From positions 3,680,001-3,744,000 of the forward strand of contig NZ_JAVIZX010000001.1 in assembly GCF_031453675.1 (NCBI RefSeq): DNA of 64,000 nucleotides, given 5' to 3'. This stretch comes from Paracidovorax wautersii (GTDB lineage Bacteria > Pseudomonadota > Gammaproteobacteria > Burkholderiales > Burkholderiaceae_C). Shown one piece after another: positions 1 to 64,000 of the stretch; positions within the stretch are counted from its first letter, which is position 1, and the number at the start of each line of letters is the position of its first letter. The position numbers were made by a program, and so were the translations under genes. Under the pieces are notes generated by a model, which saw only the letters and a program-made list of their open reading frames with translations, was not told where the DNA came from and made no database searches.

Positions 1-1012
1 GGCCGAAGGCCAGCGCCGCCCCGATCCACGTCGCCCGCAGCGCGCGCTCCGTTCGGCCCGCGCCCATGCAGGTCCCCACGATGGTGACCAGCGGTGCGCC
101 CAGGCCGAACACCAGCGGCACCAGCAGATATTCCAGGCGCGATGCCGTGCCGTAGCCCGCGATGGCGGCGGGGCCGAAGTGACCCGCCAGCGCGGTCGCG
201 ATGCCGATGGCGAGGTTGGTCGCTACCGTGGAGACAGCGCCCAGCAGTCCGACGCGCAGGATGTTCCAGAACAAGGCGCCGCGGCATTGCAGACCGGCGC
301 GCGTCAGCCGAAGCAGGCTGCCGCTCGAGCGCAGGTACACGCACAGGGCCACTGTGCCGCCCAGGTAGTACAGCAGCAGGGCCAGCGCCCCACCCGCGAT
401 GCCCATGGCCGGCACGGGCCCCCAGCCGAAGATCAGCACGGGCGACACGGGAATCAGCAGCACCGTGCCCACGGAAACCACTTTGGCCGGAAGCGCCATG
501 TTGCCGGTGCCGCGCACCACCGCGGCCAGCGAGTTGAAGACCCAGATCAGCACCGCGCCGGCGAACACGATGTGCGAATAGGTGAGCGCGGCCTCCAGCG
601 AGGCGCCCTCCCCGCCCATGGCGCGGTAGAGCGCCTCACCGCCCCACCACAGTGCCACTGTGAAGAACAGGCCGAAGCCCACGCCGATCACCACGCCCGC
701 CCAGGCAAGCGACTCCGCCTGCGCCCGGTCGCGCTGCCCCAGCGCCCGGGCAATGGCCGAGGCGATGCCGCCGCCCATCGCGCCGCCGGAAGTCATCTGC
801 ATCAGCATGACGATGGGAAACACCAGCGCCATGCCGGCCAACGCATCGGTGCCGAGCCGGCCGATGAACCAGGTCTCGATGAGGCCCGCCGAGGCCTGCG
901 CCACCATGATGAGCACATTGGGCAGGGCCAGGCGCAACAGCAGCGGCGTCAGCGGCGCCTCCAGAAGGCGGCGCGTGCGGGGATCGATGTCGGGGGAGGT
1001 GGGAGAGGACAT
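1..1012 (-). CDS. MATE family efflux transporter (partial, 3' end outside window)
   Basis: Reading leftward from an ATG at 1012, the frame is open to the window edge for 337 codons and begins MSSPTSPDIDPRTRR. After about 25 residues come regularly spaced hydrophobic helices, including the stretch NVLIMVAQASAGLIETWF and the segment IGRLGTDALAGMALVFP, which are typical of the first helices of MATE (multidrug and toxin extrusion) antiporters. These inner-membrane proteins export drugs or metabolites in exchange for Na+ or H+. The substrate cannot be told from sequence. The gene starts 29 bp after the stop of the MFS gene, so the two transporters may share a transcript. The C-terminal quarter or so is missing only because the window ends. 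Confidence 0.85.
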   Translation of the reverse strand, partial: MSSPTSPDIDPRTRRLLEAPLTPLLLRLALPNVLIMVAQASAGLIETWFIGRLGTDALAGMALVFPIVMLMQMTSGGAMGGGIASAIARALGQRDRAQAESLAWAGVVIGVGFGLFFTVALWWGGEALYRAMGGEGASLEAALTYSHIVFAGAVLIWVFNSLAAVVRGTGNMALPAKVVSVGTVLLIPVSPVLIFGWGPVPAMGIAGGALALLLYYLGGTVALCVYLRSSGSLLRLTRAGLQCRGALFWNILRVGLLGAVSTVATNLAIGIATALAGHFGPAAIAGYGTASRLEYLLVPLVFGLGAPLVTIVGTCMGAGRTERALRATWIGAALAFG

Positions 1013-1041
1013 GGGCGTCAGCAGTGGAGGGACCGGGCCGG

Positions 1042-2340
1042 TCACGCGGGCCGAGGGGCCACGGGAACCCCGGATGGCGGGGAGCGGCGGATGAGCAGAA
1101 CCAGACCCGCCGCGACAAGGCAGGCGGCGCCAGCTGCGTAGAGAGCCGGGCTATAGGTGAGCAGCAGCGTGCGGGTGAGGCCCGCGCCCCAGGCGGCGGC
1201 CGCAGCGCCCAGCTGATGCGCCGCGAAGATCCAGCCGAACACCAGCCCGACCTTCTGCGCGCCGAAGGTCGCGCCCGCGAGCTTGACCGTCGGCGGCACG
1301 GTGGCGATCCAGTCCAGCCCGTAGAACATGGCGAACAGGCCGAGTCCGTAGAAAGTGAACTCCGAATGCGGCAGCCAGAACAGCGACAGGCCCCGCAGGC
1401 CGTAATACCAGAACAGCAGCTTGCGGTTGTCGTACCGGTCCGAGAGCCAGCCCGACAGGATGGTGCCCACGAAGTCGAACGCGCCCATCATCGCCAGTAC
1501 GGAGGCGGCCGGCACGGCGCCCATGCCGTTGTCGCCGCACAGCGAAATGAAATGCGTCTGCACCAGCCCGTTCGTGGACAAACCGCAGATGAAGAAGGTG
1601 GCGAACAGAATCCAGAACGTGCCGCTGCGCGATGCCTCGGCCAGGGCCTTGAACGGCGTTGCGAAGTTCATCGCCATGGTGGGCGGCGGCGCAGCGCCAG
1701 CCGGCACCGTATCGCCATAGGCCGCCAGGCCGACGTCGGCGGGCCGGTTGCGCACGAAAGCCAGGGCCATTGCGCCCACCACCGCGCAGGCGATGAAGAT
1801 GGGCGCAATGGCCGAGCGCCATCCCCAGTGCTCGATCATCCAGGCGGCAAAGGGCAGAAAAGCCAGTTGCCCGGTCGCGGCGCTGGCTGTGAGGATTCCC
1901 ACCACCAGCCCGCGCCGGGCCACGAACCAGCGGTTGGCCACCACGGCACCCAGCACCAGCGCCGTCAGACCGGTGCCCAGACCCAGCAGCAGGCTCCACA
2001 GCACAAAGAGCTGCCACAGCTGGCTGGCCAGCGTGACCAGCGCCATGCCGGTACCCACCAGTGCCAGTCCTGTGCACATCACCGCGCGCAGGCCCCAGCG
2101 CTCCATGAGCACCGCGGCGAACGGGCCCATCAGCCCGAACAGCGCGAAGCGCAGCGCCAGCGCGGTGGAAATCTGGTCTGTCGTCCAGCCGAACTCCTTG
2201 GACAGTGGCTGCAGCATGGCCCCTGGCAGACCCAAAGCGGCCGACATGGTCAGCATGGTCAGAAAGGTGATGCCGGCGACCAGCCAGCCGTAATGGATGC
2301 CATGGCGCTGCAGAAAACGCGCGGCGGTTTGCGACAGCAT
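1042..2340 (-). CDS. MFS transporter
   Basis: The 432-residue protein has about twelve hydrophobic segments and starts MLSQTAARFLQRHGIHYGWL. The pattern HYGWLVAGITFLTML, followed by a helix-loop carrying FGWTTDQIS, is typical of the oxalate/formate and monocarboxylate-like branch of the major facilitator superfamily. The start at 2340 is preferred over an in-frame upstream start at 2448 because the upstream extension is Pro/Ser-rich, overlaps the marR 3' end and has no family counterpart. An AAAGG lies shortly upstream. A marR gene lies directly upstream on the same strand, so the transporter may belong to that regulon. The substrate is unknown. Confidence 0.85.
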   Translation of the reverse strand: MLSQTAARFLQRHGIHYGWLVAGITFLTMLTMSAALGLPGAMLQPLSKEFGWTTDQISTALALRFALFGLMGPFAAVLMERWGLRAVMCTGLALVGTGMALVTLASQLWQLFVLWSLLLGLGTGLTALVLGAVVANRWFVARRGLVVGILTASAATGQLAFLPFAAWMIEHWGWRSAIAPIFIACAVVGAMALAFVRNRPADVGLAAYGDTVPAGAAPPPTMAMNFATPFKALAEASRSGTFWILFATFFICGLSTNGLVQTHFISLCGDNGMGAVPAASVLAMMGAFDFVGTILSGWLSDRYDNRKLLFWYYGLRGLSLFWLPHSEFTFYGLGLFAMFYGLDWIATVPPTVKLAGATFGAQKVGLVFGWIFAAHQLGAAAAAWGAGLTRTLLLTYSPALYAAGAACLVAAGLVLLIRRSPPSGVPVAPRPA

Positions 2341-2389
2341 GAGCGGCCTTTGCGGGAAGGGTGCGGCGTGGACGTGGGCGACGCTGGGC

Positions 2390-2839
2390 TCAAGGCCGAG
2401 CGGCAGGCTCGGTATCGAGCAAGGCGATGGTTTCGTCCAGCAGCGCATGCAGCGCCATGACGCGGTCCGCGCCCAGGCGCTCGTTCAATCCATCCTGGGC
2501 CACGCGCCAATGGCGCTGCGCCTCCTGGCGCTTGGCCCGGCCGGCGTCGGTGATCTGCACGCTGCGGCTGCGTGCATCCCCCCCCGCCGCCACTTCGACC
2601 CAGCCGGCATCCTGCAGGGGGCGCAGGTTGCGCGTGAGCGTCGACGCGTCCATGCGCAGGGCGCGGGCCAGGTCACCCGGCCGCACCGGGCCCAGGCTGA
2701 TGACATGGGACAGCAGCGAATACTGGGTGATCTTCAGCCCGGTCTTGCTGATTTCGTTGTCGTAATGCTGCGTGACCAGCCGTGTCGCCTGCCGCAGCTT
2801 GAGATTGGTGCAGCCGCGAGGCTGGGGAAGAGCGTCCAT
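2390..2839 (-). CDS. MarR family transcriptional regulator
   Basis: This 149-residue protein is the normal size for MarR and carries a central winged helix: LSHVISLGPVRPGDLARAL, then the recognition helix region MDASTLTRNLRPLQDAGWV and a wing with a Gly/Asp/Arg motif (AGGDARSRSVQIT). It should bind DNA as a homodimer and respond to a small ligand. It is divergent from a thioesterase gene, and the 64-bp gap contains two 12-bp palindromes that are good candidate operators. The MFS and MATE exporters follow on the same strand, the common arrangement of a MarR repressor controlling efflux. The ligand is unknown. Confidence 0.88.
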   Translation of the reverse strand: MDALPQPRGCTNLKLRQATRLVTQHYDNEISKTGLKITQYSLLSHVISLGPVRPGDLARALRMDASTLTRNLRPLQDAGWVEVAAGGDARSRSVQITDAGRAKRQEAQRHWRVAQDGLNERLGADRVMALHALLDETIALLDTEPAARP

Positions 2840-2848
2840 GGCCTATGA

Positions 2849-2875
2849 TTGTATCTACAACATTTGCAGATGCAA
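2849..2875. promoter_or_regulatory. Double palindromic operator, probable MarR site
   Basis: Two perfect 12-bp palindromes sit side by side: TTGTAtcTACAA (2849-2860) and TTGCAgaTGCAA (2864-2875). Together they also form a larger imperfect palindrome. They lie between the divergent marR (start 2839) and thioesterase (start 2904) genes, where a MarR dimer would control both. The palindromes are seen directly; assigning them to this MarR is inference. Confidence 0.6.
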
Positions 2876-2903
2876 TCTACAGCCTTTCAGACAGGAGCAG
2901 CGC

Positions 2904-3455
2904 ATGACGATGGAAGAGACATTGGCCCGGTGGTTGGCCGAGGAAAAGACCGTGATGGCGCGGATGGAGGCCGGGGCTGGCGCGGGCGTGGCAACCCCGG
3001 CGCAGATTGCCGGCAAGACCGGGCTGGAGACGATGCAGGCCATGCTGGCCGGCAACCTGCCCTACCCGCCCATGGCGCGCACGCTCGACTTCATGCTGGT
3101 GGAGGTGGGCGACGGTAGCGCCGTCTTCCAGGGCAGCCCTGGCGCGGCGCACCTCAACCCTATGGGCACGGTCCACGGTGGCTGGTTCGCCACCCTGCTG
3201 GACTCCGCCGTGGGATGTGCGGTGCACACCCGCATGCCGGCCGGGCGGGCCTACACGACGGCCGAGCTGAGCGTGAACATCGTCAAGGCGCTCACGCCCA
3301 AGGTGGCCCGCGTGCGCGCCGAGGGGCGCATCATCCACAGCGGGCGCCAGCTCGCCACCGCCGAGGGCCGGCTGGTGGGCCCGGACGGCACGCTGTACGC
3401 CCACGCCACGACCACCTGCCTGGTCTTTGAAGTGCCGGCACAATCGAGGGCATGA
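2904..3455 (+). CDS. PaaI family thioesterase (hotdog fold)
   Basis: The 183-residue protein carries the PaaI/YdiI hotdog signature, [20 protein letters not shown], around residues 88-107, in which the HGG loop and a downstream Asp shape the acyl-CoA active site. Such enzymes hydrolyse acyl-CoA or aryl-CoA thioesters in the cytoplasm. The ATG at 2904 is chosen because AGGAG lies eight bases upstream; longer open sequence upstream runs through the operator and is unlikely to be translated. Its stop overlaps the start of gloA (ATGA), so the two genes are translationally coupled. Divergence from marR suggests regulation by that protein. The exact acyl substrate is not predictable. Confidence 0.88.
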
Positions 3456-3868
3456 GATTCCTCCACACGATGCTGCGCGTTGGCAACCTTCAACGCTCGA
3501 TTGATTTCTATACCCATGTGCTGGGCATGCAGCTGCTGCGCCAGTCCGAGAACCCCGAGTACAAGTACTCGTTGGCGTTCCTGGGCTTCGACGGTGGCAA
3601 CCCCGGCCAGGCCGAGATCGAGCTCACCTACAACTGGGGCACCGAGAGCTACGACATGGGCACCGCCTACGGCCATATCGCCCTGGGCGTGCCAGACGCC
3701 TACGCGGCCGTGGAGAAGATCAAGGCCGCCGGCGGCAACGTGACGCGCGAGGCGGGGCCGGTCAAGGGCGGCACGACGGTCATCGCGTTCGTGACGGATC
3801 CGGACGGGTACAAAATTGAGTTAATAGAGCGCAAGGACAACGGGGGTGCCGGAACGGGCCTGCGCTGA
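3452..3868 (+). CDS. gloA: Lactoylglutathione lyase (glyoxalase I)
   Basis: This 138-residue enzyme converts the hemithioacetal of methylglyoxal and glutathione to S-lactoylglutathione. All four metal ligands of the proteobacterial Ni-type enzyme are in place: His5, Glu57, His75 and Glu123. The motifs [20 protein letters not shown] and [12 protein letters not shown] are close to those of E. coli GloA. The start codon overlaps the thioesterase stop. The last dozen residues (NGGAGTGLR) are a poorly conserved tail. A copy of the dispersed palindromic element follows and may act as a transcription barrier between gloA and the convergent eda. Confidence 0.95.
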
Positions 3869-3887
3869 GCCCGGACTGCATTTACTC

Positions 3888-3944
3888 TGCTTTTAATAGC
3901 TACCAGCGCTTGCTGCATAAGCGCTGGAGGCTGATTTGGCTTTA
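3888..3944 (+). repeat. Dispersed palindromic element, copy 1 (gloA/eda)
   Basis: This copy contains a perfect 9-bp stem, CCAGCGCTT (3903-3911) with AAGCGCTGG (3919-3927), followed by the AGGCTGATTTGGCTTTAA tail. It lies between the convergent genes gloA and eda, and its last bases contain the stop codon of eda (3942-3944). It shares the AGCT..GCGCTT..AAGCGC..AGGC..TTTGGCTT layout with the other copies in the window. Confidence 0.85.
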
Positions 3945-4588
3945 ACTCTTGGCGAGCAGCGCCGCGGCGCCTTTCGCCAGTTCGGTGATCCGTGACCAGT
4001 CGCCCTGGGCCACTGCGTCACCGGGCACCAGCCACGATCCGCCCACGCAGGCCACATTGCCCAGCGCCAGAAACTCCGCCGCGTTGCCCGGCTGGATCCC
4101 GCCCGTGGGGCAGAACACCACGTCGCCGAACGGTCCCTGCCAGGCTTTCAGCATGGCCAGGCCACCGGCCTGCAGCGCGGGGAAGAACTTCAGGGCGTGA
4201 AAGCCCTCTTCCTGCGCCATCATGATCTCGCTGCCCGTGGCCACGCCGGGCAGCAGCGGCAGGCCCAGATCGCGGCAGGCGCGACCCACCGCAGGGGTGA
4301 AGCCCGGGCTCACGGCAAAGCGGGCGCCGGCGTTGGCCGCGGCCTGCGCATCGGCCGCGCTGCGCACGGTGCCAGCGCCGACGACGGCTTCCGGCACATC
4401 GCGGGCGATGGCTTCCATGCAGGCCAGGGCCTGCGGGGTGCGCAGCGTCACCTCCAGCATGCGGATGCCGCCCGCCACCAGCGCGCGGGCCATGGGCACG
4501 GCGTGGGCCACATCGTTGAGCACGATGACCGGGATCACCGGTGCGTCGCGCATCACATCCTGCGCGGTCAGCGCGCCTTGTTGTCCGT

Positions 4589-4598
<10 letters not shown>
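3942..4598 (-). CDS. eda: 2-dehydro-3-deoxy-6-phosphogluconate aldolase (KDPG aldolase)
   Basis: The 218-residue class I aldolase splits KDPG into pyruvate and glyceraldehyde-3-phosphate, the last step of the Entner-Doudoroff pathway. The Schiff-base lysine is in HALKFFPA, the catalytic Glu in MLEVTLRTP, and the phosphate-binding loop in [10 protein letters not shown]. Length is normal for the family (about 210). Its start overlaps the end of edd by 10 bp on the same strand, so edd and eda form one translationally coupled unit. The stop codon lies in the end of a palindromic repeat copy. Confidence 0.96.
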
Positions 4599-6409
<1,811 letters not shown>

Positions 6410-6482
6410 GCTGGGCTGTGGGATGCGCCGGCTGGCTGAAGGTCTTGATGGTAAACCCGCCCCACCCGGCACGATGTAGGTG

Positions 6483-6508
6483 AAAGGCACGCCGGCGGCG
6501 TGCCTTTT
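6483..6508. terminator. Hairpin terminator after the TRAP operon
   Basis: A perfect 11-bp stem, AAAGGCACGCC with GGCGTGCCTTT, closes a 3-nt loop and has short A and T runs on both sides, so it could work in either direction. It lies between the stop of dctP (6555) and the start of edd (6409) and probably ends the gntK-dctQ-dctM-dctP transcript. Confidence 0.75.
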
Positions 6509-6554
6509 CAGGGGCAGGCGCGCCGCTGGCGCGCCCGTGCCATGCGCGCGGTGC

Positions 6555-7565
6555 TTACTTGCCGCGCGCCTGCTGGACGGCGGCGTTCACCTCGTCCCAG
6601 GTCTGCTGGCCCACGGCCTTGGCGATGCCGGTGTTCACGCTCGTGAGCTTCTCGCGCATGCGGTTGGCTTCCGCAGCGGACAGTTCGTTCACCTGCATGC
6701 CCTTGGTCTTCAGGTCGGCCAGGGCCTTGGTGGCCTCTTCACGCGTGTCCTTGCGCTCGAAGTCGCGGCTCTTGATGGCGGCGTCCTGCAGCACCTTCTT
6801 CTCTGCGGGGCTCAGCGTGTCCCACCACTTCTTGCTCACGGTGACGATCCACGGGCTGTAGACGTGGTTGGTCACCGTCAAGTACTTCTGCACTTCGTAG
6901 AACTTGCTGGAGACCACGGTGTTGAACGGGTTCTCCTGGCCGTCGACCGCACGGGTTTCCAGCGCCGTGAACAGCTCCGAGAACGGCAGCGGCACGGCAT
7001 TGGCGCCCAGGGCCTTGAAGCTGTCGAGGAACACGTTGTTCTGCATCACACGCAGCTTGATGTCGCCCAGGTCTTCCAGCTTGTTGACGGGACGCTTGCT
7101 GTTGGTGAGGTTGCGGAAGCCGTTCTCCCAGTACACCAGGCCGACCATGCCCTTGGGCTCCAGCTTGGCCTTGACCTTCTCGCCCACGGGGCCGTCCAGC
7201 ACCGTGTCGGCTTCCTTCACGTTGTTGAACAGGAAGGGGGTATCCCACACGGCCATCTCGGGCACGATGCCGACCAGGGTGGCCGTGGAGCCGACCATCA
7301 TCTCCTGCGCGCCGCCGATCAGCGCCTGCTGCATCTGCGTGTCCGAGCCCAGCGATGCATTGCCGATGGCGCGCACCTTCATCTTGCCGCCGGTGGCCTG
7401 CTCGACCTCCTTGGCGAACAGGCGCACGGCACGGCCCTGGTTGGAATCGTCCACCAGGCCGAAGCCGAAGCGCACGATGCGTGGCTTGAAGTCCTGGGCC
7501 TGGACGGCTCCGGTGGTGGCGACGAGCGCGGCCACGAGGCCGGCGAGAGCGAAACGGATGCGCAT
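6555..7565 (-). CDS. TRAP transporter substrate-binding protein (DctP family)
   Basis: The 336-residue periplasmic protein has a Sec signal peptide ([23 protein letters not shown]) and the DctP-fold signature. Family landmarks include [22 protein letters not shown] near the N-terminus and [21 protein letters not shown], whose Arg normally clamps the carboxylate of the ligand. It should deliver an organic acid to the DctQM permease encoded just upstream on the same strand. GGAG lies seven bases before the start. The neighbouring gluconokinase suggests gluconate or a related sugar acid as substrate; that is inferred from context, not from binding-site residues. Confidence 0.93.
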
Positions 7566-7632
7566 GGTGGTCTCCTGTGTGTTGGTAAGGGTGACGGGAA
7601 AAAGGAAAGCGGAAAGCGGTGAAGGGCCGGGC

Positions 7633-8913
7633 TCAGTGCAGCCAGCGCATGGGCGTGATGACCAGCGACGGGAAGATGGTGAACAGCACCAACAGCAGCA
7701 CGTACATCAACAGGAACGGCGTGGTGCCCTTGATGACGGTCTCCATGCGCAGGCGCCCCACCCCGGCCACCACGTTCTGCACCGTGCCCACGGGCGGCGT
7801 GATCAGGCCGATCGAGCCCACGTAGATGAACATGAAGCCGAAGTACACCGGGTCGATGCCGGCCTTGACCGCCAGCGGCGCGCACACGGGGCCGAAGATC
7901 AGGATGGTGGGCGTGAGGTCCATCGCGGTGCCCACGACCAGCAGGAAGACCATCATCAGCGCCATGAACATGACGGGGTTGCCCATCACGCCGGCGAAGC
8001 TGTCGGCCAGCATGTTGGGCAGGTCGGCCAGGGTGATCATGTAGGCCGTCACGGTGGCGGCCCCGCACAGGAACATCACCACGGCCGTGGTCTTGCCGGC
8101 GTTCAGGAACACGTCGTACAGCTGGGCCCAGGTGAGCTCGCGGTAAACGAACATCGACACGAACAGCGCGTACACGGCGGCCACCACGGCGGCCTCGGTC
8201 GGCGTGAAGATGCCGCCCTTCAGCCCGCCCAGGATGATGACCGGCATCATCATGGCCCAGAAGCTGTGCAGCAGCGCCTTCAGGCGGGCGCCCCAGCCCA
8301 CGCGCTCCATGGCGGGCAGCTGGTTGTTCTTGGCGATCCACCACCAGGCAGCGATCAGGAACAGGCCCATCATCAGGCCGGGGAACACGCCCGAGAGGAA
8401 CAGCTTGCTGATCGACGTATTGGTGGTCACGCCATAGATCACGAAGGGCATCGACGGCGGAATGATGGGCGCGATGATGCCGCCCGACGCCAGCAGGCCC
8501 GCGCTGTAGCTGGGCGGGTAGTTCTGCTGGCGCATCATGGGCAGCAGGATGGTGGCGAGCGCCGCCGTATCCGCGATGGCCGAGCCGCTCATCGAGGCCA
8601 GCAGTACGGCCGCGCCGATGGCCACGAAGCCCAGGCCGCCGCGGATGTGCCCGCAGAACGCGCGCGCCAGGTCGATGATGCGGCGCGACAGGCCGCCCGC
8701 GTTCATCAGCTCGCCGGCCAGGATGAAGAACGGCACCGCCAGCAGCGGAAAGTTGTCGAAGCCCGCCTGCAGGTTCTGCGCCAGCAGCTGGGAGTCGAAG
8801 AAGTCCAGGTGCCACATCAGGGCAACGCCCGTGAGCACCAGGGCATGGGCGATCGGCATGCCGATCACCATGCCGCCGATCAGGACGGCAAGGAAGATGA
8901 AGGTAACGATCAT
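7633..8913 (-). CDS. TRAP transporter large permease subunit (DctM family)
   Basis: The 426-residue integral membrane protein has about twelve hydrophobic segments and typical DctM motifs such as PLLAVPFFILAGELMNAGG, SGSAIADTAALATILLP and the paired GGIIAPIIPPSMPFVIYG loop. It is the Na+-coupled transport subunit of a tripartite ATP-independent periplasmic transporter. It lies between dctQ and dctP in the order gntK-dctQ-dctM-dctP, with short gaps, so it is almost certainly cotranscribed with them. Confidence 0.95.
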   Translation of the reverse strand: MIVTFIFLAVLIGGMVIGMPIAHALVLTGVALMWHLDFFDSQLLAQNLQAGFDNFPLLAVPFFILAGELMNAGGLSRRIIDLARAFCGHIRGGLGFVAIGAAVLLASMSGSAIADTAALATILLPMMRQQNYPPSYSAGLLASGGIIAPIIPPSMPFVIYGVTTNTSISKLFLSGVFPGLMMGLFLIAAWWWIAKNNQLPAMERVGWGARLKALLHSFWAMMMPVIILGGLKGGIFTPTEAAVVAAVYALFVSMFVYRELTWAQLYDVFLNAGKTTAVVMFLCGAATVTAYMITLADLPNMLADSFAGVMGNPVMFMALMMVFLLVVGTAMDLTPTILIFGPVCAPLAVKAGIDPVYFGFMFIYVGSIGLITPPVGTVQNVVAGVGRLRMETVIKGTTPFLLMYVLLLVLFTIFPSLVITPMRWLH

Positions 8914-8938
8914 GGCGCGCGGTCTCGTCTCTGGTCTC

Positions 8939-9457
8939 TTATTCGATGGTCTCGGCGTCGCCGTGCTGCGGCGGCTCGCCGCGCACCAGGTCGAACACCA
9001 GCGCAGCCAACAGGCCCGCAGCCAGCACGAGCGTGGCCGCGGCGCCCAGGGCCAGCGGGTAGCCCAGCACCGTGCTGAAGCTGCTCATGCCGGCCACCAC
9101 CTGCTCCCAGGAGCCCTTGAGCAGCAGCACCATGCACAGCGCCACCAGCGCCTGGCTGGCCCAGAACAGGCCCTTGCGGGTGCCGCCCTTCACGCGCGAG
9201 GTCAGCATGTCGAAGCCCAGGTGCTTGCCCTCGAAAGCCGCGACGATGGCGCCGATGGCCACCAGCCAGACGAACAGCAGGCGCGCGATCTCCTCGTACG
9301 ACACGATGCTGGTGTGGAACACGTAGCGCAGCACCACGTTCAGGAACACGGCCACCACCATGCCGGCCAGGGCCAGCACCATGAACAGTTCGGCCAGCCG
9401 CTGCAGGGCCGGTTTGCGCCGCTGCGGCGCTTGCGGATCGGGGGAATGGCTGCTCAT
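8939..9457 (-). CDS. TRAP transporter small permease subunit (DctQ family)
   Basis: This 172-residue membrane protein has four predicted helices and the usual DctQ landmarks: the stretch VFLNVVLRYVFHTSIVSYEEIARLL and the segment FEGKHLGFDML. It pairs with DctM to form the permease. Its ATG overlaps the stop of gntK (ATGA), so the two are translationally coupled, which ties this transporter firmly to gluconokinase. The N-terminal 25 residues are polar and the C-terminus is acidic, as usual for the family. Confidence 0.92.
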   Translation of the reverse strand: MSSHSPDPQAPQRRKPALQRLAELFMVLALAGMVVAVFLNVVLRYVFHTSIVSYEEIARLLFVWLVAIGAIVAAFEGKHLGFDMLTSRVKGGTRKGLFWASQALVALCMVLLLKGSWEQVVAGMSSFSTVLGYPLALGAAATLVLAAGLLAALVFDLVRGEPPQHGDAETIE

Positions 9458-10038
9458 GCCAGGTCTCCAGTGGGGGAATTCGAAAGGTCTGCCGCGGCTC
9501 CGGCAACGGCGGCCTCATCCGGCCGTGCCCAGGCCACCACAGCAGCGGCCAGCGCGGCAATCGGCTGCGTCGCGTCCAGCGGCAGCACACCCGCCTCGCC
9601 CACGGGCGACTCGAGCGTGGCGAACTGGTTGGCCACCAGCGCGGGCGAGAAGAAGTGGCCGGGCCGGGCCTGTACGCGCGCCAGGGCGGCGTCGTAGTCC
9701 AGCGCCAGGAAGGCGAAGCCAAGGTGGGGGTGGGCGGCGCGCAGCCGGTCGCGGTATTTGCGGCGTAGCGCCGAGCACGTCAGCACCACGCCCTGCTCCG
9801 GCCCGGCTTGCGCCAGCAGATCTGCCAGGCGTTCGAGCCAGCCCGCACGGTCGTCGTCGGTCAGGGCGACCCCGTCGCGCATCTTGGCCACGCTCTCAGG
9901 CGAGTGGTAGGCGTCGCCCTCGTGCAGCCGCCAGCCCAGGGCATGGGCCGCAGCGGCTGCCACGCTGGACTTTCCGCAGCCGGAAACGCCCATGACCACG
10001 ATAGCATGGGGTGGCGTCGATGAGATAGCGCTATCCAT
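9454..10038 (-). CDS. gntK: Gluconokinase
   Basis: The 194-residue enzyme phosphorylates gluconate to 6-phosphogluconate, the substrate of Edd. It has the P-loop GVSGCGKSSVA, the substrate region EGDAYHSPESVAKM followed by LTDDDRAGWL, and CSALRRKYRDRLR, all close to E. coli GntK. Codons 2-5 (Asp-Ser-Ala-Ile) are written by the palindrome GATAGCGCTATC, a probable operator, so repression would block the gene at its start. The gene is divergent from a LacI-family regulator and heads the operon with the TRAP transporter. Confidence 0.94.
   Translation of the reverse strand: MDSAISSTPPHAIVVMGVSGCGKSSVAAAAAHALGWRLHEGDAYHSPESVAKMRDGVALTDDDRAGWLERLADLLAQAGPEQGVVLTCSALRRKYRDRLRAAHPHLGFAFLALDYDAALARVQARPGHFFSPALVANQFATLESPVGEAGVLPLDATQPIAALAAAVVAWARPDEAAVAGAAADLSNSPTGDLA
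10024..10035. promoter_or_regulatory. Probable GntR operator O1 at the gntK start
   Basis: The perfect palindrome GATAGCGCTATC overlaps codons 2-5 of gntK. A near copy, GACAGCGCTATC, lies at 10173-10184. The TAGCGCTA core with a central CpG is typical of LacI-family sites and resembles the sequence reported for Pseudomonas GntR. The regulator gene lies 185 bp away in the divergent direction. Confidence 0.65.
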
Positions 10039-10172
10039 TGATGATCAAAAAATGCGGCAGCGCTTTTGCAAGCACCACCGCCGATGAAGACGGAGCAGGA
10101 AGCCGCAGCGGCGCGCCTTGGACGGTGATCCAACGGCTCGCCACGGCAGACATCCTTGTTTACCCTGTGAGG

Positions 10173-10184
10173 GACAGCGCTATC
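10173..10184. promoter_or_regulatory. Probable GntR operator O2 upstream of the regulator gene
   Basis: GACAGCGCTATC differs by one base from operator O1 (GATAGCGCTATC) and lies about 40 bp before the probable start of the LacI-type gene. The two sites are about 150 bp apart, which would allow looping between divergent promoters. Autoregulation is inferred. Confidence 0.55.
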
Positions 10185-10223
10185 TTAGGAAACAATGCTG
10201 CCAACCCTTCTCCGGATTTACCC

Positions 10224-11261
10224 TTGAACGCCGTTCCCCCTGGTTCTCGCCGCTCCCGCCGCTCCAGCGGCCGCATCACCCTGGATGACGTCGCTCGCGC
10301 CGCGGGCGTCAGCCCGATCACCGTCTCGCGCGCCTTGCGCGGCGAGCGCAGCGTGGACGCCGCCCTCGCCCAGCGCGTGCGCGAAGCGGCGGACCAGCTG
10401 GGCTATGTGCCCGATCCGGCCGCCCGCGCGCTCGCCTCCCAGCGCAGCACGCAGGTGCTGGTGCTGGTGCCGCTCCTGTCCAACACCTTGTTCGTCGACC
10501 TGCTGGAGGCCGTGCACCGCACGCTGTTCCCCGAGGGATTCCAGCCCTTGATTGGGGTCACGCACTACGACGCTGCAGAAGAGGAACTGCTGCTGCGCAC
10601 CTACCTGCCCCACCGCCCTGCCGGCCTGCTGGTCACCGGGTTCGACCGCAGCGAGGCATCGCGCCAGCTCATCGCGCGCAGCGGCGTGCCCTGCGTGCAC
10701 CTGATGGAAACCAGCACGGCGCCGGGCGTGGCCTGCGTGGGCTTTTCGCAGGTGGATGCGGGCGCTGCCATCACCCGCCACCTGCTGGAGCGGGGGCGCC
10801 GGCGCATTGCCTTCTGCGGCGCCCAGCTCGACCCTCGGGTGATGCAGCGCGCCGAAGGCTACCGCCGCGCCCTGCGCGAGGCCGGCCTGTACGACCCGCG
10901 GCTGGAAACGCTCAGCCCCGAGCGCTCGTCCGTCGCTCTGGGCGCGCGGCTGTTCGAGGAGATGCTGCAGCGCACGCCCGATATCGACGCGATCTTCTTC
11001 TGCAACGACGACATCGCCCAGGGCGGACTGCTGGCAGCCAACCGGCTGCAGATCGCGGTGCCGCAACGCATCGCCATCGCCGGATTCAACGACCTGGCCG
11101 GCAGCGACCAGATGGTGCCGCCGCTGACCACGGTGCGCACACCGCGCAGCGAGGTCGGCCGCGCCGGCGCCACAATGCTGCTGGGCATGATGCGCGGGAC
11201 CGTGCCCCAGCCCGGCTGCATTGCGCTGGACTACGAGCTGGTCCCCCGCGGCAGCACCTGA
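10224..11261 (+). CDS. gntR: LacI family transcriptional regulator, probable gluconate repressor
   Basis: The protein has an N-terminal LacI helix-turn-helix (RITLDDVARAAGVSPITVSRAL), the hinge region PDPAARALASQRS and a periplasmic-binding-protein-like effector domain ending in TTVRTPRSEVGRAGATMLLGM. The start is placed at a TTG (10224), giving about 345 residues. The frame stays open upstream to 10038, but that part runs across both operators and has no family similarity. Divergence from gntK, which overlaps a LacI-type palindrome, argues that it represses the gluconate kinase and transporter operon until an inducer binds. The start codon is uncertain. Confidence 0.85.
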   Translation: MNAVPPGSRRSRRSSGRITLDDVARAAGVSPITVSRALRGERSVDAALAQRVREAADQLGYVPDPAARALASQRSTQVLVLVPLLSNTLFVDLLEAVHRTLFPEGFQPLIGVTHYDAAEEELLLRTYLPHRPAGLLVTGFDRSEASRQLIARSGVPCVHLMETSTAPGVACVGFSQVDAGAAITRHLLERGRRRIAFCGAQLDPRVMQRAEGYRRALREAGLYDPRLETLSPERSSVALGARLFEEMLQRTPDIDAIFFCNDDIAQGGLLAANRLQIAVPQRIAIAGFNDLAGSDQMVPPLTTVRTPRSEVGRAGATMLLGMMRGTVPQPGCIALDYELVPRGST

Positions 11262-11334
11262 CTGCCCGAATCACCGCGCCGCTCGCATCGGCGGACTCGG
11301 GCAGGCTGCGGCTTCTGCACCGCCGATGCCCATG

Positions 11335-11366
11335 AAAAAAGCCCGGCGGACCGGGCTTCTTTTTGC
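11335..11366. terminator. Bidirectional terminator between gntR and the OmpA-like gene
   Basis: AGCCCGG and CCGGGCT form a stem with a CGGA loop, with an A run on the left and CTTTTT on the right. It lies between the convergent genes gntR and the OmpA-domain gene and should stop transcription from both sides. Confidence 0.85.
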
Positions 11367-11402
11367 GTTGACTGGACAGGCCGGTGCGGCCGTCCGGCAC
11401 GT

Positions 11403-11933
11403 TCACTGGGATGCGAGAGTGACTTCGACGCGGCGGGCCTCGGCGTTGTTGCCACCGGCCTGCGTGACTTCGGGCTTGCGCAGTTCGATCTTGTCGTCGG
11501 GCACGCCGGCCGCCTTGAGCGCATCGCGCACGGCCAGGGCACGGTTCTTGGCGAGTTCGGCATTGGCCACGGCGTCGCCGGTGGCGTCATGGAAGCCCGA
11601 CACCACGACCGAGCGGCCCTCGGCCACGGCGCGGGCCAGGTCGGCCAGGGCGGGCTCGGCACCGGGCGCCAGATCGGCACGGCCGGTGGCGAAGTAGAAG
11701 CGCACCACGCCGCCGTCGACCACGATGCGGGCGACTTCGTCCTCGGCCACCACCAGCGTGCCGGCCGGGGCCACCACCACGGCCGCGGGCTCGACCACGG
11801 GGGCGCGCGCGGCAGCCCGCTGCTTGTAGACCGTCACGCCCACCACCGTGGACACCACCAGCGCGATCAACGCGAAAAGGAACCCGAGGGCGAAACGCTG
11901 CTGGCTGTCGTCGTCGGAACTGCTGAAGGACAT
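11403..11933 (-). CDS. OmpA family protein, membrane-anchored
   Basis: The 176-residue protein has a polar N-terminus (MSFSSSDDDSQQRFALG), one transmembrane helix at about residues 14-37, a Pro/Ala/Val linker, and a C-terminal OmpA/MotB-like peptidoglycan-binding domain at about 70-176. The domain shows VVRFYFATGRADL and ANAELAKNRALAVRDAL. No cleavable signal sequence is evident, so the helix probably anchors it in the inner membrane with the domain in the periplasm. An upstream in-frame start at 12041 would overlap the divergent chaC gene and is not used. Its precise role is unknown. Confidence 0.82.
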   Translation of the reverse strand: MSFSSSDDDSQQRFALGFLFALIALVVSTVVGVTVYKQRAAARAPVVEPAAVVVAPAGTLVVAEDEVARIVVDGGVVRFYFATGRADLAPGAEPALADLARAVAEGRSVVVSGFHDATGDAVANAELAKNRALAVRDALKAAGVPDDKIELRKPEVTQAGGNNAEARRVEVTLASQ

Positions 11934-11988
11934 GGTGACTCCGTAAATAATGGACGTTGGGACAAAACCGCAAATTGTAAATCTCGCC

Positions 11989-12594
11989 ATGCCGACGATC
12001 GCCGCCCCCATCCGCGACCCCGCACCGATGCTGGAGCGCACCCTGGCCGAATGGGGCGGACAGAGCGACGTGTGGATCTTCGGCTACGGCTCGCTGATCT
12101 GGCGGCCGGACTTCGACTTTGCCGAGCGGCGTGCCGCCAAGGTGCACGGCTGGCACCGCGCGCTCAAGATGTGGAGCCGCCTCAACCGCGGCACGCCGGA
12201 TTGCCCAGGGCTGGTGTTCGGCATGCTCTCGGGCGGCAGCTGCCGCGGCATGGTCTTTCGCGTGCCGGCGGCGCAGGCGCGGCAGGTGCTCATCAATCTG
12301 TGGCAGCGCGAGATGGCGCTGGGCGTGTACGACCCGCGCTGGCTGGTCTGCCAGACCGGCGCCGGCCCGGTCCGCGCGCTGGCCTTCACCCTCTCGCGCC
12401 GCAGCCCCAGCCATGCAGGCGTGCTGCCGGACGACGAGTACCGGCGCATCTTTGCCGAAGCCAGCGGCATCTACGGCACCACGCGCGACTACGCCCAGGC
12501 CACCTACGACGAGCTGCGCCGCCTGGGCATCGACGATCGCGCCCTGGGCCGCCTGCTGGCCCTGGCCGCCGACCACCGGCGCGCGCAGCCCTGA
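11989..12594 (+). CDS. chaC: Gamma-glutamylcyclotransferase (ChaC family)
   Basis: The protein of about 201 residues has the ChaC signature FGYGSLIWRPDF (substrate-binding loop) and a conserved WQREM containing the likely catalytic Glu. ChaC enzymes cleave the gamma-glutamyl bond of glutathione to give 5-oxoproline and Cys-Gly. The ATG at 11989 gives MPTIAAPIRD; an upstream start at 11950 is possible but nearer the divergent OmpA-like start at 11933. No strong ribosome-binding site is seen. The divergent promoters must be packed within about 55 bp. Confidence 0.88.
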   Translation: MPTIAAPIRDPAPMLERTLAEWGGQSDVWIFGYGSLIWRPDFDFAERRAAKVHGWHRALKMWSRLNRGTPDCPGLVFGMLSGGSCRGMVFRVPAAQARQVLINLWQREMALGVYDPRWLVCQTGAGPVRALAFTLSRRSPSHAGVLPDDEYRRIFAEASGIYGTTRDYAQATYDELRRLGIDDRALGRLLALAADHRRAQP

Positions 12595-12719
12595 CCGGGC
12601 CCTGCCCGCCGCTCGCTTGCAGCGGACCGAGGCGCGGCGCCGTCCGACGCGCAGTGCCGATGCGCGCAGGCAGACTGCGCGCACTCTTCCCGATCGCCAC
12701 CCGTTACAGGAGCACCGCC

Positions 12720-13253
12720 ATGCGCCATCCCGCCCGCCTTCTCTCCCTGATCCTGGCTACCGCCGCAGCCGCGGCCGCCACCGGCTGCGCCCATACCGGC
12801 TCGGGCTCCGCTGCCACCGCCCGGCTGGAGCCCACCCGTGGCAACACCGTGACCGGGGATGTCCGCTTCGTGCAGCAGGCCGATGCCGTGCGCGTGAGCG
12901 GCGAGGTGCGCGGCTTGGCGCCGAACACGGAGCACGGCTTCCACATCCATGAAAAGGGCGACTGTTCCAGCGGCGACGGCAACAGCGCGGGCGGCCACTT
13001 CAACCCGCTGGCCAAGCCCCACGGCCAGCACGACCATGGCGATCACCACGCGGGCGATCTGCCCAGCCTGGTGGCGGACGCCAACGGCGTGGCGCGCTTC
13101 AGCTTCGAATCGCGCACCATCAGCGTCGGCAGCAGTTCCACCGACATCGTGGGCCGTGGCCTGATCGTCCACGCCCAGGCCGACGACTACGTGACGCAGC
13201 CGACAGGCAATGCCGGCGCGCGCCTGGCGTGCGCGGTGATCCAGGCGCGCTGA
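12720..13253 (+). CDS. sodC: Superoxide dismutase [Cu-Zn], lipoprotein
   Basis: The 177-residue protein has a lipoprotein signal peptide ending ATGC (Cys23), so it is probably outer-membrane anchored and faces the periplasm. The Cu-Zn SOD core is complete: GFHIHEKGDCSSGDG with two Cu-binding His and the disulfide Cys, GGHFNP, a His-rich zinc loop (KPHGQHDHGDHHAGD) and GRGLIVHAQADDY with the last Cu ligand. GACAGGAGC lies just before the ATG. It detoxifies superoxide outside the cytoplasm. The upstream open sequence in the same frame is an accidental extension. Confidence 0.95.
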   Translation: MRHPARLLSLILATAAAAAATGCAHTGSGSAATARLEPTRGNTVTGDVRFVQQADAVRVSGEVRGLAPNTEHGFHIHEKGDCSSGDGNSAGGHFNPLAKPHGQHDHGDHHAGDLPSLVADANGVARFSFESRTISVGSSSTDIVGRGLIVHAQADDYVTQPTGNAGARLACAVIQAR

Positions 13254-13283
13254 TGCCCACAGGGGCGATGTCGCCGGGGCACA

Positions 13284-13982
13284 ATGGCCGACATGAGCCC
13301 ACCGCCCTCTTCTTCACCCTCCTCGTCCTCCGCATCGTCCCTGTCTTCCTCGATCGCCGATCTGCGCAAGAGCTACGAACGCGCGGAACTGGGCGAGGAT
13401 GCCTCGCATGCTGATCCGCTGCGCCAGTTCGACCAGTGGCTGAACGAGGCCCTGGCGGCGCAGGTGCCCGAGCCCAATGCCATGACGCTGGCCACCGTGG
13501 GCGCCGATCTGCGGCCCAGCACGCGCATCGTGCTCATCAAGGGCTATGACGCGCGCGGCATCGTCTGGTACACCAACTACGACAGCCGCAAGGGCCGCCA
13601 GCTGGCGGGCAATCCGTTCGCAGCGCTACAGTTTCATTGGGTGGAGCTGGAGCGCGTGGTGCGCATCGAGGGCACGGTCGAGAAGGTCAGCGACGAGGAA
13701 AGCGACGCCTACTTCGCCAGCCGGCCGCTGGACTCGCGCATCGGCGCCTGGGCCAGCCCGCAGAGCCAGGTCATCTCCGGCCGGGGCGTGCTGGTGGCCA
13801 ATGCCGCCAGGTACGGCGCGCAGTTCCTGCTGCAGCCGCCGCGGCCGCCGCACTGGGGAGGCTTCCGCCTGAAACCCGAGCAGTGGGAGTTCTGGCAGGG
13901 CCGCAAGAGCCGCCTGCACGACCGGCTGCGCTACCGCCAGGACGGCGGCAGCGCCTGGGTGCGCGAGCGACTGGCGCCCTGA
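13284..13982 (+). CDS. pdxH: Pyridoxamine 5'-phosphate oxidase
   Basis: The FMN enzyme oxidises PNP or PMP to pyridoxal phosphate. The conserved core is clear: [40 protein letters not shown] and a C-terminal [10 protein letters not shown]. Before the core is an unusual 20-residue run of Pro and Ser ([19 protein letters not shown]) that is not part of the fold and may be untranslated or disordered. The ATG at 13284 or the one at 13293 could be the start. The length of about 230 is a little above the usual 215 because of this tail. Confidence 0.93.
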
Positions 13983-13995
13983 GCGGGCGGCGGTC

Positions 13996-14018
13996 GGGCC
14001 CCGCTGCGGGCCCTGTTT
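13996..14018 (+). terminator. Possible terminator after pdxH
   Basis: GGGCCC and GGGCCC pair around a CGCTGC loop and are followed by TGTTTC, 15 bp after the pdxH stop. The U-tract is weak, so termination efficiency is uncertain. Confidence 0.4.
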
Positions 14019-14019
14019 C

Positions 14020-14123
14020 GCTATGAAAGCAGGAGCTGCTTGCGCTTTCTGCGCGCGGGATTCAGGATCTTATATATCCAGAGTTGGCGCCCAACAAGCG
14101 CAACCAGCTATATTTTTCATAGC
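14020..14123. repeat. Dispersed palindromic element, copies 2 and 3 as an inverted pair
   Basis: Two copies of the element face each other between pdxH and the AEC transporter gene. The left copy begins GCTATGAAAGCAGGAGCTG and the right copy, read on the other strand, begins GCTATGAAAAATATAGCTGG; both continue into TTGCGCTT. The pair forms a large imperfect inverted repeat of about 104 bp between convergent genes. Confidence 0.75.
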
Positions 14124-14128
14124 TTTCC

Positions 14129-15079
14129 CTAAAGCAGCCGCTGCCCCAGCAGCAGCATCAGCGGCAGCGTGATCATGGCCAGCGCGGTGGAGATGGCGAT
14201 GCTGGAAGACACCTCCTCCTGCATCACGCCATAGCGCTGCGTGAAGAGGAACACGTTGGCGCCCACCGGCAGCGTGGCCGCCGCGAACATCACCGCCACC
14301 GCCAGGCCCGACAGGCCCATCGCCCAGGCCAGCGCGAACAGCAGCAGGGGGTGCACCAGGTTCTTGACCAGGGCGATGCCCAGTGCATCGCGCCAGTGGT
14401 GGCCGATCTTGCTGTACGCCAGGGTGATGCCCACCAGCAGCAGCGCGATGGGACCCAGCGCGGCGCCCAGCACCTGCAGTGGCTTGTCCACCACCTCGGG
14501 CAGATGCAGCCCGGTCTGCGCCAGCAGCAGTCCGGCCAGGATCGGCAGCGGCACCGGGTGCACGATGCCGTTGCGCACCGCCTGCAGCACCGTGCGCAGC
14601 ATGGAGCGTGGCACGTCCAGCCCGGCGCGCTGGCGCTCACGCGCCTCGGCCAGCTCGAAGACGACGGTGGCCGAGGTCAGCAGAATGAGCGCGTGCAGCG
14701 ACACCAGCGTGAACAGCGTGACGAGGCCCTGCTCGCCGTACACCAGGCCGATCAGCGGCACACCGATCATCAGGGTGTTGCTGAACATCTGCGCCAGGCC
14801 ACGTGCGGCGGAGCGGGTCGAGAACCCGCACAACGCCATCGTGCCCACGAACACCAGGCCGCTGGCCAGGAAGTACAGGCCGACCGGCTGGAAGTCAAGA
14901 TCCTGCACGCGCACGCCGGCCATCGTGCGAAACAGCAGCGCCGGCGTCAGCACCAGGAAGACGATGTTGGAAAGGTCCTTGATGGCCGAGGCGCGGACCC
15001 ACCCGATGCGGGCGGCGCCGAAGCCGATGCCGATGCTCAGCAGCACCGGAATGAGCGAGGAGAAGACGGGGGAATTCAC
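14129..15079 (-). CDS. AEC family transporter (auxin efflux carrier-like)
   Basis: The protein of about 316 residues has ten hydrophobic helices and the two-half layout of AEC permeases, including PVLLSIGIGFGAARIGWV at the N-terminus, FSNTLMIGVPLIGLVYG in the first half and AAATLPVGANVFLFTQRYG in the second. The GTG at 15079 gives the normal N-terminus (NSPVFSSLIPVLL); an ATG at 15238 would add a 53-residue Arg/Cys-rich leader with no family counterpart. AEC proteins move small organic acids or amino acids across the inner membrane; the substrate is unknown. No good ribosome-binding site is visible, so the start is uncertain. Confidence 0.85.
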   Translation of the reverse strand: MNSPVFSSLIPVLLSIGIGFGAARIGWVRASAIKDLSNIVFLVLTPALLFRTMAGVRVQDLDFQPVGLYFLASGLVFVGTMALCGFSTRSAARGLAQMFSNTLMIGVPLIGLVYGEQGLVTLFTLVSLHALILLTSATVVFELAEARERQRAGLDVPRSMLRTVLQAVRNGIVHPVPLPILAGLLLAQTGLHLPEVVDKPLQVLGAALGPIALLLVGITLAYSKIGHHWRDALGIALVKNLVHPLLLFALAWAMGLSGLAVAVMFAAATLPVGANVFLFTQRYGVMQEEVSSSIAISTALAMITLPLMLLLGQRLL

Positions 15080-15324
15080 AAAAAGGGAACGGACTCGGGG
15101 GACGGCCGGCTGCGCAACGCGGCGGGATGGAAACAGCAGCCGACAGGCGCTGCACGCAAAGCGCCGATTATCCGCCGGTGCGCACTCCCACAGCCCTGCC
15201 CCATCGCGCCATGCTTTCGGCCGATCGCGCAACTTCACGCGACTACACCCGCAGACGGCGCACTGCGGTCACCGCCACCGCCACCATCCCCACCACCCGC
15301 TGGCGTGGCGACCGGGCGGAAGCA

Positions 15325-15837
15325 CTACCGCTCGCCGGCGCCCGGCACCAGCTTGGCGGCCAGCAGGTTGGCCACGTAGCGCAGGCGGCCGATGTCTGCC
15401 TCCGCCTGCGGAGTGCGGCTGAAGCAGCACAGCGTACCGTAGACCCCACCGCCTTCCAGCCGCACGGGCGTGCTCAGGTGGGTGCCGATGGGAATGCCCG
15501 GGTCGGGCGCCTTGCCTGCAGCGACATATTCGCGCGCATCCCGCATGACCTCGGGCAGGCGGCCTTCCACCACGTACTGGCACCAGCTCTCTTCCACCGG
15601 GTCGGACATGCCGGCCTGCAGCGGCGCGAAGTCGGGCGCGCTGTCCACGGCCTGGATGGTGCGCCGGCCGTCCGCGATCTGCGAGACGAACGCCACATCC
15701 ATGCCCAGGCGCGTACGCAGCGCCTGCAGCACCTGCGTCACCGCGGCGGGCAGCTCAGGGTCTGCGGAGTCGCTCGTGGCCACGAGCATTTCCGAGATCT
15801 TCACATCGATGTCGTCAGGGTCGTAATCGAGGAACAT
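15325..15837 (-). CDS. GAF domain-containing protein
   Basis: The 170-residue protein is almost entirely one GAF domain, with MDVAFVSQIADGRRTIQAVDS, EESWCQYVVEGRLPEVMRDA and GTHLSTPVRLEGGGVYGTLC. The Cys in EESWCQYV and the His in GTHLSTPV are often conserved in this small-molecule-sensing family. The ATG at 15837 (MFLDYDPDDIDVKISEML) is chosen because the upstream extension is Ala/Arg-rich noise. No output domain is attached, so it may act as a partner or sensor subunit. Ligand and partner are unknown. Confidence 0.85.
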   Translation of the reverse strand: MFLDYDPDDIDVKISEMLVATSDSADPELPAAVTQVLQALRTRLGMDVAFVSQIADGRRTIQAVDSAPDFAPLQAGMSDPVEESWCQYVVEGRLPEVMRDAREYVAAGKAPDPGIPIGTHLSTPVRLEGGGVYGTLCCFSRTPQAEADIGRLRYVANLLAAKLVPGAGER

Positions 15838-15946
15838 GCCTGCGAGTCTAGTGCGCCGAGGCCCGCCGAGGTGCAAGCAATGGCATCGGCGACCAGCCCG
15901 TTTCCGCGCTGCGGGACGCCTCTGCCATGCGGGTGCCGATGCGGCT

Positions 15947-15984
15947 GCCCGGGCGGCACCGAGGACATGCGATGCCGCCCGGGC
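15947..15984. repeat. Perfect 12-bp inverted repeat
   Basis: GCCCGGGCGGCA (15947-15958) and its exact complement TGCCGCCCGGGC (15973-15984) flank a 14-nt loop. It lies between the end of the TonB-dependent receptor gene (16023) and the start of the GAF gene (15837). No T-run follows, so it may be a strong RNA hairpin that stabilises or attenuates rather than an intrinsic terminator. Confidence 0.6.
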
Positions 15985-16022
15985 CACCCCGCCGGGCGCA
16001 CGGGCTTGCGCTCATGTTCCCG

Positions 16023-18179
16023 TCAGAAGTCCACCTTGACACCCACCTTCAGGCTGCGGCCCGGCAGCGGTGCCTTGGGGAACGCGGTGGTCGTCAGGAT
16101 CGACGTGGCGCTGTAGGCCAGCTTGTCGGTGATGTTGTCCAGGCGCGCATACCACAGCACGTCGATGCGCTGCGCGCCGAACTGCCACTGCGTGCGGTAG
16201 CCCAGCGAGGCGTTCCACAGCGTGTAGGCGCCCGTGGCGCGGGTGCCGTCGGCGGGCACGCGGCTCTGGGCGGCCAGGTAGTCGAAGCCCAGGCCGGCGC
16301 GCCACGGGCCGCGGGACCACAGCAGGGTGCTGCCCAGGCGCAGCGGCGCGATGCGCGGCAGCGGCTCGCCGGTGTCGCGGTTGGTGGCGCGCACGATGTC
16401 GCCGCGCAGCTGCAGGTCCAGCGTGGACGCGTCGCCCAGCACCGAAGACGCCGGAGCCATCAATCCGCTCTCGCCCACCAGGCGCACCGTGCCGCTGGCT
16501 TCGAGCCCGTAGAAGCGCGCACGCACGCCCTGGTAGACGAATTCGGGCAGCGCGCCGTCGGTGCCGGCGGCCACCACCTCGCCCTCTTCCGAGCGCAGCT
16601 GGCCCGAAGGCGTGAGGCCGATGTAGTTGGAGAACTGGCTCACGAACGCGGTGGCAGCGAAGCGGTGCGGGCCGCTCTTCCACGCGGCGCCAACGTCGAG
16701 GCTGGTGGACTTCTCCAGGCCCAGCCCGGCGTCGCCCGTCTCCCATGCGCCAGTGGCCACGTGCGGGCCATTGGCGAAGAGTTCGTAGTCCTTGGGCGCC
16801 CGCTGCGTGTACGAGAGGTTGGAGGTCAGCTGCCACGCCGGCGTCAGATTCACCAGTGCGCCCACGGCCGCGCTGTGCGGATGGAAGTCGCGCTTGCCGA
16901 CGGTGAACCGGTCGATGTCCGGGCTGCCGAACGATTCGACGCTGACGCGCTCGGTACGGGCGCCGAACGTCAGCTTGCCCCAGTCGGTGCCCAGTTCCTC
17001 ATGCACGAACAGCGCCGTGGTGCGGCTGCGGCTGCGCGGCGCGAAGGCCTCTTCGCCGATGGCCGAAAAGCGCGCCGCCTCGGCCTGGATGCCGATCACG
17101 CCCTGCAGCCGTCCGATGGGGGCATGCCGCGCCTCCACCCGCAGGTCGTTGCCGGCATTGCGGAAGGTGGTGCCGGGCTCGCCGCCCTCGTACTCGGTGT
17201 GCTGGTAGTCGGTGTGGCTGGCCTGCACGCGCACGCTTTGCAGCGGGCCCGCATCGATGCGCCACAGGCCGTCCAGCGCATAGCGGTTGGAGCGCATGCC
17301 GATGGTCACATCGTCCTCGGCCACCGTGCCGTAGTCGCTGCGGTAGGTGCTGGCCGACAGGCCCAGGTAGCCGCGGTCGAAGAACGCCGTGCCGCCCACC
17401 GCGCCACCGCGCGTGTGGCTGGCCGAGTTGCAGATGCGCTGCGCGAGGCTGGGCGAGCCGGGTTTCTCACAGGCCAGTTCGGTGGGCACGCGCACGTCGT
17501 CGGTGCGGCGGTCGAACACGTCGGCATGCAACGCAAAGCGGTCGTTGCCGCCTTCCACCATGGCCGCGCCCGCGCGCTCGCGGCTGCCCGTGGCGGCCGA
17601 GGCCTCGGCCTTGCCGTCCACACCGTTCAAGGGTTCGCGCGGGATGCGGTTGTCGATCACGTTGACCACACCGCCCACGGCACTGCCGCCATAGAGCAGC
17701 GCCGCCGGGCCGCGCAGCACCTCGATGCGCTCGGTGGTCAGCGCCTCGGTGGGCACGGCATGGTCGAAGCTCAGGGCCGAGGCGTCCAGCGTGGCGCCGC
17801 TGTTCTGCAGCACGCGGATGCGGTCGCCGTCCAACCCGCGGATGATGGGCCGGCTGGCGTTGGGGCCGAAGTAGGTGCTGCTCACGCCGGGCAGACCGTC
17901 GAGCGTCTGGCCGAGCGTGGATTGCGTGCGCAGCGTCAGGCCGTCGCCCGAGAGCTGAGCGGCCGGCGTGACGACCGCATCGGCACCCAGCGGGTTGCCG
18001 GTCACGGTGACCTCGGACAGGCGTGCGCGGGGGGCCTCCGCGGCGTCGTCAGCAGCAGTTGCTGCTGCGGTCTGCGCGTGCGCACCGGACGAGGCCAGCA
18101 GCACGAGCACCGCGCAGGCCAGCGGGTGCAGGGCGATACGGCGCGAGCGCGGCGCTTGGGGAAAGAAGGAAGGGTTCAT
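16023..18179 (-). CDS. znuD: TonB-dependent receptor, ZnuD-like zinc receptor
   Basis: The 718-residue outer-membrane receptor has a signal peptide ending GAHAQ, a plug domain (about 55-170) and a beta-barrel ending in KVGVKVDF with the terminal Phe expected for BAM assembly. The plug motif RPIIRGLDGDRIRVLQNSG and the loop with ACEKPGSPSLAQRICNS resemble ZnuD-type zinc receptors of Neisseria and related bacteria. It is the last gene of a cluster headed by a Fur-family regulator that looks like Zur, which supports zinc (or a zinc complex) as ligand. Haem or another metal complex cannot be excluded from sequence alone. Confidence 0.85.
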   Translation of the reverse strand: MNPSFFPQAPRSRRIALHPLACAVLVLLASSGAHAQTAAATAADDAAEAPRARLSEVTVTGNPLGADAVVTPAAQLSGDGLTLRTQSTLGQTLDGLPGVSSTYFGPNASRPIIRGLDGDRIRVLQNSGATLDASALSFDHAVPTEALTTERIEVLRGPAALLYGGSAVGGVVNVIDNRIPREPLNGVDGKAEASAATGSRERAGAAMVEGGNDRFALHADVFDRRTDDVRVPTELACEKPGSPSLAQRICNSASHTRGGAVGGTAFFDRGYLGLSASTYRSDYGTVAEDDVTIGMRSNRYALDGLWRIDAGPLQSVRVQASHTDYQHTEYEGGEPGTTFRNAGNDLRVEARHAPIGRLQGVIGIQAEAARFSAIGEEAFAPRSRSRTTALFVHEELGTDWGKLTFGARTERVSVESFGSPDIDRFTVGKRDFHPHSAAVGALVNLTPAWQLTSNLSYTQRAPKDYELFANGPHVATGAWETGDAGLGLEKSTSLDVGAAWKSGPHRFAATAFVSQFSNYIGLTPSGQLRSEEGEVVAAGTDGALPEFVYQGVRARFYGLEASGTVRLVGESGLMAPASSVLGDASTLDLQLRGDIVRATNRDTGEPLPRIAPLRLGSTLLWSRGPWRAGLGFDYLAAQSRVPADGTRATGAYTLWNASLGYRTQWQFGAQRIDVLWYARLDNITDKLAYSATSILTTTAFPKAPLPGRSLKVGVKVDF

Positions 18180-18259
18180 GGCAAGGCAAAAAAATGGAGG
18201 AAGGGCTACTCACGGCTCGGACCCTTGCCACACGGGGACGCGGCCACGCGGTGGCGCGG

Positions 18260-18283
18260 GATCGATCCATCGATGAATCGATC
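18260..18283. repeat. Triple ATCGAT array upstream of znuD
   Basis: Three ATCGAT hexamers (18261-18266, 18269-18274 and 18277-18282) are spaced exactly 8 bp apart within 24 bp, 80-100 bp upstream of the znuD-like start. The array could be a binding site or chance; no known motif is assigned. Confidence 0.4.
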
Positions 18284-18393
18284 GCCAGCCACGGCATGGC
18301 CCATGCGCGCAGGCACAGGCATTCCAAGGAAAAACAGGAAGGGAAGAAAAAGGCCGCCCGGCGACGCGCCCGCACCCGCGGACGCAGGCGCGC

Positions 18394-18822
18394 TCAGGCG
18401 CGGCCGGAGCCTGGCGGCGCGCGGGCCAGGAAGGCGCGCTGCGGCCGCGCGCCGATGCCCGTGGCGGGCGGGGTGTGGGGGGCCGGCTCGGCGCCCGGCA
18501 GCACGGCCAACACCGGCACGGGCAGCAGCGCCATGCCGAAGAGCAGCTGGTCGAGCAGATTGCAGTCGCTGCCGGCGTGGCCGTGGAACAGCGCCTCCAG
18601 CATGCTGCTGCCGTGGGCATGGCCGGGGTTCGCCGCCTGCGCCGTGGCGCCGTGGGCCTGCGCCGCTGTGGGCACGGCCGCACCCAAGGGGCCGCCGTGC
18701 ACGACCTGGTGCACGCGGCCCAGTGCCGGGCTGAGCACCAGGCATAGCGCCAGCAGCCATGACGCCAGGCGCGCCGCCCACGGGCGTGGCGTCATGACCG
18801 GTGCGGACCGCGGGCGGGACAT
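18394..18822 (-). CDS. Small histidine-rich secreted or membrane protein in the zinc cluster
   Basis: This 142-residue protein has a hydrophobic signal-like segment (WAARLASWLLALCLVLSPALG) followed by a His-rich stretch (RVHQVVHGG, HGATAQAANPGHAHG, LFHGHAG) and the motif SDCNLLDQLLFGMALLP, then a Pro/Ala/Arg tail. Proteins with a VHG..GH..C.L.DQL pattern recur in zinc-regulated clusters of betaproteobacteria. It may hold zinc in the periplasm. An alternative start at 18795 (MTPRPWAARL) would give a tidier signal peptide. Function is inferred only from context and His content. Confidence 0.65.
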   Translation of the reverse strand: MSRPRSAPVMTPRPWAARLASWLLALCLVLSPALGRVHQVVHGGPLGAAVPTAAQAHGATAQAANPGHAHGSSMLEALFHGHAGSDCNLLDQLLFGMALLPVPVLAVLPGAEPAPHTPPATGIGARPQRAFLARAPPGSGRA

Positions 18823-18884
18823 GTCAGATCGGATGAGAAGGTGGCGGAAAGGAACCGGTCAGGGGCACAGCGCAGCGGCGGCGG

Positions 18885-19445
18885 TCATTCCACCTGGCGC
18901 GCGTCCACCATGCGGTAGAACAGCCCGTACTGGTCGTCCAGCAGCGTGAAGAACTTGCCCTCCACGACGACCGGCTCCAGCGAATAACGCACGGGCGAAC
19001 GGGCCTTCACCTCGATCATGCTCTCGGGCCCGCCGGGAATGCAGAACGCGCAGGTCAGCGGCACCGAGGTCAGCAGGAAATGCTTCTGCCCCGGCTTGGT
19101 ATCCATGGGCACCATGAAGCCCTGCACGCGCTGCACGGTCTTGTCGAGCGCCTTCTGCTCGGCATTGAAGACGGGCTCGATGCGCGTCTTCAGGGTTTTC
19201 TTGTCGAGGTTGGTGAGCGTGGACCAGGCCACCACGTCGGCCCGCTGGGGCAGCGGCTTGATCGGGCTCTGGGGGCTGTGGTAACCCGCGCCCTGCCCGG
19301 CCGGCAACCCGCCGGCCACCGGAGGCGACAGCACGGGCGCGCCCGGCGCCTGGGCCGCTGCCGGCTGGCTGCCGGCTTCTGCCGCCAGGACGGCAAGCAG
19401 GGCGACGACGGCCAGGGGGCGGCGAGGGAGGGACAAGGTCATCAT
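18885..19445 (-). CDS. DUF3299 domain secreted protein in the zinc cluster
   Basis: The 186-residue protein has a signal peptide (MMTLSLPRRPLAVVALLAVL...AAAQA) and the DUF3299 core: VQGFMVPMDTKPGQKHFLL and the motif PLTCAFCIPGGPESMIEV with a CxxC. Members of this family are encoded next to FtsX-type ABC transporters in zinc-repressed operons such as PA4063-PA4066 of Pseudomonas aeruginosa. The CxxC could bind a metal or form a redox pair. The start at 19445 is used because the upstream extension is not signal-like. Role in zinc handling is inference. Confidence 0.8.
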   Translation of the reverse strand: MMTLSLPRRPLAVVALLAVLAAEAGSQPAAAQAPGAPVLSPPVAGGLPAGQGAGYHSPQSPIKPLPQRADVVAWSTLTNLDKKTLKTRIEPVFNAEQKALDKTVQRVQGFMVPMDTKPGQKHFLLTSVPLTCAFCIPGGPESMIEVKARSPVRYSLEPVVVEGKFFTLLDDQYGLFYRMVDARQVE

Positions 19446-19512
19446 GGACGGGCTCCGAAAAACGAGGAATGCGCTGGCGCAAGCACGCACGCCAGGGCAC
19501 GCCTCAGGGGTT

Positions 19513-19770
19513 TCAGTGGACGTGGCGCATGCCGCAGTACTTGCCAATGGCGAGATTCTTGCAGGCGGCCTGCAGTTCCTTCTGGCACTGGTCGTGGCCC
19601 TTGCCCGACTCCAGGCACTTGACGGCGGCCTCGTGCGCGGCGGCCATGGCGCGGTGGCGTTCGATGTCAGCCTGGGTTTCCTTGTCGCTGTGGCCTTGCG
19701 CGTGGGCGGCAGAGGTCAGGGCGAGCAGCGGTGCCAGCACCAGGGCGGAGAGCAAGGATTTCTGGATCAT
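19513..19770 (-). CDS. Small secreted Cys/His-containing protein in the zinc cluster
   Basis: This 85-residue protein starts MIQKSLLSALVLAPLLALTS with a clear signal peptide cleaved near AHAQ. The mature part is about 60 residues of mostly helical, charged sequence with four Cys (VKCLESG, HDQCQKE, AACKNL, KYCGM) and a His-ended tail MRHVH. It lies between the ABC permease and the DUF3299 gene on the same strand. The Cys spacing (about 10-15 residues, paired) suggests two disulfides in the periplasm. It is not a family recognised with confidence; a metal-related role is inferred from its neighbours. Confidence 0.7.
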   Translation of the reverse strand: MIQKSLLSALVLAPLLALTSAAHAQGHSDKETQADIERHRAMAAAHEAAVKCLESGKGHDQCQKELQAACKNLAIGKYCGMRHVH

Positions 19771-19830
19771 GGAAAACGTCCTTTCAATGGGAGGGATGGA
19801 AACGGTAGGGCGCGCAGTGCCACGCATCCA

Positions 19831-21075
19831 CTAGGGCTGCGACAGCAGCTGCGCCACATCGACGCGGTAGGCCTGCACGGCGGGCACCAGGGCGGCCACG
19901 GCGGCCACGCCCGCAGCCAGCGCCGGCACGGCCCATTCCTGCGGCAGCCACACGGCGCCGGACACGGGCATGGCGTTCTGCGCCTGCAGCAGCTGCCCCA
20001 CCAGGGCCGTGAGCGCATGGCCGCCGGCCAGGCCCAGCAGGCTGGCCAGCAGCGCCAGCCACAGCGCTTCGCACAGCAGCAGGCTGCCGACGCGCGCCGG
20101 CGGGGCGCCGAGCATGCGCAGCATGGCCAGATCGGCCCGGCGCTCGCGCACCGCATTCCACAGGGCGATGAAAACGCTCAGCGCCGCCACGCCCAGCAGC
20201 ACGCCGCCCAGGGCGCGCAGCACGTCGGCGCCCACGCCCAACAGCCGCACCAGGCGGGTGATCTCAATGGCCGGGGCGGCGGCCTGCATGGGGGTGTTGG
20301 CGTTGATAGTGCGCGGCAGGGTCACCGCCGCCAGTGGCGTGCGGTAGCGCACCAGGGCCAGGGTCACTTCGCGCTCTTCGCGCAGCACGGCCAGGTCTTC
20401 GGGGTCGTCGGCCTGCGCCGTTTCATGCACCTGCCAGACCGACTCGGTGGACGTGAGCACCAGGCGGTCGATGACACAGCCGCAGGGGGCGAGCACGCCA
20501 GAGACGGTGTAGGGATGGTCCCCGTGGGCGTGGCCGCCGCCCGCCAGCCCGTGGCTGCCCACGAACTGCCGTCCCACCAGCGGCCCGCCGGGCGCCGCGC
20601 TGGGTGAGCCTTGTGCCATGGCGCGCGCCACGGTGGCGCCGAGCACGGCCTGCATCGGCGCCTGCCACATCGCGCCCTCCGCCATCGTGGCCTGGTAATG
20701 GGCGGGGTATTCGGGCGTGGTGCCGACGATCCGGTAGCCGGCAAAGCTGTCGCCCAGGCTGAGCGGAATCGCCTGCGCCACCTGGGGGTTGCTGCGCAGC
20801 GCCTCGAAATCCGCCAAGGCGATATTGCCCGGCGGCACATCGATGTGGAACACGCCCGCGAGGATGAGCTGCAGCGGGCTGCCCTTGGCTCCGACGACCA
20901 GGTCGATGCCCTGCACGTCGCGCTCGAAAGCCTGGTCGATCTGCGTGCTGACCTGCAGCACCAGCGTGATGGCGGCCAGGCCCAGCGTCAGCAGCAGCAG
21001 GTTGAGCGCTGCGGCGAGCGGCCGGGACCACAGATAGCGCCAGGACAGCGCGGCGATGGAAACTATGCTTTTCAT
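19831..21075 (-). CDS. ABC transporter permease (FtsX/MacB-like) of the zinc cluster
   Basis: The 414-residue protein has one N-terminal transmembrane helix, a large periplasmic region (about 45-270) and three C-terminal helices with the FtsX motif VRERRADLAMLRMLGA. The periplasmic domain contains a His-rich loop, GGGHAHGDHPY, and two Cys in APCGCVID, both possible zinc ligands. FtsX-type permeases usually act as mechanotransmission or lipoprotein-export devices rather than importers. The ATG at 21075 lies inside a palindromic repeat copy that also encodes the C-terminus of the preceding ATPase. It resembles PA4065-type proteins. Confidence 0.87.
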   Translation of the reverse strand: MKSIVSIAALSWRYLWSRPLAAALNLLLLTLGLAAITLVLQVSTQIDQAFERDVQGIDLVVGAKGSPLQLILAGVFHIDVPPGNIALADFEALRSNPQVAQAIPLSLGDSFAGYRIVGTTPEYPAHYQATMAEGAMWQAPMQAVLGATVARAMAQGSPSAAPGGPLVGRQFVGSHGLAGGGHAHGDHPYTVSGVLAPCGCVIDRLVLTSTESVWQVHETAQADDPEDLAVLREEREVTLALVRYRTPLAAVTLPRTINANTPMQAAAPAIEITRLVRLLGVGADVLRALGGVLLGVAALSVFIALWNAVRERRADLAMLRMLGAPPARVGSLLLCEALWLALLASLLGLAGGHALTALVGQLLQAQNAMPVSGAVWLPQEWAVPALAAGVAAVAALVPAVQAYRVDVAQLLSQP

Positions 21076-21125
21076 AGCTACTCGCGCTTGTCAGACAAGG
21101 GCTCCAGGCCATTTTGGCTTGCAAC
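21063..21125 (+). repeat. Dispersed palindromic element, copy 4 (ATPase/permease junction)
   Basis: This copy (TTCATAGCTACTCGCGCTTG then AAGGGCTCCAGGCC and TTTTGGCTTG) covers the last dozen codons of the ABC ATPase gene, its stop, and the start codon of the permease gene, all read on the opposite strand. Here the frame through the element differs from that in waaA and pgeF, so the peptide differs (SQNGLEPLSDKRE). Confidence 0.8.
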
Positions 21126-21773
21126 CGCATCCAGCGACAGGGTCTGCGTGCCCGCCTGGCGCTGCAGCCACCGCGCAGCGCGCTGATCGTGGGTGGCAAC
21201 GACCAGGGTGGCGCCGCAGGCCGCAGCGCTCTCCTGCAGCAGGGCCAGGGCCGCCGCGGCGGAGGCGTCGTCCAAACTGGCCGTCGGCTCGTCGGCCAGG
21301 AGCACCCGGGGTTGCAGCAGCACGGCCCGCGCCAGCGCCACGCGCTGCGCCTGCCCGCCCGACAACTCGTGCGGGCGCCGGCCGGACAGCGCGGCCAGAT
21401 CCAGACGCTGCAGCGCGGCCCGGATGGCGGCGTCATCCACCACCCGCCCTGCGGCGAAGAAAGGCAGCGACAGGTTGCCGGCCACCGTCAAGGCGGCGCT
21501 CAGGTGCAGCCGCTGCGGCAGGAAACCGACGCTCGCGGCCCGCCAGACATCGCGCCGCGCCGCGGGCAAGGCCGCCAGATCCTGGCCTGCCACCTCCAGC
21601 GTGCCCTGCGCAGGCGTGCGCAGCCCGGCCACCAGCGCCAGCCAGGTCGACTTGCCGGCGCCGGAACGGCCTTGCAGCAGCAGCCGGCCGCCTTGCGGCA
21701 CGTCCACATCGGGAAACCGCAGCGTCTGCGGCGTGCCGCGGTAGGCGAAGGAGAGCGCGTGGGTACGGATCAT
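21078..21773 (-). CDS. ABC transporter ATP-binding protein of the zinc cluster (LolD/MacB type)
   Basis: The 231-residue ATPase has Walker A GRSGAGKST, the signature LSGGQAQRVALARA, Walker B VLLADEPTASLD and the switch His in VATHD, in the order of the LolD/MacB/FtsE subfamily. It should energise the FtsX-like permease encoded 2 bp downstream. Its ATG (21773) overlaps the stop of zur (ATGA), so it is coupled to the regulator. The C-terminal SQNGLEPLSDKRE is encoded by an inserted palindromic repeat, so the native end may have been replaced. Analogy is to PA4064 of P. aeruginosa. Confidence 0.9.
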   Translation of the reverse strand: MIRTHALSFAYRGTPQTLRFPDVDVPQGGRLLLQGRSGAGKSTWLALVAGLRTPAQGTLEVAGQDLAALPAARRDVWRAASVGFLPQRLHLSAALTVAGNLSLPFFAAGRVVDDAAIRAALQRLDLAALSGRRPHELSGGQAQRVALARAVLLQPRVLLADEPTASLDDASAAAALALLQESAAACGATLVVATHDQRAARWLQRQAGTQTLSLDAVASQNGLEPLSDKRE

Positions 21774-22240
21774 GCGGCCGCACCGTCCGGATGGGCGCAG
21801 CCCGCGCACCGGCCGCGCACGGCGATATCCACCGCCAGATCCTGGTGGCCCGCGGAGGCCAGTGCCTTGAGCATCTGGCGCATGGCGCCCTGCATGCGCT
21901 CGGAGCCTTCGGCCAGGGCGAACTGCCGGTGGCAGTCGTCACATTCGAAATGGGGCGTAGGCCCTTCGGCATCCGCTGCGGCCAACGCGAAGCGGGCCAC
22001 CCGCTGGCTGTCCACCTGGCGGCGCAGCAGGCCGGCGGATGCCAGCCGGTCCAGCAGCCGGTAGACGGTGACACGGTTGACCGCCACGCCGTCGTGCACC
22101 AGTGCCGCCTCGACCTCGGACTCCGACCAGGACACGCCCGGCTGCGACTGCAGCAGGGCCAGTACTGCGCGCGTGGCCCGCGTGGAACGCAGGCCGGGCG
22201 GCAGAGTCAAGGACGGGGGGAGAGGATGGGACCGGGGCAT
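21770..22240 (-). CDS. zur: Fur family regulator, probable zinc uptake regulator
   Basis: The 156-residue protein has a Fur-type winged helix (RVTVYRLLDRLASAGLLRR), the metal-binding motif HFECDDCH and a second CxxC in RGRCAGC, which hold the structural zinc. The order and the GHQDLAVDIAVRGRCAGC tail fit Zur more than Fur. It heads a same-strand cluster of ABC transporter, small secreted proteins and a ZnuD-like receptor. A 10+5+10 bp near-palindrome just upstream of the start could be its autoregulatory site. Assignment as Zur rests on context and Cys pattern. Confidence 0.82.
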   Translation of the reverse strand: MPRSHPLPPSLTLPPGLRSTRATRAVLALLQSQPGVSWSESEVEAALVHDGVAVNRVTVYRLLDRLASAGLLRRQVDSQRVARFALAAADAEGPTPHFECDDCHRQFALAEGSERMQGAMRQMLKALASAGHQDLAVDIAVRGRCAGCAHPDGAAA

Positions 22241-22250
22241 CGGGCGCAGA

Positions 22251-22275
22251 GATAACGCAATCGGGTTGCATTATC
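22251..22275. promoter_or_regulatory. Candidate Zur box upstream of zur
   Basis: GATAACGCAA (22251-22260) and TTGCATTATC (22266-22275) form inverted arms with one mismatch, separated by five bases, ending 11 bp before the zur start codon. The AT-containing palindrome stands out in GC-rich sequence and would let Zur repress the whole cluster. Confidence 0.5.
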
Positions 22276-22373
22276 GCCGCATATGGCCGGTGTCTCGCTG
22301 CTCCCGGCGTATCGGGATGCGTATCGCGAGGCCACAACGGTGCCCGCCCTGCCCCGCGGCACCGCCGTGTGCG

Positions 22374-22916
22374 TCAGGCGTCCGGCTTCAGGTGGTGGGC
22401 GAAGGTCTTGCGAAACTTCTCCACCTTAGGTCCCACCACGAAGGCGCAGTAGCCCTGGTTCGGGTGGTTGGCAAAGTAATCCTGGTGGTAGGCCTCTGCC
22501 GGCCAGTAGCTGCGCAGCGGTTCCAGTTCGGTCACCACCGGGGCGCCGAAGAGCTGGTCTTGGCCAATCTGGCGCAGCAGCTCTTCGGCGACCTGCCTGT
22601 GGGCCGGATCGCTGTAGTAGATGCCGCTGCGGTACTGCGTGCCGACGTCGTTGCCCTGGCGGTTGAGCGTGGTCGGGTCGTGGGTGGCGAAGAAGATCTC
22701 CAGGATCTCGCGCACGCCGATCACCGCGGGGGCGAACGTGAGCTTCACCACCTCGGCGTGGCCCGTGGTGCCGGTGCAGATCTGTTCATAGGTCGGGGCT
22801 GGCAGGTCGCCGTTGGCGTAGCCGCTTTCTACGTCGGTGATGCCGCGCACCCGGTCGAACACCGCCTCGGTGCACCAGAAACACCCACCGCCCAGGGTGA
22901 TCGTCTGCTCGCTCAT
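22374..22916 (-). CDS. msrA: Peptide-methionine (S)-S-oxide reductase
   Basis: This 180-residue protein repairs oxidised methionine (S-epimer). It has the catalytic motif GGGCFWCTEAVFD with Cys12, the YANGDLPAPTYEQICTGTTGHAE stretch and THDPTTLNRQGNDVGTQYRS, all diagnostic. Length and start (MSEQTITLGG) match the family. It is alone on its strand and divergent from a TetR regulator. The only other Cys after the catalytic pair is well separated, so thioredoxin recycling probably uses the YCAFV cysteine near the C-terminus. Confidence 0.96.
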   Translation of the reverse strand: MSEQTITLGGGCFWCTEAVFDRVRGITDVESGYANGDLPAPTYEQICTGTTGHAEVVKLTFAPAVIGVREILEIFFATHDPTTLNRQGNDVGTQYRSGIYYSDPAHRQVAEELLRQIGQDQLFGAPVVTELEPLRSYWPAEAYHQDYFANHPNQGYCAFVVGPKVEKFRKTFAHHLKPDA

Positions 22917-22997
22917 GGTCCGTTTCCTGCAAAGTCGTGTGATGCGGCCATTATGAAAGCGGCCCGCAATTGACGCTCCCGGACGGGATTGCTACAT

Positions 22998-23015
22998 TAC
23001 TAACCAGTCAGTCAT
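22998..23015. promoter_or_regulatory. Possible TetR operator
   Basis: ACTAACCAGTCAGTCATT, with a CAGT-CAGT repeat, is located just upstream of the tetR-type start (23023) in the msrA/tetR gap. Similar TGACTGACTGGTTAGT sequences precede autoregulated TetR genes in other proteobacteria. Weak evidence. Confidence 0.3.
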
Positions 23016-23022
23016 TAACGAG

Positions 23023-23691
23023 ATGCCATCCAGTTCCCCCTCCTCCGCACCGGCGACGGAAGCCGCCCCGAAGCGAGGCCGCCGCAAGGAGGCCCGCCCC
23101 GGCGAGCTGCTGAGTGCGGCGCTGGACCTGTTCGTCGAGAAGGGGTTCGCCGCCACCAAGGTCGAAGAAGTCGCCGCGCGGGCGGGCGTCTCCAAGGGCA
23201 CGCTGTTTCTCTACTTTCCCAGCAAGGAAGAGCTGTTCAAGGAGGTGGTGCGCCGCAACATCGCCGACCGCTTCGTGGAGTGGGATCTGGAGCTGGAAGC
23301 CTACGAGGACAACACCTCCGAACTGCTGCGCTACTGCTTTGCCACCTGGTGGGAGCACGTGGGCGCCACCAAGGCCGGCGCGCTCGACAAGCTGATGCTC
23401 AGCGAAGCCAACAATTTCCCCGAACTGGCCCGGTTCTACCGCCAGGAAGTGGTGGAGCCGGCCCGTGATCTGGTCCGCCGCATCCTGCAGCGCGGCATGG
23501 AGCGCGGCGAGTTCCGGCGCATGGATCTCGAGTACGCCGTCTACCTGGTCGAGGCCCCTCTCGCCTTCCTGATGATGTGGCAGCACTCCTTCGGGCTGTG
23601 CATGCCCGACGCCGACCGGTTTTCTCCCCAGGAGTACATCCGTGTCCAGGTGGACAACATCCTGCTGGGCCTGGCCACCCGGCCAGCCTAA
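23023..23691 (+). CDS. TetR/AcrR family transcriptional regulator
   Basis: The 222-residue protein has a disordered Ser/Pro/Ala N-terminus, then a TetR helix-turn-helix (LFVEKGFAATKVEEVAARAGVSKGTLFLYFPSKEELF) and a helical ligand domain. It is followed on the same strand by pcm, a rhodanese gene and a TolC-type gene, so it may repress efflux components, although no RND pump genes are in the window. The start ATG has only a weak GAG upstream. The ligand is unknown. Confidence 0.9.
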   Translation: MPSSSPSSAPATEAAPKRGRRKEARPGELLSAALDLFVEKGFAATKVEEVAARAGVSKGTLFLYFPSKEELFKEVVRRNIADRFVEWDLELEAYEDNTSELLRYCFATWWEHVGATKAGALDKLMLSEANNFPELARFYRQEVVEPARDLVRRILQRGMERGEFRRMDLEYAVYLVEAPLAFLMMWQHSFGLCMPDADRFSPQEYIRVQVDNILLGLATRPA

Positions 23692-23736
23692 AATCAGCGG
23701 TTTGTCTGAACAGCGATACGACCTCCGGAGTACCCC

Positions 23737-24447
23737 ATGAACATGCCTCTGAACACGTCCGCCGATATTGGCGACCCCGTCGCGCAAGCCCGATACAACA
23801 TGATCGAGCAGCAGATCCGCCCGTGGAACGTGCTCGATCCGCTGGTGCTGGAGCTGCTGTCCATCGTGCGCCGCGAGGACTTCGTGCCGCCGGCCTACCG
23901 CGGCATGGCCTTCATGGACACCGAAATCCCCCTCAACGGCTCCACCGAAGAGGCCGTGCGCCTGGGCCAGGTCATGCTGGCACCGCGCGTCGAGGCGCGC
24001 CTGCTGCAGGACCTGCAGGTCAAGCCCACCGACCGCGTGCTCGAAATCGGCGCCGGCTCGGGCTACATGGCCGCGCTGCTGGCATACCGCGCCGAGCGCG
24101 TGGTGACGCTGGAGATCGTTCCCGATCTGGTGGAGTTCGCCCGTGAGAACCTGCGCAGCGCTGGCGTGCACAACGTCGACGTACGCCAGGCCGACGGTGC
24201 CCTGGAGCAGACCGCGGACGGTCCGTTCGACGTGATCGTGCTCAGCGGCTCCGTGGCCGAAGTGCCGCAGCAGCTGCTGTCCCAGCTGCGCGATGGCGGC
24301 CGGCTGGCGGCCGTCGTGGGCAGCGAGCCGATGATGCGCGCCACCTTCGTGCGCCGTACCGGCGACCGCTTCGAGACGACCACGCCCTGGGACACCATCG
24401 CTCCGCGCCTGCAGAGCTTCCCCGAGCCGTCCCGCTTCACCTTCTGA
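23737..24447 (+). CDS. pcm: Protein-L-isoaspartate O-methyltransferase family protein
   Basis: The 236-residue protein has the SAM-binding motif VLEIGAGSGYMAALLA and the PCMT signatures MIEQQIRPWNVLD, VRREDFVPPAYRGMAF and EIPLNGSTEE. Classical PCMT repairs isoaspartyl residues. The residues around the substrate site (PRVEARLLQDL instead of the usual QPYIVA..T) suggest a divergent subgroup that is common before tolC in Burkholderiales and whose substrate is not proven. AGTACCCC rather than a strong SD precedes the ATG. It is followed by a rhodanese gene after 24 bp. Confidence 0.88.
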   Translation: MNMPLNTSADIGDPVAQARYNMIEQQIRPWNVLDPLVLELLSIVRREDFVPPAYRGMAFMDTEIPLNGSTEEAVRLGQVMLAPRVEARLLQDLQVKPTDRVLEIGAGSGYMAALLAYRAERVVTLEIVPDLVEFARENLRSAGVHNVDVRQADGALEQTADGPFDVIVLSGSVAEVPQQLLSQLRDGGRLAAVVGSEPMMRATFVRRTGDRFETTTPWDTIAPRLQSFPEPSRFTF

Positions 24448-24471
24448 CCCCGTCCTTCTGGAAGCACCCGC

Positions 24472-24813
24472 ATGATCGACCACGTTCGCCCCGCCCAGCT
24501 CGCCGACTGGCTGGCCGCCACCCCTGAAGGCAGCCGCCCGGTGGTGCTGGATGTGCGCGAACCGTGGGAACTGCAGACCGCCAGCGTGTCTCCCGAAGGC
24601 TTCGAGCTTGCCGCCATTCCCATGGGCCAGTTGCCCGAGCGGCTGGCCGAGCTCGATCCAGCCCGCCCCATCGCCTGCCTGTGCCACCACGGCATGCGCA
24701 GCCTGCGGGTCGCACAGTTTCTGGAACACCACGGTTACGAGCAGATCGCCAACATCACCGGTGGCATCGACGCCTGGTCGCACGAGCGCGACCCGGCCGT
24801 CCCGCGCTACTGA
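24472..24813 (+). CDS. Rhodanese-like domain protein
   Basis: This 113-residue single-domain rhodanese has the acidic motif VVLDVREPWELQTA and the active-site loop CHHGMRSLRVAQFL, with the catalytic Cys as the first residue of the loop. Such proteins transfer sulfur from thiosulfate or persulfide donors to thiophilic acceptors such as cyanide or thiols. The gene is sandwiched between pcm and tolC with short gaps, an arrangement common in Burkholderiales, though no functional link is evident. Confidence 0.92.
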   Translation: MIDHVRPAQLADWLAATPEGSRPVVLDVREPWELQTASVSPEGFELAAIPMGQLPERLAELDPARPIACLCHHGMRSLRVAQFLEHHGYEQIANITGGIDAWSHERDPAVPRY

Positions 24814-24857
24814 GGGATGGGCTGGCGCCCGATCACGCAGACCTTCCGAAGGACTTC

Positions 24858-26276
24858 ATGACCCACCGCAAGCGGCTCTCTGTCGCGCTGCCAGCGCGCG
24901 CGCTTCACGGCCTCCGGCCCCCGCACAGCCTCGCCAAACGCCGGTCCGCCCTCGGGCGGCTGGACTGGGCGGCGGCGCTGGCTTTCCTCCTGCTGGGCAG
25001 CATGCCGGTCCAGGCGCAGAGCCTGTCGCAGCTGGTCGAATGGGCGCGAGCCTACGACGCGCCGTGGCAGGCCGCCCGGTCGCAATACGACGCCACCGTC
25101 AGCCGCGCCGAGCAGGCCCGTGCCGGGCTGCTGCCCAGCGTCGGGCTCACCGGCAGCGCCTCGTACGCCCATACGGATGTCAACCGGCCGCCGCTGGACC
25201 TGAGCGCGCCGTCCCAGTCGGCCGGCCTGCAGGCCTCGCAGCCGCTGTACCGCCCGGCCAACCGCATCACTTTCGAGCAGGGCCAGCGCAGTATCGAGCT
25301 GGCCCAGGCCCAGCTGGACGCTGCCAGCCAGGACCTGCTGGTGCGCGTCAGCCAGGCCTACTTCGACGTGCTGTCCGCACAGGACACGCTGGGCGTATTG
25401 CAGGTACAGAAAGCCGCCGTGTCGGAACAGCGGGCGTCCGCGCAGCGCAATTTCGAACTGGGCAACGCCACCATCACCGACACGCACGAGGCCCAGGCCC
25501 GCTACGACCTGGTCACTGCGCAGGAAATCGCCGCCACCAACGAATTGCAGGTCCGCCGCCTGGCGCTGGACCAGATCGTGGGCCGCCCCGCCGTCGCCCC
25601 CCTGCCCCTCGCGCAGCCCGTGCGCCTGCCGCCGGTGTTGCCGGCGGACGTGAACGCGTGGGTGCGCCGCGCCGAGGAACAGCAGCCCCAGGTGCGGCAG
25701 GCCACCGTGGCCCTGGACGTGGCACGGCTGGAGACCCGCAAGGCCGAGACCGGTCACCTGCCAACGGTGGACCTGCAGGCCGGCTACGCCGTCCAGCGCA
25801 ACCCCAACGGTACGCCCACGATCCCCAACGTGAACTCCCGCGTGAAGAACGCGACGGTGGGCGTCTCCTTGAACCTGCCTCTGTTCGCCGGCTTTGCCGT
25901 ACAGAACCGCATCAAGGAGACCCTGTCGCTGGAAGACAAGGCCGTGGCCGATCTGGACAACGCGCGCCGCAGCGTGGCCCAGGCCGCCCGATCGGCGTAC
26001 TTCGGCGTGCAGTCCGGCACCAGCCAGGTCGCCGCGCTGGAGGCGGCCGAGGCTTCCAGCCGCAGCGCGCTGGAGGCCAACCAGCTCGGCTACCAGGTGG
26101 GCGTGCGCGTCAACATCGACGTGCTGAATGCACAGAGCCAGCTCTACCAGACGCAGCGCGACCTGGCCCAGGCGCGCTACAACGTGTTGCTGGTGTCGCT
26201 CAAGCTGCGCCAGGCGGCAGGCACGCTCACCGACGAGGATGTGCGCGCGCTGGACAGCCTGCTCGCCCGGCCGTAG
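24858..26276 (+). CDS. tolC: TolC family outer membrane efflux protein
   Basis: The 472-residue protein has an extended signal region (hydrophobic LDWAAALAFLLLGSMPVQAQ) and the two internally repeated OEP domains of TolC, rich in long coiled-coil helices. Family landmarks include SQAYFDVLSAQDTLGVLQ in repeat 1 and ARSAYFGVQSGTSQVAALEAA in repeat 2. GAAGGA precedes the ATG at 24858. It should form the trimeric outer-membrane duct for type I secretion or multidrug efflux. The signal sequence is unusually far from the start (about 35 residues of basic leader), so the true start may be downstream. Confidence 0.92.
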   Translation: MTHRKRLSVALPARALHGLRPPHSLAKRRSALGRLDWAAALAFLLLGSMPVQAQSLSQLVEWARAYDAPWQAARSQYDATVSRAEQARAGLLPSVGLTGSASYAHTDVNRPPLDLSAPSQSAGLQASQPLYRPANRITFEQGQRSIELAQAQLDAASQDLLVRVSQAYFDVLSAQDTLGVLQVQKAAVSEQRASAQRNFELGNATITDTHEAQARYDLVTAQEIAATNELQVRRLALDQIVGRPAVAPLPLAQPVRLPPVLPADVNAWVRRAEEQQPQVRQATVALDVARLETRKAETGHLPTVDLQAGYAVQRNPNGTPTIPNVNSRVKNATVGVSLNLPLFAGFAVQNRIKETLSLEDKAVADLDNARRSVAQAARSAYFGVQSGTSQVAALEAAEASSRSALEANQLGYQVGVRVNIDVLNAQSQLYQTQRDLAQARYNVLLVSLKLRQAAGTLTDEDVRALDSLLARP

Positions 26277-26334
26277 TGGCAGGGCCGGCCGGCGCGGGGC
26301 CGGGGCGCCTTAAAAGGCCGCGCCGCCCCGCGCT

Positions 26335-26400
26335 CGTCAAAACTCCTGTTTTTATAGCGCGCTGCGCTTGCCAGGCAAGGGCGACAAGCCCATTCGGCAT
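26335..26400 (+). repeat. Dispersed palindromic element, copy 5 (tolC/pat)
   Basis: TTTTTATAGCGCGCTGCGCTTG, then CCAGGCAAGGGCGACAAGCC, follows tolC. It has the TGCGCTTG..AAGGGC core shared with the other copies. It lies between the convergent tolC and pat genes. Confidence 0.75.
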
Positions 26401-26498
26401 GGAGTGGCGAACAGCGGCTTTCTAAGTGACCGCCACCGCCGCAAGCAAGCCGCTGGGACCGGTCATGCCATACCGATCCACGGCCCCGCTCCGCCCTC

Positions 26499-29198
26499 TC
26501 ACAGCTGGTGCGTCACCCACTTGAAGTCCGGATCCTCCGGATAGGCCTTCACTTCGAAGCCCAGCCGCCGCATCAGCTTGAGCATGCTGGGGTTGGCGGC
26601 CAGCACCAGGCCGTCGATCTCGGTCAGGCCGCGGTCGCGGGCCACGTCCATGATGCTCATCATCAGGCGCGAGCCCATGCCGCGGCCGTTGAAGTCGTCC
26701 GCCACCACCAGGGCGAACTCGCAGCTGGTCTGGTCCGGGTTGGTCACGTAGCGCGACACGCCGACGATGCGGTCCGTCTCCCGCGTTTCGCCGTCCGGCC
26801 CCACGGTGCGCTCGCGGTGCACGGCCACCAGGGCCATTTCGCGGTCGTAGTCGATGAGCGTGAAGCGCGCCAGCATGCTGGCCGGCAGCTCGGCGATCTG
26901 CGAGATGAAGCGGAAGTAGCGGCTCTCGGGCGACAGTTCGCGCACCAGCCGCTGCAGCATGTGGGCATCGTCCGGACGCACCGGGCGCACCAGGTATTCG
27001 CCGCCGCCGCGCATGGGCCACAGCTGCTCGTAGCGCGCCGGGTACGGCAGGATGGACAGGTGGCTGTACGAATGGCTGTCGCCCCGCCCGCCCGTGGCCT
27101 GCGCGGTGTTGCTGATGACGATGCGCGCGTCCACGGCCACGGCGCCCAACTCGTCGGCGATCAGCGGGTTGATGTCCATCTCGCGCAGCTGCGGCAACGC
27201 GCACACCATCTCGGACACGCGCAGCAGCACGTGCTCCAGCGCCTCCTGGTCCACGGCGGCCGCGCCGCGCCATTCGCCCAGCGTCTCGGCCACGCGGGAG
27301 CGTTCGATGAGCCGGCGCGCCAGGAACTGGTTGAGCGGCGGCAGTTCCATGGCCCGGTCGTCGATCAGCTCGATCATGGTGCCGCCGGCGCCGAAGGTGA
27401 TGACCGGGCCGAAGGGGTCGTCCGTCACCAGGCCGATGCAGATCTCGCGGCCCCGCCGGGCGCGCGCCATGTTCTGCACCGTCACGCCGTTGATGCGCGC
27501 GTCGGGCCGCAGCCGGGCCACGCGCTGCACCATGTCGGTATAGGCGTCGCGCGCTGCCGGGCCGGTGTGCAGGTTCAGCACCACGCCGCCCACGTCGGAC
27601 TTGTGGCTGATGTCGGGCGAGTCGATCTTGAGCGCCACCGGAAAGCCCAGCTGCGTGGCGATCATCATCGCCTCGTGCGCGGACCGCGCCAGGATGGTCT
27701 TGGTGACGGGAATGTGGAACGACGCCAGCAGCGTCTTGGATTCCATCTCGGTCAGCACATTGCGGCGCTCGGCCAGAACGCTTTCGATGACCAGCCGCGC
27801 ACCCTCGATATCGGGCTTGGCCAGGGCGGACAGCGGCGGCGGTGTCTGCTGCAGCAGCTGCTGGTTCTGGTAGAACGACGCGATGTTGCCGAAGGCGCCC
27901 ACGGCGGCCTCGGGCGTGCGGAAGTTGGGGATCTGCGCCGCGCGCAGGATCTCGCGCGCCGGCACCACGGACGTATCCCCCATCCAGCAGCACAGCAGCG
28001 GCTTGGCGCGCAGTCGGTTCACCTCCGCCAGCACGGTCGCCACCGCGGCCGCGTCGGTACCGGCCTTGGGCGAGAAGATGGCCAGCACGCCGTCGATCTG
28101 CCGGTCCTTGTTGGCGGCCTCGATGGCCAGGCGGTAGTGCTCGGGGCCGGCCTCTTCCGAGAGGTCGATCAGGTCCGCCAGCGAGGCCAGCGGCGGCAAT
28201 TGGGGCGCCAGGGCCGCTGCTGCATCGGGCGAGAGCCGGCCGAGGTCCAGCAGGATCTCGTTCACCCAGTCGGCGGCCAGCACGCCCGGGCCGCCGCCGT
28301 TGGTGACGATGGCCAGGCGCCGGCCCACCGGGCGGTAGCGCGAGGCCAGGCACTTGGCGGCCGAGAACAACTCGACGAAGGAGCGCACCCGCACCGCACC
28401 GGCGCGCCGCAGGGCCGCGTCGAAGACATCGTCGCTGCCGACGATGGTGCCGCTGTGCGTCTGCGCCGCCTCGTTGCCAGCCGGCTTGCGTCCGGCCTTG
28501 AGCACCACCACCGGCTTGGCGTTGGCCGCCGAGCGCAAGGCGCTCATGAAGCGGCGCGCGTTCACGATGCCCTCCATGTAGACCACGATGCTCTGCGTGC
28601 GGCCGTCGTTGGCCAGGAAGTCCAGCACCTGCGACAGATCCACATCAGTGTTCGGGCCCAGAGACACCACGGTCGAGAAGCCCACCGCATTGTTGTTGGC
28701 CCAGTCGAGGATGGACGAGGTGAGCGCGCCGGACTGGCACACCAGGGCCAGCGAGCCGTCGCGCGCCAGCGGCCCCGCCGCGCTGGCGTTGAGCTGCAGG
28801 TGCGGCCGCTGCAGGCCCAGCGAATTAGGCCCCAGCAGGTGCACGCCCTCGCGCCGGGCGATCTTCTTGAGCCGGGCGGCATGCTCGGCATCCAGGCCGT
28901 TGGACAGCACCAGGGCCGCGCGGCAGTTGATGCGGCCGGCCACTTCCAGCGCGGCGATGGTGTCCTCGGGCGGGAGCGCGATCACGGCCAGATCGGCGCG
29001 GGTCTGCGCCAGATCGGCCAGCGTGCCCGTGGTATGGATGTCCAGGAACTGCAGCGAGCCCTGGAACGGCTGGGCGCCCAGCGCATCGTGCAGGGCCCGG
29101 GCGCAGGACGTGAGGGCAGCGGGTTCGTCCGGCCGGCCTGCCAGGACCACGACGGAGCGTGGCGCGAACAAGGGCGTGAGGTAGTGCTTGTCCATCAT
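26499..29198 (-). CDS. patZ: Pat/PatZ-type protein lysine acetyltransferase (ADP-forming acyl-CoA synthetase-like plus GNAT)
   Basis: The 899-residue protein has a CoA-binding Rossmann domain (about 8-130, with GPNSLGLQRP), a succinyl-CoA-ligase-like domain (about 150-300, with AAQTHSGTIVGSDD) and a second one to about 470, an ATP-grasp domain (about 490-710, with FPVALKIDSPDISHKSDVGG) and a C-terminal GNAT domain (about 730-899, with NGRGMGSRLMMSIMD as the acetyl-CoA loop). This is the architecture of Salmonella Pat and E. coli PatZ, which acetylate and inactivate acetyl-CoA synthetase and other enzymes. A start at the adjacent ATG (29195) is equally possible. It probably tunes acetyl-CoA metabolism. 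Confidence 0.93.
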   Translation of the reverse strand: MMDKHYLTPLFAPRSVVVLAGRPDEPAALTSCARALHDALGAQPFQGSLQFLDIHTTGTLADLAQTRADLAVIALPPEDTIAALEVAGRINCRAALVLSNGLDAEHAARLKKIARREGVHLLGPNSLGLQRPHLQLNASAAGPLARDGSLALVCQSGALTSSILDWANNNAVGFSTVVSLGPNTDVDLSQVLDFLANDGRTQSIVVYMEGIVNARRFMSALRSAANAKPVVVLKAGRKPAGNEAAQTHSGTIVGSDDVFDAALRRAGAVRVRSFVELFSAAKCLASRYRPVGRRLAIVTNGGGPGVLAADWVNEILLDLGRLSPDAAAALAPQLPPLASLADLIDLSEEAGPEHYRLAIEAANKDRQIDGVLAIFSPKAGTDAAAVATVLAEVNRLRAKPLLCCWMGDTSVVPAREILRAAQIPNFRTPEAAVGAFGNIASFYQNQQLLQQTPPPLSALAKPDIEGARLVIESVLAERRNVLTEMESKTLLASFHIPVTKTILARSAHEAMMIATQLGFPVALKIDSPDISHKSDVGGVVLNLHTGPAARDAYTDMVQRVARLRPDARINGVTVQNMARARRGREICIGLVTDDPFGPVITFGAGGTMIELIDDRAMELPPLNQFLARRLIERSRVAETLGEWRGAAAVDQEALEHVLLRVSEMVCALPQLREMDINPLIADELGAVAVDARIVISNTAQATGGRGDSHSYSHLSILPYPARYEQLWPMRGGGEYLVRPVRPDDAHMLQRLVRELSPESRYFRFISQIAELPASMLARFTLIDYDREMALVAVHRERTVGPDGETRETDRIVGVSRYVTNPDQTSCEFALVVADDFNGRGMGSRLMMSIMDVARDRGLTEIDGLVLAANPSMLKLMRRLGFEVKAYPEDPDFKWVTHQL

Positions 29199-29322
29199 GC
29201 GAAGGCGGTCCAGGGGGAGCGGTCAGTGGGCATGCTGCCGATTCTCCGGCATAGCCCGGCCGCTGGCGAGGCCGGTGGCCGCGCCGCGCTTGCTCTGCGT
29301 CAGCGCACGGGGCCGTGCCAGT

Positions 29323-30708
29323 TTACGGCACCAGGGGATGGACGGTGGAGCGCAGGGTCTGCACCACGGCCAGCGCGGTGGCCAGCGCCGCCCCCCGGTG
29401 GCGCTGGGTGAAGGCCACGGCCTGCTGCTGCAGTGCCGCTTGGCGCGGCGCGTCCAGCACCAGGGCCGTGGCGGCGGCGATGCCTTCGTCCATGCCGGGA
29501 ACGCGCTGCGCAACGCCCTCGTCCTCGGCCAGGCGGGCCGCCTCGGCGAAGTTGAAGGTGTGCGGGCCCATCACCACCGGACAGCCGCAGGCCGCGGCTT
29601 CGATCAGGTTCTGGCCGCCCAGCGGCTCGAAGCTGCCGCCCAGCAGGGCCGCATGGGCCATGCCGTAGTACAGCGCCATCTCGCCCAAAGAGTCGCCTAG
29701 CCACACGTCCGCCTCCGGGGGCGCGTCCGTCCAGGTGGAGCGGCGCGCCACGCGCAGCCCGGCTTCTTCCAGCAGACGCTGCACCTCATCGAAGCGCTGC
29801 GGGTGCCGGGGCACGATGAGCCATTGGACGGGACTGGCGGAGCCATTCACTCCTTTATTAATAGCGCCCTGCGCTTGATCCACGGGCGCTAGAGGCCATT
29901 TTTGCTTGAAACTCTCGATCCAGAGCGCTTCCTCGCCCTCCCGGCTGCTGGCGAACAGCACCACCGGGCGGCGGCTGGCCTCGCGCCAGGCGCGGCCCTG
30001 CGCCAGCGCGGCGGCATCGGGCACCACGTCGAACTTGAGGTTGCCGAACACGCCGCGCACCGGCGCACCCACGGCGCGCAGCCCTTCGGCGTCCGCGTCG
30101 GTCTGCGCCCACACCGAGGCCAGCCCCGCGTAGGCCGGCCGCGACAGCCAGGACAGCCGCAGCGCGCCGTCGCGCGACTTGGCGTTCAGCCGGGCATTGG
30201 CCAGTACCAGCGGAATGCCGCGGTCGCCGCAGCCTGCCACCAGGTTGGGCCAGATCTCGGTTTCCATCAGCACGCCGATCACGGGATGGAAGCGGTCCAG
30301 GAACCGCTCCACCGCACCGGGCGTATCCCAGGGCTGCCAGACCTGCACATCGCCCGGCTGCAGCAGCTTGGCGCCCTCGGCCCGGCCGGTGGCCGTGCCG
30401 TGCGTGAGCAGCAGCCGCATGGCGGGCAGCAGCGCCCGCAGTTCCTTCAGCAAGATGGCGGCCGCGCGGGTCTCTCCCAGCGAAACCGCGTGGATCCACA
30501 CGAAGCCGCCCGCGTCCTCATCGGGCGGCGCCACGCTGTCCAGCGCGGCGGCGTAGTGCCCGAAGCGCTCGGGCACGGCATGGGCGTAGCCCGGCTCGGT
30601 GCGCGCGCGGCGCGCCAGCTTGCGCCGCAGCAGCGGCTGGGCAGCCCAGAGCGCCGCCGAATAGGCGGCCAGCGCCAGTCGTTCCATGGTGGTGGGGTGT
30701 TCTTCCAT
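29323..30708 (-). CDS. waaA: 3-deoxy-D-manno-octulosonic acid transferase
   Basis: The protein of about 461 residues has an N-terminal membrane-anchoring helix and a GT-B fold, with the motifs WIHAVSLGETRAA, GVLMETEIWPNL and GGSFEPLGGQNLIEAAACG. It adds Kdo to lipid A precursors at the inner membrane. In the loop between strands where family members have a short connection, it carries an insertion of about 18 residues (FKQKWPLAPVDQAQGAINKG) encoded by a palindromic repeat. The start at 30708 or 30687 (MERLALAAYSAALW) is uncertain. It lies 46 bp after a phosphohexomutase gene. Confidence 0.92.
   Translation of the reverse strand: MEEHPTTMERLALAAYSAALWAAQPLLRRKLARRARTEPGYAHAVPERFGHYAAALDSVAPPDEDAGGFVWIHAVSLGETRAAAILLKELRALLPAMRLLLTHGTATGRAEGAKLLQPGDVQVWQPWDTPGAVERFLDRFHPVIGVLMETEIWPNLVAGCGDRGIPLVLANARLNAKSRDGALRLSWLSRPAYAGLASVWAQTDADAEGLRAVGAPVRGVFGNLKFDVVPDAAALAQGRAWREASRRPVVLFASSREGEEALWIESFKQKWPLAPVDQAQGAINKGVNGSASPVQWLIVPRHPQRFDEVQRLLEEAGLRVARRSTWTDAPPEADVWLGDSLGEMALYYGMAHAALLGGSFEPLGGQNLIEAAACGCPVVMGPHTFNFAEAARLAEDEGVAQRVPGMDEGIAAATALVLDAPRQAALQQQAVAFTQRHRGAALATALAVVQTLRSTVHPLVP
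29851..29912 (+). repeat. Dispersed palindromic element, copy 6 (inside waaA)
   Basis: TTATTAATAGCGCCCTGCGC, then TTGATCCACGGGCGCTAGAG and GCCATTTTTGCTTGAAA, lies wholly inside waaA. Read on the gene strand it encodes FKQKWPLAPVDQAQGAIN with no stop. It is the closest relative of copy 11 in pgeF. Confidence 0.9.
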
Positions 30709-30754
30709 GGGCAGGCCGGTTGCCCGCCCGGTCGTGTCGCTGGGCGGTGGCGCC

Positions 30755-32143
30755 TCAGTGGGCCGCACTGCCCACCTTGGCGCCCGGCTTCACCCGCTCC
30801 AGCAGCGCCAGCATGGCGGCTTCGATGCGGTGCAGGGCTTCAGCCGTGTGCCCTTCGAAGCGCAGCACCAGCACCGGCGTGGTGTTGCTGGCGCGGATCA
30901 GCCCGAAGCCGTCCGGCCAGTCCACGCGCAGGCCATCGATGGTGCTGATCTGGGCCGGCGCGGCAAAGGACTCGCCCGCCAGCGCCTGCAACTCGGCGGT
31001 CAGGCGGTGGGGTTCGCCCTCTTCGCAGGTCACGTTCAGCTCGGGGGTCGAGTGGCTGGTCGGCAGCGCGTTCAGCACGGCGCCCGGGTCGCTTTCGCGG
31101 CTCAGGATCTCCAGCAGGCGGCAGCCGGCGTAGGTGCCGTCGTCGAAACCGAACCAGCGCTCCTTGAAGAAGATGTGGCCGCTCATCTCGCCGCCCAGGG
31201 GCGAGTCGAGCTCCTTCATGCGCGCCTTGATGAGCGAATGGCCCGTCTTGAACATCACCGGGGTGCCGCCGGCCTCGGCGATGGCAGGGGCAAGGCGCTG
31301 CGTGCACTTCACGTCGAACAGGATGGAGCCGCCCGGCACGCGGGAGAGCACGTCCTTGGCGAACAGCATCATCTGGCGGTCGGGGAAGATGTTCTGGCCG
31401 TCCTTGGTGACGATGCCCAGACGGTCGCCGTCGCCGTCGAAGGCCAGGCCCAGTTCGGCGTCGCTCGACTGCAGCGTGGCGATCAGGTCGCGCAGGTTCT
31501 CGGGCTTGCTGGGGTCGGGATGGTGGTTTGGGAAGTTGCCGTCCACCTCGGAGAACAGCTCAATCACCTCGCAGCCCAGCGCGCGGAAGATGCCGGGGGC
31601 CGAGGCGCCGGCGATGCCGTTGCCGCTGTCCACCACGACCTTCATCGGGCGCTCCAGCTTCACGTCGCCGACGATGCGGGCCACGTAATCCTGCAGCACA
31701 TCGGCTTGGCGGACCTTGCCGCCGGGCACCAGTTGCCAGCTTTCCTCTTCCATCGTGCGGCGCAAGGCCTGGATTTCGTCGCCGTAGATGGCGCGGCCGG
31801 CCAGCACCATCTTGAAGCCGTTGTAATCCTTGGGGTTGTGGCTGCCCGTCACCTGGATGCCGCTCTGGCACAGCGTGTGGGCCGCGAAGTACAGCATGGG
31901 CGTGGTCACGGCACCGATGTCGATCACTTCGATGCCGGCGTCGACCAGGCCTTCGATCAGCGCGGCGGACAACGAAGGTCCCGAAAGACGTCCATCGCGG
32001 CCTACCGCCACCACGGACTGGCCTTCAGCCCGCGCCGCGGTACCAAACGCCCGTCCGAGGCCACGGGCCACGTCTTCATTCAGAGTGCTCGGCACGATGC
32101 CGCGGATGTCGTAGGCCTTGAAGATCGCAGGAGTCGGTTGCAC
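30755..32143 (-). CDS. algC: Phosphomannomutase/phosphoglucomutase
   Basis: The 462-residue alpha-D-phosphohexomutase interconverts hexose 1- and 6-phosphates for LPS or exopolysaccharide precursors. It has the phosphoserine loop VTGSHNPKDYNGFKM, the metal loop AFDGDGDRLGIV, the sugar loop GGEMSGHIFFKE and the phosphate loop RASNTTPVLVLRFEG. The GTG at 32143 is preferred because AAGGA sits eight bases upstream and the protein then starts at the conserved PAIFKAYDIRG; an upstream frame extends to 32176 without support. It is read with waaA. A 700-bp gap with small RNAs lies upstream. Confidence 0.94.
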   Translation of the reverse strand: MQPTPAIFKAYDIRGIVPSTLNEDVARGLGRAFGTAARAEGQSVVAVGRDGRLSGPSLSAALIEGLVDAGIEVIDIGAVTTPMLYFAAHTLCQSGIQVTGSHNPKDYNGFKMVLAGRAIYGDEIQALRRTMEEESWQLVPGGKVRQADVLQDYVARIVGDVKLERPMKVVVDSGNGIAGASAPGIFRALGCEVIELFSEVDGNFPNHHPDPSKPENLRDLIATLQSSDAELGLAFDGDGDRLGIVTKDGQNIFPDRQMMLFAKDVLSRVPGGSILFDVKCTQRLAPAIAEAGGTPVMFKTGHSLIKARMKELDSPLGGEMSGHIFFKERWFGFDDGTYAGCRLLEILSRESDPGAVLNALPTSHSTPELNVTCEEGEPHRLTAELQALAGESFAAPAQISTIDGLRVDWPDGFGLIRASNTTPVLVLRFEGHTAEALHRIEAAMLALLERVKPGAKVGSAAH

Positions 32144-32431
32144 GAGAAATCCTTCTGGTTGGGAGAGCGGCAGCACAGCCGGTCAGTGAAGAGGTGCCGC
32201 ATCGTCCGTGGCAATAGCGGGTATACCCGAAGAGGCATGAGGCTGCGGCATTGTAGGAGACGCCCACAGGCGGCGCCGTTCGGCAGCGTAGGCCAATGCC
32301 GCATTCGGCAGCCCCCCGCAGCGGCTCTGGCATCACAAGCGGCTTGCACACGCGGCGCTCCGCACTTCGGCGCTATTTCCGCCGATTCCGCACGCCGGCA
32401 CCCATGCCCCGCGGGGAGGGATACGATGGCT
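32144..32431. other. Intergenic region between algC and the small-RNA array
   Basis: This stretch has no convincing gene. It should contain the leftward algC promoter. Near its right end, GGGATACGATGG (TACGAT at 32422-32427) is a possible -10 element for the first small RNA, which would start about 32432. No repeat copy or known riboswitch was recognised. Confidence 0.5.
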
Positions 32432-32510
32432 CCCGTCGGTACCTCGTGCCGACACCCTCCCTTTGCTCGACGAGCAAATTTGGCCCGCCCCGTGCGGGCC
32501 TTTCTTTTTA
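32432..32510 (+). ncRNA. Candidate small RNA, unit 1 of a tandem array
   Basis: About 79 nt fold into three hairpins. Stem 1 is GTCGGTAC/GTGCCGAC with a CTC loop (32435-32453). Then comes a C-rich single strand ACACCCTCCC. Stem 2 is TTTGCT/AGCAAA (32462-32478). The terminator stem GGCCCGC/GCGGGCC (32482-32500) is followed by TTTCTTTTTA. The same plan, with different bases but paired stems, recurs twice downstream. Transcription from left to right is inferred from the terminator polarity. Confidence 0.75.
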
Positions 32511-32553
32511 GGGCGCTTGTCCTACAGGTGGCGCCAGGGCGGGCGGCGCATTT

Positions 32554-32636
32554 TCAGCACGCCGACGTGTCGGCACTCCCTCTCTTGCGGCTGTGTCCGC
32601 AGGTTCGGCCCGCGCCTGTCGCGGGCCTTCTTTTGG
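32554..32636 (+). ncRNA. Candidate small RNA, unit 2 of a tandem array
   Basis: Three hairpins in the same order as unit 1: stem 1 GCCGAC/GTCGGC (32561-32574), a C-rich linker ACTCCCTCTC, stem 2 TGCGG/CCGCA (32586-32601), and a terminator GGCCCGCG/CGCGGGCC (32607-32627) followed by TTCTTTTGG. Stem bases differ from units 1 and 3 but pairing is kept. The ACTCCCTCTC linker is complementary to purine-rich ribosome-binding sites. Confidence 0.75.
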
Positions 32637-32675
32637 GATCGGCTCCTACGGCCAGCCCGCTCGCCCCATCGCACA

Positions 32676-32751
32676 CTGGAGCTGCCGATGTCCATCGGTG
32701 ACCCTCGTGACCATCGCGAGTTCAGCCCGCCGTGAAGGTGGGCTTTTTTTG
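32676..32751 (+). ncRNA. Candidate small RNA, unit 3 of a tandem array
   Basis: The third unit has stem 1 CCGATG/CATCGG (32685-32698), a linker TGACCCTCG that overlaps the next stem, stem 2 CTCGTG/CGCGAG (32704-32720, one G-U pair), and a terminator AGCCCGCC/GGTGGGCT (32724-32744) followed by seven T. Unit 3 keeps the plan with a shorter linker. A 74-codon reading frame starts 112 bp downstream, so this terminator also insulates it. Confidence 0.75.
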
Positions 32752-32862
32752 CGCTGTGCGCGCACCTACCCGTTCCCAGCGCGGCGTCCCACGGCTTGGA
32801 GGGTGCAGAGGGGGCCGAATGGGTTATCCACAATCCCCTCTTTTCTTACAAGGATCGCCCCC

Positions 32863-33087
32863 ATGGCCACCGACCCCAAAGACCATCCCGTCCACGCCGT
32901 TCCCGACGAGCTCCCCCGCCCGCCGGGAGATCTGCCGCCATCGAGCGAGCCGCCCGGCCAACCGGTTCCGCCGGCTCCAGCACCCGCACCGCAGCCCGGT
33001 CTGGCATCGCCCGCCGGCCCGAACCCCTACTCCGGCGAGGTCGAGAACGAAGCCGCAGACCCGGTAGGCGCGCCGCCTCGGCTGTGA
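32863..33087 (+). CDS. Small proline-rich hypothetical protein
   Basis: The 74-codon frame starts ATGGCCACCGACCCC with AAGGA nine bases upstream. The product (MATDPKDHPVHAVPDELPRP...) is about one-third proline, has no hydrophobic segment and no Cys, and ends GAPPRL. It should be disordered and cytoplasmic. It is not recognised as any known family. The good ribosome-binding site and clean start after the small-RNA array support translation; composition in GC-rich DNA argues for caution. Confidence 0.5.
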   Translation: MATDPKDHPVHAVPDELPRPPGDLPPSSEPPGQPVPPAPAPAPQPGLASPAGPNPYSGEVENEAADPVGAPPRL

Positions 33088-33371
33088 GGGTCCCCGCCGG
33101 CTGATCGCCAGGCGCTCAACGTCCAGACCGCAGTCCAACGCTCCGAGCGCGTCCGTACGTTCTCTCGGAAAGCAGGACACCTCGCTCCAGGCTGCCGGGC
33201 AATGTCCCTCGCCGGGAGGCGTAGAGCGCTGCCTGAGATAATCGGGGCCTTCGCCGCTGCTGACAGGCTGCCTTCTGGCGCCTGCCCACCCACCACCGAC
33301 CGCCATGGCCCTCGCCTCCTGCGATGGGCATGGCACCGGGGCAGCGCCCCGACCCGGACCCGAGATTGACC

Positions 33372-34412
33372 ATGGCGCCGAACCCCGCGCAACCCCAGGC
33401 CTATGCCGACCCGCACAGCCCCTGGCGCATGTCTGTTGCGCCCATGATGGACTGGACTGACCGGCACTGCCGTTATCTGCACCGGCTGCTCACGCAGCGC
33501 ACCTTGCTCTATACCGAGATGGTGACGACTGGCGCGCTCATCCATGGTGATGTGGAGCGGCATCTGCGCTTTTCCGTGGACGAGCACCCCGTGGCGCTGC
33601 AGCTCGGGGGCAGCGAGCCGTCCGATCTGGCGCAGGCCGCCCGGCTCGGCGCGCAATGGGGCTACGACGAGATCAACCTCAATTGCGGCTGCCCTAGCGA
33701 GCGGGTGCAGCGCGGCGCGTTCGGCGCTTGCCTGATGAACGAGCCGCAGCTGGTCGCCGACGGCGTGAAGGCCATGGTGGATGTGGTCGACGTGCCAGTC
33801 ACGGTCAAGCACCGCATCGGCATCGACAAGAACGAGGACTATGGGTTCGTCCGCGACTTCATCGGCACGGTGGCCGAAGCGGGTTGCCAGGTCTTCATCG
33901 TGCATGCACGCAATGCCTGGCTCAAGGGCCTCTCTCCCAAGGAGAACCGCGAGATTCCACCGTTGCGCTACGGCACCGTGGGCCAGCTCAAGCAGGACTT
34001 TCCGCACCTGACCATTGCCATCAACGGAGGCATTGCCACGGACGAGGTGGTGCTCGAACAGCTGGCACAGGTGGACGGCGTGATGGTGGGGCGCGAGGCC
34101 TACCACAACCCCTGGTGGCTGGCCCGGTGGGACCGCCTGTTCTACGGCGCTCCGGACAACGCCCTCACCCGGGACGAGGTCGAGGCGCGCATGGTGGATT
34201 ACATGGAGCGGGAGGCGGCCCAGCACGGCACCCACTGGTATGCCATCGCCCGGCACATGCTGGGGCTGCGCCATGGGCTGCCCGGCGCCCGGCGCTGGCG
34301 TCAGGTGTGGAGCGACCACCGCCTCAAGCACCTGCCCGCGCGCGAGGTGGCCGCCCACGCGCGTGGCGCGCTGGCGCCGCAGCGCCCCGAACCGCTCACC
34401 GCAGACGCTTGA
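33372..34412 (+). CDS. dusA: tRNA-dihydrouridine(20/20a) synthase
   Basis: The 346-residue flavoenzyme reduces uridine to dihydrouridine at tRNA positions 20/20a. DusA hallmarks are all present: RMSVAPMMDWTDRHCRY, LLYTEMVTTGALIHG, YDEINLNCGCPSERVQ with the catalytic Cys, GLSPKENREIPPL and VDGVMVGREAYHNPW. The ATG at 33372 is used; an upstream start at 33324 adds a Pro/Asp leader. The 284-bp gap before it contains no clear gene, with GATAAT near 33238 as a possible -10 element. Its 3' end overlaps the end of the convergent GGDEF/EAL gene by 17 bp. Confidence 0.95.
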   Translation: MAPNPAQPQAYADPHSPWRMSVAPMMDWTDRHCRYLHRLLTQRTLLYTEMVTTGALIHGDVERHLRFSVDEHPVALQLGGSEPSDLAQAARLGAQWGYDEINLNCGCPSERVQRGAFGACLMNEPQLVADGVKAMVDVVDVPVTVKHRIGIDKNEDYGFVRDFIGTVAEAGCQVFIVHARNAWLKGLSPKENREIPPLRYGTVGQLKQDFPHLTIAINGGIATDEVVLEQLAQVDGVMVGREAYHNPWWLARWDRLFYGAPDNALTRDEVEARMVDYMEREAAQHGTHWYAIARHMLGLRHGLPGARRWRQVWSDHRLKHLPAREVAAHARGALAPQRPEPLTADA

Positions 34413-37167
34413 CCAGCCACCTGGACAGCGGCTCCGGCCGCCCATACAGATAACCCTGCAGCCCCTCGCAGGCGTTGGCGCGCAGAAAGGCCGCCTGCTC
34501 CGGCGTCTCCACGCCTTCGGCCACCACGTGCAGCCGCAGGTGGCGCGCCATCGACAGGATGGCCTGAACGATGGCGGCGTCGTTCGCGTCCGTTGGCGCA
34601 TCCTGAACGAAGCTCTTGTCGATCTTGAGCCCGAACAGCGGCAGCTTCTTCAGGTAGGCCAGGCTGGAATAGCCGGTGCCGAAATCGTCAATCGAAAAGC
34701 GCACGCCGATGGCCACCAGTTCCGTCATGCGGCGCACGGCGTCCTCCCAGTCGTCGACCAGCAGGCTCTCGGTCACCTCCAGGATCAACAGCGAAGGCGG
34801 CGCGCCGGACGCCTCCAGCGCATCGCGCACCAGTGGCACGAAATCGTCCTGGCGGAACTGCCGGGGGCTCACGTTCACCGAGATGCTGAGCCCTTGGCCC
34901 GCCGCATGCAGCATGGCCAAGGCCTCGCACGCCTTGTGCAGCACGCGCGCTCCCATGCGCAGGATCAGGCCGGATTCCTCCGCCACCGGAATGAAGCGGG
35001 CCGGCGGCACGTGGCCGCGCACCGGGTGGTGCCAGCGCAGCAGCAGTTCCCCGCCCGTCACCACGCCCTGCGCATCCACCTGCGGCTGCAGGTAGACCTG
35101 CAGAGCGTCCTCGGACACGGCCTGCTTGAGATCCTGCTCCAGCGCCAGCTGCTCCTGCGCATCGGCGTGCATGCCGGGCTCGAAAAAGCACACCCGGTTG
35201 CGGCCCAGGGCCTTGGCGCGGTACATGGCCGTGTCGGCCTCGCGCAGCAGATCTTCCACGCCTGCGCTGCCGCGCGGAAACAGCGTCACGCCGATGCTGC
35301 CGGTGATGCTGTAGAGAGCGCCCGCCACGCTGCAGGGCACGTCCAGGCTCTCCCGCAGTTGAGCGGCCAGGGCCTGCGCGGCCTGCTGCGCCCCCTGCAG
35401 GCTGGGCGCCAGCCGCGGGACCAGCACGACGAACTCATCTCCCCCCAGCCGCGCAGCCGATCCCCCGGCACGGGCAATCCGCGCCAGGCGTTCGGCCACC
35501 TGCAGCAGCAGGGCGTCACCGATCGTGTGGCCCCTGGCGTCGTTGATCTGCTTGAAGTTGTCCAGGTCCACGTAGAACAGGGCGCCAGCGAAGCCTCCGG
35601 CGTGCGCTGCGTCCAGCGCGGATCGCAGCTCGTCCATCAGCCGGCGGCGGTTGGGCAGCCCGGTGAGCGCATCGAAGTAGGCCAGCTGGTGCATGGCGGC
35701 CTCGGCCTGGCGCCGGCCGGTGATGTCACGCGACAGCACGATGAAGCGCGGTGAAGGTGACCCTCCGTGCGCGACCGGCTCCATGCTGGCCCCGCCGCCA
35801 GCCCGCGCCTGCTCCTTGCGTGCGACCGACAGTTCGAACCAGAGATAGCTACCGCGCACCTCCAGCCCGTACTGGCGTCCGAACGAATAGCCAGAAGCGT
35901 GGGCCTCGTGGAGCGCAAGCAGACATTCCTGCGCGGCCGGGCCGGGCAGGATATCGCCCACCCGGCGTCCGATCAGCGCCGCCGGCTCTGCCACCAGCAG
36001 ATCGGACCGGCCGGAGCGGTAGTGGTGGATGCGGCCCGCCAGGTCCATCTCGAACAACAGGTCCGGCACGGCGTTCAGTGTGCTTTCCAGATCGTCTTTG
36101 GTGCGTTGCAGCTCACGGGTCATGTCGCGCGCCAGCGCCATCGCCCGGACGTGGCCCGAGGCCTGCAGCGTCAGGAACCACCCGGCCAGCAAACTGAACA
36201 CCACCCCGATGAAGGCGATCGCATCGTGGCGCACGCGTTCGGCATGCCGCTCGAAGGCCGGTAGCGGATGCATCTCCAGCGTCCAGCGCCGCCCCCCGGT
36301 ATCGAGGGTGCGCACGGCCTCCATCTCCTCCCCTCGTGAGGCCCTGGATTCGGCACGTGGCGCGCCGTACAACGGCATGCCTGGCACGCCCGGGGCGCCG
36401 TCGAAGATGGCCAGGGCGATGTCGCCATCGAGCTCGCGCGCCAGCCCGTCAACCACGTCCCCCATGCGGAACAGCGCCGCCACCCATCCCACGAGGTGCT
36501 CGCGCCGCTCGGCAGGGGCCAGGGGCCGTTCACCTTTGCGGTACAGCGGCAGGTAGAGGGCCAGGAAGGCCGACCCGTCGTCCGCGCGCTCCACGGGTGC
36601 ACTCAGCACGGGCTGGCCGGTGTCGCGGGTGCGCTCCAACGCATCCCGCAGCAGGGGCTGCGCCGCCGCGTCCTGGCCCAGCCAACGCAGGTTCTCTTCG
36701 GTCCGCGGTTCGATGTGGGTGATGGCAGCCTCGGCCATGGCCTGCGCGTTGCCAGCCGGCGGCTGCCCCAGGATCGCAACGCCCTGCAGGCCGGGGCGCT
36801 TGAGGGGCAATTGGAGGGCGTCGACATAAGCGCGAAATTCCTCGTCGCTGACGCTGTCGGATCCGTCCAGAAAACCTTTCAGCCCGTGCAGGACGATTTC
36901 ATAGGCGGCCATGCGCTCGGCGAGGCGGGAGGTGATCCGGTCCGCCGCCTGATCGAAGGTCTGGCGCTGCTGCTCCTGCGCCACGCCCTCCTCGTGCGCC
37001 CAGTACAGGTAAGTGAAGGACAGCAGCGTGGCGGTGAGCAGCGGCGCAAAGAACAGCCGCACGTGGGCCAGACCGGTCTGAGCAGCCGGGGAAGAGGGAG
37101 CAACGGGGCCGGACATCATGTCCTGCAAGAGTGGCATGCGGCCTGCCACAAGACAAGAGGGGCGCAC
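34396..37167 (-). CDS. CHASE-PAS-GGDEF-EAL cyclic-di-GMP signalling protein
   Basis: The 923-residue protein has a TM helix (about 37-57), a periplasmic CHASE domain (about 80-290), a second TM (about 317-337), PAS (about 355-480), GGDEF (about 495-655) and EAL (about 665-915). The GGDEF loop RLGGDEFVVLV is intact. The EAL motif reads GGELLLRWHHP, keeping the catalytic Glu but with Leu for Ala, and later metal residues (VTESLLVDDW, SIDDFGTGYSS, KIDKSF, AEGVET) are present, so both synthesis and breakdown of c-di-GMP are possible. Starts at 37137 or 37119 are also plausible. It is divergent from a (p)ppGpp synthetase. Confidence 0.92.
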   Translation of the reverse strand: MRPSCLVAGRMPLLQDMMSGPVAPSSPAAQTGLAHVRLFFAPLLTATLLSFTYLYWAHEEGVAQEQQRQTFDQAADRITSRLAERMAAYEIVLHGLKGFLDGSDSVSDEEFRAYVDALQLPLKRPGLQGVAILGQPPAGNAQAMAEAAITHIEPRTEENLRWLGQDAAAQPLLRDALERTRDTGQPVLSAPVERADDGSAFLALYLPLYRKGERPLAPAERREHLVGWVAALFRMGDVVDGLARELDGDIALAIFDGAPGVPGMPLYGAPRAESRASRGEEMEAVRTLDTGGRRWTLEMHPLPAFERHAERVRHDAIAFIGVVFSLLAGWFLTLQASGHVRAMALARDMTRELQRTKDDLESTLNAVPDLLFEMDLAGRIHHYRSGRSDLLVAEPAALIGRRVGDILPGPAAQECLLALHEAHASGYSFGRQYGLEVRGSYLWFELSVARKEQARAGGGASMEPVAHGGSPSPRFIVLSRDITGRRQAEAAMHQLAYFDALTGLPNRRRLMDELRSALDAAHAGGFAGALFYVDLDNFKQINDARGHTIGDALLLQVAERLARIARAGGSAARLGGDEFVVLVPRLAPSLQGAQQAAQALAAQLRESLDVPCSVAGALYSITGSIGVTLFPRGSAGVEDLLREADTAMYRAKALGRNRVCFFEPGMHADAQEQLALEQDLKQAVSEDALQVYLQPQVDAQGVVTGGELLLRWHHPVRGHVPPARFIPVAEESGLILRMGARVLHKACEALAMLHAAGQGLSISVNVSPRQFRQDDFVPLVRDALEASGAPPSLLILEVTESLLVDDWEDAVRRMTELVAIGVRFSIDDFGTGYSSLAYLKKLPLFGLKIDKSFVQDAPTDANDAAIVQAILSMARHLRLHVVAEGVETPEQAAFLRANACEGLQGYLYGRPEPLSRWLVKRLR

Positions 37168-37309
37168 CGCATGGCCCCCTGGGGCGGTTGCGGCGCCGTC
37201 CTACCGGGCACCGCAGGCCCGCCTTCGCCAGCTGGACTACCATCATGCCCTGGAGGGCCCCGGCTGGGCGCCTGCCGCCCACCTGGTTTCCTTGCCCCCG
37301 CTCATCGCC

Positions 37310-38383
37310 ATGTCGTCGCTCGATCTTTCCCGGGAAGAATCCGCCTTCCACAGCTTCTATGCGCAGGAGTTGCCGGCGATGGAGCATGCCTGCGCGTTCT
37401 ATGTCGCGCTGCTGCAGTCCATCCTCTCGCGGGCCCGGCATATCGACATCGCGAAGGTGGAGGGGCGCGTCAAGGACCGTGACGAGTGCATCCGCAAGTT
37501 CTCGCGCAAGTACCGGGCCTCGCTCGAAGAGAACAACACACCGTACGAGATCCGCCACTACATCACCGACCTGGTGGGCGTGCGGGTGGTGTGCCTGTAC
37601 GAGGACGAGCTGGCCAAGGTGGCGGACATCGTGCGCTCGCACTTCGACGTGATCGACGTGACCGACAAGGTCACCGCGGTGGAGAGCACCGAGGCCTCGT
37701 TCGGCTACAAGGGCCTGCACCTGGATTTGCGACTCAATGCCGCCCAGGCCGCCCTGCCCGAGCATGCCGCCTACGCCGGCCGGCCGTTCGAACTGCAGGT
37801 GCGCACGATCATCCAGGACTCCTGGAGCGTGCTGGACCACAAGATCAAGTACAAGAAGTCGATCCCGGGCGAACTCAAGCGGCGCATCAACGTGCTGTCC
37901 GCGCTGTTCGAACTGGCCGACCGGGAATTCCGCCAGATCCGCGACGCCACCGAGGCCGAACTGCGCCAGGCCCCGGATGAGACCGACGAGGCCAGCGAGC
38001 CCGACGCCAGCGGCGGTGCCACACAGGCCGAGCGCCAACCGGCGCAGGGCAGCGAACTCAACGCCTTCACGTTCCTGAAGATCGCCAACCATTTCTTCAA
38101 GGACTGCGAATTCGACCCGCACAAGGTCGATCTCTTCGTGGACGACATCCGTGCCTGGTCGCCGGGCATCACCCGCGCGCGGTTCAATGCGGTCATGCGC
38201 GCCACGATCGGCATCGTCAAGCGCTACAAACAGCATTTCGAAGAGCTGAACCCGCAGGGAAGCTTCAACCCGTACACGGTCATCCGGCACTGCCTGTACC
38301 TGGGCGACAAGGTGGCGTTCTACCGCGCGCTGCGCAATACCTCGCGCGAGGCGTTCGAGGCATGGCTGCAGGAAAACGCCTGA
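37310..38383 (+). CDS. (p)ppGpp synthetase, RelA/SpoT-domain GTP pyrophosphokinase
   Basis: The 357-residue protein has a single RelA/SpoT synthetase domain (about 45-230). Landmarks are GRVKDRDECIRKFSRKY, ITDLVGVRVVCLYEDEL, SFGYKGLHLDLRL and FELQVRTIIQDSWSVLDHKIKYK. It has no HD hydrolase, TGS or ACT domain, so it belongs with the small alarmone synthetases, although it has about 130 extra C-terminal residues. It makes pppGpp/ppGpp from GTP/GDP and ATP. The ATG at 37310 (MSSLDLSREESAF) lacks a clear ribosome-binding site. It lies upstream of phaZ, suggesting a link between stress signalling and storage use. Confidence 0.88.
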   Translation: MSSLDLSREESAFHSFYAQELPAMEHACAFYVALLQSILSRARHIDIAKVEGRVKDRDECIRKFSRKYRASLEENNTPYEIRHYITDLVGVRVVCLYEDELAKVADIVRSHFDVIDVTDKVTAVESTEASFGYKGLHLDLRLNAAQAALPEHAAYAGRPFELQVRTIIQDSWSVLDHKIKYKKSIPGELKRRINVLSALFELADREFRQIRDATEAELRQAPDETDEASEPDASGGATQAERQPAQGSELNAFTFLKIANHFFKDCEFDPHKVDLFVDDIRAWSPGITRARFNAVMRATIGIVKRYKQHFEELNPQGSFNPYTVIRHCLYLGDKVAFYRALRNTSREAFEAWLQENA

Positions 38384-38391
38384 TCGAATCG

Positions 38392-38455
38392 GGCCAAAAA
38401 GTGCCACCACGCCAATAAATACCAGCGCATTTAGCTATTATTTCAATAGCAATTC
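38392..38455 (-). repeat. Dispersed palindromic element, copy 7 (upstream of phaZ)
   Basis: On the minus strand it reads AATAATAGCTAAATGCGC and ends GGCACTTTTTGGCCC. It sits between the alarmone synthetase and phaZ, about 125 bp before the phaZ start. It shares the GGCACTTTTT end with copy 13. Confidence 0.7.
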
Positions 38456-38543
38456 TGCGCTACGGAAACCCGCGAATTTTGTCGCCTTGGCGACCGGATG
38501 TCAGTAGTTTCACGCCAGACGCGCTTCGCCATCTGCTGATATA

Positions 38544-38554
38544 TTGCACTGCAA
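38544..38554. promoter_or_regulatory. Candidate PhaR box upstream of phaZ
   Basis: The perfect palindrome TTGCACTGCAA lies 27 bp before the phaZ start, near a TGATAT run that could be a -10 element. TGC/GCA-rich palindromes of this type are bound by the PHB-responsive repressor PhaR in other bacteria. The regulator gene is not in the window. Confidence 0.5.
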
Positions 38555-38580
38555 CATAACGAGCCCTGGCGCCCCTCCCC

Positions 38581-39972
38581 ATGCTGTACAACCTCTATGA
38601 AACCCAGCGTTCGCTGATGGAGCCCTTTGCAGAAATGGCGCAGACCGCGGCCAAGTTCTACAGCAATCCGCTCTCCCCCTTCAGCCAGACCGTGTTCGCC
38701 CAGCGCATGTCGGCCGGCTACGAATTGCTGCACCGCCTGGGCAAAGACTACGAGAAGCCCGAGTTCGGCATCCACACCGTCGAGGTGGACGGCGTTCCGG
38801 TCGCGGTGATGGAACAGACCGAGATCGACAAGCCGTTTTGCCAGCTGCGCCGGTTCAAGCGCTTCTCGGACGATCTGGCCACCCTGAACAAGACCAAGCA
38901 GCAGCCGGTGGTACTCGTCGTGGCGCCCTTGTCGGGCCACTACGCCACCCTGTTGCGCGACACGGTGCGCACGCTGCTGCAGGGCCACAAGGTCTTCGTC
39001 ACCGATTGGAAGAACGCCCGCCTCGTCCCCCTGCAAGACGGCTCTTTCCATCTGGACGACTACGTCAACTACGTGCAGGAATTCATCCGCCACATCCAGG
39101 CCACGCACGGCAACTGCCATGTGATGAGCGTGTGCCAGCCGACGGTGCCGGTGCTGGCGGCCGTCTCGCTGATGGCCGGCCGGGGCGAGCAGACGCCGCT
39201 GTCCATGGTCATGATGGGCGGTCCCATCGATGCCCGACGTTCGCCCACCGCCGTGAACAACCTGGCCACGCAGCGCAGCTTCGAGTGGTTCGAGAACAAC
39301 GTCATCTACCGCGTGCCCGACAACTTCCCTGGCGCCGGCCGGCGTGTGTACCCGGGCTTCCTGCAGCACACGGGCTTCGTGGCCATGAACCCCGACCGCC
39401 ACGCCAAAAGCCACTGGGACTACTTCAAGGACCTGATGAAGGGCGACGACGCCAGCGCCGAAGCCCACCGCAAGTTCTACGACGAGTACAACGCAGTCCT
39501 CGACATGGATGCTGACTACTATCTGGAAACCATCAGGACCGTGTTCCAGGACTACAGCCTGGTGCACGGCACCTGGGACGTGCGCAACCCAGAGGGCCAA
39601 GTCGAGCGCGTCCAGCCCCAGACCATCCGCGACACCGCCCTGCTGACCATCGAAGGCGAACTGGACGACATCTCCGGCTCGGGCCAGACGCGCGCCGCGC
39701 ACGACCTGTGCACCGGCATCGCGGCCAAGGACCGGCAGCATTACGAGGTCAAGGGCGCGGGCCATTACGGCATCTTCAGCGGCCGCCGGTGGCGCGAACT
39801 GGTGTACCCGCAGGTGCGCAGCTTCATCCTGGCCCACCAGCCGGCGCCCGCGGCCAAGGGCCGCACCGGCGCGGCGGCATCGGCCCAGGCCCTGAGCGAT
39901 GCGGCCAGTGCCCTGCCGGTCGTCACCGCCAACGCCGCGCCGCGTGCCAAGCGCACGCCACGCGAGGCTTGA
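38581..39972 (+). CDS. phaZ: Intracellular polyhydroxyalkanoate depolymerase
   Basis: The 463-residue protein mobilises stored PHB granules. It starts [20 protein letters not shown], as in Ralstonia PhaZ1, and carries the unusual lipase-box variant SVCQPTVP with Cys185 as nucleophile, equivalent to the catalytic Cys of that enzyme. The later motif [15 protein letters not shown] contains the catalytic His. The C-terminal 50 residues are a low-complexity Ala/Pro/Arg tail. A palindrome upstream may bind PhaR. The phaCAB genes lie 11 kb away. It is 8 bp upstream of the rnfB-like gene, so they may be cotranscribed. Confidence 0.95.
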
Positions 39973-39980
39973 CCCCCGCC

Positions 39981-40679
39981 ATGCCCGACAGCGCCGCTGC
40001 AAGGGCACCGGCGCTGTCCGGGCTGGCCGCCCGCATCGACGCGGCGCTGCCGCAGACCCAGTGCACGCGCTGCGGCTATCCCGACTGCGCCGCCTATGCC
40101 CAGGCCATCGCTGACAACGAGGCCGAGATCAACCAGTGCCCCCCGGGCGGAGCGGAGGGCATCGCGCGCCTGGCCGCCATCACGGAGCGCCCGCCGCGGC
40201 CTTTGAGTGCGGAACACGGTCTGGAGGCGCCGCGTGCGCTGGCCGTCATCGACGAGAACTGGTGCATCGGCTGCACCTTGTGCATCAAGGCCTGCCCGAC
40301 CGACGCCATCCTGGGCGCCAACAAGCGCATGCACACGGTGCTGCCGGACCATTGCACGGGCTGCGAGCTCTGCATTCCCGTGTGCCCCGTGGACTGCATC
40401 CGCCTGGACAACGCCAGCGGCGCGGCCACCGGCTGGTCGGCCTGGTCCGAGGCGCAGGCCGACCATGCGCGCCAGCGCTATGACGCCCACCAGCAGCGGC
40501 TGCGCAGAGACGAAGCCCGCGCGGCGGTCCCTCTTCCAACCGAAGTGCCACCAGTCCCGTCCAACGCTGCGGCCAGCGTCCACACGGTCGCATCGGAGCC
40601 GCCCGCCGACCCGCGCCAGGCCGCGATTGCCGCCGCGATGGCCCGTGCCCGGGAGCGCCGTCTGCAGTCGGGACGCTAG
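39981..40679 (+). CDS. rnfB: RnfB-like ferredoxin (electron transport complex subunit B family), no membrane anchor
   Basis: The 232-residue protein has an Fe-S motif [25 protein letters not shown] (a four-Cys [4Fe-4S] Fes domain) and two ferredoxin-type clusters, [12 protein letters not shown] and [12 protein letters not shown]. This is the RnfB order. However, the N-terminal membrane helix of RnfB is missing, and no rnfACDGE genes are nearby, so it is probably a stand-alone soluble electron carrier. The C-terminal 80 residues are polar and low-complexity. The partner redox system is unknown. Confidence 0.87.
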
Positions 40680-40728
40680 GAAACCTCTTCACGATCACCG
40701 TGCCGCGTGCCCCTGCGGAATCGGCCAG

Positions 40729-40800
40729 CCTGCGGCGTTGCCAACCTCACGATAGCCGCGCTGTAGCTGCGCTATGGCTGCGGTTCGCGCCTTGCAGCCT
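40729..40800. repeat. Degenerate hairpin repeat related to the 275-bp element
   Basis: This sequence carries a long imperfect hairpin, CTGCGGCGTTGCCAACC...GATAGC with a central GCTATGGC and GCGCCTTGCAGCC. Read on the other strand it matches the core of the 275-bp element at 60706-60797 (TGCAAGGCGCG...GATAGC..GCTATC...GCAACGCCGCAG). It lies between the convergent rnfB-like and chemoreceptor genes. Terminal repeats are only weakly kept (CCTCTTCACGATCACC). Confidence 0.55.
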
Positions 40801-40884
40801 CGCCCGGTCCGCAGCACACAGGTCCCGCTCGATCCGTGCAGAGATTCCCTGCGCGCCCGGCTTCACGCAACGCCGCGCCGCCGT

Positions 40885-42387
40885 TCAGGCGCGCGCCGCC
40901 AGCGACTTGTAGACGCCGCAGCCCAGATACAGATCGTCCACGCGCTGCACGAAGGACATCTTGGTCTGCACGCGGCCCGTGGCCGGGTTGGTGATGTCGT
41001 ACTCGACCCAGCCGGGGCCACGCTCCGCCTGGCCCACGATGTCGCGCACCAGCTGGTCACCAGCGATGCCCGGAATGTCCTGCACCCGCGTTCCCACCTT
41101 CTGCGGGTTGCCGCCGAAGGCCTGGTAGGCGCCCTGGGCGTCCAGGGCGAATACGTACATGTCGCGGTCGTGGAACGGCTGGCCCGGGTCGGTGATGGTG
41201 CGCAGCAATTGGTCGCGCGACAGTGTGCGGCGCAGGGCCGCGGCGCGCTCCACCAGCGCCACGGCTTCCTCGGCCGTGCCCTGCTGCAGCTGGAACGACA
41301 GCACGGCGCGGGACAGGGTGGCCGCCCGGCTTTCCAGTGCCTCGGCCTGCGCCACGGCCTGGCCCACCATCTGCGCGTTGCGCTGGGTGATTTCGTCCAG
41401 TTGCTGCACGGCCTGGGTGATCTCCTGCAACCCTGCGCTCTGCTCGGCGCCCGAATGGGCGATCTCCTGCACATGGCCCGCCACGGAGCGGATGCCGTCG
41501 GCCATCGCCGCGATCCCCTCCCCGGCCGCACGAATCAGGGTGGCACTGCCCTCCACCTGCCGCACGGAGGCCCCGATCAATTCCCGTATCTCGCGAGCGG
41601 CGGTGCCCGAGCGCTGGGCCAGCGTGCGCACTTCGGTCGCCACGACGGCGAAGCCGCGCCCCTGCTCGCCGGCCCGCGCCGCCTCCACGGCGGCGTTCAG
41701 CGCCAGGATGTTGGTCTGGAACGCGATGCCATCGATCACCCCGATGATCTCGTTCATCTGCCGCGCGCTCTGCTGGATGGCCTCGACCGAATCCACCGCC
41801 TGCGCCATGGACCGCGCGCCCGCATCGGCCGCCTCGCGCACCTGCACCGCCTGCTGGCTCGCGCCGCCCGCGGTCTGGGCGTTCTGCTGCACCGCGGAGG
41901 ACAGCTGCTCGACGCTGGCGGCCGTCTGCTCCAGGTTCGCGGCCTGCTGCTCGGTGCGGTCGGCCAGATCACGGTTGTCCGAGGACAGGCTTTTGCCCGC
42001 ATGCGCCACCAGGGCGGCATTGCTGCGGATGTCGGCCACCATGGACGACAGCGTCAGCACCATGCCTTCCATGGCGCGCGACATGCGGGCCCATTCGTCC
42101 CGACCGCGGCGCGGCGCCGGCGTGCGCAGATCCCCTTGCGCGGCGCGCTCCATGACCTCCAGCAGGCGCTTCAGGTCCTGCGCCACGCTGGCGTACAGCG
42201 CCAGGGCCGCGTAGGCCACCACCCCTGCAGCCAGTGCCGCTGCAGCCCAGCGCCCTGCACCGGAGGGCCACGCCGCCAACAGCAGCAACCCCGCCAGTGC
42301 GGCCCCGCCCAGCACGCCCACCTTGGCCGCCCAGGGCAGACCACGCATCAGCCCTACGCCGGGGCGCAGGAATAGGGAACCGGCCAT
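40885..42387 (-). CDS. Methyl-accepting chemotaxis protein with a C-terminal Cache-like domain
   Basis: The 500-residue protein has two adjacent TM helices (about 18-68) with almost no periplasmic loop, a HAMP-like linker, and an MCP signalling coiled coil with the tip sequence [20 protein letters not shown]. After the signalling domain it carries about 110 residues ([48 protein letters not shown]) that look like a single Cache/PAS-like sensor. A sensor at the C-terminus, in the cytoplasm, is the reverse of the usual order. It likely reports on an internal or metabolic signal to CheA. Confidence 0.9.
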
Positions 42388-42725
42388 GCAGTGCCTCCAA
42401 TCACGTTGTTATGCAGATCCTCGCCTCGTCGCCGCCCCTCGCCCTTACGAGGGGCGGCTCACCGTCCAGGCCCAGCGCAGTGCCGCGCGCCTTACGTTCC
42501 CGGCGACACGCGTCCGTCGGAGCGCAGCATGCTATTGGCCGGGTTTTACGGTCCCCTGACAAGACCGGGTAAACAAGGAGCCCGCCCGGCCTGCGGAATG
42601 TCCACCGGGGGCCACCGGGCGCGGCAGCAGGCGGACGGCGCGCCGCGCAAGGGAGAACACAGCGCTGTTGCGCCGGCGCCGCGCCGCACGGAGGCGGCCC
42701 CGCCCATCCACCATAATTGCGCCCC
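42388..42725. other. Intergenic region between the chemoreceptor and dapC, with a strong hairpin
   Basis: This 338-bp divergent gap has no supported gene. A perfect 10-bp stem, GCCGCCCCTC (42431-42440) with GAGGGGCGGC (42449-42458), lies 44 bp before the chemoreceptor start, so it may fold in its 5' leader or be an operator. No flagellar-type promoter was found with confidence. No copy of the dispersed element is present. Confidence 0.5.
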
Positions 42726-43928
42726 ATGAATCCCCTGCTCTCGCACCTGCAGCCCTATCCCTTCGAGCGGCTGCGCCAACTCTTCGCAGGGGTGACGCCC
42801 CCCGCCGGCTACAGCGCCATCAGCCTGGGCATGGGAGAGCCCCGCCATCCCACGCCGGCTTTCATCAAGGAAGCCCTGACCGAGAACCTCGGCGGCCTGG
42901 CCAGCTACCCTGCCACGGCCGGCGAACCGCGCCTGCGCGAGGCCTGCGCCGCCTGGCTGCAGCGCCGCTACGGCATTGCCGCCGACAGCGCCACGCAGGT
43001 GCTGCCCATCAACGGCTCGCGCGAGGCCTTGTTCGCCTTCGCGCAGACGGTGATCGATCCCACGCGCGCCGGCGCTACCGTGGTCTGTCCCAATCCGTTC
43101 TACCAAATCTACGAAGGCGCCGCCCTGCTCTCCGGCGCCACGCCGTACTACGCACCCAGCGATCCCGGGCGCAATTTCGCCGTGGACTGGGACAGCGTGC
43201 CGCATGAGGTCTGGCAGCGTACGCAGCTCCTGTTCGTCTGCTCGCCCGGCAACCCCACGGGCGCCGTGATGCCGCTGGACGAGTGGAAGAAGCTGTTTGC
43301 GCTGAGCGATCGCTACGGCTTCGTCATCGCCTCGGACGAGTGCTACAGCGAGATCTACTTCCAGGGCGAGCCGCCGCTGGGTGGCCTGGAAGCCGCAGCC
43401 AAGCTGGGCCGCAGCGATTACCGCAATCTGATCGCCTTCACCAGCCTGTCCAAGCGCAGCAACGTGCCAGGCCTGCGCAGCGGCTTCGTGGCGGGCGATG
43501 CAGCGCTGATCAAGGCCTTCCTCCTCTACCGCACCTACCATGGCAGCGCCATGGGCCCGGCCGTGCAGGGCGCCAGCGTCGCCGCCTGGAACGACGAGCA
43601 GCACGTGACCGAGAACCGCGCGCTCTACCGCAAGAAGTTCGCCCAGGTGACCCCGCTGCTGGCGGGCGTGATGGAAGTCGCTTTGCCGGACGCCGGCTTC
43701 TACCTCTGGGCCAAGGTGCCTGACGCCCTGGGCATGACGGACGCCGAGTTCGCCCGGGAGCTGCTGGCTCAATACAATGTCACCGTGCTGCCCGGCAGCT
43801 ACCTGGCCCGCGAGGCCGGCGGCTTCAATCCCGGTGCCCAGCGCGTGCGCATGGCCCTCGTTGCGCAAGCCGAGGAATGCGCCGAAGCCGCGCTGCGCAT
43901 CGTCCAGTTCATCCAATCCCGTACTTGA
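42726..43928 (+). CDS. dapC: Succinyldiaminopimelate transaminase
   Basis: The 400-residue PLP aminotransferase makes N-succinyl-LL-2,6-diaminopimelate in lysine and peptidoglycan synthesis. It has [25 protein letters not shown] near the N-terminus, [22 protein letters not shown] and the PLP lysine in [16 protein letters not shown]. The ATG at 42726 gives [16 protein letters not shown], the normal start. It is 7 bp upstream of dapD and so in the same operon with dapD, pilU, dapE and prmB. Confidence 0.94.
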
Positions 43929-43935
43929 GCAACCC

Positions 43936-44769
43936 ATGACCCAACAACTGCAGACCCTGATCGACAACGCCTGGGACAACCGCACCAGCCTCTCGCCCGC
44001 CTCCGCTCCCAAGGAAGTGGTGGACGCCGTCGAGCATGTGATCGCCGAACTGGATGGCGGCAGCCTGCGCGTGGCGACCCGCGAGGGCGTGGGCCAGTGG
44101 ACGGTGCACCAGTGGATCAAGAAGGCCGTGCTGCTGTCGTTCCGTCTGAAGGACAACGTGCTGATGCAATCCGGCGACCTGTCGTTCTTCGACAAGGTGC
44201 CCACCAAGTTCGGCGGCCTGTCGGAAGACGCCATCCGCGCCACGGGCGTGCGCGTGGTGCCCCCGGCCGTGGCCCGCCGCGGCAGCTTCATCGCCAAGAA
44301 CGCCATCCTCATGCCCAGCTACGTGAACATCGGCGCCTACGTGGACGAAGGCACCATGGTCGACACCTGGGCCACCGTGGGTTCCTGCGCGCAAGTGGGC
44401 AAGAACGTGCACCTTTCCGGCGGCGTGGGCCTGGGCGGCGTGCTGGAGCCGCTGCAAGCCAACCCCACCATCATCGAAGACAACTGCTTCATCGGCGCGC
44501 GCTCCGAAGTGGTCGAAGGCGTGATCGTCGAAGAGAACTCCGTGCTGGGCATGGGCGTGTACATCGGCCAGAGCACCCCCATCTTCAACCGCGACACTGG
44601 CGAGATCAGCTATGGCCGCGTGCCTTCGGGCTCCGTGGTCATCAGCGGCAGCCTGCCCAAGAAGACCAAGACCGGGCAGGACTACGCGACCTACGCCGCC
44701 GTCATCGTCAAGACCGTGGACGCGCAGACGCGCTCCAAGACCAGCCTGAACGACCTGCTGCGCGACTGA
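43936..44769 (+). CDS. dapD: 2,3,4,5-tetrahydropyridine-2,6-dicarboxylate N-succinyltransferase
   Basis: The 277-residue left-handed beta-helix acyltransferase adds succinyl to tetrahydrodipicolinate from succinyl-CoA. Hallmarks are [41 protein letters not shown] and the hexapeptide-repeat core followed by [15 protein letters not shown]. Length is typical. It lies directly after dapC. A hairpin follows the stop without a clear U-tract, so readthrough into pilU is plausible. Confidence 0.96.
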
Positions 44770-44843
44770 CGGCTGCCAGGGCCCGCCGGCCTGGTCGGCG
44801 GCCCTGCGCCCTGCATCTCAGCGACCTGCACACAGACAGATAG

Positions 44844-48163
<3,320 letters not shown>

Positions 48164-48361
48164 GCACGGCGATGTCCCTCCATCCCGTCCGTTGGGCGCC
48201 CCTGCCGCGCGACGAGTGGTGCCGGCTGCTCGCCATGGCGTAGCCGCAGGCCTGCCACCCGCGCTCTCCGGGCCGACGCGCCCCGCGTGCCGCCCGTGCA
48301 CGCCTCCTTTTGAAATCGAGGCACCTTGCTGAAGAACGAGGTGCCCGCTCTCGGTATTGCC

Positions 48362-50422
48362 ATGATCACTCTCAGAAACGTCACCTTGCGCCGCAGCGCC
48401 AAGGTTTTGCTCGACAACGTCAGCGCCACCATCAATCCCGGCGAGAAGGTCGGCCTGGTCGGCCGCAACGGCGCGGGCAAGTCCACGCTGTTCGCCCTGC
48501 TCAACCGCACGCTGCACGAAGACGGCGGCGACTTCTTCATTCCTGCCCAGTGGCGCATGGCCCAGGTGGCGCAGAACATGCCCGAAACGTCGGAGACCGC
48601 CACCGAATTCGTGCTGGCCGGCGACACGCGGCTGACCGAGCTGCGTGCCCAGCTCGCCGCGGCCGAGGCGGCCGACGACGGCATGGCCATCGCCCACGCC
48701 TACACCGACCTGGCCGATGCCGGCGACTATGACGCCACCGCGCGCGCGCAGGCGTTGATCCTCGGCCTGGGCTTCAAGGTGGGCGAGCTGGACAGCCCGG
48801 TGGACAGCTTCTCGGGCGGCTGGCGCATGCGCCTGCAGCTCGCCCGCGCACTGATGTGCCCCAGCGATCTGCTGCTGCTGGACGAGCCGACCAACCACTT
48901 GGACCTGGACGCGCTCGTCTGGCTCGAAGCCTGGCTCAAGACTTATGCCGGCACCATGATCGTCATCAGCCACGACCGCGAGTTCCTGGACGCGGTCACC
49001 GGCGTCACGCTGCACATCGAGAACGCCAAGCTGGTCCGCTACGGCGGCAACTACAGCAAGTTCGAGGAAATGCGCGCGCTGCAGATGGAGCAACAGCAGG
49101 CCGCCTTCGCCAGGCAGCAGGACAAGATCGCCCACCTGCAGAAGTTCATCGACCGCTTCAAGGCCAAGGCCAGCAAGGCCAAGCAGGCGCAGAGCCGGGT
49201 CAAGGCGCTGGAGCGCATGGAGAAGGTGGCGCCGCTGCTGGCCGAGGCCGAATTCACGTTCGAGTTCAAGGAGCCGGGCCACATCCCCAACCCGATGATG
49301 TCGATCGACAACGCCTCGTTCGGCTATGTGGCCGAAGACGAGGCCGCGCCGCCCAAGATCATCCTCACCGGCGTCAGCAAGTCGGTGATGGCCGGCCAGC
49401 GCATCGGCATCCTGGGCGCCAACGGCCAGGGCAAGTCCACCTTCGTGAAGACCGTTGCGCACGACATGAAGCCGCTGGCGGGCCAGATCATCGAAGGCAA
49501 AGGCCTGCGCATCGGCTACTTCGCCCAGCAGGAGCTGGACGTGCTGCGCCCGCAGGATACGCCGCTGGAGCACATGATCCGCCTCGCCAGGGAAATAGGC
49601 GCCGACGCCAAGCAGCCCTCGCGTGAGCAGGACCTGCGCAGCTACCTGGGCACCTTCAACTTCACCGGCGACATGGTCAAGCAGGCCGTGGGCACCATGA
49701 GCGGCGGCGAAAAGGCGCGGCTGGTGCTGGCCATGATGGTCTGGCAGCGCCCCAACCTGCTGCTGCTGGACGAACCCACCAACCACCTGGACCTCGCCAC
49801 GCGCGAGGCCCTGGCCATGGCGCTCAACGAGTTCGAAGGCACGCTGATGCTGGTCAGCCACGACCGGGCGCTGCTGCGCTCGGTGTGCGACGAGTTCTGG
49901 CTGGTCGGCCGCGGCGTGGTCGGCCCGTTCGACGGCGACCTGGACGATTACCAGCGCTACCTGCTGGACGAAGCCAAACGCCTGCGTGAAGAGGCCAAGG
50001 CGGCAGACGCGCAGGCCCTGCTGGCTCAGCAGCAGGCGGCCGCCGTCCCCACGGCCAAGCCGGCACCGTCGTCACCTGCGCCCGCCCCTGTGGCGCGGCC
50101 TGCCACGCCCAGCCCGGCCGTCGAATCCCAGCGCGACGCCCGCGAGCAGCGCAAGCAGGATGCGCAAGCCCGCCAGCAGCTGGCCGAGAAAAGCCGTCCT
50201 CTGAAGCGCGAGCTGGAGAAGATCGACCAGCGGCTGGCGGCGCTCGGCCAGGAAAAGGCCGCGCTGGAAGACCGCCTGACCCAGGCCCTGCCGCCCCCGG
50301 AGATCGCGGAGGCCGGCCGGCGCCTGAAAGCGTGCAACGATGAAATCGACCAGCTGGAAGAAAAGTGGCTGGATGTATCCGGCTCGCTGGAGGAGCTCAA
50401 CTCGGCCGCCGCTGGAGGGTGA
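48362..50422 (+). CDS. yheS: ABC-F family ATP-binding protein
   Basis: The 686-residue protein has two ABC ATPase domains (about 1-240 and 305-525) and no membrane segments. Walker A motifs are GRNGAGKST and GANGQGKST, signatures FSGGWRMRLQLARAL and MSGGEKARLVLAMM, and Walker B LLLLDEPTNHLDL twice. A charged linker (about 250-290, KASKAKQAQSRVKALERM) and a C-terminal coiled coil fit the YheS/Uup branch of ABC-F proteins, which bind the ribosome. The region after the second domain carries an Ala/Pro spacer. A leading ATG at 48326 is possible but unlikely. Confidence 0.93.
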   Translation: MITLRNVTLRRSAKVLLDNVSATINPGEKVGLVGRNGAGKSTLFALLNRTLHEDGGDFFIPAQWRMAQVAQNMPETSETATEFVLAGDTRLTELRAQLAAAEAADDGMAIAHAYTDLADAGDYDATARAQALILGLGFKVGELDSPVDSFSGGWRMRLQLARALMCPSDLLLLDEPTNHLDLDALVWLEAWLKTYAGTMIVISHDREFLDAVTGVTLHIENAKLVRYGGNYSKFEEMRALQMEQQQAAFARQQDKIAHLQKFIDRFKAKASKAKQAQSRVKALERMEKVAPLLAEAEFTFEFKEPGHIPNPMMSIDNASFGYVAEDEAAPPKIILTGVSKSVMAGQRIGILGANGQGKSTFVKTVAHDMKPLAGQIIEGKGLRIGYFAQQELDVLRPQDTPLEHMIRLAREIGADAKQPSREQDLRSYLGTFNFTGDMVKQAVGTMSGGEKARLVLAMMVWQRPNLLLLDEPTNHLDLATREALAMALNEFEGTLMLVSHDRALLRSVCDEFWLVGRGVVGPFDGDLDDYQRYLLDEAKRLREEAKAADAQALLAQQQAAAVPTAKPAPSSPAPAPVARPATPSPAVESQRDAREQRKQDAQARQQLAEKSRPLKRELEKIDQRLAALGQEKAALEDRLTQALPPPEIAEAGRRLKACNDEIDQLEEKWLDVSGSLEELNSAAAGG

Positions 50423-50428
50423 AGAACA

Positions 50429-50500
50429 CTTGAGGTCTTTTTGACCTCAAGCGCTTATTCAGCAAGGGCAAACAGCTCCTCTTTCGATAGCATACAAAGG
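50429..50500 (-). repeat. Dispersed palindromic element, copy 10 (after yheS)
   Basis: It begins with a perfect 9-bp stem, CTTGAGGTC/GACCTCAAG around five T (50429-50451), then AAGCGCTTATTCAGCAAGGGC and AGCTC. On the minus strand this is GAGCTGTTTGCCCTTGCTGA then ATAAGCGCTTGAGG. It lies 6 bp after the yheS stop and may also terminate transcription. Confidence 0.8.
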
Positions 50501-50590
50501 GTGCGCCCAAAGGAGTGCATTTTCTTGCATGGATCTGTCAACGCAGCCCCGCCAAGGTGCGTTGTGGATACATCCAAGGAGTTTTTCGCC

Positions 50591-50665
50591 ATGAACACTA
50601 CCGCAATCCTGTCCGCCTGGCCCGAAGACGAACGCGACCGCAAGCGCGCACCGGCCCGCCTGTGA
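50591..50665 (+). CDS. Very small open reading frame (24 codons)
   Basis: MNTTAILSAWPEDERDRKRAPARL follows a good ribosome-binding site (AAGGAG eight bases before the ATG). The product has a short hydrophobic start and a basic/acidic tail. It lies between the yheS repeat and a terminator. It could be a leader peptide or small protein, or chance. No family is recognised. Confidence 0.35.
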   Translation: MNTTAILSAWPEDERDRKRAPARL

Positions 50666-50748
50666 ACGGCTGGCGCACCAAGATGGAGCATTTCACTGCA
50701 AACAAGTTCCATCCCGCGCCACCGCTCCGGTGATTCACGACCTCCATG

Positions 50749-50774
50749 AAAAAACCCCGCATCGCGGGGTTTTT
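50749..50774. terminator. Bidirectional terminator downstream of phaB
   Basis: ACCCCGC and GCGGGGT pair around ATC, with A6 on the left and T5 on the right. It is located 55 bp after the phaB stop (reading leftward) and after the 24-codon frame (reading rightward). Confidence 0.88.
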
Positions 50775-50827
50775 GTCCTTCTTGGCCCCACCAGGGCCCG
50801 ACCCCGGAAACCCGGGGCACCGGCGCG

Positions 50828-51565
50828 TCAGCCCATGTGCAGGCCGCCGTTGACCGAGAAATCGGCGCCGGTGGCATAGCCGCCCTCTTCCGAGGCCAGC
50901 CAGGCGATGATGGACGCGATCTCGCTGGGTTCACCCAGGCGCTTCACCGGCACGGTGGCGACGATCTTTTCCAGCACGTCGGGGCGGATGGCCTTGACCA
51001 TGTCGGTGCCGATGTAGCCCGGGCTCACGGTATTCACCGTCACGCCCTTGGTGGCCAGTTCCTGCGCCAGCGCCATCGAGAAGCCGTGCATGCCGGCTTT
51101 GGCCGCGGAGTAGTTGGTCTGGCCGGCCTGGCCCTTCTCGCCGTTCACGCTGCTGATGTTGATGATGCGGCCCCAGCCCTTTTCCACCATGTCGCCCACG
51201 ACCTGCTTGGTCACGTTGAACATGGAGTTGAGGTTGGTCTCGATCACCGCGTCCCAGTCCTCGCGGGACATCTTCAGGAACATGCGGTCCCGCGTGATGC
51301 CGGCGTTGTTCACCAGCACGTCGATGCTGCCGTGCTCGGCCTTCGAGGCCGTGAACGCGGCCACGGTGGAATCCCAGTCACCCACGTTGCCTACGGAGGC
51401 ATGGAAGGTATAGCCCAGGGCCTTCTGCTCGGCCAGCCACTTGGCATGGTCGCGCGTGGGGCCGCAGCCCGCGATCACCTTGAACCCGTCCTTGTGCAGA
51501 CGCTGACAGATGGCCGTTCCGATGCCGCCCATCCCCCCGGTCACGTACGCCACTTTCTGACCCAT
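50828..51565 (-). CDS. phaB: Acetoacetyl-CoA reductase
   Basis: The 245-residue SDR reduces acetoacetyl-CoA to (R)-3-hydroxybutyryl-CoA with NADPH. It has [59 protein letters not shown] with the catalytic Ser-Tyr-Lys, and [17 protein letters not shown], near-identical in pattern to Ralstonia PhaB. A hairpin terminator lies between phaA and phaB, so phaB may also have its own promoter in the 200-bp gap. Confidence 0.95.
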
Positions 51566-51732
51566 TGCGTTCTCCTTTTTTGCGTGATGTCGTTATCTCA
51601 CGCGCCACTCTACCCAAGAAACCCCACCGGTCCGCTCAGGAAAACACCGATCGGCACAAATTTCGCGCAACAGGCCATGCCCTGGACGCATGTCTGCTGC
51701 ATGCCTGCGTCATGCAGTGCCCGCCAGACGAA

Positions 51733-51755
51733 AGAAAGCCGCGCAGCGCGCGGCT
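51733..51755 (-). terminator. Intrinsic terminator between phaA and phaB
   Basis: Read leftward, AGCCGCGC/GCGCGGCT forms an 8-bp stem with a 3-nt loop, followed by TTTCTTTC. It lies about 20 bp after the phaA stop and before phaB. It could set a lower level of phaB or separate the operons. Confidence 0.7.
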
Positions 51756-51773
51756 CATGGCGTGGGGCGATGC

Positions 51774-52952
<1,179 letters not shown>

Positions 52953-53098
52953 TGCGATCCTTTCGTTGCGAATCTGTTTGGGACGGGGCGGCCCACCGGT
53001 GGCGGGCCGGGTATGTCTCCCGGCCATTGTCGCTCCGGCGTGTGTCCGTGCGATTGCTTACCGACAAAGGCCGTGCACTCGCCCTCTGCCGGTGTGGC

Positions 53099-54808
53099 TC
53101 ACGCCTTCTGCTGGACGTAGCGGCCGGGCGCCGCCTCGATGGCCTGGTACTTCGCGCCCTTGCCGTAGCCCTTGGGCGCGGCGACCTGTTTGCCGGCGTG
53201 GCTGGCCAGCCAGGCGGACCAGTCGGTCCACCAACTGCCTGCGTGTTCGGTGGCGCCCGCCTGCCACTGCTCCAGCGTGGCGGGCAGCTTGCCGTCGCTG
53301 CGGATCCAGTGGCTGCGCTTCTTCTTGGCCGGCGGATTGATCACGCCGGCGATGTGGCCCGACGCCCCCAACACGAAGCGCTTCTTGCCGGGCAGGAGTT
53401 GCGTGGAGGCATAGGCGGCCCGGATGGGCACGATGTGGTCCTCGCGCGAGCCGTAGATGTAGACCGGCAGATCGACCCGGCCCAGGTCCAGCGATTCGCC
53501 GCACACGGTGAGCCGGTCCGGCTGCACGAGGTTGTTCTCCAGGTAGAAGTTGCGCAGGTACCAGGCGTAGTACGGCCCGGGCAGGTTGGTGGCATCGCTG
53601 TTCCAGTACAGCAGGTCGAACGGCGGCGGCGTCTCGCCCTTGAGGTAGTTGCCCACCACGTAGTTCCAGACCAGGTCGTTGGGCCGCAGGAAGCTGAAGG
53701 TGGATGCCAGGTCCTGCCCCTTCATCAGGCCACCGTGCCCCATCTGCATCTCGCGCAGCCGCACGAAGGCCTCGTCGATGAAGACGTCGAGGATGCCGGT
53801 GTCGGAAAAGTCGATCAGCGTGGTGAGGAAAGTGGCGCTGGCCACCGGCTTCTCGCCGCGCGCGGCCAGCACCGCCAGTGCCGTCGCCAGCATGGTGCCG
53901 CCCACGCAGAAGCCCAGTGCGTTGATCTGCGGGGCACCTGAGATCTGCTGCACCGTGTCGATGGCCTGGAGCACGGCCTTGTCGATGTAGTCGTCCCAGG
54001 TGGCCTGGGCCAGGGACGCATCCGGATTGCGCCAGCTGACCACGAAGGTGCGGTGTCCTTCGCTCACGGCATGGCGGATTAGCGAGTTCTCGGGCTGCAG
54101 GTCGAGGATGTAGTACTTGTTGATGCAGGGCGGCACCATCAGGAAGGGCCGCTCGTACACCTTGGCCGTCAGCGGCTTGTACTCGATGAGCTGGAACAGC
54201 TCGTTCTCGAACACCACGGCGCCCTCGGTCGTGGCCACGTTGCGCCCCACTTCGAACAGGCTCTCGTCCGTCATGGACACATGGCCCTGCCGCAGGTCGT
54301 GCAGCAGGTTGGCCACGCCTTTCGCGATGCTCTCGCCCTGGGTCTCGATGGCCTTCTTCTGCGCCTCGGCGTTGAAGGCCAGGAAGTTGCTGGGCGCCAT
54401 GGCGGCGATCCACTGCTCCACGCCGAAGCGGATGCGGGCGCGGGTCTTGTCGTCGCCCTGCGCCGCATCGGCCAGCCCCATCAGCGTGCGGGCGTTGAGC
54501 AGGTAGGCGGCGGCGGAGAAGGCGGCCATCGGGTTCTGCGTCCAGCCCTCACCCGAGAACCGCCGGTCGCTGACCGCAGGCGGGTTCTGCAGGCCTTCGG
54601 CCCACAAGGCCCGCATCTCCTCCACATACTGCTTCTGCAAAGCGGCGAGCTGCTCGGCGTCGAACTGCACGGGAGCGTGCGGCTGCGTGGCGGCGGACAG
54701 TGCGCCCAGGTCCACCGGCTGCAGCGACTGCAGGGCCTTGGCCCAGCTGTCTCCGAAAATCTGCTGGAATTGCCGGGCGCCCTCGGCCCAGCGTGCGTCA
54801 GAATCCAT
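53099..54808 (-). CDS. phaC: Class I poly(3-hydroxyalkanoate) synthase
   Basis: The 569-residue enzyme polymerises (R)-3-hydroxyacyl-CoA into PHB at the granule surface. The lipase-like box is GFCVGGTM with Cys301 as the nucleophile, and SGHIAGVINPPAKKKRSHW contains the catalytic His. The length fits class I (about 590). The ATG at 54808 has a strong CAAGGAGAC ribosome-binding site. It starts the phaC-phaA-phaB run on the minus strand. A phaZ gene lies 14 kb away. Confidence 0.96.
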   Translation of the reverse strand: MDSDARWAEGARQFQQIFGDSWAKALQSLQPVDLGALSAATQPHAPVQFDAEQLAALQKQYVEEMRALWAEGLQNPPAVSDRRFSGEGWTQNPMAAFSAAAYLLNARTLMGLADAAQGDDKTRARIRFGVEQWIAAMAPSNFLAFNAEAQKKAIETQGESIAKGVANLLHDLRQGHVSMTDESLFEVGRNVATTEGAVVFENELFQLIEYKPLTAKVYERPFLMVPPCINKYYILDLQPENSLIRHAVSEGHRTFVVSWRNPDASLAQATWDDYIDKAVLQAIDTVQQISGAPQINALGFCVGGTMLATALAVLAARGEKPVASATFLTTLIDFSDTGILDVFIDEAFVRLREMQMGHGGLMKGQDLASTFSFLRPNDLVWNYVVGNYLKGETPPPFDLLYWNSDATNLPGPYYAWYLRNFYLENNLVQPDRLTVCGESLDLGRVDLPVYIYGSREDHIVPIRAAYASTQLLPGKKRFVLGASGHIAGVINPPAKKKRSHWIRSDGKLPATLEQWQAGATEHAGSWWTDWSAWLASHAGKQVAAPKGYGKGAKYQAIEAAPGRYVQQKA

Positions 54809-54949
54809 GCTGTCTCCTTGAAGCGGCGTCACTGCGGCCCATTGTTGCCGACGCGCAGCGCCCCTGGCAACGCCGCTTTCCTTTTTTCACGCCGGGCACG
54901 GCGCCCTGTGGGCGCGCACCTGCCGCCCTTGCGCCACCGCACCCCTCCC

Positions 54950-55273
54950 ATGTACCTCGTTCTCATCGCCTGGCTGTATGTGACCCTGATGATGGCCGTG
55001 GCCGAAGCCACGGCGCCCAACGGTACGGTGCTGGGCGCCATCGTCACCTTCGTGCTCTACGGGCTGCTGCCCATGGGCATCGTGGGCTACATCCTCGGCA
55101 CGCCGGGGCGCAAGCGCGCGCGCCGCGCCCGGGAAGAGGCCGAGCGGCAGGCGCATCTGGCGGCGCAGTCCGCCGCGCCGGCGTCAGCCCCGGTCCCCAA
55201 GCCAGATGCAGGCGGCGAAGCGGCCGCTGCCGCCCAGGGCGGCGGTGTCGCGCCGGTGCGAAAAGAACCGTGA
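54950..55273 (+). CDS. Small membrane protein of unknown function
   Basis: The 107-residue protein starts MYLVLIAWLYVTLMMAVAEA and has two TM helices (about 3-19 and 28-49) with the conserved-looking stretch TVLGAIVTFVLYGLLPMGIVGYILGTP between and through them, followed by a charged helix (RKRARRAREEAERQAH) and a low-complexity Ala/Gly/Pro tail. It is common in Burkholderiales as a hypothetical protein. Its last 90 bases overlap the 3' end of convergent pgeF. No function is inferred. Confidence 0.7.
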   Translation: MYLVLIAWLYVTLMMAVAEATAPNGTVLGAIVTFVLYGLLPMGIVGYILGTPGRKRARRAREEAERQAHLAAQSAAPASAPVPKPDAGGEAAAAAQGGGVAPVRKEP

Positions 55274-56077
55274 CGGCTGGCCGACGGTGCACCATGCGGC
55301 ACTGCTGTCGTTGCCGTACACGGCAGTGACGCCCAGGGCACGCAGGCGGTGGCGCGCCAGCCCGGCCAGATCGGCCAGGAACTTGCCCGCGCCCTGCGGC
55401 GCGAAGAAGGCGTCGGCCGCGGGGTCGTGCCCGCAGAAAGCGGCGTGCACCTCGGGGCCGACCTCGAAAGCGTTCGGGCCGATGCAGGGGCCCAGCCAGG
55501 CCATCAGGCCGAGGGTGCCCGCATGCGCGGCGCCTACCGCTTCATTATTGATAGCATGCTGCGCTTGATCCATGGGCGCCAGGGGCTCAAATGACTCCAA
55601 AACCGCCTCCAGCACGCCGCGCCCGCCGGTGCCGGCCAGGCCCCGCCAGCCGGCATGGGCCGCGGCCACGCGCGTCCCCTGCCGGTCGGTGAACAGCACC
55701 GGCAGGCAGTCCGCCACCATGATGGTGCAGGCCACGCCGGGAGCCGTGGCGGTACAGGCATCGGCGGCCGTGCCGTCGGGCATGTCGGATTGCAGCGGCA
55801 CGACGTCGCAGCCGTGCACCTGGCGCAGGAAGACCGGCCGGGCCAGCGCCGTGCCCGGTGCCGCCAGAGCGCGCGCCAGCACGGCACGGTTGGCGGCCAC
55901 GGCCTGTGGATCGTCGTGCACATGGTCGCCCAGGTTCAGCGCGTCGTAGGGGGGCGCGCTGACACCGCCCGCACGCGTGGTGCACAGCGCGTGCACACGG
56001 GCCGGCGCGGGCCAGTCGGGCCGCAGCCAGTCGGCGGGCGCTGCAGCGTATTCCGGCACCGGGTCAGGCCTCGGCAT
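55184..56077 (-). CDS. pgeF: Polyphenol oxidase family / peptidoglycan editing factor PgeF
   Basis: The 297-residue YfiH/laccase-domain protein has the metal-ligand motifs RQVHGCDVV (His), MVADCLPVLFTD (Cys) and VAAAHAGWRGLAGTG (His). E. coli PgeF removes wrongly placed Ser from the peptidoglycan stem. Between GRGVLEAVLESF and GAAHAGTL it has a repeat-derived insertion (EPLAPMDQAQHAINNEA). It uses the ATG at 56077 and overlaps maiA by 14 bp. Its 3' end overlaps the convergent small membrane gene by 90 bp. Confidence 0.9.
   Translation of the reverse strand: MPRPDPVPEYAAAPADWLRPDWPAPARVHALCTTRAGGVSAPPYDALNLGDHVHDDPQAVAANRAVLARALAAPGTALARPVFLRQVHGCDVVPLQSDMPDGTAADACTATAPGVACTIMVADCLPVLFTDRQGTRVAAAHAGWRGLAGTGGRGVLEAVLESFEPLAPMDQAQHAINNEAVGAAHAGTLGLMAWLGPCIGPNAFEVGPEVHAAFCGHDPAADAFFAPQGAGKFLADLAGLARHRLRALGVTAVYGNDSSAAWCTVGQPSRFFSHRRDTAALGGSGRFAACIWLGDRG
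55541..55594 (+). repeat. Dispersed palindromic element, copy 11 (inside pgeF)
   Basis: TTCATTATTGATAGCATGCT, then GCGCTTGATCCATGGGCGCC and AGGGGCTCAAATGA, lies inside pgeF. Read on the gene strand it gives SFEPLAPMDQAQHAINNE, which matches the peptide encoded by copy 6 in waaA (KWPLAPVDQAQGAINK) in 10 of 13 core positions. Confidence 0.9.
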
Positions 56078-56732
56078 CGGGGCAGGCCGACGGATGGGCG
56101 CGCTGGAAAGCCGGCAATGCAGCGGCCGCAGCCCCTGCCGCCATCGTGAGCGGCAGGCCGTCCAGCGGCACCTTGAAGCGCTGGGCATTGAAGATCTGCG
56201 GTACCAGGCAGCAGTCGGCCAGCGTGGGCATGTCGCCCCAGCACAGGCGCGATGGCGCCAGGCCGGCCGCGGCCCGCTCGGCAGCCAGCAGCTGCAGCTG
56301 GCGCTCGAAAGCCTCCAGCCCGCTGCGCGTCCAGTGCTGGTACCACGCGTTCTTGGCGTCTTCGCTCAGCTGCAGGGTCTGCGTGAGGTGCTTGAGCACG
56401 CGCAGGTTGTTGATGGGGTGGATCTCACACGCGACCATCTGCGCCAGTGCGCGCACATGGGCGCGGCCCAGGGCATCGGAGGGCAGCAGTGGCGGCTGGG
56501 GATGGGTCTCGTCCAGGTATTCGATGATGGCCATGGACTGCACCAGCGTCGGTCCACCGTCCAGGTCCAGGGCGGGCAGCAGGGCATCGCCGGCCTTGCA
56601 CGCGAAGGCCGGCTGCCGGTGCTCGGCACGCACCAGGTGCACCGGGATGTAGTCGTAGGCCAGGCCCTTGATCTCCAGCGCGATGCGCACCCGGTACGAG
56701 GCGGACGAACGAAAGTAGTTGAACAGCTTCAT
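56064..56732 (-). CDS. maiA: Maleylacetoacetate/maleylpyruvate isomerase (zeta-class glutathione transferase)
   Basis: The 222-residue protein has MKLFNYFRSSASYRVRIALEIKG, with the zeta-GST SSxSxRVRIAL motif, and the C-terminal-domain signature GDMPTLADCCLVPQIFNAQRF. It isomerises maleylacetoacetate or maleylpyruvate with glutathione. It is divergent from an FAH-family hydrolase, so the two could perform the last steps of tyrosine (homogentisate) or gentisate breakdown. No ring-cleaving dioxygenase is nearby to decide between them. Confidence 0.9.
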   Translation of the reverse strand: MKLFNYFRSSASYRVRIALEIKGLAYDYIPVHLVRAEHRQPAFACKAGDALLPALDLDGGPTLVQSMAIIEYLDETHPQPPLLPSDALGRAHVRALAQMVACEIHPINNLRVLKHLTQTLQLSEDAKNAWYQHWTRSGLEAFERQLQLLAAERAAAGLAPSRLCWGDMPTLADCCLVPQIFNAQRFKVPLDGLPLTMAAGAAAAALPAFQRAHPSACPDAEA

Positions 56733-56862
56733 GGTGGGCCGAGCATAACGGCGCAGGCTGGTGGCACACTGCGGTACGCCGTCCCTGGAACGTGTCGATG
56801 CGAATCCGCACGCGCGCACAGGGGTACCCATACACCGAGATGAAAGCAAGAGAAAGGCAGAC

Positions 56863-57558
56863 ATGAGCTTCGTGATTCCTCCCGCCCCCGTCGCCAGCGT
56901 GCCCGTCGTGGGCAGCACCGACCGCTTCCCCGTGCACCGCATCTACTGCGTGGGCCGCAATTACGAAGAGCACGCCAAGGAAATGGGCTTCACCGGCCGT
57001 GAGCCGCCGTTCTTCTTCATGAAGCCCGCCGACGCCGTCCTGCCCGTCGCCGCCGGCGAAACCGGCCAGATGCCCTACCCCAGCCTCACCGCCAACCTGC
57101 ACCACGAGATCGAACTCGTCGTGGCCATCGGCAAGGGCGGCAAAGACATCAAGGCCGCCGATGCGCTGCAGCACATCTGGGGCTACGCCGTGGGCCTGGA
57201 CATGACCCGCCGCGACCTGCAGAACGACATGAAGAAGCAGGGCCGCCCGTGGTCCATCGGCAAGGGTTTCGACCACAGCGCTCCCATCGGCCCCATCACG
57301 CCCGCAGCCCAGGCCGGCGACGTGGCAAAGGCCGGCATCTGGCTGCAGGTCAACGGCGCCGACCGCCAGCGCAGCACCGTGGCGCAACTCATCTGGAACA
57401 TCGCCGAGACCATCGAGCACCTGTCCGCCGCGTGGGAGCTGCAGCCCGGCGACCTGATCTTCACCGGCACGCCCGAAGGCGTGGCCGCGGTGGTGCGCGG
57501 CGACACGCTGGAAGGCGGCGTGGACGGCCTGGGCACGCTGCGGGTCAGCCTGGTCTGA
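56863..57558 (+). CDS. Fumarylacetoacetate hydrolase family protein, fumarylpyruvate hydrolase-like
   Basis: The 231-residue FAH-fold enzyme has VHRIYCVGRNYEEHAKEMG, PPFFFMKPADAV, HHEIELVVAIGKGG with the metal-binding Glu pair, GYAVGLDMTRRDLQ and IFTGTPEGVAAV. It is short like NagK fumarylpyruvate hydrolases rather than the 420-residue FAH. AAAGG lies a few bases before the ATG. Divergence from maiA suggests a joint role in aromatic acid degradation. Substrate is inferred. Confidence 0.9.
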   Translation: MSFVIPPAPVASVPVVGSTDRFPVHRIYCVGRNYEEHAKEMGFTGREPPFFFMKPADAVLPVAAGETGQMPYPSLTANLHHEIELVVAIGKGGKDIKAADALQHIWGYAVGLDMTRRDLQNDMKKQGRPWSIGKGFDHSAPIGPITPAAQAGDVAKAGIWLQVNGADRQRSTVAQLIWNIAETIEHLSAAWELQPGDLIFTGTPEGVAAVVRGDTLEGGVDGLGTLRVSLV

Positions 57559-57606
57559 CCGCGGCCGGGCCAGGCTCGCTGCCCGCGCGCTGGGCCCGGC
57601 CCATTG

Positions 57607-57660
57607 CTACATCTTCAATAGCAGCTTGCGCCCGATCCACGGGCGCAAGAGGCCGATTTG
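57607..57660 (+). repeat. Dispersed palindromic element, copy 12 (FAH/Nudix gap)
   Basis: TACATCTTCAATAGCAGCTT, then GCGCCCGATCCACGGGCGCA and AGAGGCCGATTTG, lies between the FAH and Nudix genes (16 bp before the Nudix start). If translated on the minus strand it would read NRPLAPVDRAQAAIED, the same peptide type as copies 6 and 11, although no gene is there. This shows the frame is a property of the element. Confidence 0.88.
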
Positions 57661-57676
57661 ACGGATACTCCACCGC

Positions 57677-58225
57677 ATGACCTTCCGCAGCCCCATCAAG
57701 CACTGCCGCGAATGCGGTGCGCCCGTGGCCTACCGCCTGCCCGACGACGGGGACACCAAGCCGCGCGCCATCTGCACGGTCTGCCACACCGTGCATTACG
57801 AGAACCCGCTGAACGTCGTCGGCACGATCCCCGTGCTCGGCGACCGCGTGCTGCTGTGCCTGCGCAACATCGAGCCACGCAAGGGCAAGTGGACGCTGCC
57901 GGCCGGCTTCATGGAACTGAACGAAACCACGGCCCAGGGCGCCGCCCGCGAGACCGACGAAGAAGCCGGCGCGCAGATCCAGATGGGGCCGCTGTTCTCC
58001 GTCGTCAACGTGCCCCATGTCGGGCAGGTGCACCTCTTCTACCTGGCCACGCTGCTGAGCGACCGGTTCGACCCCGGCTTCGAGACCATCGAGGCGCGGC
58101 TCTTCGCCGAAGACGAGATTCCCTGGGACGAGATCGCTTTCCGCACCGTCAAGGTCACGCTGGAGAAGTTCTTCGCGGACCGCCGCGCCGGTGCGTTCGG
58201 CACGCACTGCGTCGACATCGTCTGA
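57677..58225 (+). CDS. NUDIX hydrolase with an N-terminal zinc ribbon
   Basis: The 182-residue protein has two CxxC pairs (HCRECGAP and AICTVCHTV), a zinc ribbon like that of NudC-type proteins, and a Nudix box GFMELNETTAQGAARETDEEAGA with all metal Glu. It hydrolyses a nucleoside diphosphate derivative; substrates such as NADH, ADP-ribose or FAD are known for this group, but no choice can be made here. It is 64 bp before the leucine-rich-repeat kinase. Confidence 0.9.
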   Translation: MTFRSPIKHCRECGAPVAYRLPDDGDTKPRAICTVCHTVHYENPLNVVGTIPVLGDRVLLCLRNIEPRKGKWTLPAGFMELNETTAQGAARETDEEAGAQIQMGPLFSVVNVPHVGQVHLFYLATLLSDRFDPGFETIEARLFAEDEIPWDEIAFRTVKVTLEKFFADRRAGAFGTHCVDIV

Positions 58226-58289
58226 GCTGCCCTGCCAGCGCGCGTGCCCGCACGAGGCACCGCACCCGCTCCGCCTTCCACCGATCTGC

Positions 58290-59621
58290 ATGACCGACAC
58301 CCTGCAACAGCTGCGCGCCGGCACCCTGGCGGGCGCGCGCGTGCTGCGCCTCCGCGCCGACCTGGAGGTCTTCCCGCGCGAGGTCTTCGACCTGGCCGAC
58401 ACGCTGGAGGTGCTCGACCTGTCCGGCAACCGCCTGAGTGCCCTGCCCCCCGATCTGCACCGCCTGCACCGGCTGAAGGTGTTCTTCGCTTCGGACAACC
58501 GCTTCACCGAGCTGCCCGCTGCCCTCGGAGCCTGCCCGCAGCTGGAGATGGTGGGCTTCAAGGCCAACCGCATCACGCAGGTGCCGGCCGAGGCGTTGCC
58601 GCCACGCCTGCGCTGGCTCATCCTGACGGACAACGCCGTCGCCGAACTGCCCGCCGCGCTGGGCGAGCGCCCGCGGCTGCAAAAGCTCATGCTGGCCGGC
58701 AACCGGCTGCAGTCCCTGCCGGGCACGCTGCAGCAATGCCAGTCCCTGGAACTGCTGCGCATCGCCGCCAACCGGCTGGAGGCCCTGCCCGGCTGGCTGG
58801 CCGATCTGCCGCGGCTGGCGTGGCTGGCCATCGGCGGCAATGCGTTCAACGAGGCGGTGGAGGCCCAGGCCCGCACGGCGCAGGCCACGGGCAGCATTGC
58901 CTGGGAGCGGCTGGCGTGCGGCGCGCTGTTGGGTGAAGGCGCGTCCGGCCGCATCCATGCCGGCGTGCTCGACCCCGGGCCGGCGGCGCGGGACGTGGCC
59001 GTCAAGCTGTTCAAAGGCCAGGTGACCAGCGACGGCTGGCCGCTGACCGAGATGGCGGCCAGCCTGGCGACCGGACCGCATCCGCGGCTGATTCCCGTGC
59101 TGGGCCGGCTGGACGGCCACCCGGACGGCACCCAGGGCCTGGTGATGGAGCGCATCGCGGCGGACTACCGCACGCTGGCCGGCCCGCCCAGCTTCGAGAC
59201 CTGTACGCGCGACGTCTATCCGGACGGGCTGCGGCTCGCCGCCGGAGTGGCCCTGCGCATCGCAGCGGACGCGGCCTCCGCGCTCGCCCACCTGCACGGA
59301 CGCGGCCTGGTGCATGGCGACCTGTACGCCCACAACCTGCTGTGGCGGCCGGACGCAGCGCCCGGCGCTGCCAGCGGCCTGCTGGGCGACTTCGGTGCTG
59401 CCGCCTTCGCGCCGCCCGGCGCCCTGGGCGACGCGCTGCGCCGCATGGATGCGCGGGCCTATGGGGTGCTGCTGGAAGAGCTGTGCGCCCGCGCCGACGG
59501 CCCCGTGCCGAATGCCGAAGCGACGGCCTTGGTACAGGCCTGCCAGCAGGCCGACGCGGCGGCGCGCCCCTCCGCCGCACAACTGGCGGCGCGGACGGCC
59601 GCCTGGGCTGCCGCGGTTTAG
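58290..59621 (+). CDS. Leucine-rich-repeat protein kinase
   Basis: The 443-residue protein has seven or so LRRs (about 20-195, LEVLDLSGNRLSALPPDLHRL and related repeats) fused to a compact eukaryotic-type kinase domain (about 212-443). Kinase motifs are GEGASGRIHAG, VAVKLFKG (ATP Lys), HGRGLVHGDLYAHNLLW (catalytic loop, HGD for HRD, Asn kept) and GDFGAAAF (DFG). The start ATG at 58290 (MTDTLQQLRAG) replaces an upstream frame. No signal peptide or TM is seen, so it is cytosolic. Targets are unknown. Confidence 0.88.
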   Translation: MTDTLQQLRAGTLAGARVLRLRADLEVFPREVFDLADTLEVLDLSGNRLSALPPDLHRLHRLKVFFASDNRFTELPAALGACPQLEMVGFKANRITQVPAEALPPRLRWLILTDNAVAELPAALGERPRLQKLMLAGNRLQSLPGTLQQCQSLELLRIAANRLEALPGWLADLPRLAWLAIGGNAFNEAVEAQARTAQATGSIAWERLACGALLGEGASGRIHAGVLDPGPAARDVAVKLFKGQVTSDGWPLTEMAASLATGPHPRLIPVLGRLDGHPDGTQGLVMERIAADYRTLAGPPSFETCTRDVYPDGLRLAAGVALRIAADAASALAHLHGRGLVHGDLYAHNLLWRPDAAPGAASGLLGDFGAAAFAPPGALGDALRRMDARAYGVLLEELCARADGPVPNAEATALVQACQQADAAARPSAAQLAARTAAWAAAV

Positions 59622-59652
59622 CCCGTACCCGGCTGGCGGCGTGCCCGCTGGC

Positions 59653-60435
59653 TTACTTCAGCCACTTGTCCGCGGCCTGCTTCACGCCGCCGCGGCTGTC
59701 CACCAGGCTCCAGACGAACTCCATCACGCGCGAGTAGTCGGCGTCGTCCTTGGGCAGCATGAAGCCCAGGGTGTTGGGCGGGGTGAGCGGCTGGGCGATG
59801 AAGGCGGCATACAGGCGCGGGTCGGCCTTGGCGTAGTGCAGCGCCTCGTAGGTCTCGGTGATCATCGCGTCGCCCTTGCCCTCGGCGATGAGGGCCGGGA
59901 TCTCGGCGTTCTTCTCGTGCGTGCTCACCTGGGCGGCCTTGAGGTTTTCCAGCACGAAGGTTTCGTTGGTGCCGCCGGGGTTCTTGATGACGCGCACGCC
60001 GGACTGGTTCAGGTCGGCCAGGGCGCGGAACTTGTCCTTGTCCGCCGCACGCACCAGCGCCACCTTGCCGAAGGGCGCGTAGCCCGGGAGCATCTCGATC
60101 TGGCGGATGCGCGCCACGTTGCGCGTGATGCCGCCCACGGCCACATCGAACCGGTCGGCCTGGATGTCCTTCATCAGATTCGGCCAGGTGGTGGGCACGT
60201 ACTCGACCTTCACGCCCAGTTCCTTGGCCATGGCCTCGATCACGTCGATGTCGTGGCCGGAATAGCCGGCATCGGTCTTGATGGCGAAGGGCCGGTAGTC
60301 GCCGGGCGTGCCGACGCGCAGCACCTTGGTGTCCATGATCCTGTCGAGCCGCGGACCGGCGTGGGCGGGGGATACGAGGGCGGAGGCGCCCAGAACGGCG
60401 GCGGTGACGAGCGACAGGGTGGTTTTGCGCAGCAT
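59653..60435 (-). CDS. Periplasmic transporter substrate-binding protein, cyclohexadienyl dehydratase (PheC)-like
   Basis: The 260-residue protein has a signal peptide (MLRKTTLSLVTAAVLGASAL..AHA) and an SBP_bac_3 fold. RLDRIMDTKVLRVGTPGDYRPF, PTTWPNLMKDIQADRFDVAVGGI and NPGGTNETFV match the PheC-type periplasmic cyclohexadienyl/arogenate dehydratases as well as amino acid binding proteins. No ABC permease genes adjoin, which favours an enzyme or an orphan binding protein. AAGGA precedes the ATG at 60435. Catalytic identity is not proven. Confidence 0.85.
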   Translation of the reverse strand: MLRKTTLSLVTAAVLGASALVSPAHAGPRLDRIMDTKVLRVGTPGDYRPFAIKTDAGYSGHDIDVIEAMAKELGVKVEYVPTTWPNLMKDIQADRFDVAVGGITRNVARIRQIEMLPGYAPFGKVALVRAADKDKFRALADLNQSGVRVIKNPGGTNETFVLENLKAAQVSTHEKNAEIPALIAEGKGDAMITETYEALHYAKADPRLYAAFIAQPLTPPNTLGFMLPKDDADYSRVMEFVWSLVDSRGGVKQAADKWLK

Positions 60436-60667
60436 GGCGGGGAGTCCTTCAGGAAATGGCTGTGACAGCGCCGCACGGCATCGCCCGGGGCGTCCGCGCG
60501 TGCGCCCACGGAACATAGCAAGGGACATGCCCCCGTGCACGGCCCTTGGCGGCATTCGCACACGCGTTTTCCCGGGTGGCGCGCCGTGGCGGTGGCGCGG
60601 CAGCACGCTGACCGCAGCGCATGGCGCACCTCGCAAAGGCCTCGGTCAGGTGGATGGAACCTGCGGG
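60436..60667. other. Gap between the PheC-like gene and the 275-bp element
   Basis: This 232-bp region should contain the promoter of the PheC-like gene (read leftward). No gene, repeat copy or recognised regulatory element was found in it. Confidence 0.4.
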
Positions 60668-60942
60668 CTTAGAACGTGTTTACGATCTCCCAGGGGCCGC
60701 GCAGCGGCGTTTGCGGGAGGGGATGCAAGGCGCGGTGCGTAGTGGATAGCTCGGCTATCCACAAGCGCCGCAACGCCGCAGACCGCCCGCAAACGCCACT
60801 GTCCGAAGGGTTGGAGCGAAATCGGGCGATGGTGCGCCCCGGCTGCTTGCATGGGCAAGAGCCCATGCGGCGCATCCGAAGGGTCCACTCATTCCGATTG
60901 CGCTTCAACGCGACCCCTGCGAGATCGTAAAAACGTTCTTAG
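60668..60942. mobile_element. 275-bp non-coding element with terminal inverted repeats (MITE-like)
   Basis: The ends CTTAGAACGTGTTTACGATC (60668-60687) and its near complement at 60923-60942 form 22-bp terminal repeats with two mismatches. Inside are nested hairpins: GGCGTTTGCGGG/CCCGCAAACGCC (60706-60797) around GTGGATAGC/GCTATCCAC (60742-60762), then GCATGGGC/GCCCATGC near 60849 within an imperfect 15-bp inverted repeat. There is no transposase gene. Its right end supplies the stop codon of mrcA (TAA, 60939-60941). It may be mobilised by a transposase elsewhere. Confidence 0.75.
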
Positions 60943-63562
60943 GGCGGCGTTTCGACGAAGAACGGCGTGCCCGTGCCCTGCCCGGCCGTACCGTTGCTGC
61001 CCCGCGGCACGACCACGCCGCGCTGCACGGGTGCGGTGGTCACGCCGCCATCACCCTGCTGGGCGGGCGGGGGAGCTGCCCCACCCAGCGGGGACGGCAC
61101 CACCACCCCGGGCACCGGCTGCGCTGGCGCAGGCGCCGGCGATGGCTGCGCCGGTGCGGGCAGCGGGGCCGGTGGCTGCGTTGCGGGCGGTGTGTCCGGA
61201 AGTTCGTCGTAGGTGACGGGCGGCAGCGGCTGCACGCGCGGCGTGACGTTCTCCAGCGGCACCAGGGGGGCCTCGGTGATTTCGGGCCGTTCCGCGCTGG
61301 CCGGGGCCGACGCGGCGGGCGTGGCCACCGGTGCGCGGCTGCCCGCGCTCGCGCCGGCATCGGCATCGGCGGTCTCGCCAGTACGGCGGCCGAACAGGTC
61401 GTAGACCCAATTGCGCACGCCGCTCACGGCGCTGCCGACCCAGCTGCGCTCTTCCTCGTCCACGAAGCGCTCGCGGGCGTCGATGGCCTTGGCGCGCAGG
61501 GCCTGCTGGAAGAATTCGCCCACCATGGGTAAGGCGCTGTGCGCACCCTGGCCCCAGTAGTCGCTGCGCAGGGTGATGCGCCCGTCGTTGAAGCCCGCCC
61601 ACGCGCCCGCCACCAGCTGGGGATGCATGAGGATGAACCAGCCGTCGGTGTTGTCCTGCGTGGTGCCGGTCTTGCCCGCCACATCCGCGTTGATGCCGTA
61701 GCGGCTGCGGATGGCCACGCCCGTGCCTTTGTCGATCACGCCGCGCATGGCGTCGCGCAGCGTCTGCGCCGGTCCCACGTCCATCACGCGCTCCGGCGCG
61801 GCCGGGGCGAAGTCTTCCAGCACCTTGCCGTTCTTGTCCTCGATGCGGGTGATGACGATGGGCGCCCGGTAGTTGCCGGCACCAGCGATGGTTCCGTAGG
61901 AGGCCACCATTTCCTTGAGCGTGACCGGGCTGGTGCCCAGGGCCAGCGAGGGCACCACGTCCAGCTTGGACTCGCGCACACGCCCATGGCCCGCGCCAGC
62001 TGCGCCACCCGCCCCGGGCCCACCTGCATCATCACCTGGGCGGTGATGGTGTTCTTGGAATACGCCAGCCCGTCGCGCAGCGTCATCGGTTCATCGCTCG
62101 GCGGCGTGTTGACGTCCGTGGGGCGCCAGACCTGTTTGCCGCCCAGCGGGATCTCGACCGCCTGGTCGATCAGGGTGTCGGTGGGCTGCATGCCGGCGGC
62201 AAACGCCGCGCCGTACACGAAGGGCTTGAAGGTGGAGCCCGGCTGGCGGCGCGCGGCCTGCACATGGTCGAAGGGGTCCTGCGCGAAGTCGCGGCTGCCC
62301 ACCCAGGCGCGCACCTCGCCCGTGCGCGGATCGATGGCCAGGAAGCCGGCCTGCACGCGCGTCTTCTGCTCGCGCAGCTCGCGCAGGAAGGCGGCGTCGG
62401 CCAGCAGCTCCTTGGCGACCTCGTCCGGCGCGCCCCCCTTGGCCACGGCGGCCTCGTAGCGGGCGGATTCACGCACCATCTGCTGCACCAGCGGGCTCTT
62501 GGCGCTCCAGGCGTTGCGCGAGGCCCAGGCCGTGTCGGCCACGCCCTGCAGTGCCTTGCCCTGCCGTGCCACGGCCTGGTTGGCGAGCGTCTGCAGGCGG
62601 TGGTCGATGGTGGTACGGATCACCAGGCCATCGGCATACAGGCTGTAGCCGTTGCGGTCGGCCCAGTCGATGAGCTGCTTGCGCAGCTGCTGCGCCAGGT
62701 GCGGCGCGGGGCCGGCGGTTTCCACCTGGCGCTCGAAGCGGATGCGCAGCGGCCGCTTGCTGAGCTGCTCGTACTCGGCAGCTTCCAGCTTGCCGCGCTT
62801 CTTCATCTGCGACAGCACGGTGTTGCGGCGCGCCTGCGCCCGCTCGGGGTTCAGCACCGGGTTGTAGTAGGCCGTGCCCTTGAGCATGCCGATCAGCGTG
62901 GCGCTCTCCAGCACGGTGAGCTTGTCGGCCGACTTGTCGAAGTACGTGCGCGCGGCCATCTCGATGCCGTAGGCGTTGTAGAGAAACGGCACGGTGTTCA
63001 GGTAGGTCTCCAGGATCTCGTCCTTGGAGTACAGCGCCTCGATCTTCAGCGCGGTGATGGCCTCCTTGAGCTTGCGCGTGAGCGTGGGCGCGCGGCCGAT
63101 CTCTTCGGGGTAGAGGTTGCGCGCCAGCTGCTGCGTGATGGTCGAGCCGCCCTGCTTGTCGCCTCCCAGCGTGCGCACCACGGCCGACAGGGTGCGCCGC
63201 CAGTCCATGCCCCAGTGCTCGTAGAAGCGGTGGTCCTCGGTGGCGATGAGCGCATCCACCACGGGCTTGGCGATCTCGTCGAGCGGCACCCACTCGCGGT
63301 TGACCCAGCGGTACTCCGCCAGCAGCCGCCCGTCGGCCGACACCAGCTGCGCAGGCTGCTCCATCTTGGCCTTGCGGATGTCGCTGATGCCCGGCGTGAA
63401 CGGCACCAGCGCCAGGATGTACAGCAGCAGGGCCAGGGCCAGCCCGGCCATCAGCCACAGCAGGCTGTGCAGGGACCACAGGCGCTCCGGGCGGCGCAGC
63501 AGGCGCGCCAGCGTGGACCGCAGCGCAACCCCACGGGCCCGCAAGACATCATTCAAGGGCAT
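60939..63562 (-). pseudogene. mrcA: Penicillin-binding protein 1A with a 2-bp frameshift
   Basis: Two frames together make an 873-residue bifunctional peptidoglycan synthase (PBP1A): an N-terminal TM helix, a glycosyltransferase domain (EDHRFYEHWGMDWRR, GGSTITQQLARNLYP) and a transpeptidase domain with SxxK in QPGSTFKPFVYG, SxN in YSKNTI and KTG in VAGKTGTTQ. The frame breaks at about 61977-61981, where an extra CA (GTGTGCGCGAG where the family needs GTGCGCGAG) shifts the reading. The first part (to about 61784) lacks the KTG box. It may be a sequencing error, a recent mutation, or a slippage site. The stop lies in the 275-bp element. Confidence 0.85.
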
Positions 63563-63563
63563 G

Positions 63564-63626
63564 AAAATACAAGCAAAAAGTGCCGCAAGCGCTTTTACAT
63601 AAAGCGCATGCAGCTATCAATTCAGG
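63564..63626 (-). repeat. Dispersed palindromic element, copy 13 (at the mrcA start)
   Basis: On the minus strand: TTGATAGCTGCATGCGCTTT, then ATGTAAAAGCGCTTGCGGCA and CTTTTTGCTTGTATTTTC. It has a perfect stem GCGCTTT/AAAGCGC (63589-63607). It ends one base before the mrcA start codon, so it forms the 5' leader of mrcA. Confidence 0.88.
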
Positions 63627-63696
63627 AGTGATCGGCGACCGACCCCAAGGTGGGCCTCGCCGCAGCGCGCCGCCACGATCAACCTGCGGCACCGCG

Positions 63697-63717
63697 CGGC
63701 GGCGGCGGCGGCGGCGG
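63697..63717 (+). repeat. (CGG)7 triplet repeat
   Basis: Seven tandem CGG triplets lie in the gap between the end of the short-chain dehydrogenase gene and mrcA. It is a simple repeat that can vary by slippage. No function is known. Confidence 0.8.
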
Positions 63718-63792
63718 CGCTGTTACCTACGGGGTGCGCAGTTATACCGCCAATCTCGCCCGGAGCCGGACAGCGCGCTGGCTTGCCGGCCG

Positions 63793-64000
63793 TTACCAGG
63801 GGAGCCGGTCGCCCCGGTAGGAATGGAAGCTGCCCGATGCCTCGGCCGGCAGGCCGTCCAGCACGCGCAGCAGGTCCGCCGCTGCCTCCGCCGGCGGACG
63901 GCCGATGTCCGCGCCGCCGAAGGGCCTGGACAGCGCCGAGTCCACCGTGCCCGGGTGCAGCGCCACCAGCACCGTCTGCGGGTGCGTGCGGGCCACTTCG
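63793..64000 (-). CDS. Short-chain dehydrogenase/reductase, C-terminal part (partial)
   Basis: The frame is open from the right edge to a stop at 63793 and encodes about 69 residues. VALHPGTVDSALSRPF and the last segment SFHSYRGDRLPW match the C-terminal end of C-factor/CsgA-like SDRs, which act on unknown substrates with NAD(P). The Rossmann motif and catalytic Tyr-Lys lie outside the window. The gene is cut by the window end, not broken. Confidence 0.75.
   Translation of the reverse strand, partial: EVARTHPQTVLVALHPGTVDSALSRPFGGADIGRPPAEAAADLLRVLDGLPAEASGSFHSYRGDRLPW

Follow-up and report, generated by a model that had tools for sequence, protein, structure and literature searches.

A tandem array of three structured small RNA units in Paracidovorax wautersii and its dispersed relatives, an apparently undescribed family of sibling sRNAs

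What is specified by three short structured units lying one after another in a single intergenic gap of Paracidovorax wautersii: regulatory RNAs in their own right, members of a known RNA family, extragenic repeats or the leader of the genes downstream? The units occupy the forward strand between algC and a 74-codon frame in the window, the whole stretch of 64,000 nucleotides analysed here. We consider it fairly probable that they are three separately transcribed, trans-acting small RNAs (sRNAs) of about 67–76 nt, belonging to one multicopy family and repressing via an anti-Shine-Dalgarno (anti-SD) linker. The features of the locus are as follows.

30755–32176, reverse strand: algC (phosphoglucomutase/phosphomannomutase; Pfam), divergent flank
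32376–32380, forward strand: TTTCC upstream of unit 1, at −59, partly resembling the motif found ahead of its closest relatives
32422–32427, forward strand: −10-like hexamer TACGAT of unit 1 (upstream comparison, by eye)
32435–32509, forward strand: unit 1, sRNA (terminator scan, fold, accessibility, sequence)
32435–32453, forward strand: unit 1 stem 1
32454–32461, forward strand: unit 1 linker, ACCCTCCC
32462–32478, forward strand: unit 1 stem 2
32482–32500, forward strand: unit 1 terminator, T-run to 32509
32520–32525, forward strand: TCCTAC element of unit 2, part of TTGTCCTACA, first base 41 nt ahead of stem 1
32549–32554, forward strand: −10-like CATTTT of unit 2, a weak match 23 nt past TCCTAC (by eye)
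32561–32634, forward strand: unit 2, sRNA (found by covariance model R1, which excluded it)
32561–32574, forward strand: unit 2 stem 1
32575–32583, forward strand: unit 2 linker, ACTCCCTCT
32584–32603, forward strand: unit 2 stem 2
32607–32627, forward strand: unit 2 terminator, T-run to 32634
32644–32649, forward strand: TCCTAC element of unit 3, first base 40 nt ahead of stem 1
32672–32677, forward strand: −10-like CACACT of unit 3, 22 nt after TCCTAC (by eye)
32684–32750, forward strand: unit 3, sRNA (R1 26.9 bits, fold z −4.61)
32684–32699, forward strand: unit 3 stem 1
32700–32703, forward strand: unit 3 linker, GACC
32704–32720, forward strand: unit 3 stem 2, absorbing part of CCCTC
32724–32744, forward strand: unit 3 terminator, T-run to 32750
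32863–33087, forward strand: 74-codon proline-rich frame, flank (no Pfam match)
33324–34412, forward strand: dus (tRNA-dihydrouridine synthase; Pfam), flank

All three units follow one plan (stem 1, CU-rich linker, stem 2, intrinsic terminator), with stem 1-to-stem 1 spacings of 126 bp (units 1 and 2) and 123 bp (units 2 and 3). The original prediction of three tandem structured units with their own terminators is upheld by terminator scan, folds and sequence; its three-hairpin plan stands, but not its lengths of 76–83 nt, the stem-to-T-run spans being 67–75 nt. Scanning of 701 bases, where 0.5 would be expected, gave four terminator-like sites: each unit has one, and unit 2 has a further, overlapping alternative. 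Forward-strand fold z-scores with flanks are −3.74, −2.02 and −2.01 for units 1, 2 and 3, and −5.8, −3.17 and −4.61 for the trimmed units, each of which forms exactly three hairpins at minimum energy. On the reverse strand the folds are weaker for unit 1 (z −2.28) and unit 3 (−0.97); the reverse-strand fold of unit 2 reaches −3.03, better than its own forward strand with flanks.

Rfam at gathering threshold has no match in the window, and a DNA search of a plasmid collection gave no match to the units. The DNA search of 60 related genomes returned short similar stretches at other loci, some of them terminators alone, and several whole units (L002, L003, L004 and L007 in other genomes; L010 in the own genome). 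Covariance model R1, built from unit 1, L002, L003 and L004, was run over 17 genomes of the genus. Unit 1, part of the model by construction, scores 89.5 bits, and unit 2, held out, 35.2 bits (E 5.5e-7 genome-wide). Unit 3, also held out, reaches 26.9 bits (E 5e-6 in 128 kb), a value within the genome-wide background of R1, and it is assigned to the family because of its place, fold and upstream element. R1 matches were listed down to E 0.021, with those below about 34 bits inspected in part; by eye, the inspected ones lack stem 2 or the linker, except for L207, L208 and the units. Further copies were found by R1 in the own genome and in seven other genomes of the genus. R1 also picks a different candidate small RNA, CTTCTCCCTCCCTCC followed by a terminator, at L205 (G002), L193 (G008) and L194 (G007).

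Twenty-one genus copies were aligned (A5) and used to build a second model, R2, which scores them at 47.4–82.1 bits, with no other listed match in the genus above 35.9 bits and no new copy there, a gap that is partly circular as R2 was built from those same copies. They are spread over 8 of the 17 genomes, and the seven in the own genome are the most of any. In 250 genomes of the family, six beyond G000 and G001 match R2 at E ≤ 1e-5. Eight of the 12 rows outside the genus were accepted by eye as copies, in G125 and G226 (one other genus) and in G138 (a third genus); the remaining four (L246, L247, L248 and L256), among them every row of the other three matching genomes, were dropped, the three-hairpin plan being missing by eye. 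One genome beyond G000 and G001 matches, weakly, among 349 of the order, where L260 (G423) scores 40.8 bits and stands outside the 29 accepted copies, and 299 genomes of the phylum gave no R2 match; in the family, order and phylum searches alike the filters were stricter, so that weak matches are lost. The family thus appears narrow and patchy in distribution. Its 29 accepted copies score 45.7–82.1 bits with R2, 21 of them having built it. A covariance-model search of related genomes had been proposed with the original prediction, and it has uncovered a sibling family, with 21 copies in the genus and 8 elsewhere; these dispersed copies, and the TCCTAC element described below, are both absent from that prediction.

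That the structure is under selection, bases changing while pairing is kept, had been claimed and is borne out across the 21 copies by covariation, folds and RNAalifold. In A5 (19 distinct rows), 97.8% of 372 pair cells are paired. Double-sided changes occur in 16 of 20 pairs against 6.3 in shuffles (0 of 500 shuffles as high), a count that leans towards the R1 structure, on which A5 was aligned; a slid-register control gives at most five pairs with double changes. RNAalifold, predicting afresh on A5, returns the same three helices, with 19 pairs, 15 of them showing compensatory change. Single-sequence, alignment-free folding yields three hairpins in every one of the 29 accepted copies (median z −5.25), as against 65 of 2900 shuffles; the copies include orthologues, and so are not independent, and the structure-aware models that supplied most of them bias the set towards three hairpins. 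Covariation and related copies were thus both found in relatives, and selection for RNA structure in the units is supported.

Could the units belong to RF02278 (Betaproteobacteria toxic sRNA), the Rfam group to which the original prediction had pointed? They would then be divergent members of these double-hairpin RNAs carrying one more stem at the 5′ end. Among Rfam families it is RF02278 that matches units 2 and 3 best, with E values of 0.002 and 0.027 in 501 bases, its parts come in the same order (CU-rich segment, hairpin, UUC, GCCCG terminator), and it too is described, in the part of PMC5688073 at hand, as exposing CU-rich stretches predicted to cover ribosome-binding sites. However, cmscan gives the three units 27.1, 22.6 and 19.7 bits, far under the gathering cut-off of 50, and scores at this level are unspecific, 11 of 14 control genomes matching at E ≤ 1, none above the cut-off. 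The own genome has one true RF02278 copy elsewhere (60.7 bits, with UUGUCUCCU), and such a copy is present in each of the 17 genus genomes. The reciprocal test also speaks against membership: of 30 RF02278-type loci (17 above cut-off, 13 below), 25 match R2 at the position of the RF02278 RNA, with 13.4–31.2 bits, and five have no match there, against 45.7–82.1 bits for accepted copies. The U(U)GUCUCCU-type motif is absent before the first hairpin of the units, which have ACCCUCCC, ACUCCCUCUC and GACCCUCG where the RF02278 copy of the own genome carries UUGUCUCCUCC. We therefore regard RF02278 membership as unlikely. A weaker RF02278-type group (UUGUCUCCU plus a longer first hairpin) occurs in other genus genomes (L170–L181) and in the own genome (L222, at about 4048999); several of these RNAs follow an alanine-rich reading frame that, by eye, we take to be phasin-like.

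Upstream of stem 1, a region that no search model covered, the hexamer TCCTAC starts 39–41 nt before the stem in 10 of 20 non-redundant loci from three genera. Shuffles give a mean of 0.033 (largest 1) for this hexamer and 6 as the best for any hexamer in 1000 shuffles; the latter control accounts for the choice of hexamer and not for that of the −50 to −28 window, which was picked after inspection, as was the grouping of 29 copies into 20 loci. TCCTAC is absent from the other 10 loci, unit 1 included, with near misses at a similar position in L243 (TCCGAC), L255 (TCTGAC), L253 (TCTTAC) and L215 (GCCTAC). In the cases read by eye, a −10-like hexamer lies 22–23 nt after TCCTAC. The arrangement TCCTAC-N22-CACACT is common to unit 3, L010/L224 and L226, and this pattern, picked after inspection, occurs once in the 64 kb window against 0.03 expected. 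A putative second upstream class, recognized by inspection (L002–L004, L187–L190, L201–L203 and L208), has TAnnAT near −10 and, between about −50 and −62, either TTTCC or ATTCC. Scanning with the sigma-70 consensus found no promoter by the units, and units 2 and 3 have −10-like hexamers of poor quality. Separate transcription of these two is nevertheless likely, because in each case TCCTAC follows the terminator of the previous unit; it is probable for the units in general.

Four of the second-class copies (L187–L190, in four genus genomes) are followed, about 20–150 nt past the sRNA, by a second conserved stretch (AGTAAGGG..CATG.CCAAAATGG..TCCACC) with its own terminator, which may be a further small RNA or a short open frame.

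R2 was run on 40 loci (dus loci of the own genome and 16 relatives, algC loci of 16, and the seven named Acidovorax-type loci L013–L019) and found units at the window's own locus only, other matches reaching at most 17.9 bits apart from a 21.4-bit reverse-strand match inside the array itself; in the stretches fetched, the array was thus not found at algC or dus of the 16 genus relatives. A home-made terminator script, applied to some algC loci, found no units outside the window's own locus, and dus is next to algC in none of 96 other algC loci. Among the best 80 loci, the nearest named AlgC is that of Acidovorax sp. SUPP3334 (93%), which places the organism with the Acidovorax-like Comamonadaceae. 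The 74-codon frame has a homolog in G125 (L261:10995–11192; 58% over 74 aa), 1.2 kb from an sRNA copy, and a partial relative upstream of dus in G001 (L124:2964–3110; 47% over 49 aa). Pairwise identity among units 1–3 is 41–52%, with closest copies at 79% for unit 1 (L002), 61% for unit 2 (L224) and 52% for unit 3 (L213). As the units are nearer to copies elsewhere than to each other, the array is not a fresh tandem duplication. Genes beside related copies encode an HpcH/HpaI aldolase, a Crp-family regulator, a PilJ-domain protein and a patatin (Pfam); the Crp-family gene, presumably fnr-like, lies about 120 nt upstream of copy L215:1682–1747 (own genome 1007381–1007446) on the same strand. 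In G125, about 100 nt downstream of copy L243, a worn second unit (L265:9718–9780) retains TCCTAC, stem 1 and a terminator without stem 2, so that the tandem layout recurs in another genus.

Dispersed copies, loci that differ between species and tandem arrangement in two genera (the window and L265 of G125) are also what extragenic repeats or mobile hairpins without a regulatory RNA role would give, and BRE, a betaproteobacterial repeat of ~90 bp, is likewise tandem, 75–91 bp long and GC-rich (PMC3110155, compared here by description). The divergence of the units from one another and their closer likeness to copies elsewhere do not fit a fresh repeat, however, and low copy number, an upstream element at fixed distance and compensated pair changes also count against this origin, which we consider improbable. 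Least credible, and hardly to be entertained, is a cis-acting leader in which three serial terminators stop or attenuate read-through to the 74-codon frame and dus, since, although the units lie upstream of forward-strand genes and each ends in a terminator, related copies adjoin unrelated genes, the dus stretches fetched from 16 other genus genomes have no units, and both unit 2 and unit 3 begin afresh with a TCCTAC element of their own.

In 26 of 29 copies, orthologues included, an anti-SD pentamer (CCTCC, CTCCC or CCCTC) is predicted to be accessible, with a mean unpaired value of 0.7 or more, against a mean of 8.7 copies in shuffles of the same sequences, in agreement with the accessible anti-SD segment originally proposed. 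Exposure of the C-rich stretch in every unit was part of that proposal and holds for units 1 and 2 (mean unpaired 1.0 and 0.91) but not for unit 3 (0.40), where CCCTC is half inside stem 2. The other copies without an accessible pentamer are L214, in which the linker has become GGACAGCAGAC, and L253 (ACCATCCCC). Many copies also have a CU-rich loop on stem 1.

Target prediction with the linker segment, also suggested with the original prediction, was less rewarding: exact complements of two seeds occur across the whole genome at 20 sites against 25 for the reversed control and at 8 against 14, giving no enrichment. Seed-complement sites lie 3–14 nt ahead of long open frames at L272, L280, L290 and L294. 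The last, one of five non-sRNA AGAGGGAGT sites, precedes by 7 nt an ATG that reads into a gene we take, from its N-terminal sequence, to be pyrD, whose probable start is 43 nt from the site; this is a lead, one such site being, by our own estimate, within what chance could give.

Structure, covariation, copy number, the fixed upstream element and predicted accessibility are computed; from here on we infer. Transcription would start close to stem 1, as suggested by −10-like hexamers ending 6–7 nt before it, and would end at the terminator after stem 2. TCCTAC at about −40, which units 2 and 3 share with about half of the non-redundant copies, is a putative site of one activator; unit 1 and its closest relatives have a different sequence upstream. 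The exposed CU-rich linker (ACCCUCCC, ACUCCCUCUC), like the loop of stem 1 in many relatives, would mimic the 16S anti-Shine-Dalgarno sequence and could pair with G-rich ribosome-binding sites of target mRNAs, so that translation would be blocked, possibly with the help of an RNA chaperone.

A broader proposal, which we consider rather doubtful, is a Comamonadaceae-specific anti-SD regulon. One regulator would read TTGTCCTAC at −40 and fire dispersed and tandem siblings whose seeds vary slightly (ACCCUCCC, ACUCCCUCUC, no anti-SD in L214), together acting as a graded global translation brake beside the RF02278 sRNA, with the second promoter class answering another signal. If true, a second anti-SD sRNA family would stand next to RF02278 in the same cells, and several siblings per genome under two promoter classes would offer a natural system for near-redundant sRNAs sharing a target code, whose controlling regulator the fixed TCCTAC element would make findable by DNA pull-down. 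The main interest lies in the common −40 element and in two promoter classes ahead of the same RNA body. The units appear to represent a real, apparently undescribed sibling sRNA family of a known kind; a literature search gave no Comamonadaceae family of this kind among the matches listed, which is weak evidence of novelty as most subscription papers were outside its reach.

Among known systems, CcsR1–4 of Rhodobacter sphaeroides are likewise numbered sibling sRNAs from one place, reportedly tandem and with CU-rich motifs. They are, however, processed from the 3′ UTR of the ccaF1 mRNA with involvement of RNase E (PMC8625941, in part), whereas here every unit ends in a terminator of its own and probably has a separate promoter.

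RF02278-type RNAs include ncS03, ncS05, ncS27 and ncS62 of Burkholderia cenocepacia, with S17 of Bordetella pertussis being similar. As far as the available parts of PMC5688073 and PMC11722255 describe them, they share with the units a CU-rich unpaired 5′ part, a hairpin, a GC-rich terminator, predicted pairing to ribosome sites and several copies per Burkholderia genome. They differ in having the UUGUCUCCU motif and two hairpins and in reportedly not being tandem (PMC5688073, in part), the units having three hairpins and standing in tandem. S17 represses one target directly, and for many others it has sites close to their ribosome-binding sites (PMC11722255, same parts). RIT11b of Burkholderia is described as acting on dusA (section of PMC10175445); by analogy dus had been considered as a cis target here, an idea dropped because RIT11b is ncS06, which is without an RF02278 label in the portions of PMC10987360 and PMC5688073 available.

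The closest parallel in plan is NmsRA/NmsRB of Neisseria (NgncR_162/163), tandem genes with three stem-loops and a UC-rich anti-SD single strand between SL1 and SL2 (PMC5362039 and PMC9973317, both in part). All units of the array have the three hairpins, with the CU-rich single strand full in units 1 and 2 and partial in unit 3. In N. meningitidis, NmsRA/B have separate starts and predicted terminators, and their anti-SD sites have been studied by mutation (PMC5362039, in part); here each unit has a terminator, and units 2 and 3 have the upstream element at a fixed position, with putative starts. On the same partial descriptions, NmsR comprises two copies, 70–78% identical, whereas the array has three, 41–52% identical, plus dispersed copies; its second anti-SD site is in the SL2 loop, whereas the second CU-rich site here, where there is one, is in the loop of stem 1; and TCCTAC before about half of the loci is a further difference. 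No Rfam family named NmsR is among the 19 Rfam matches to the units, and the two are likened here by description. The matching plan makes trans-acting repression at ribosome-binding sites likely, and the array is likely to work as the NmsR/NgncR siblings do.
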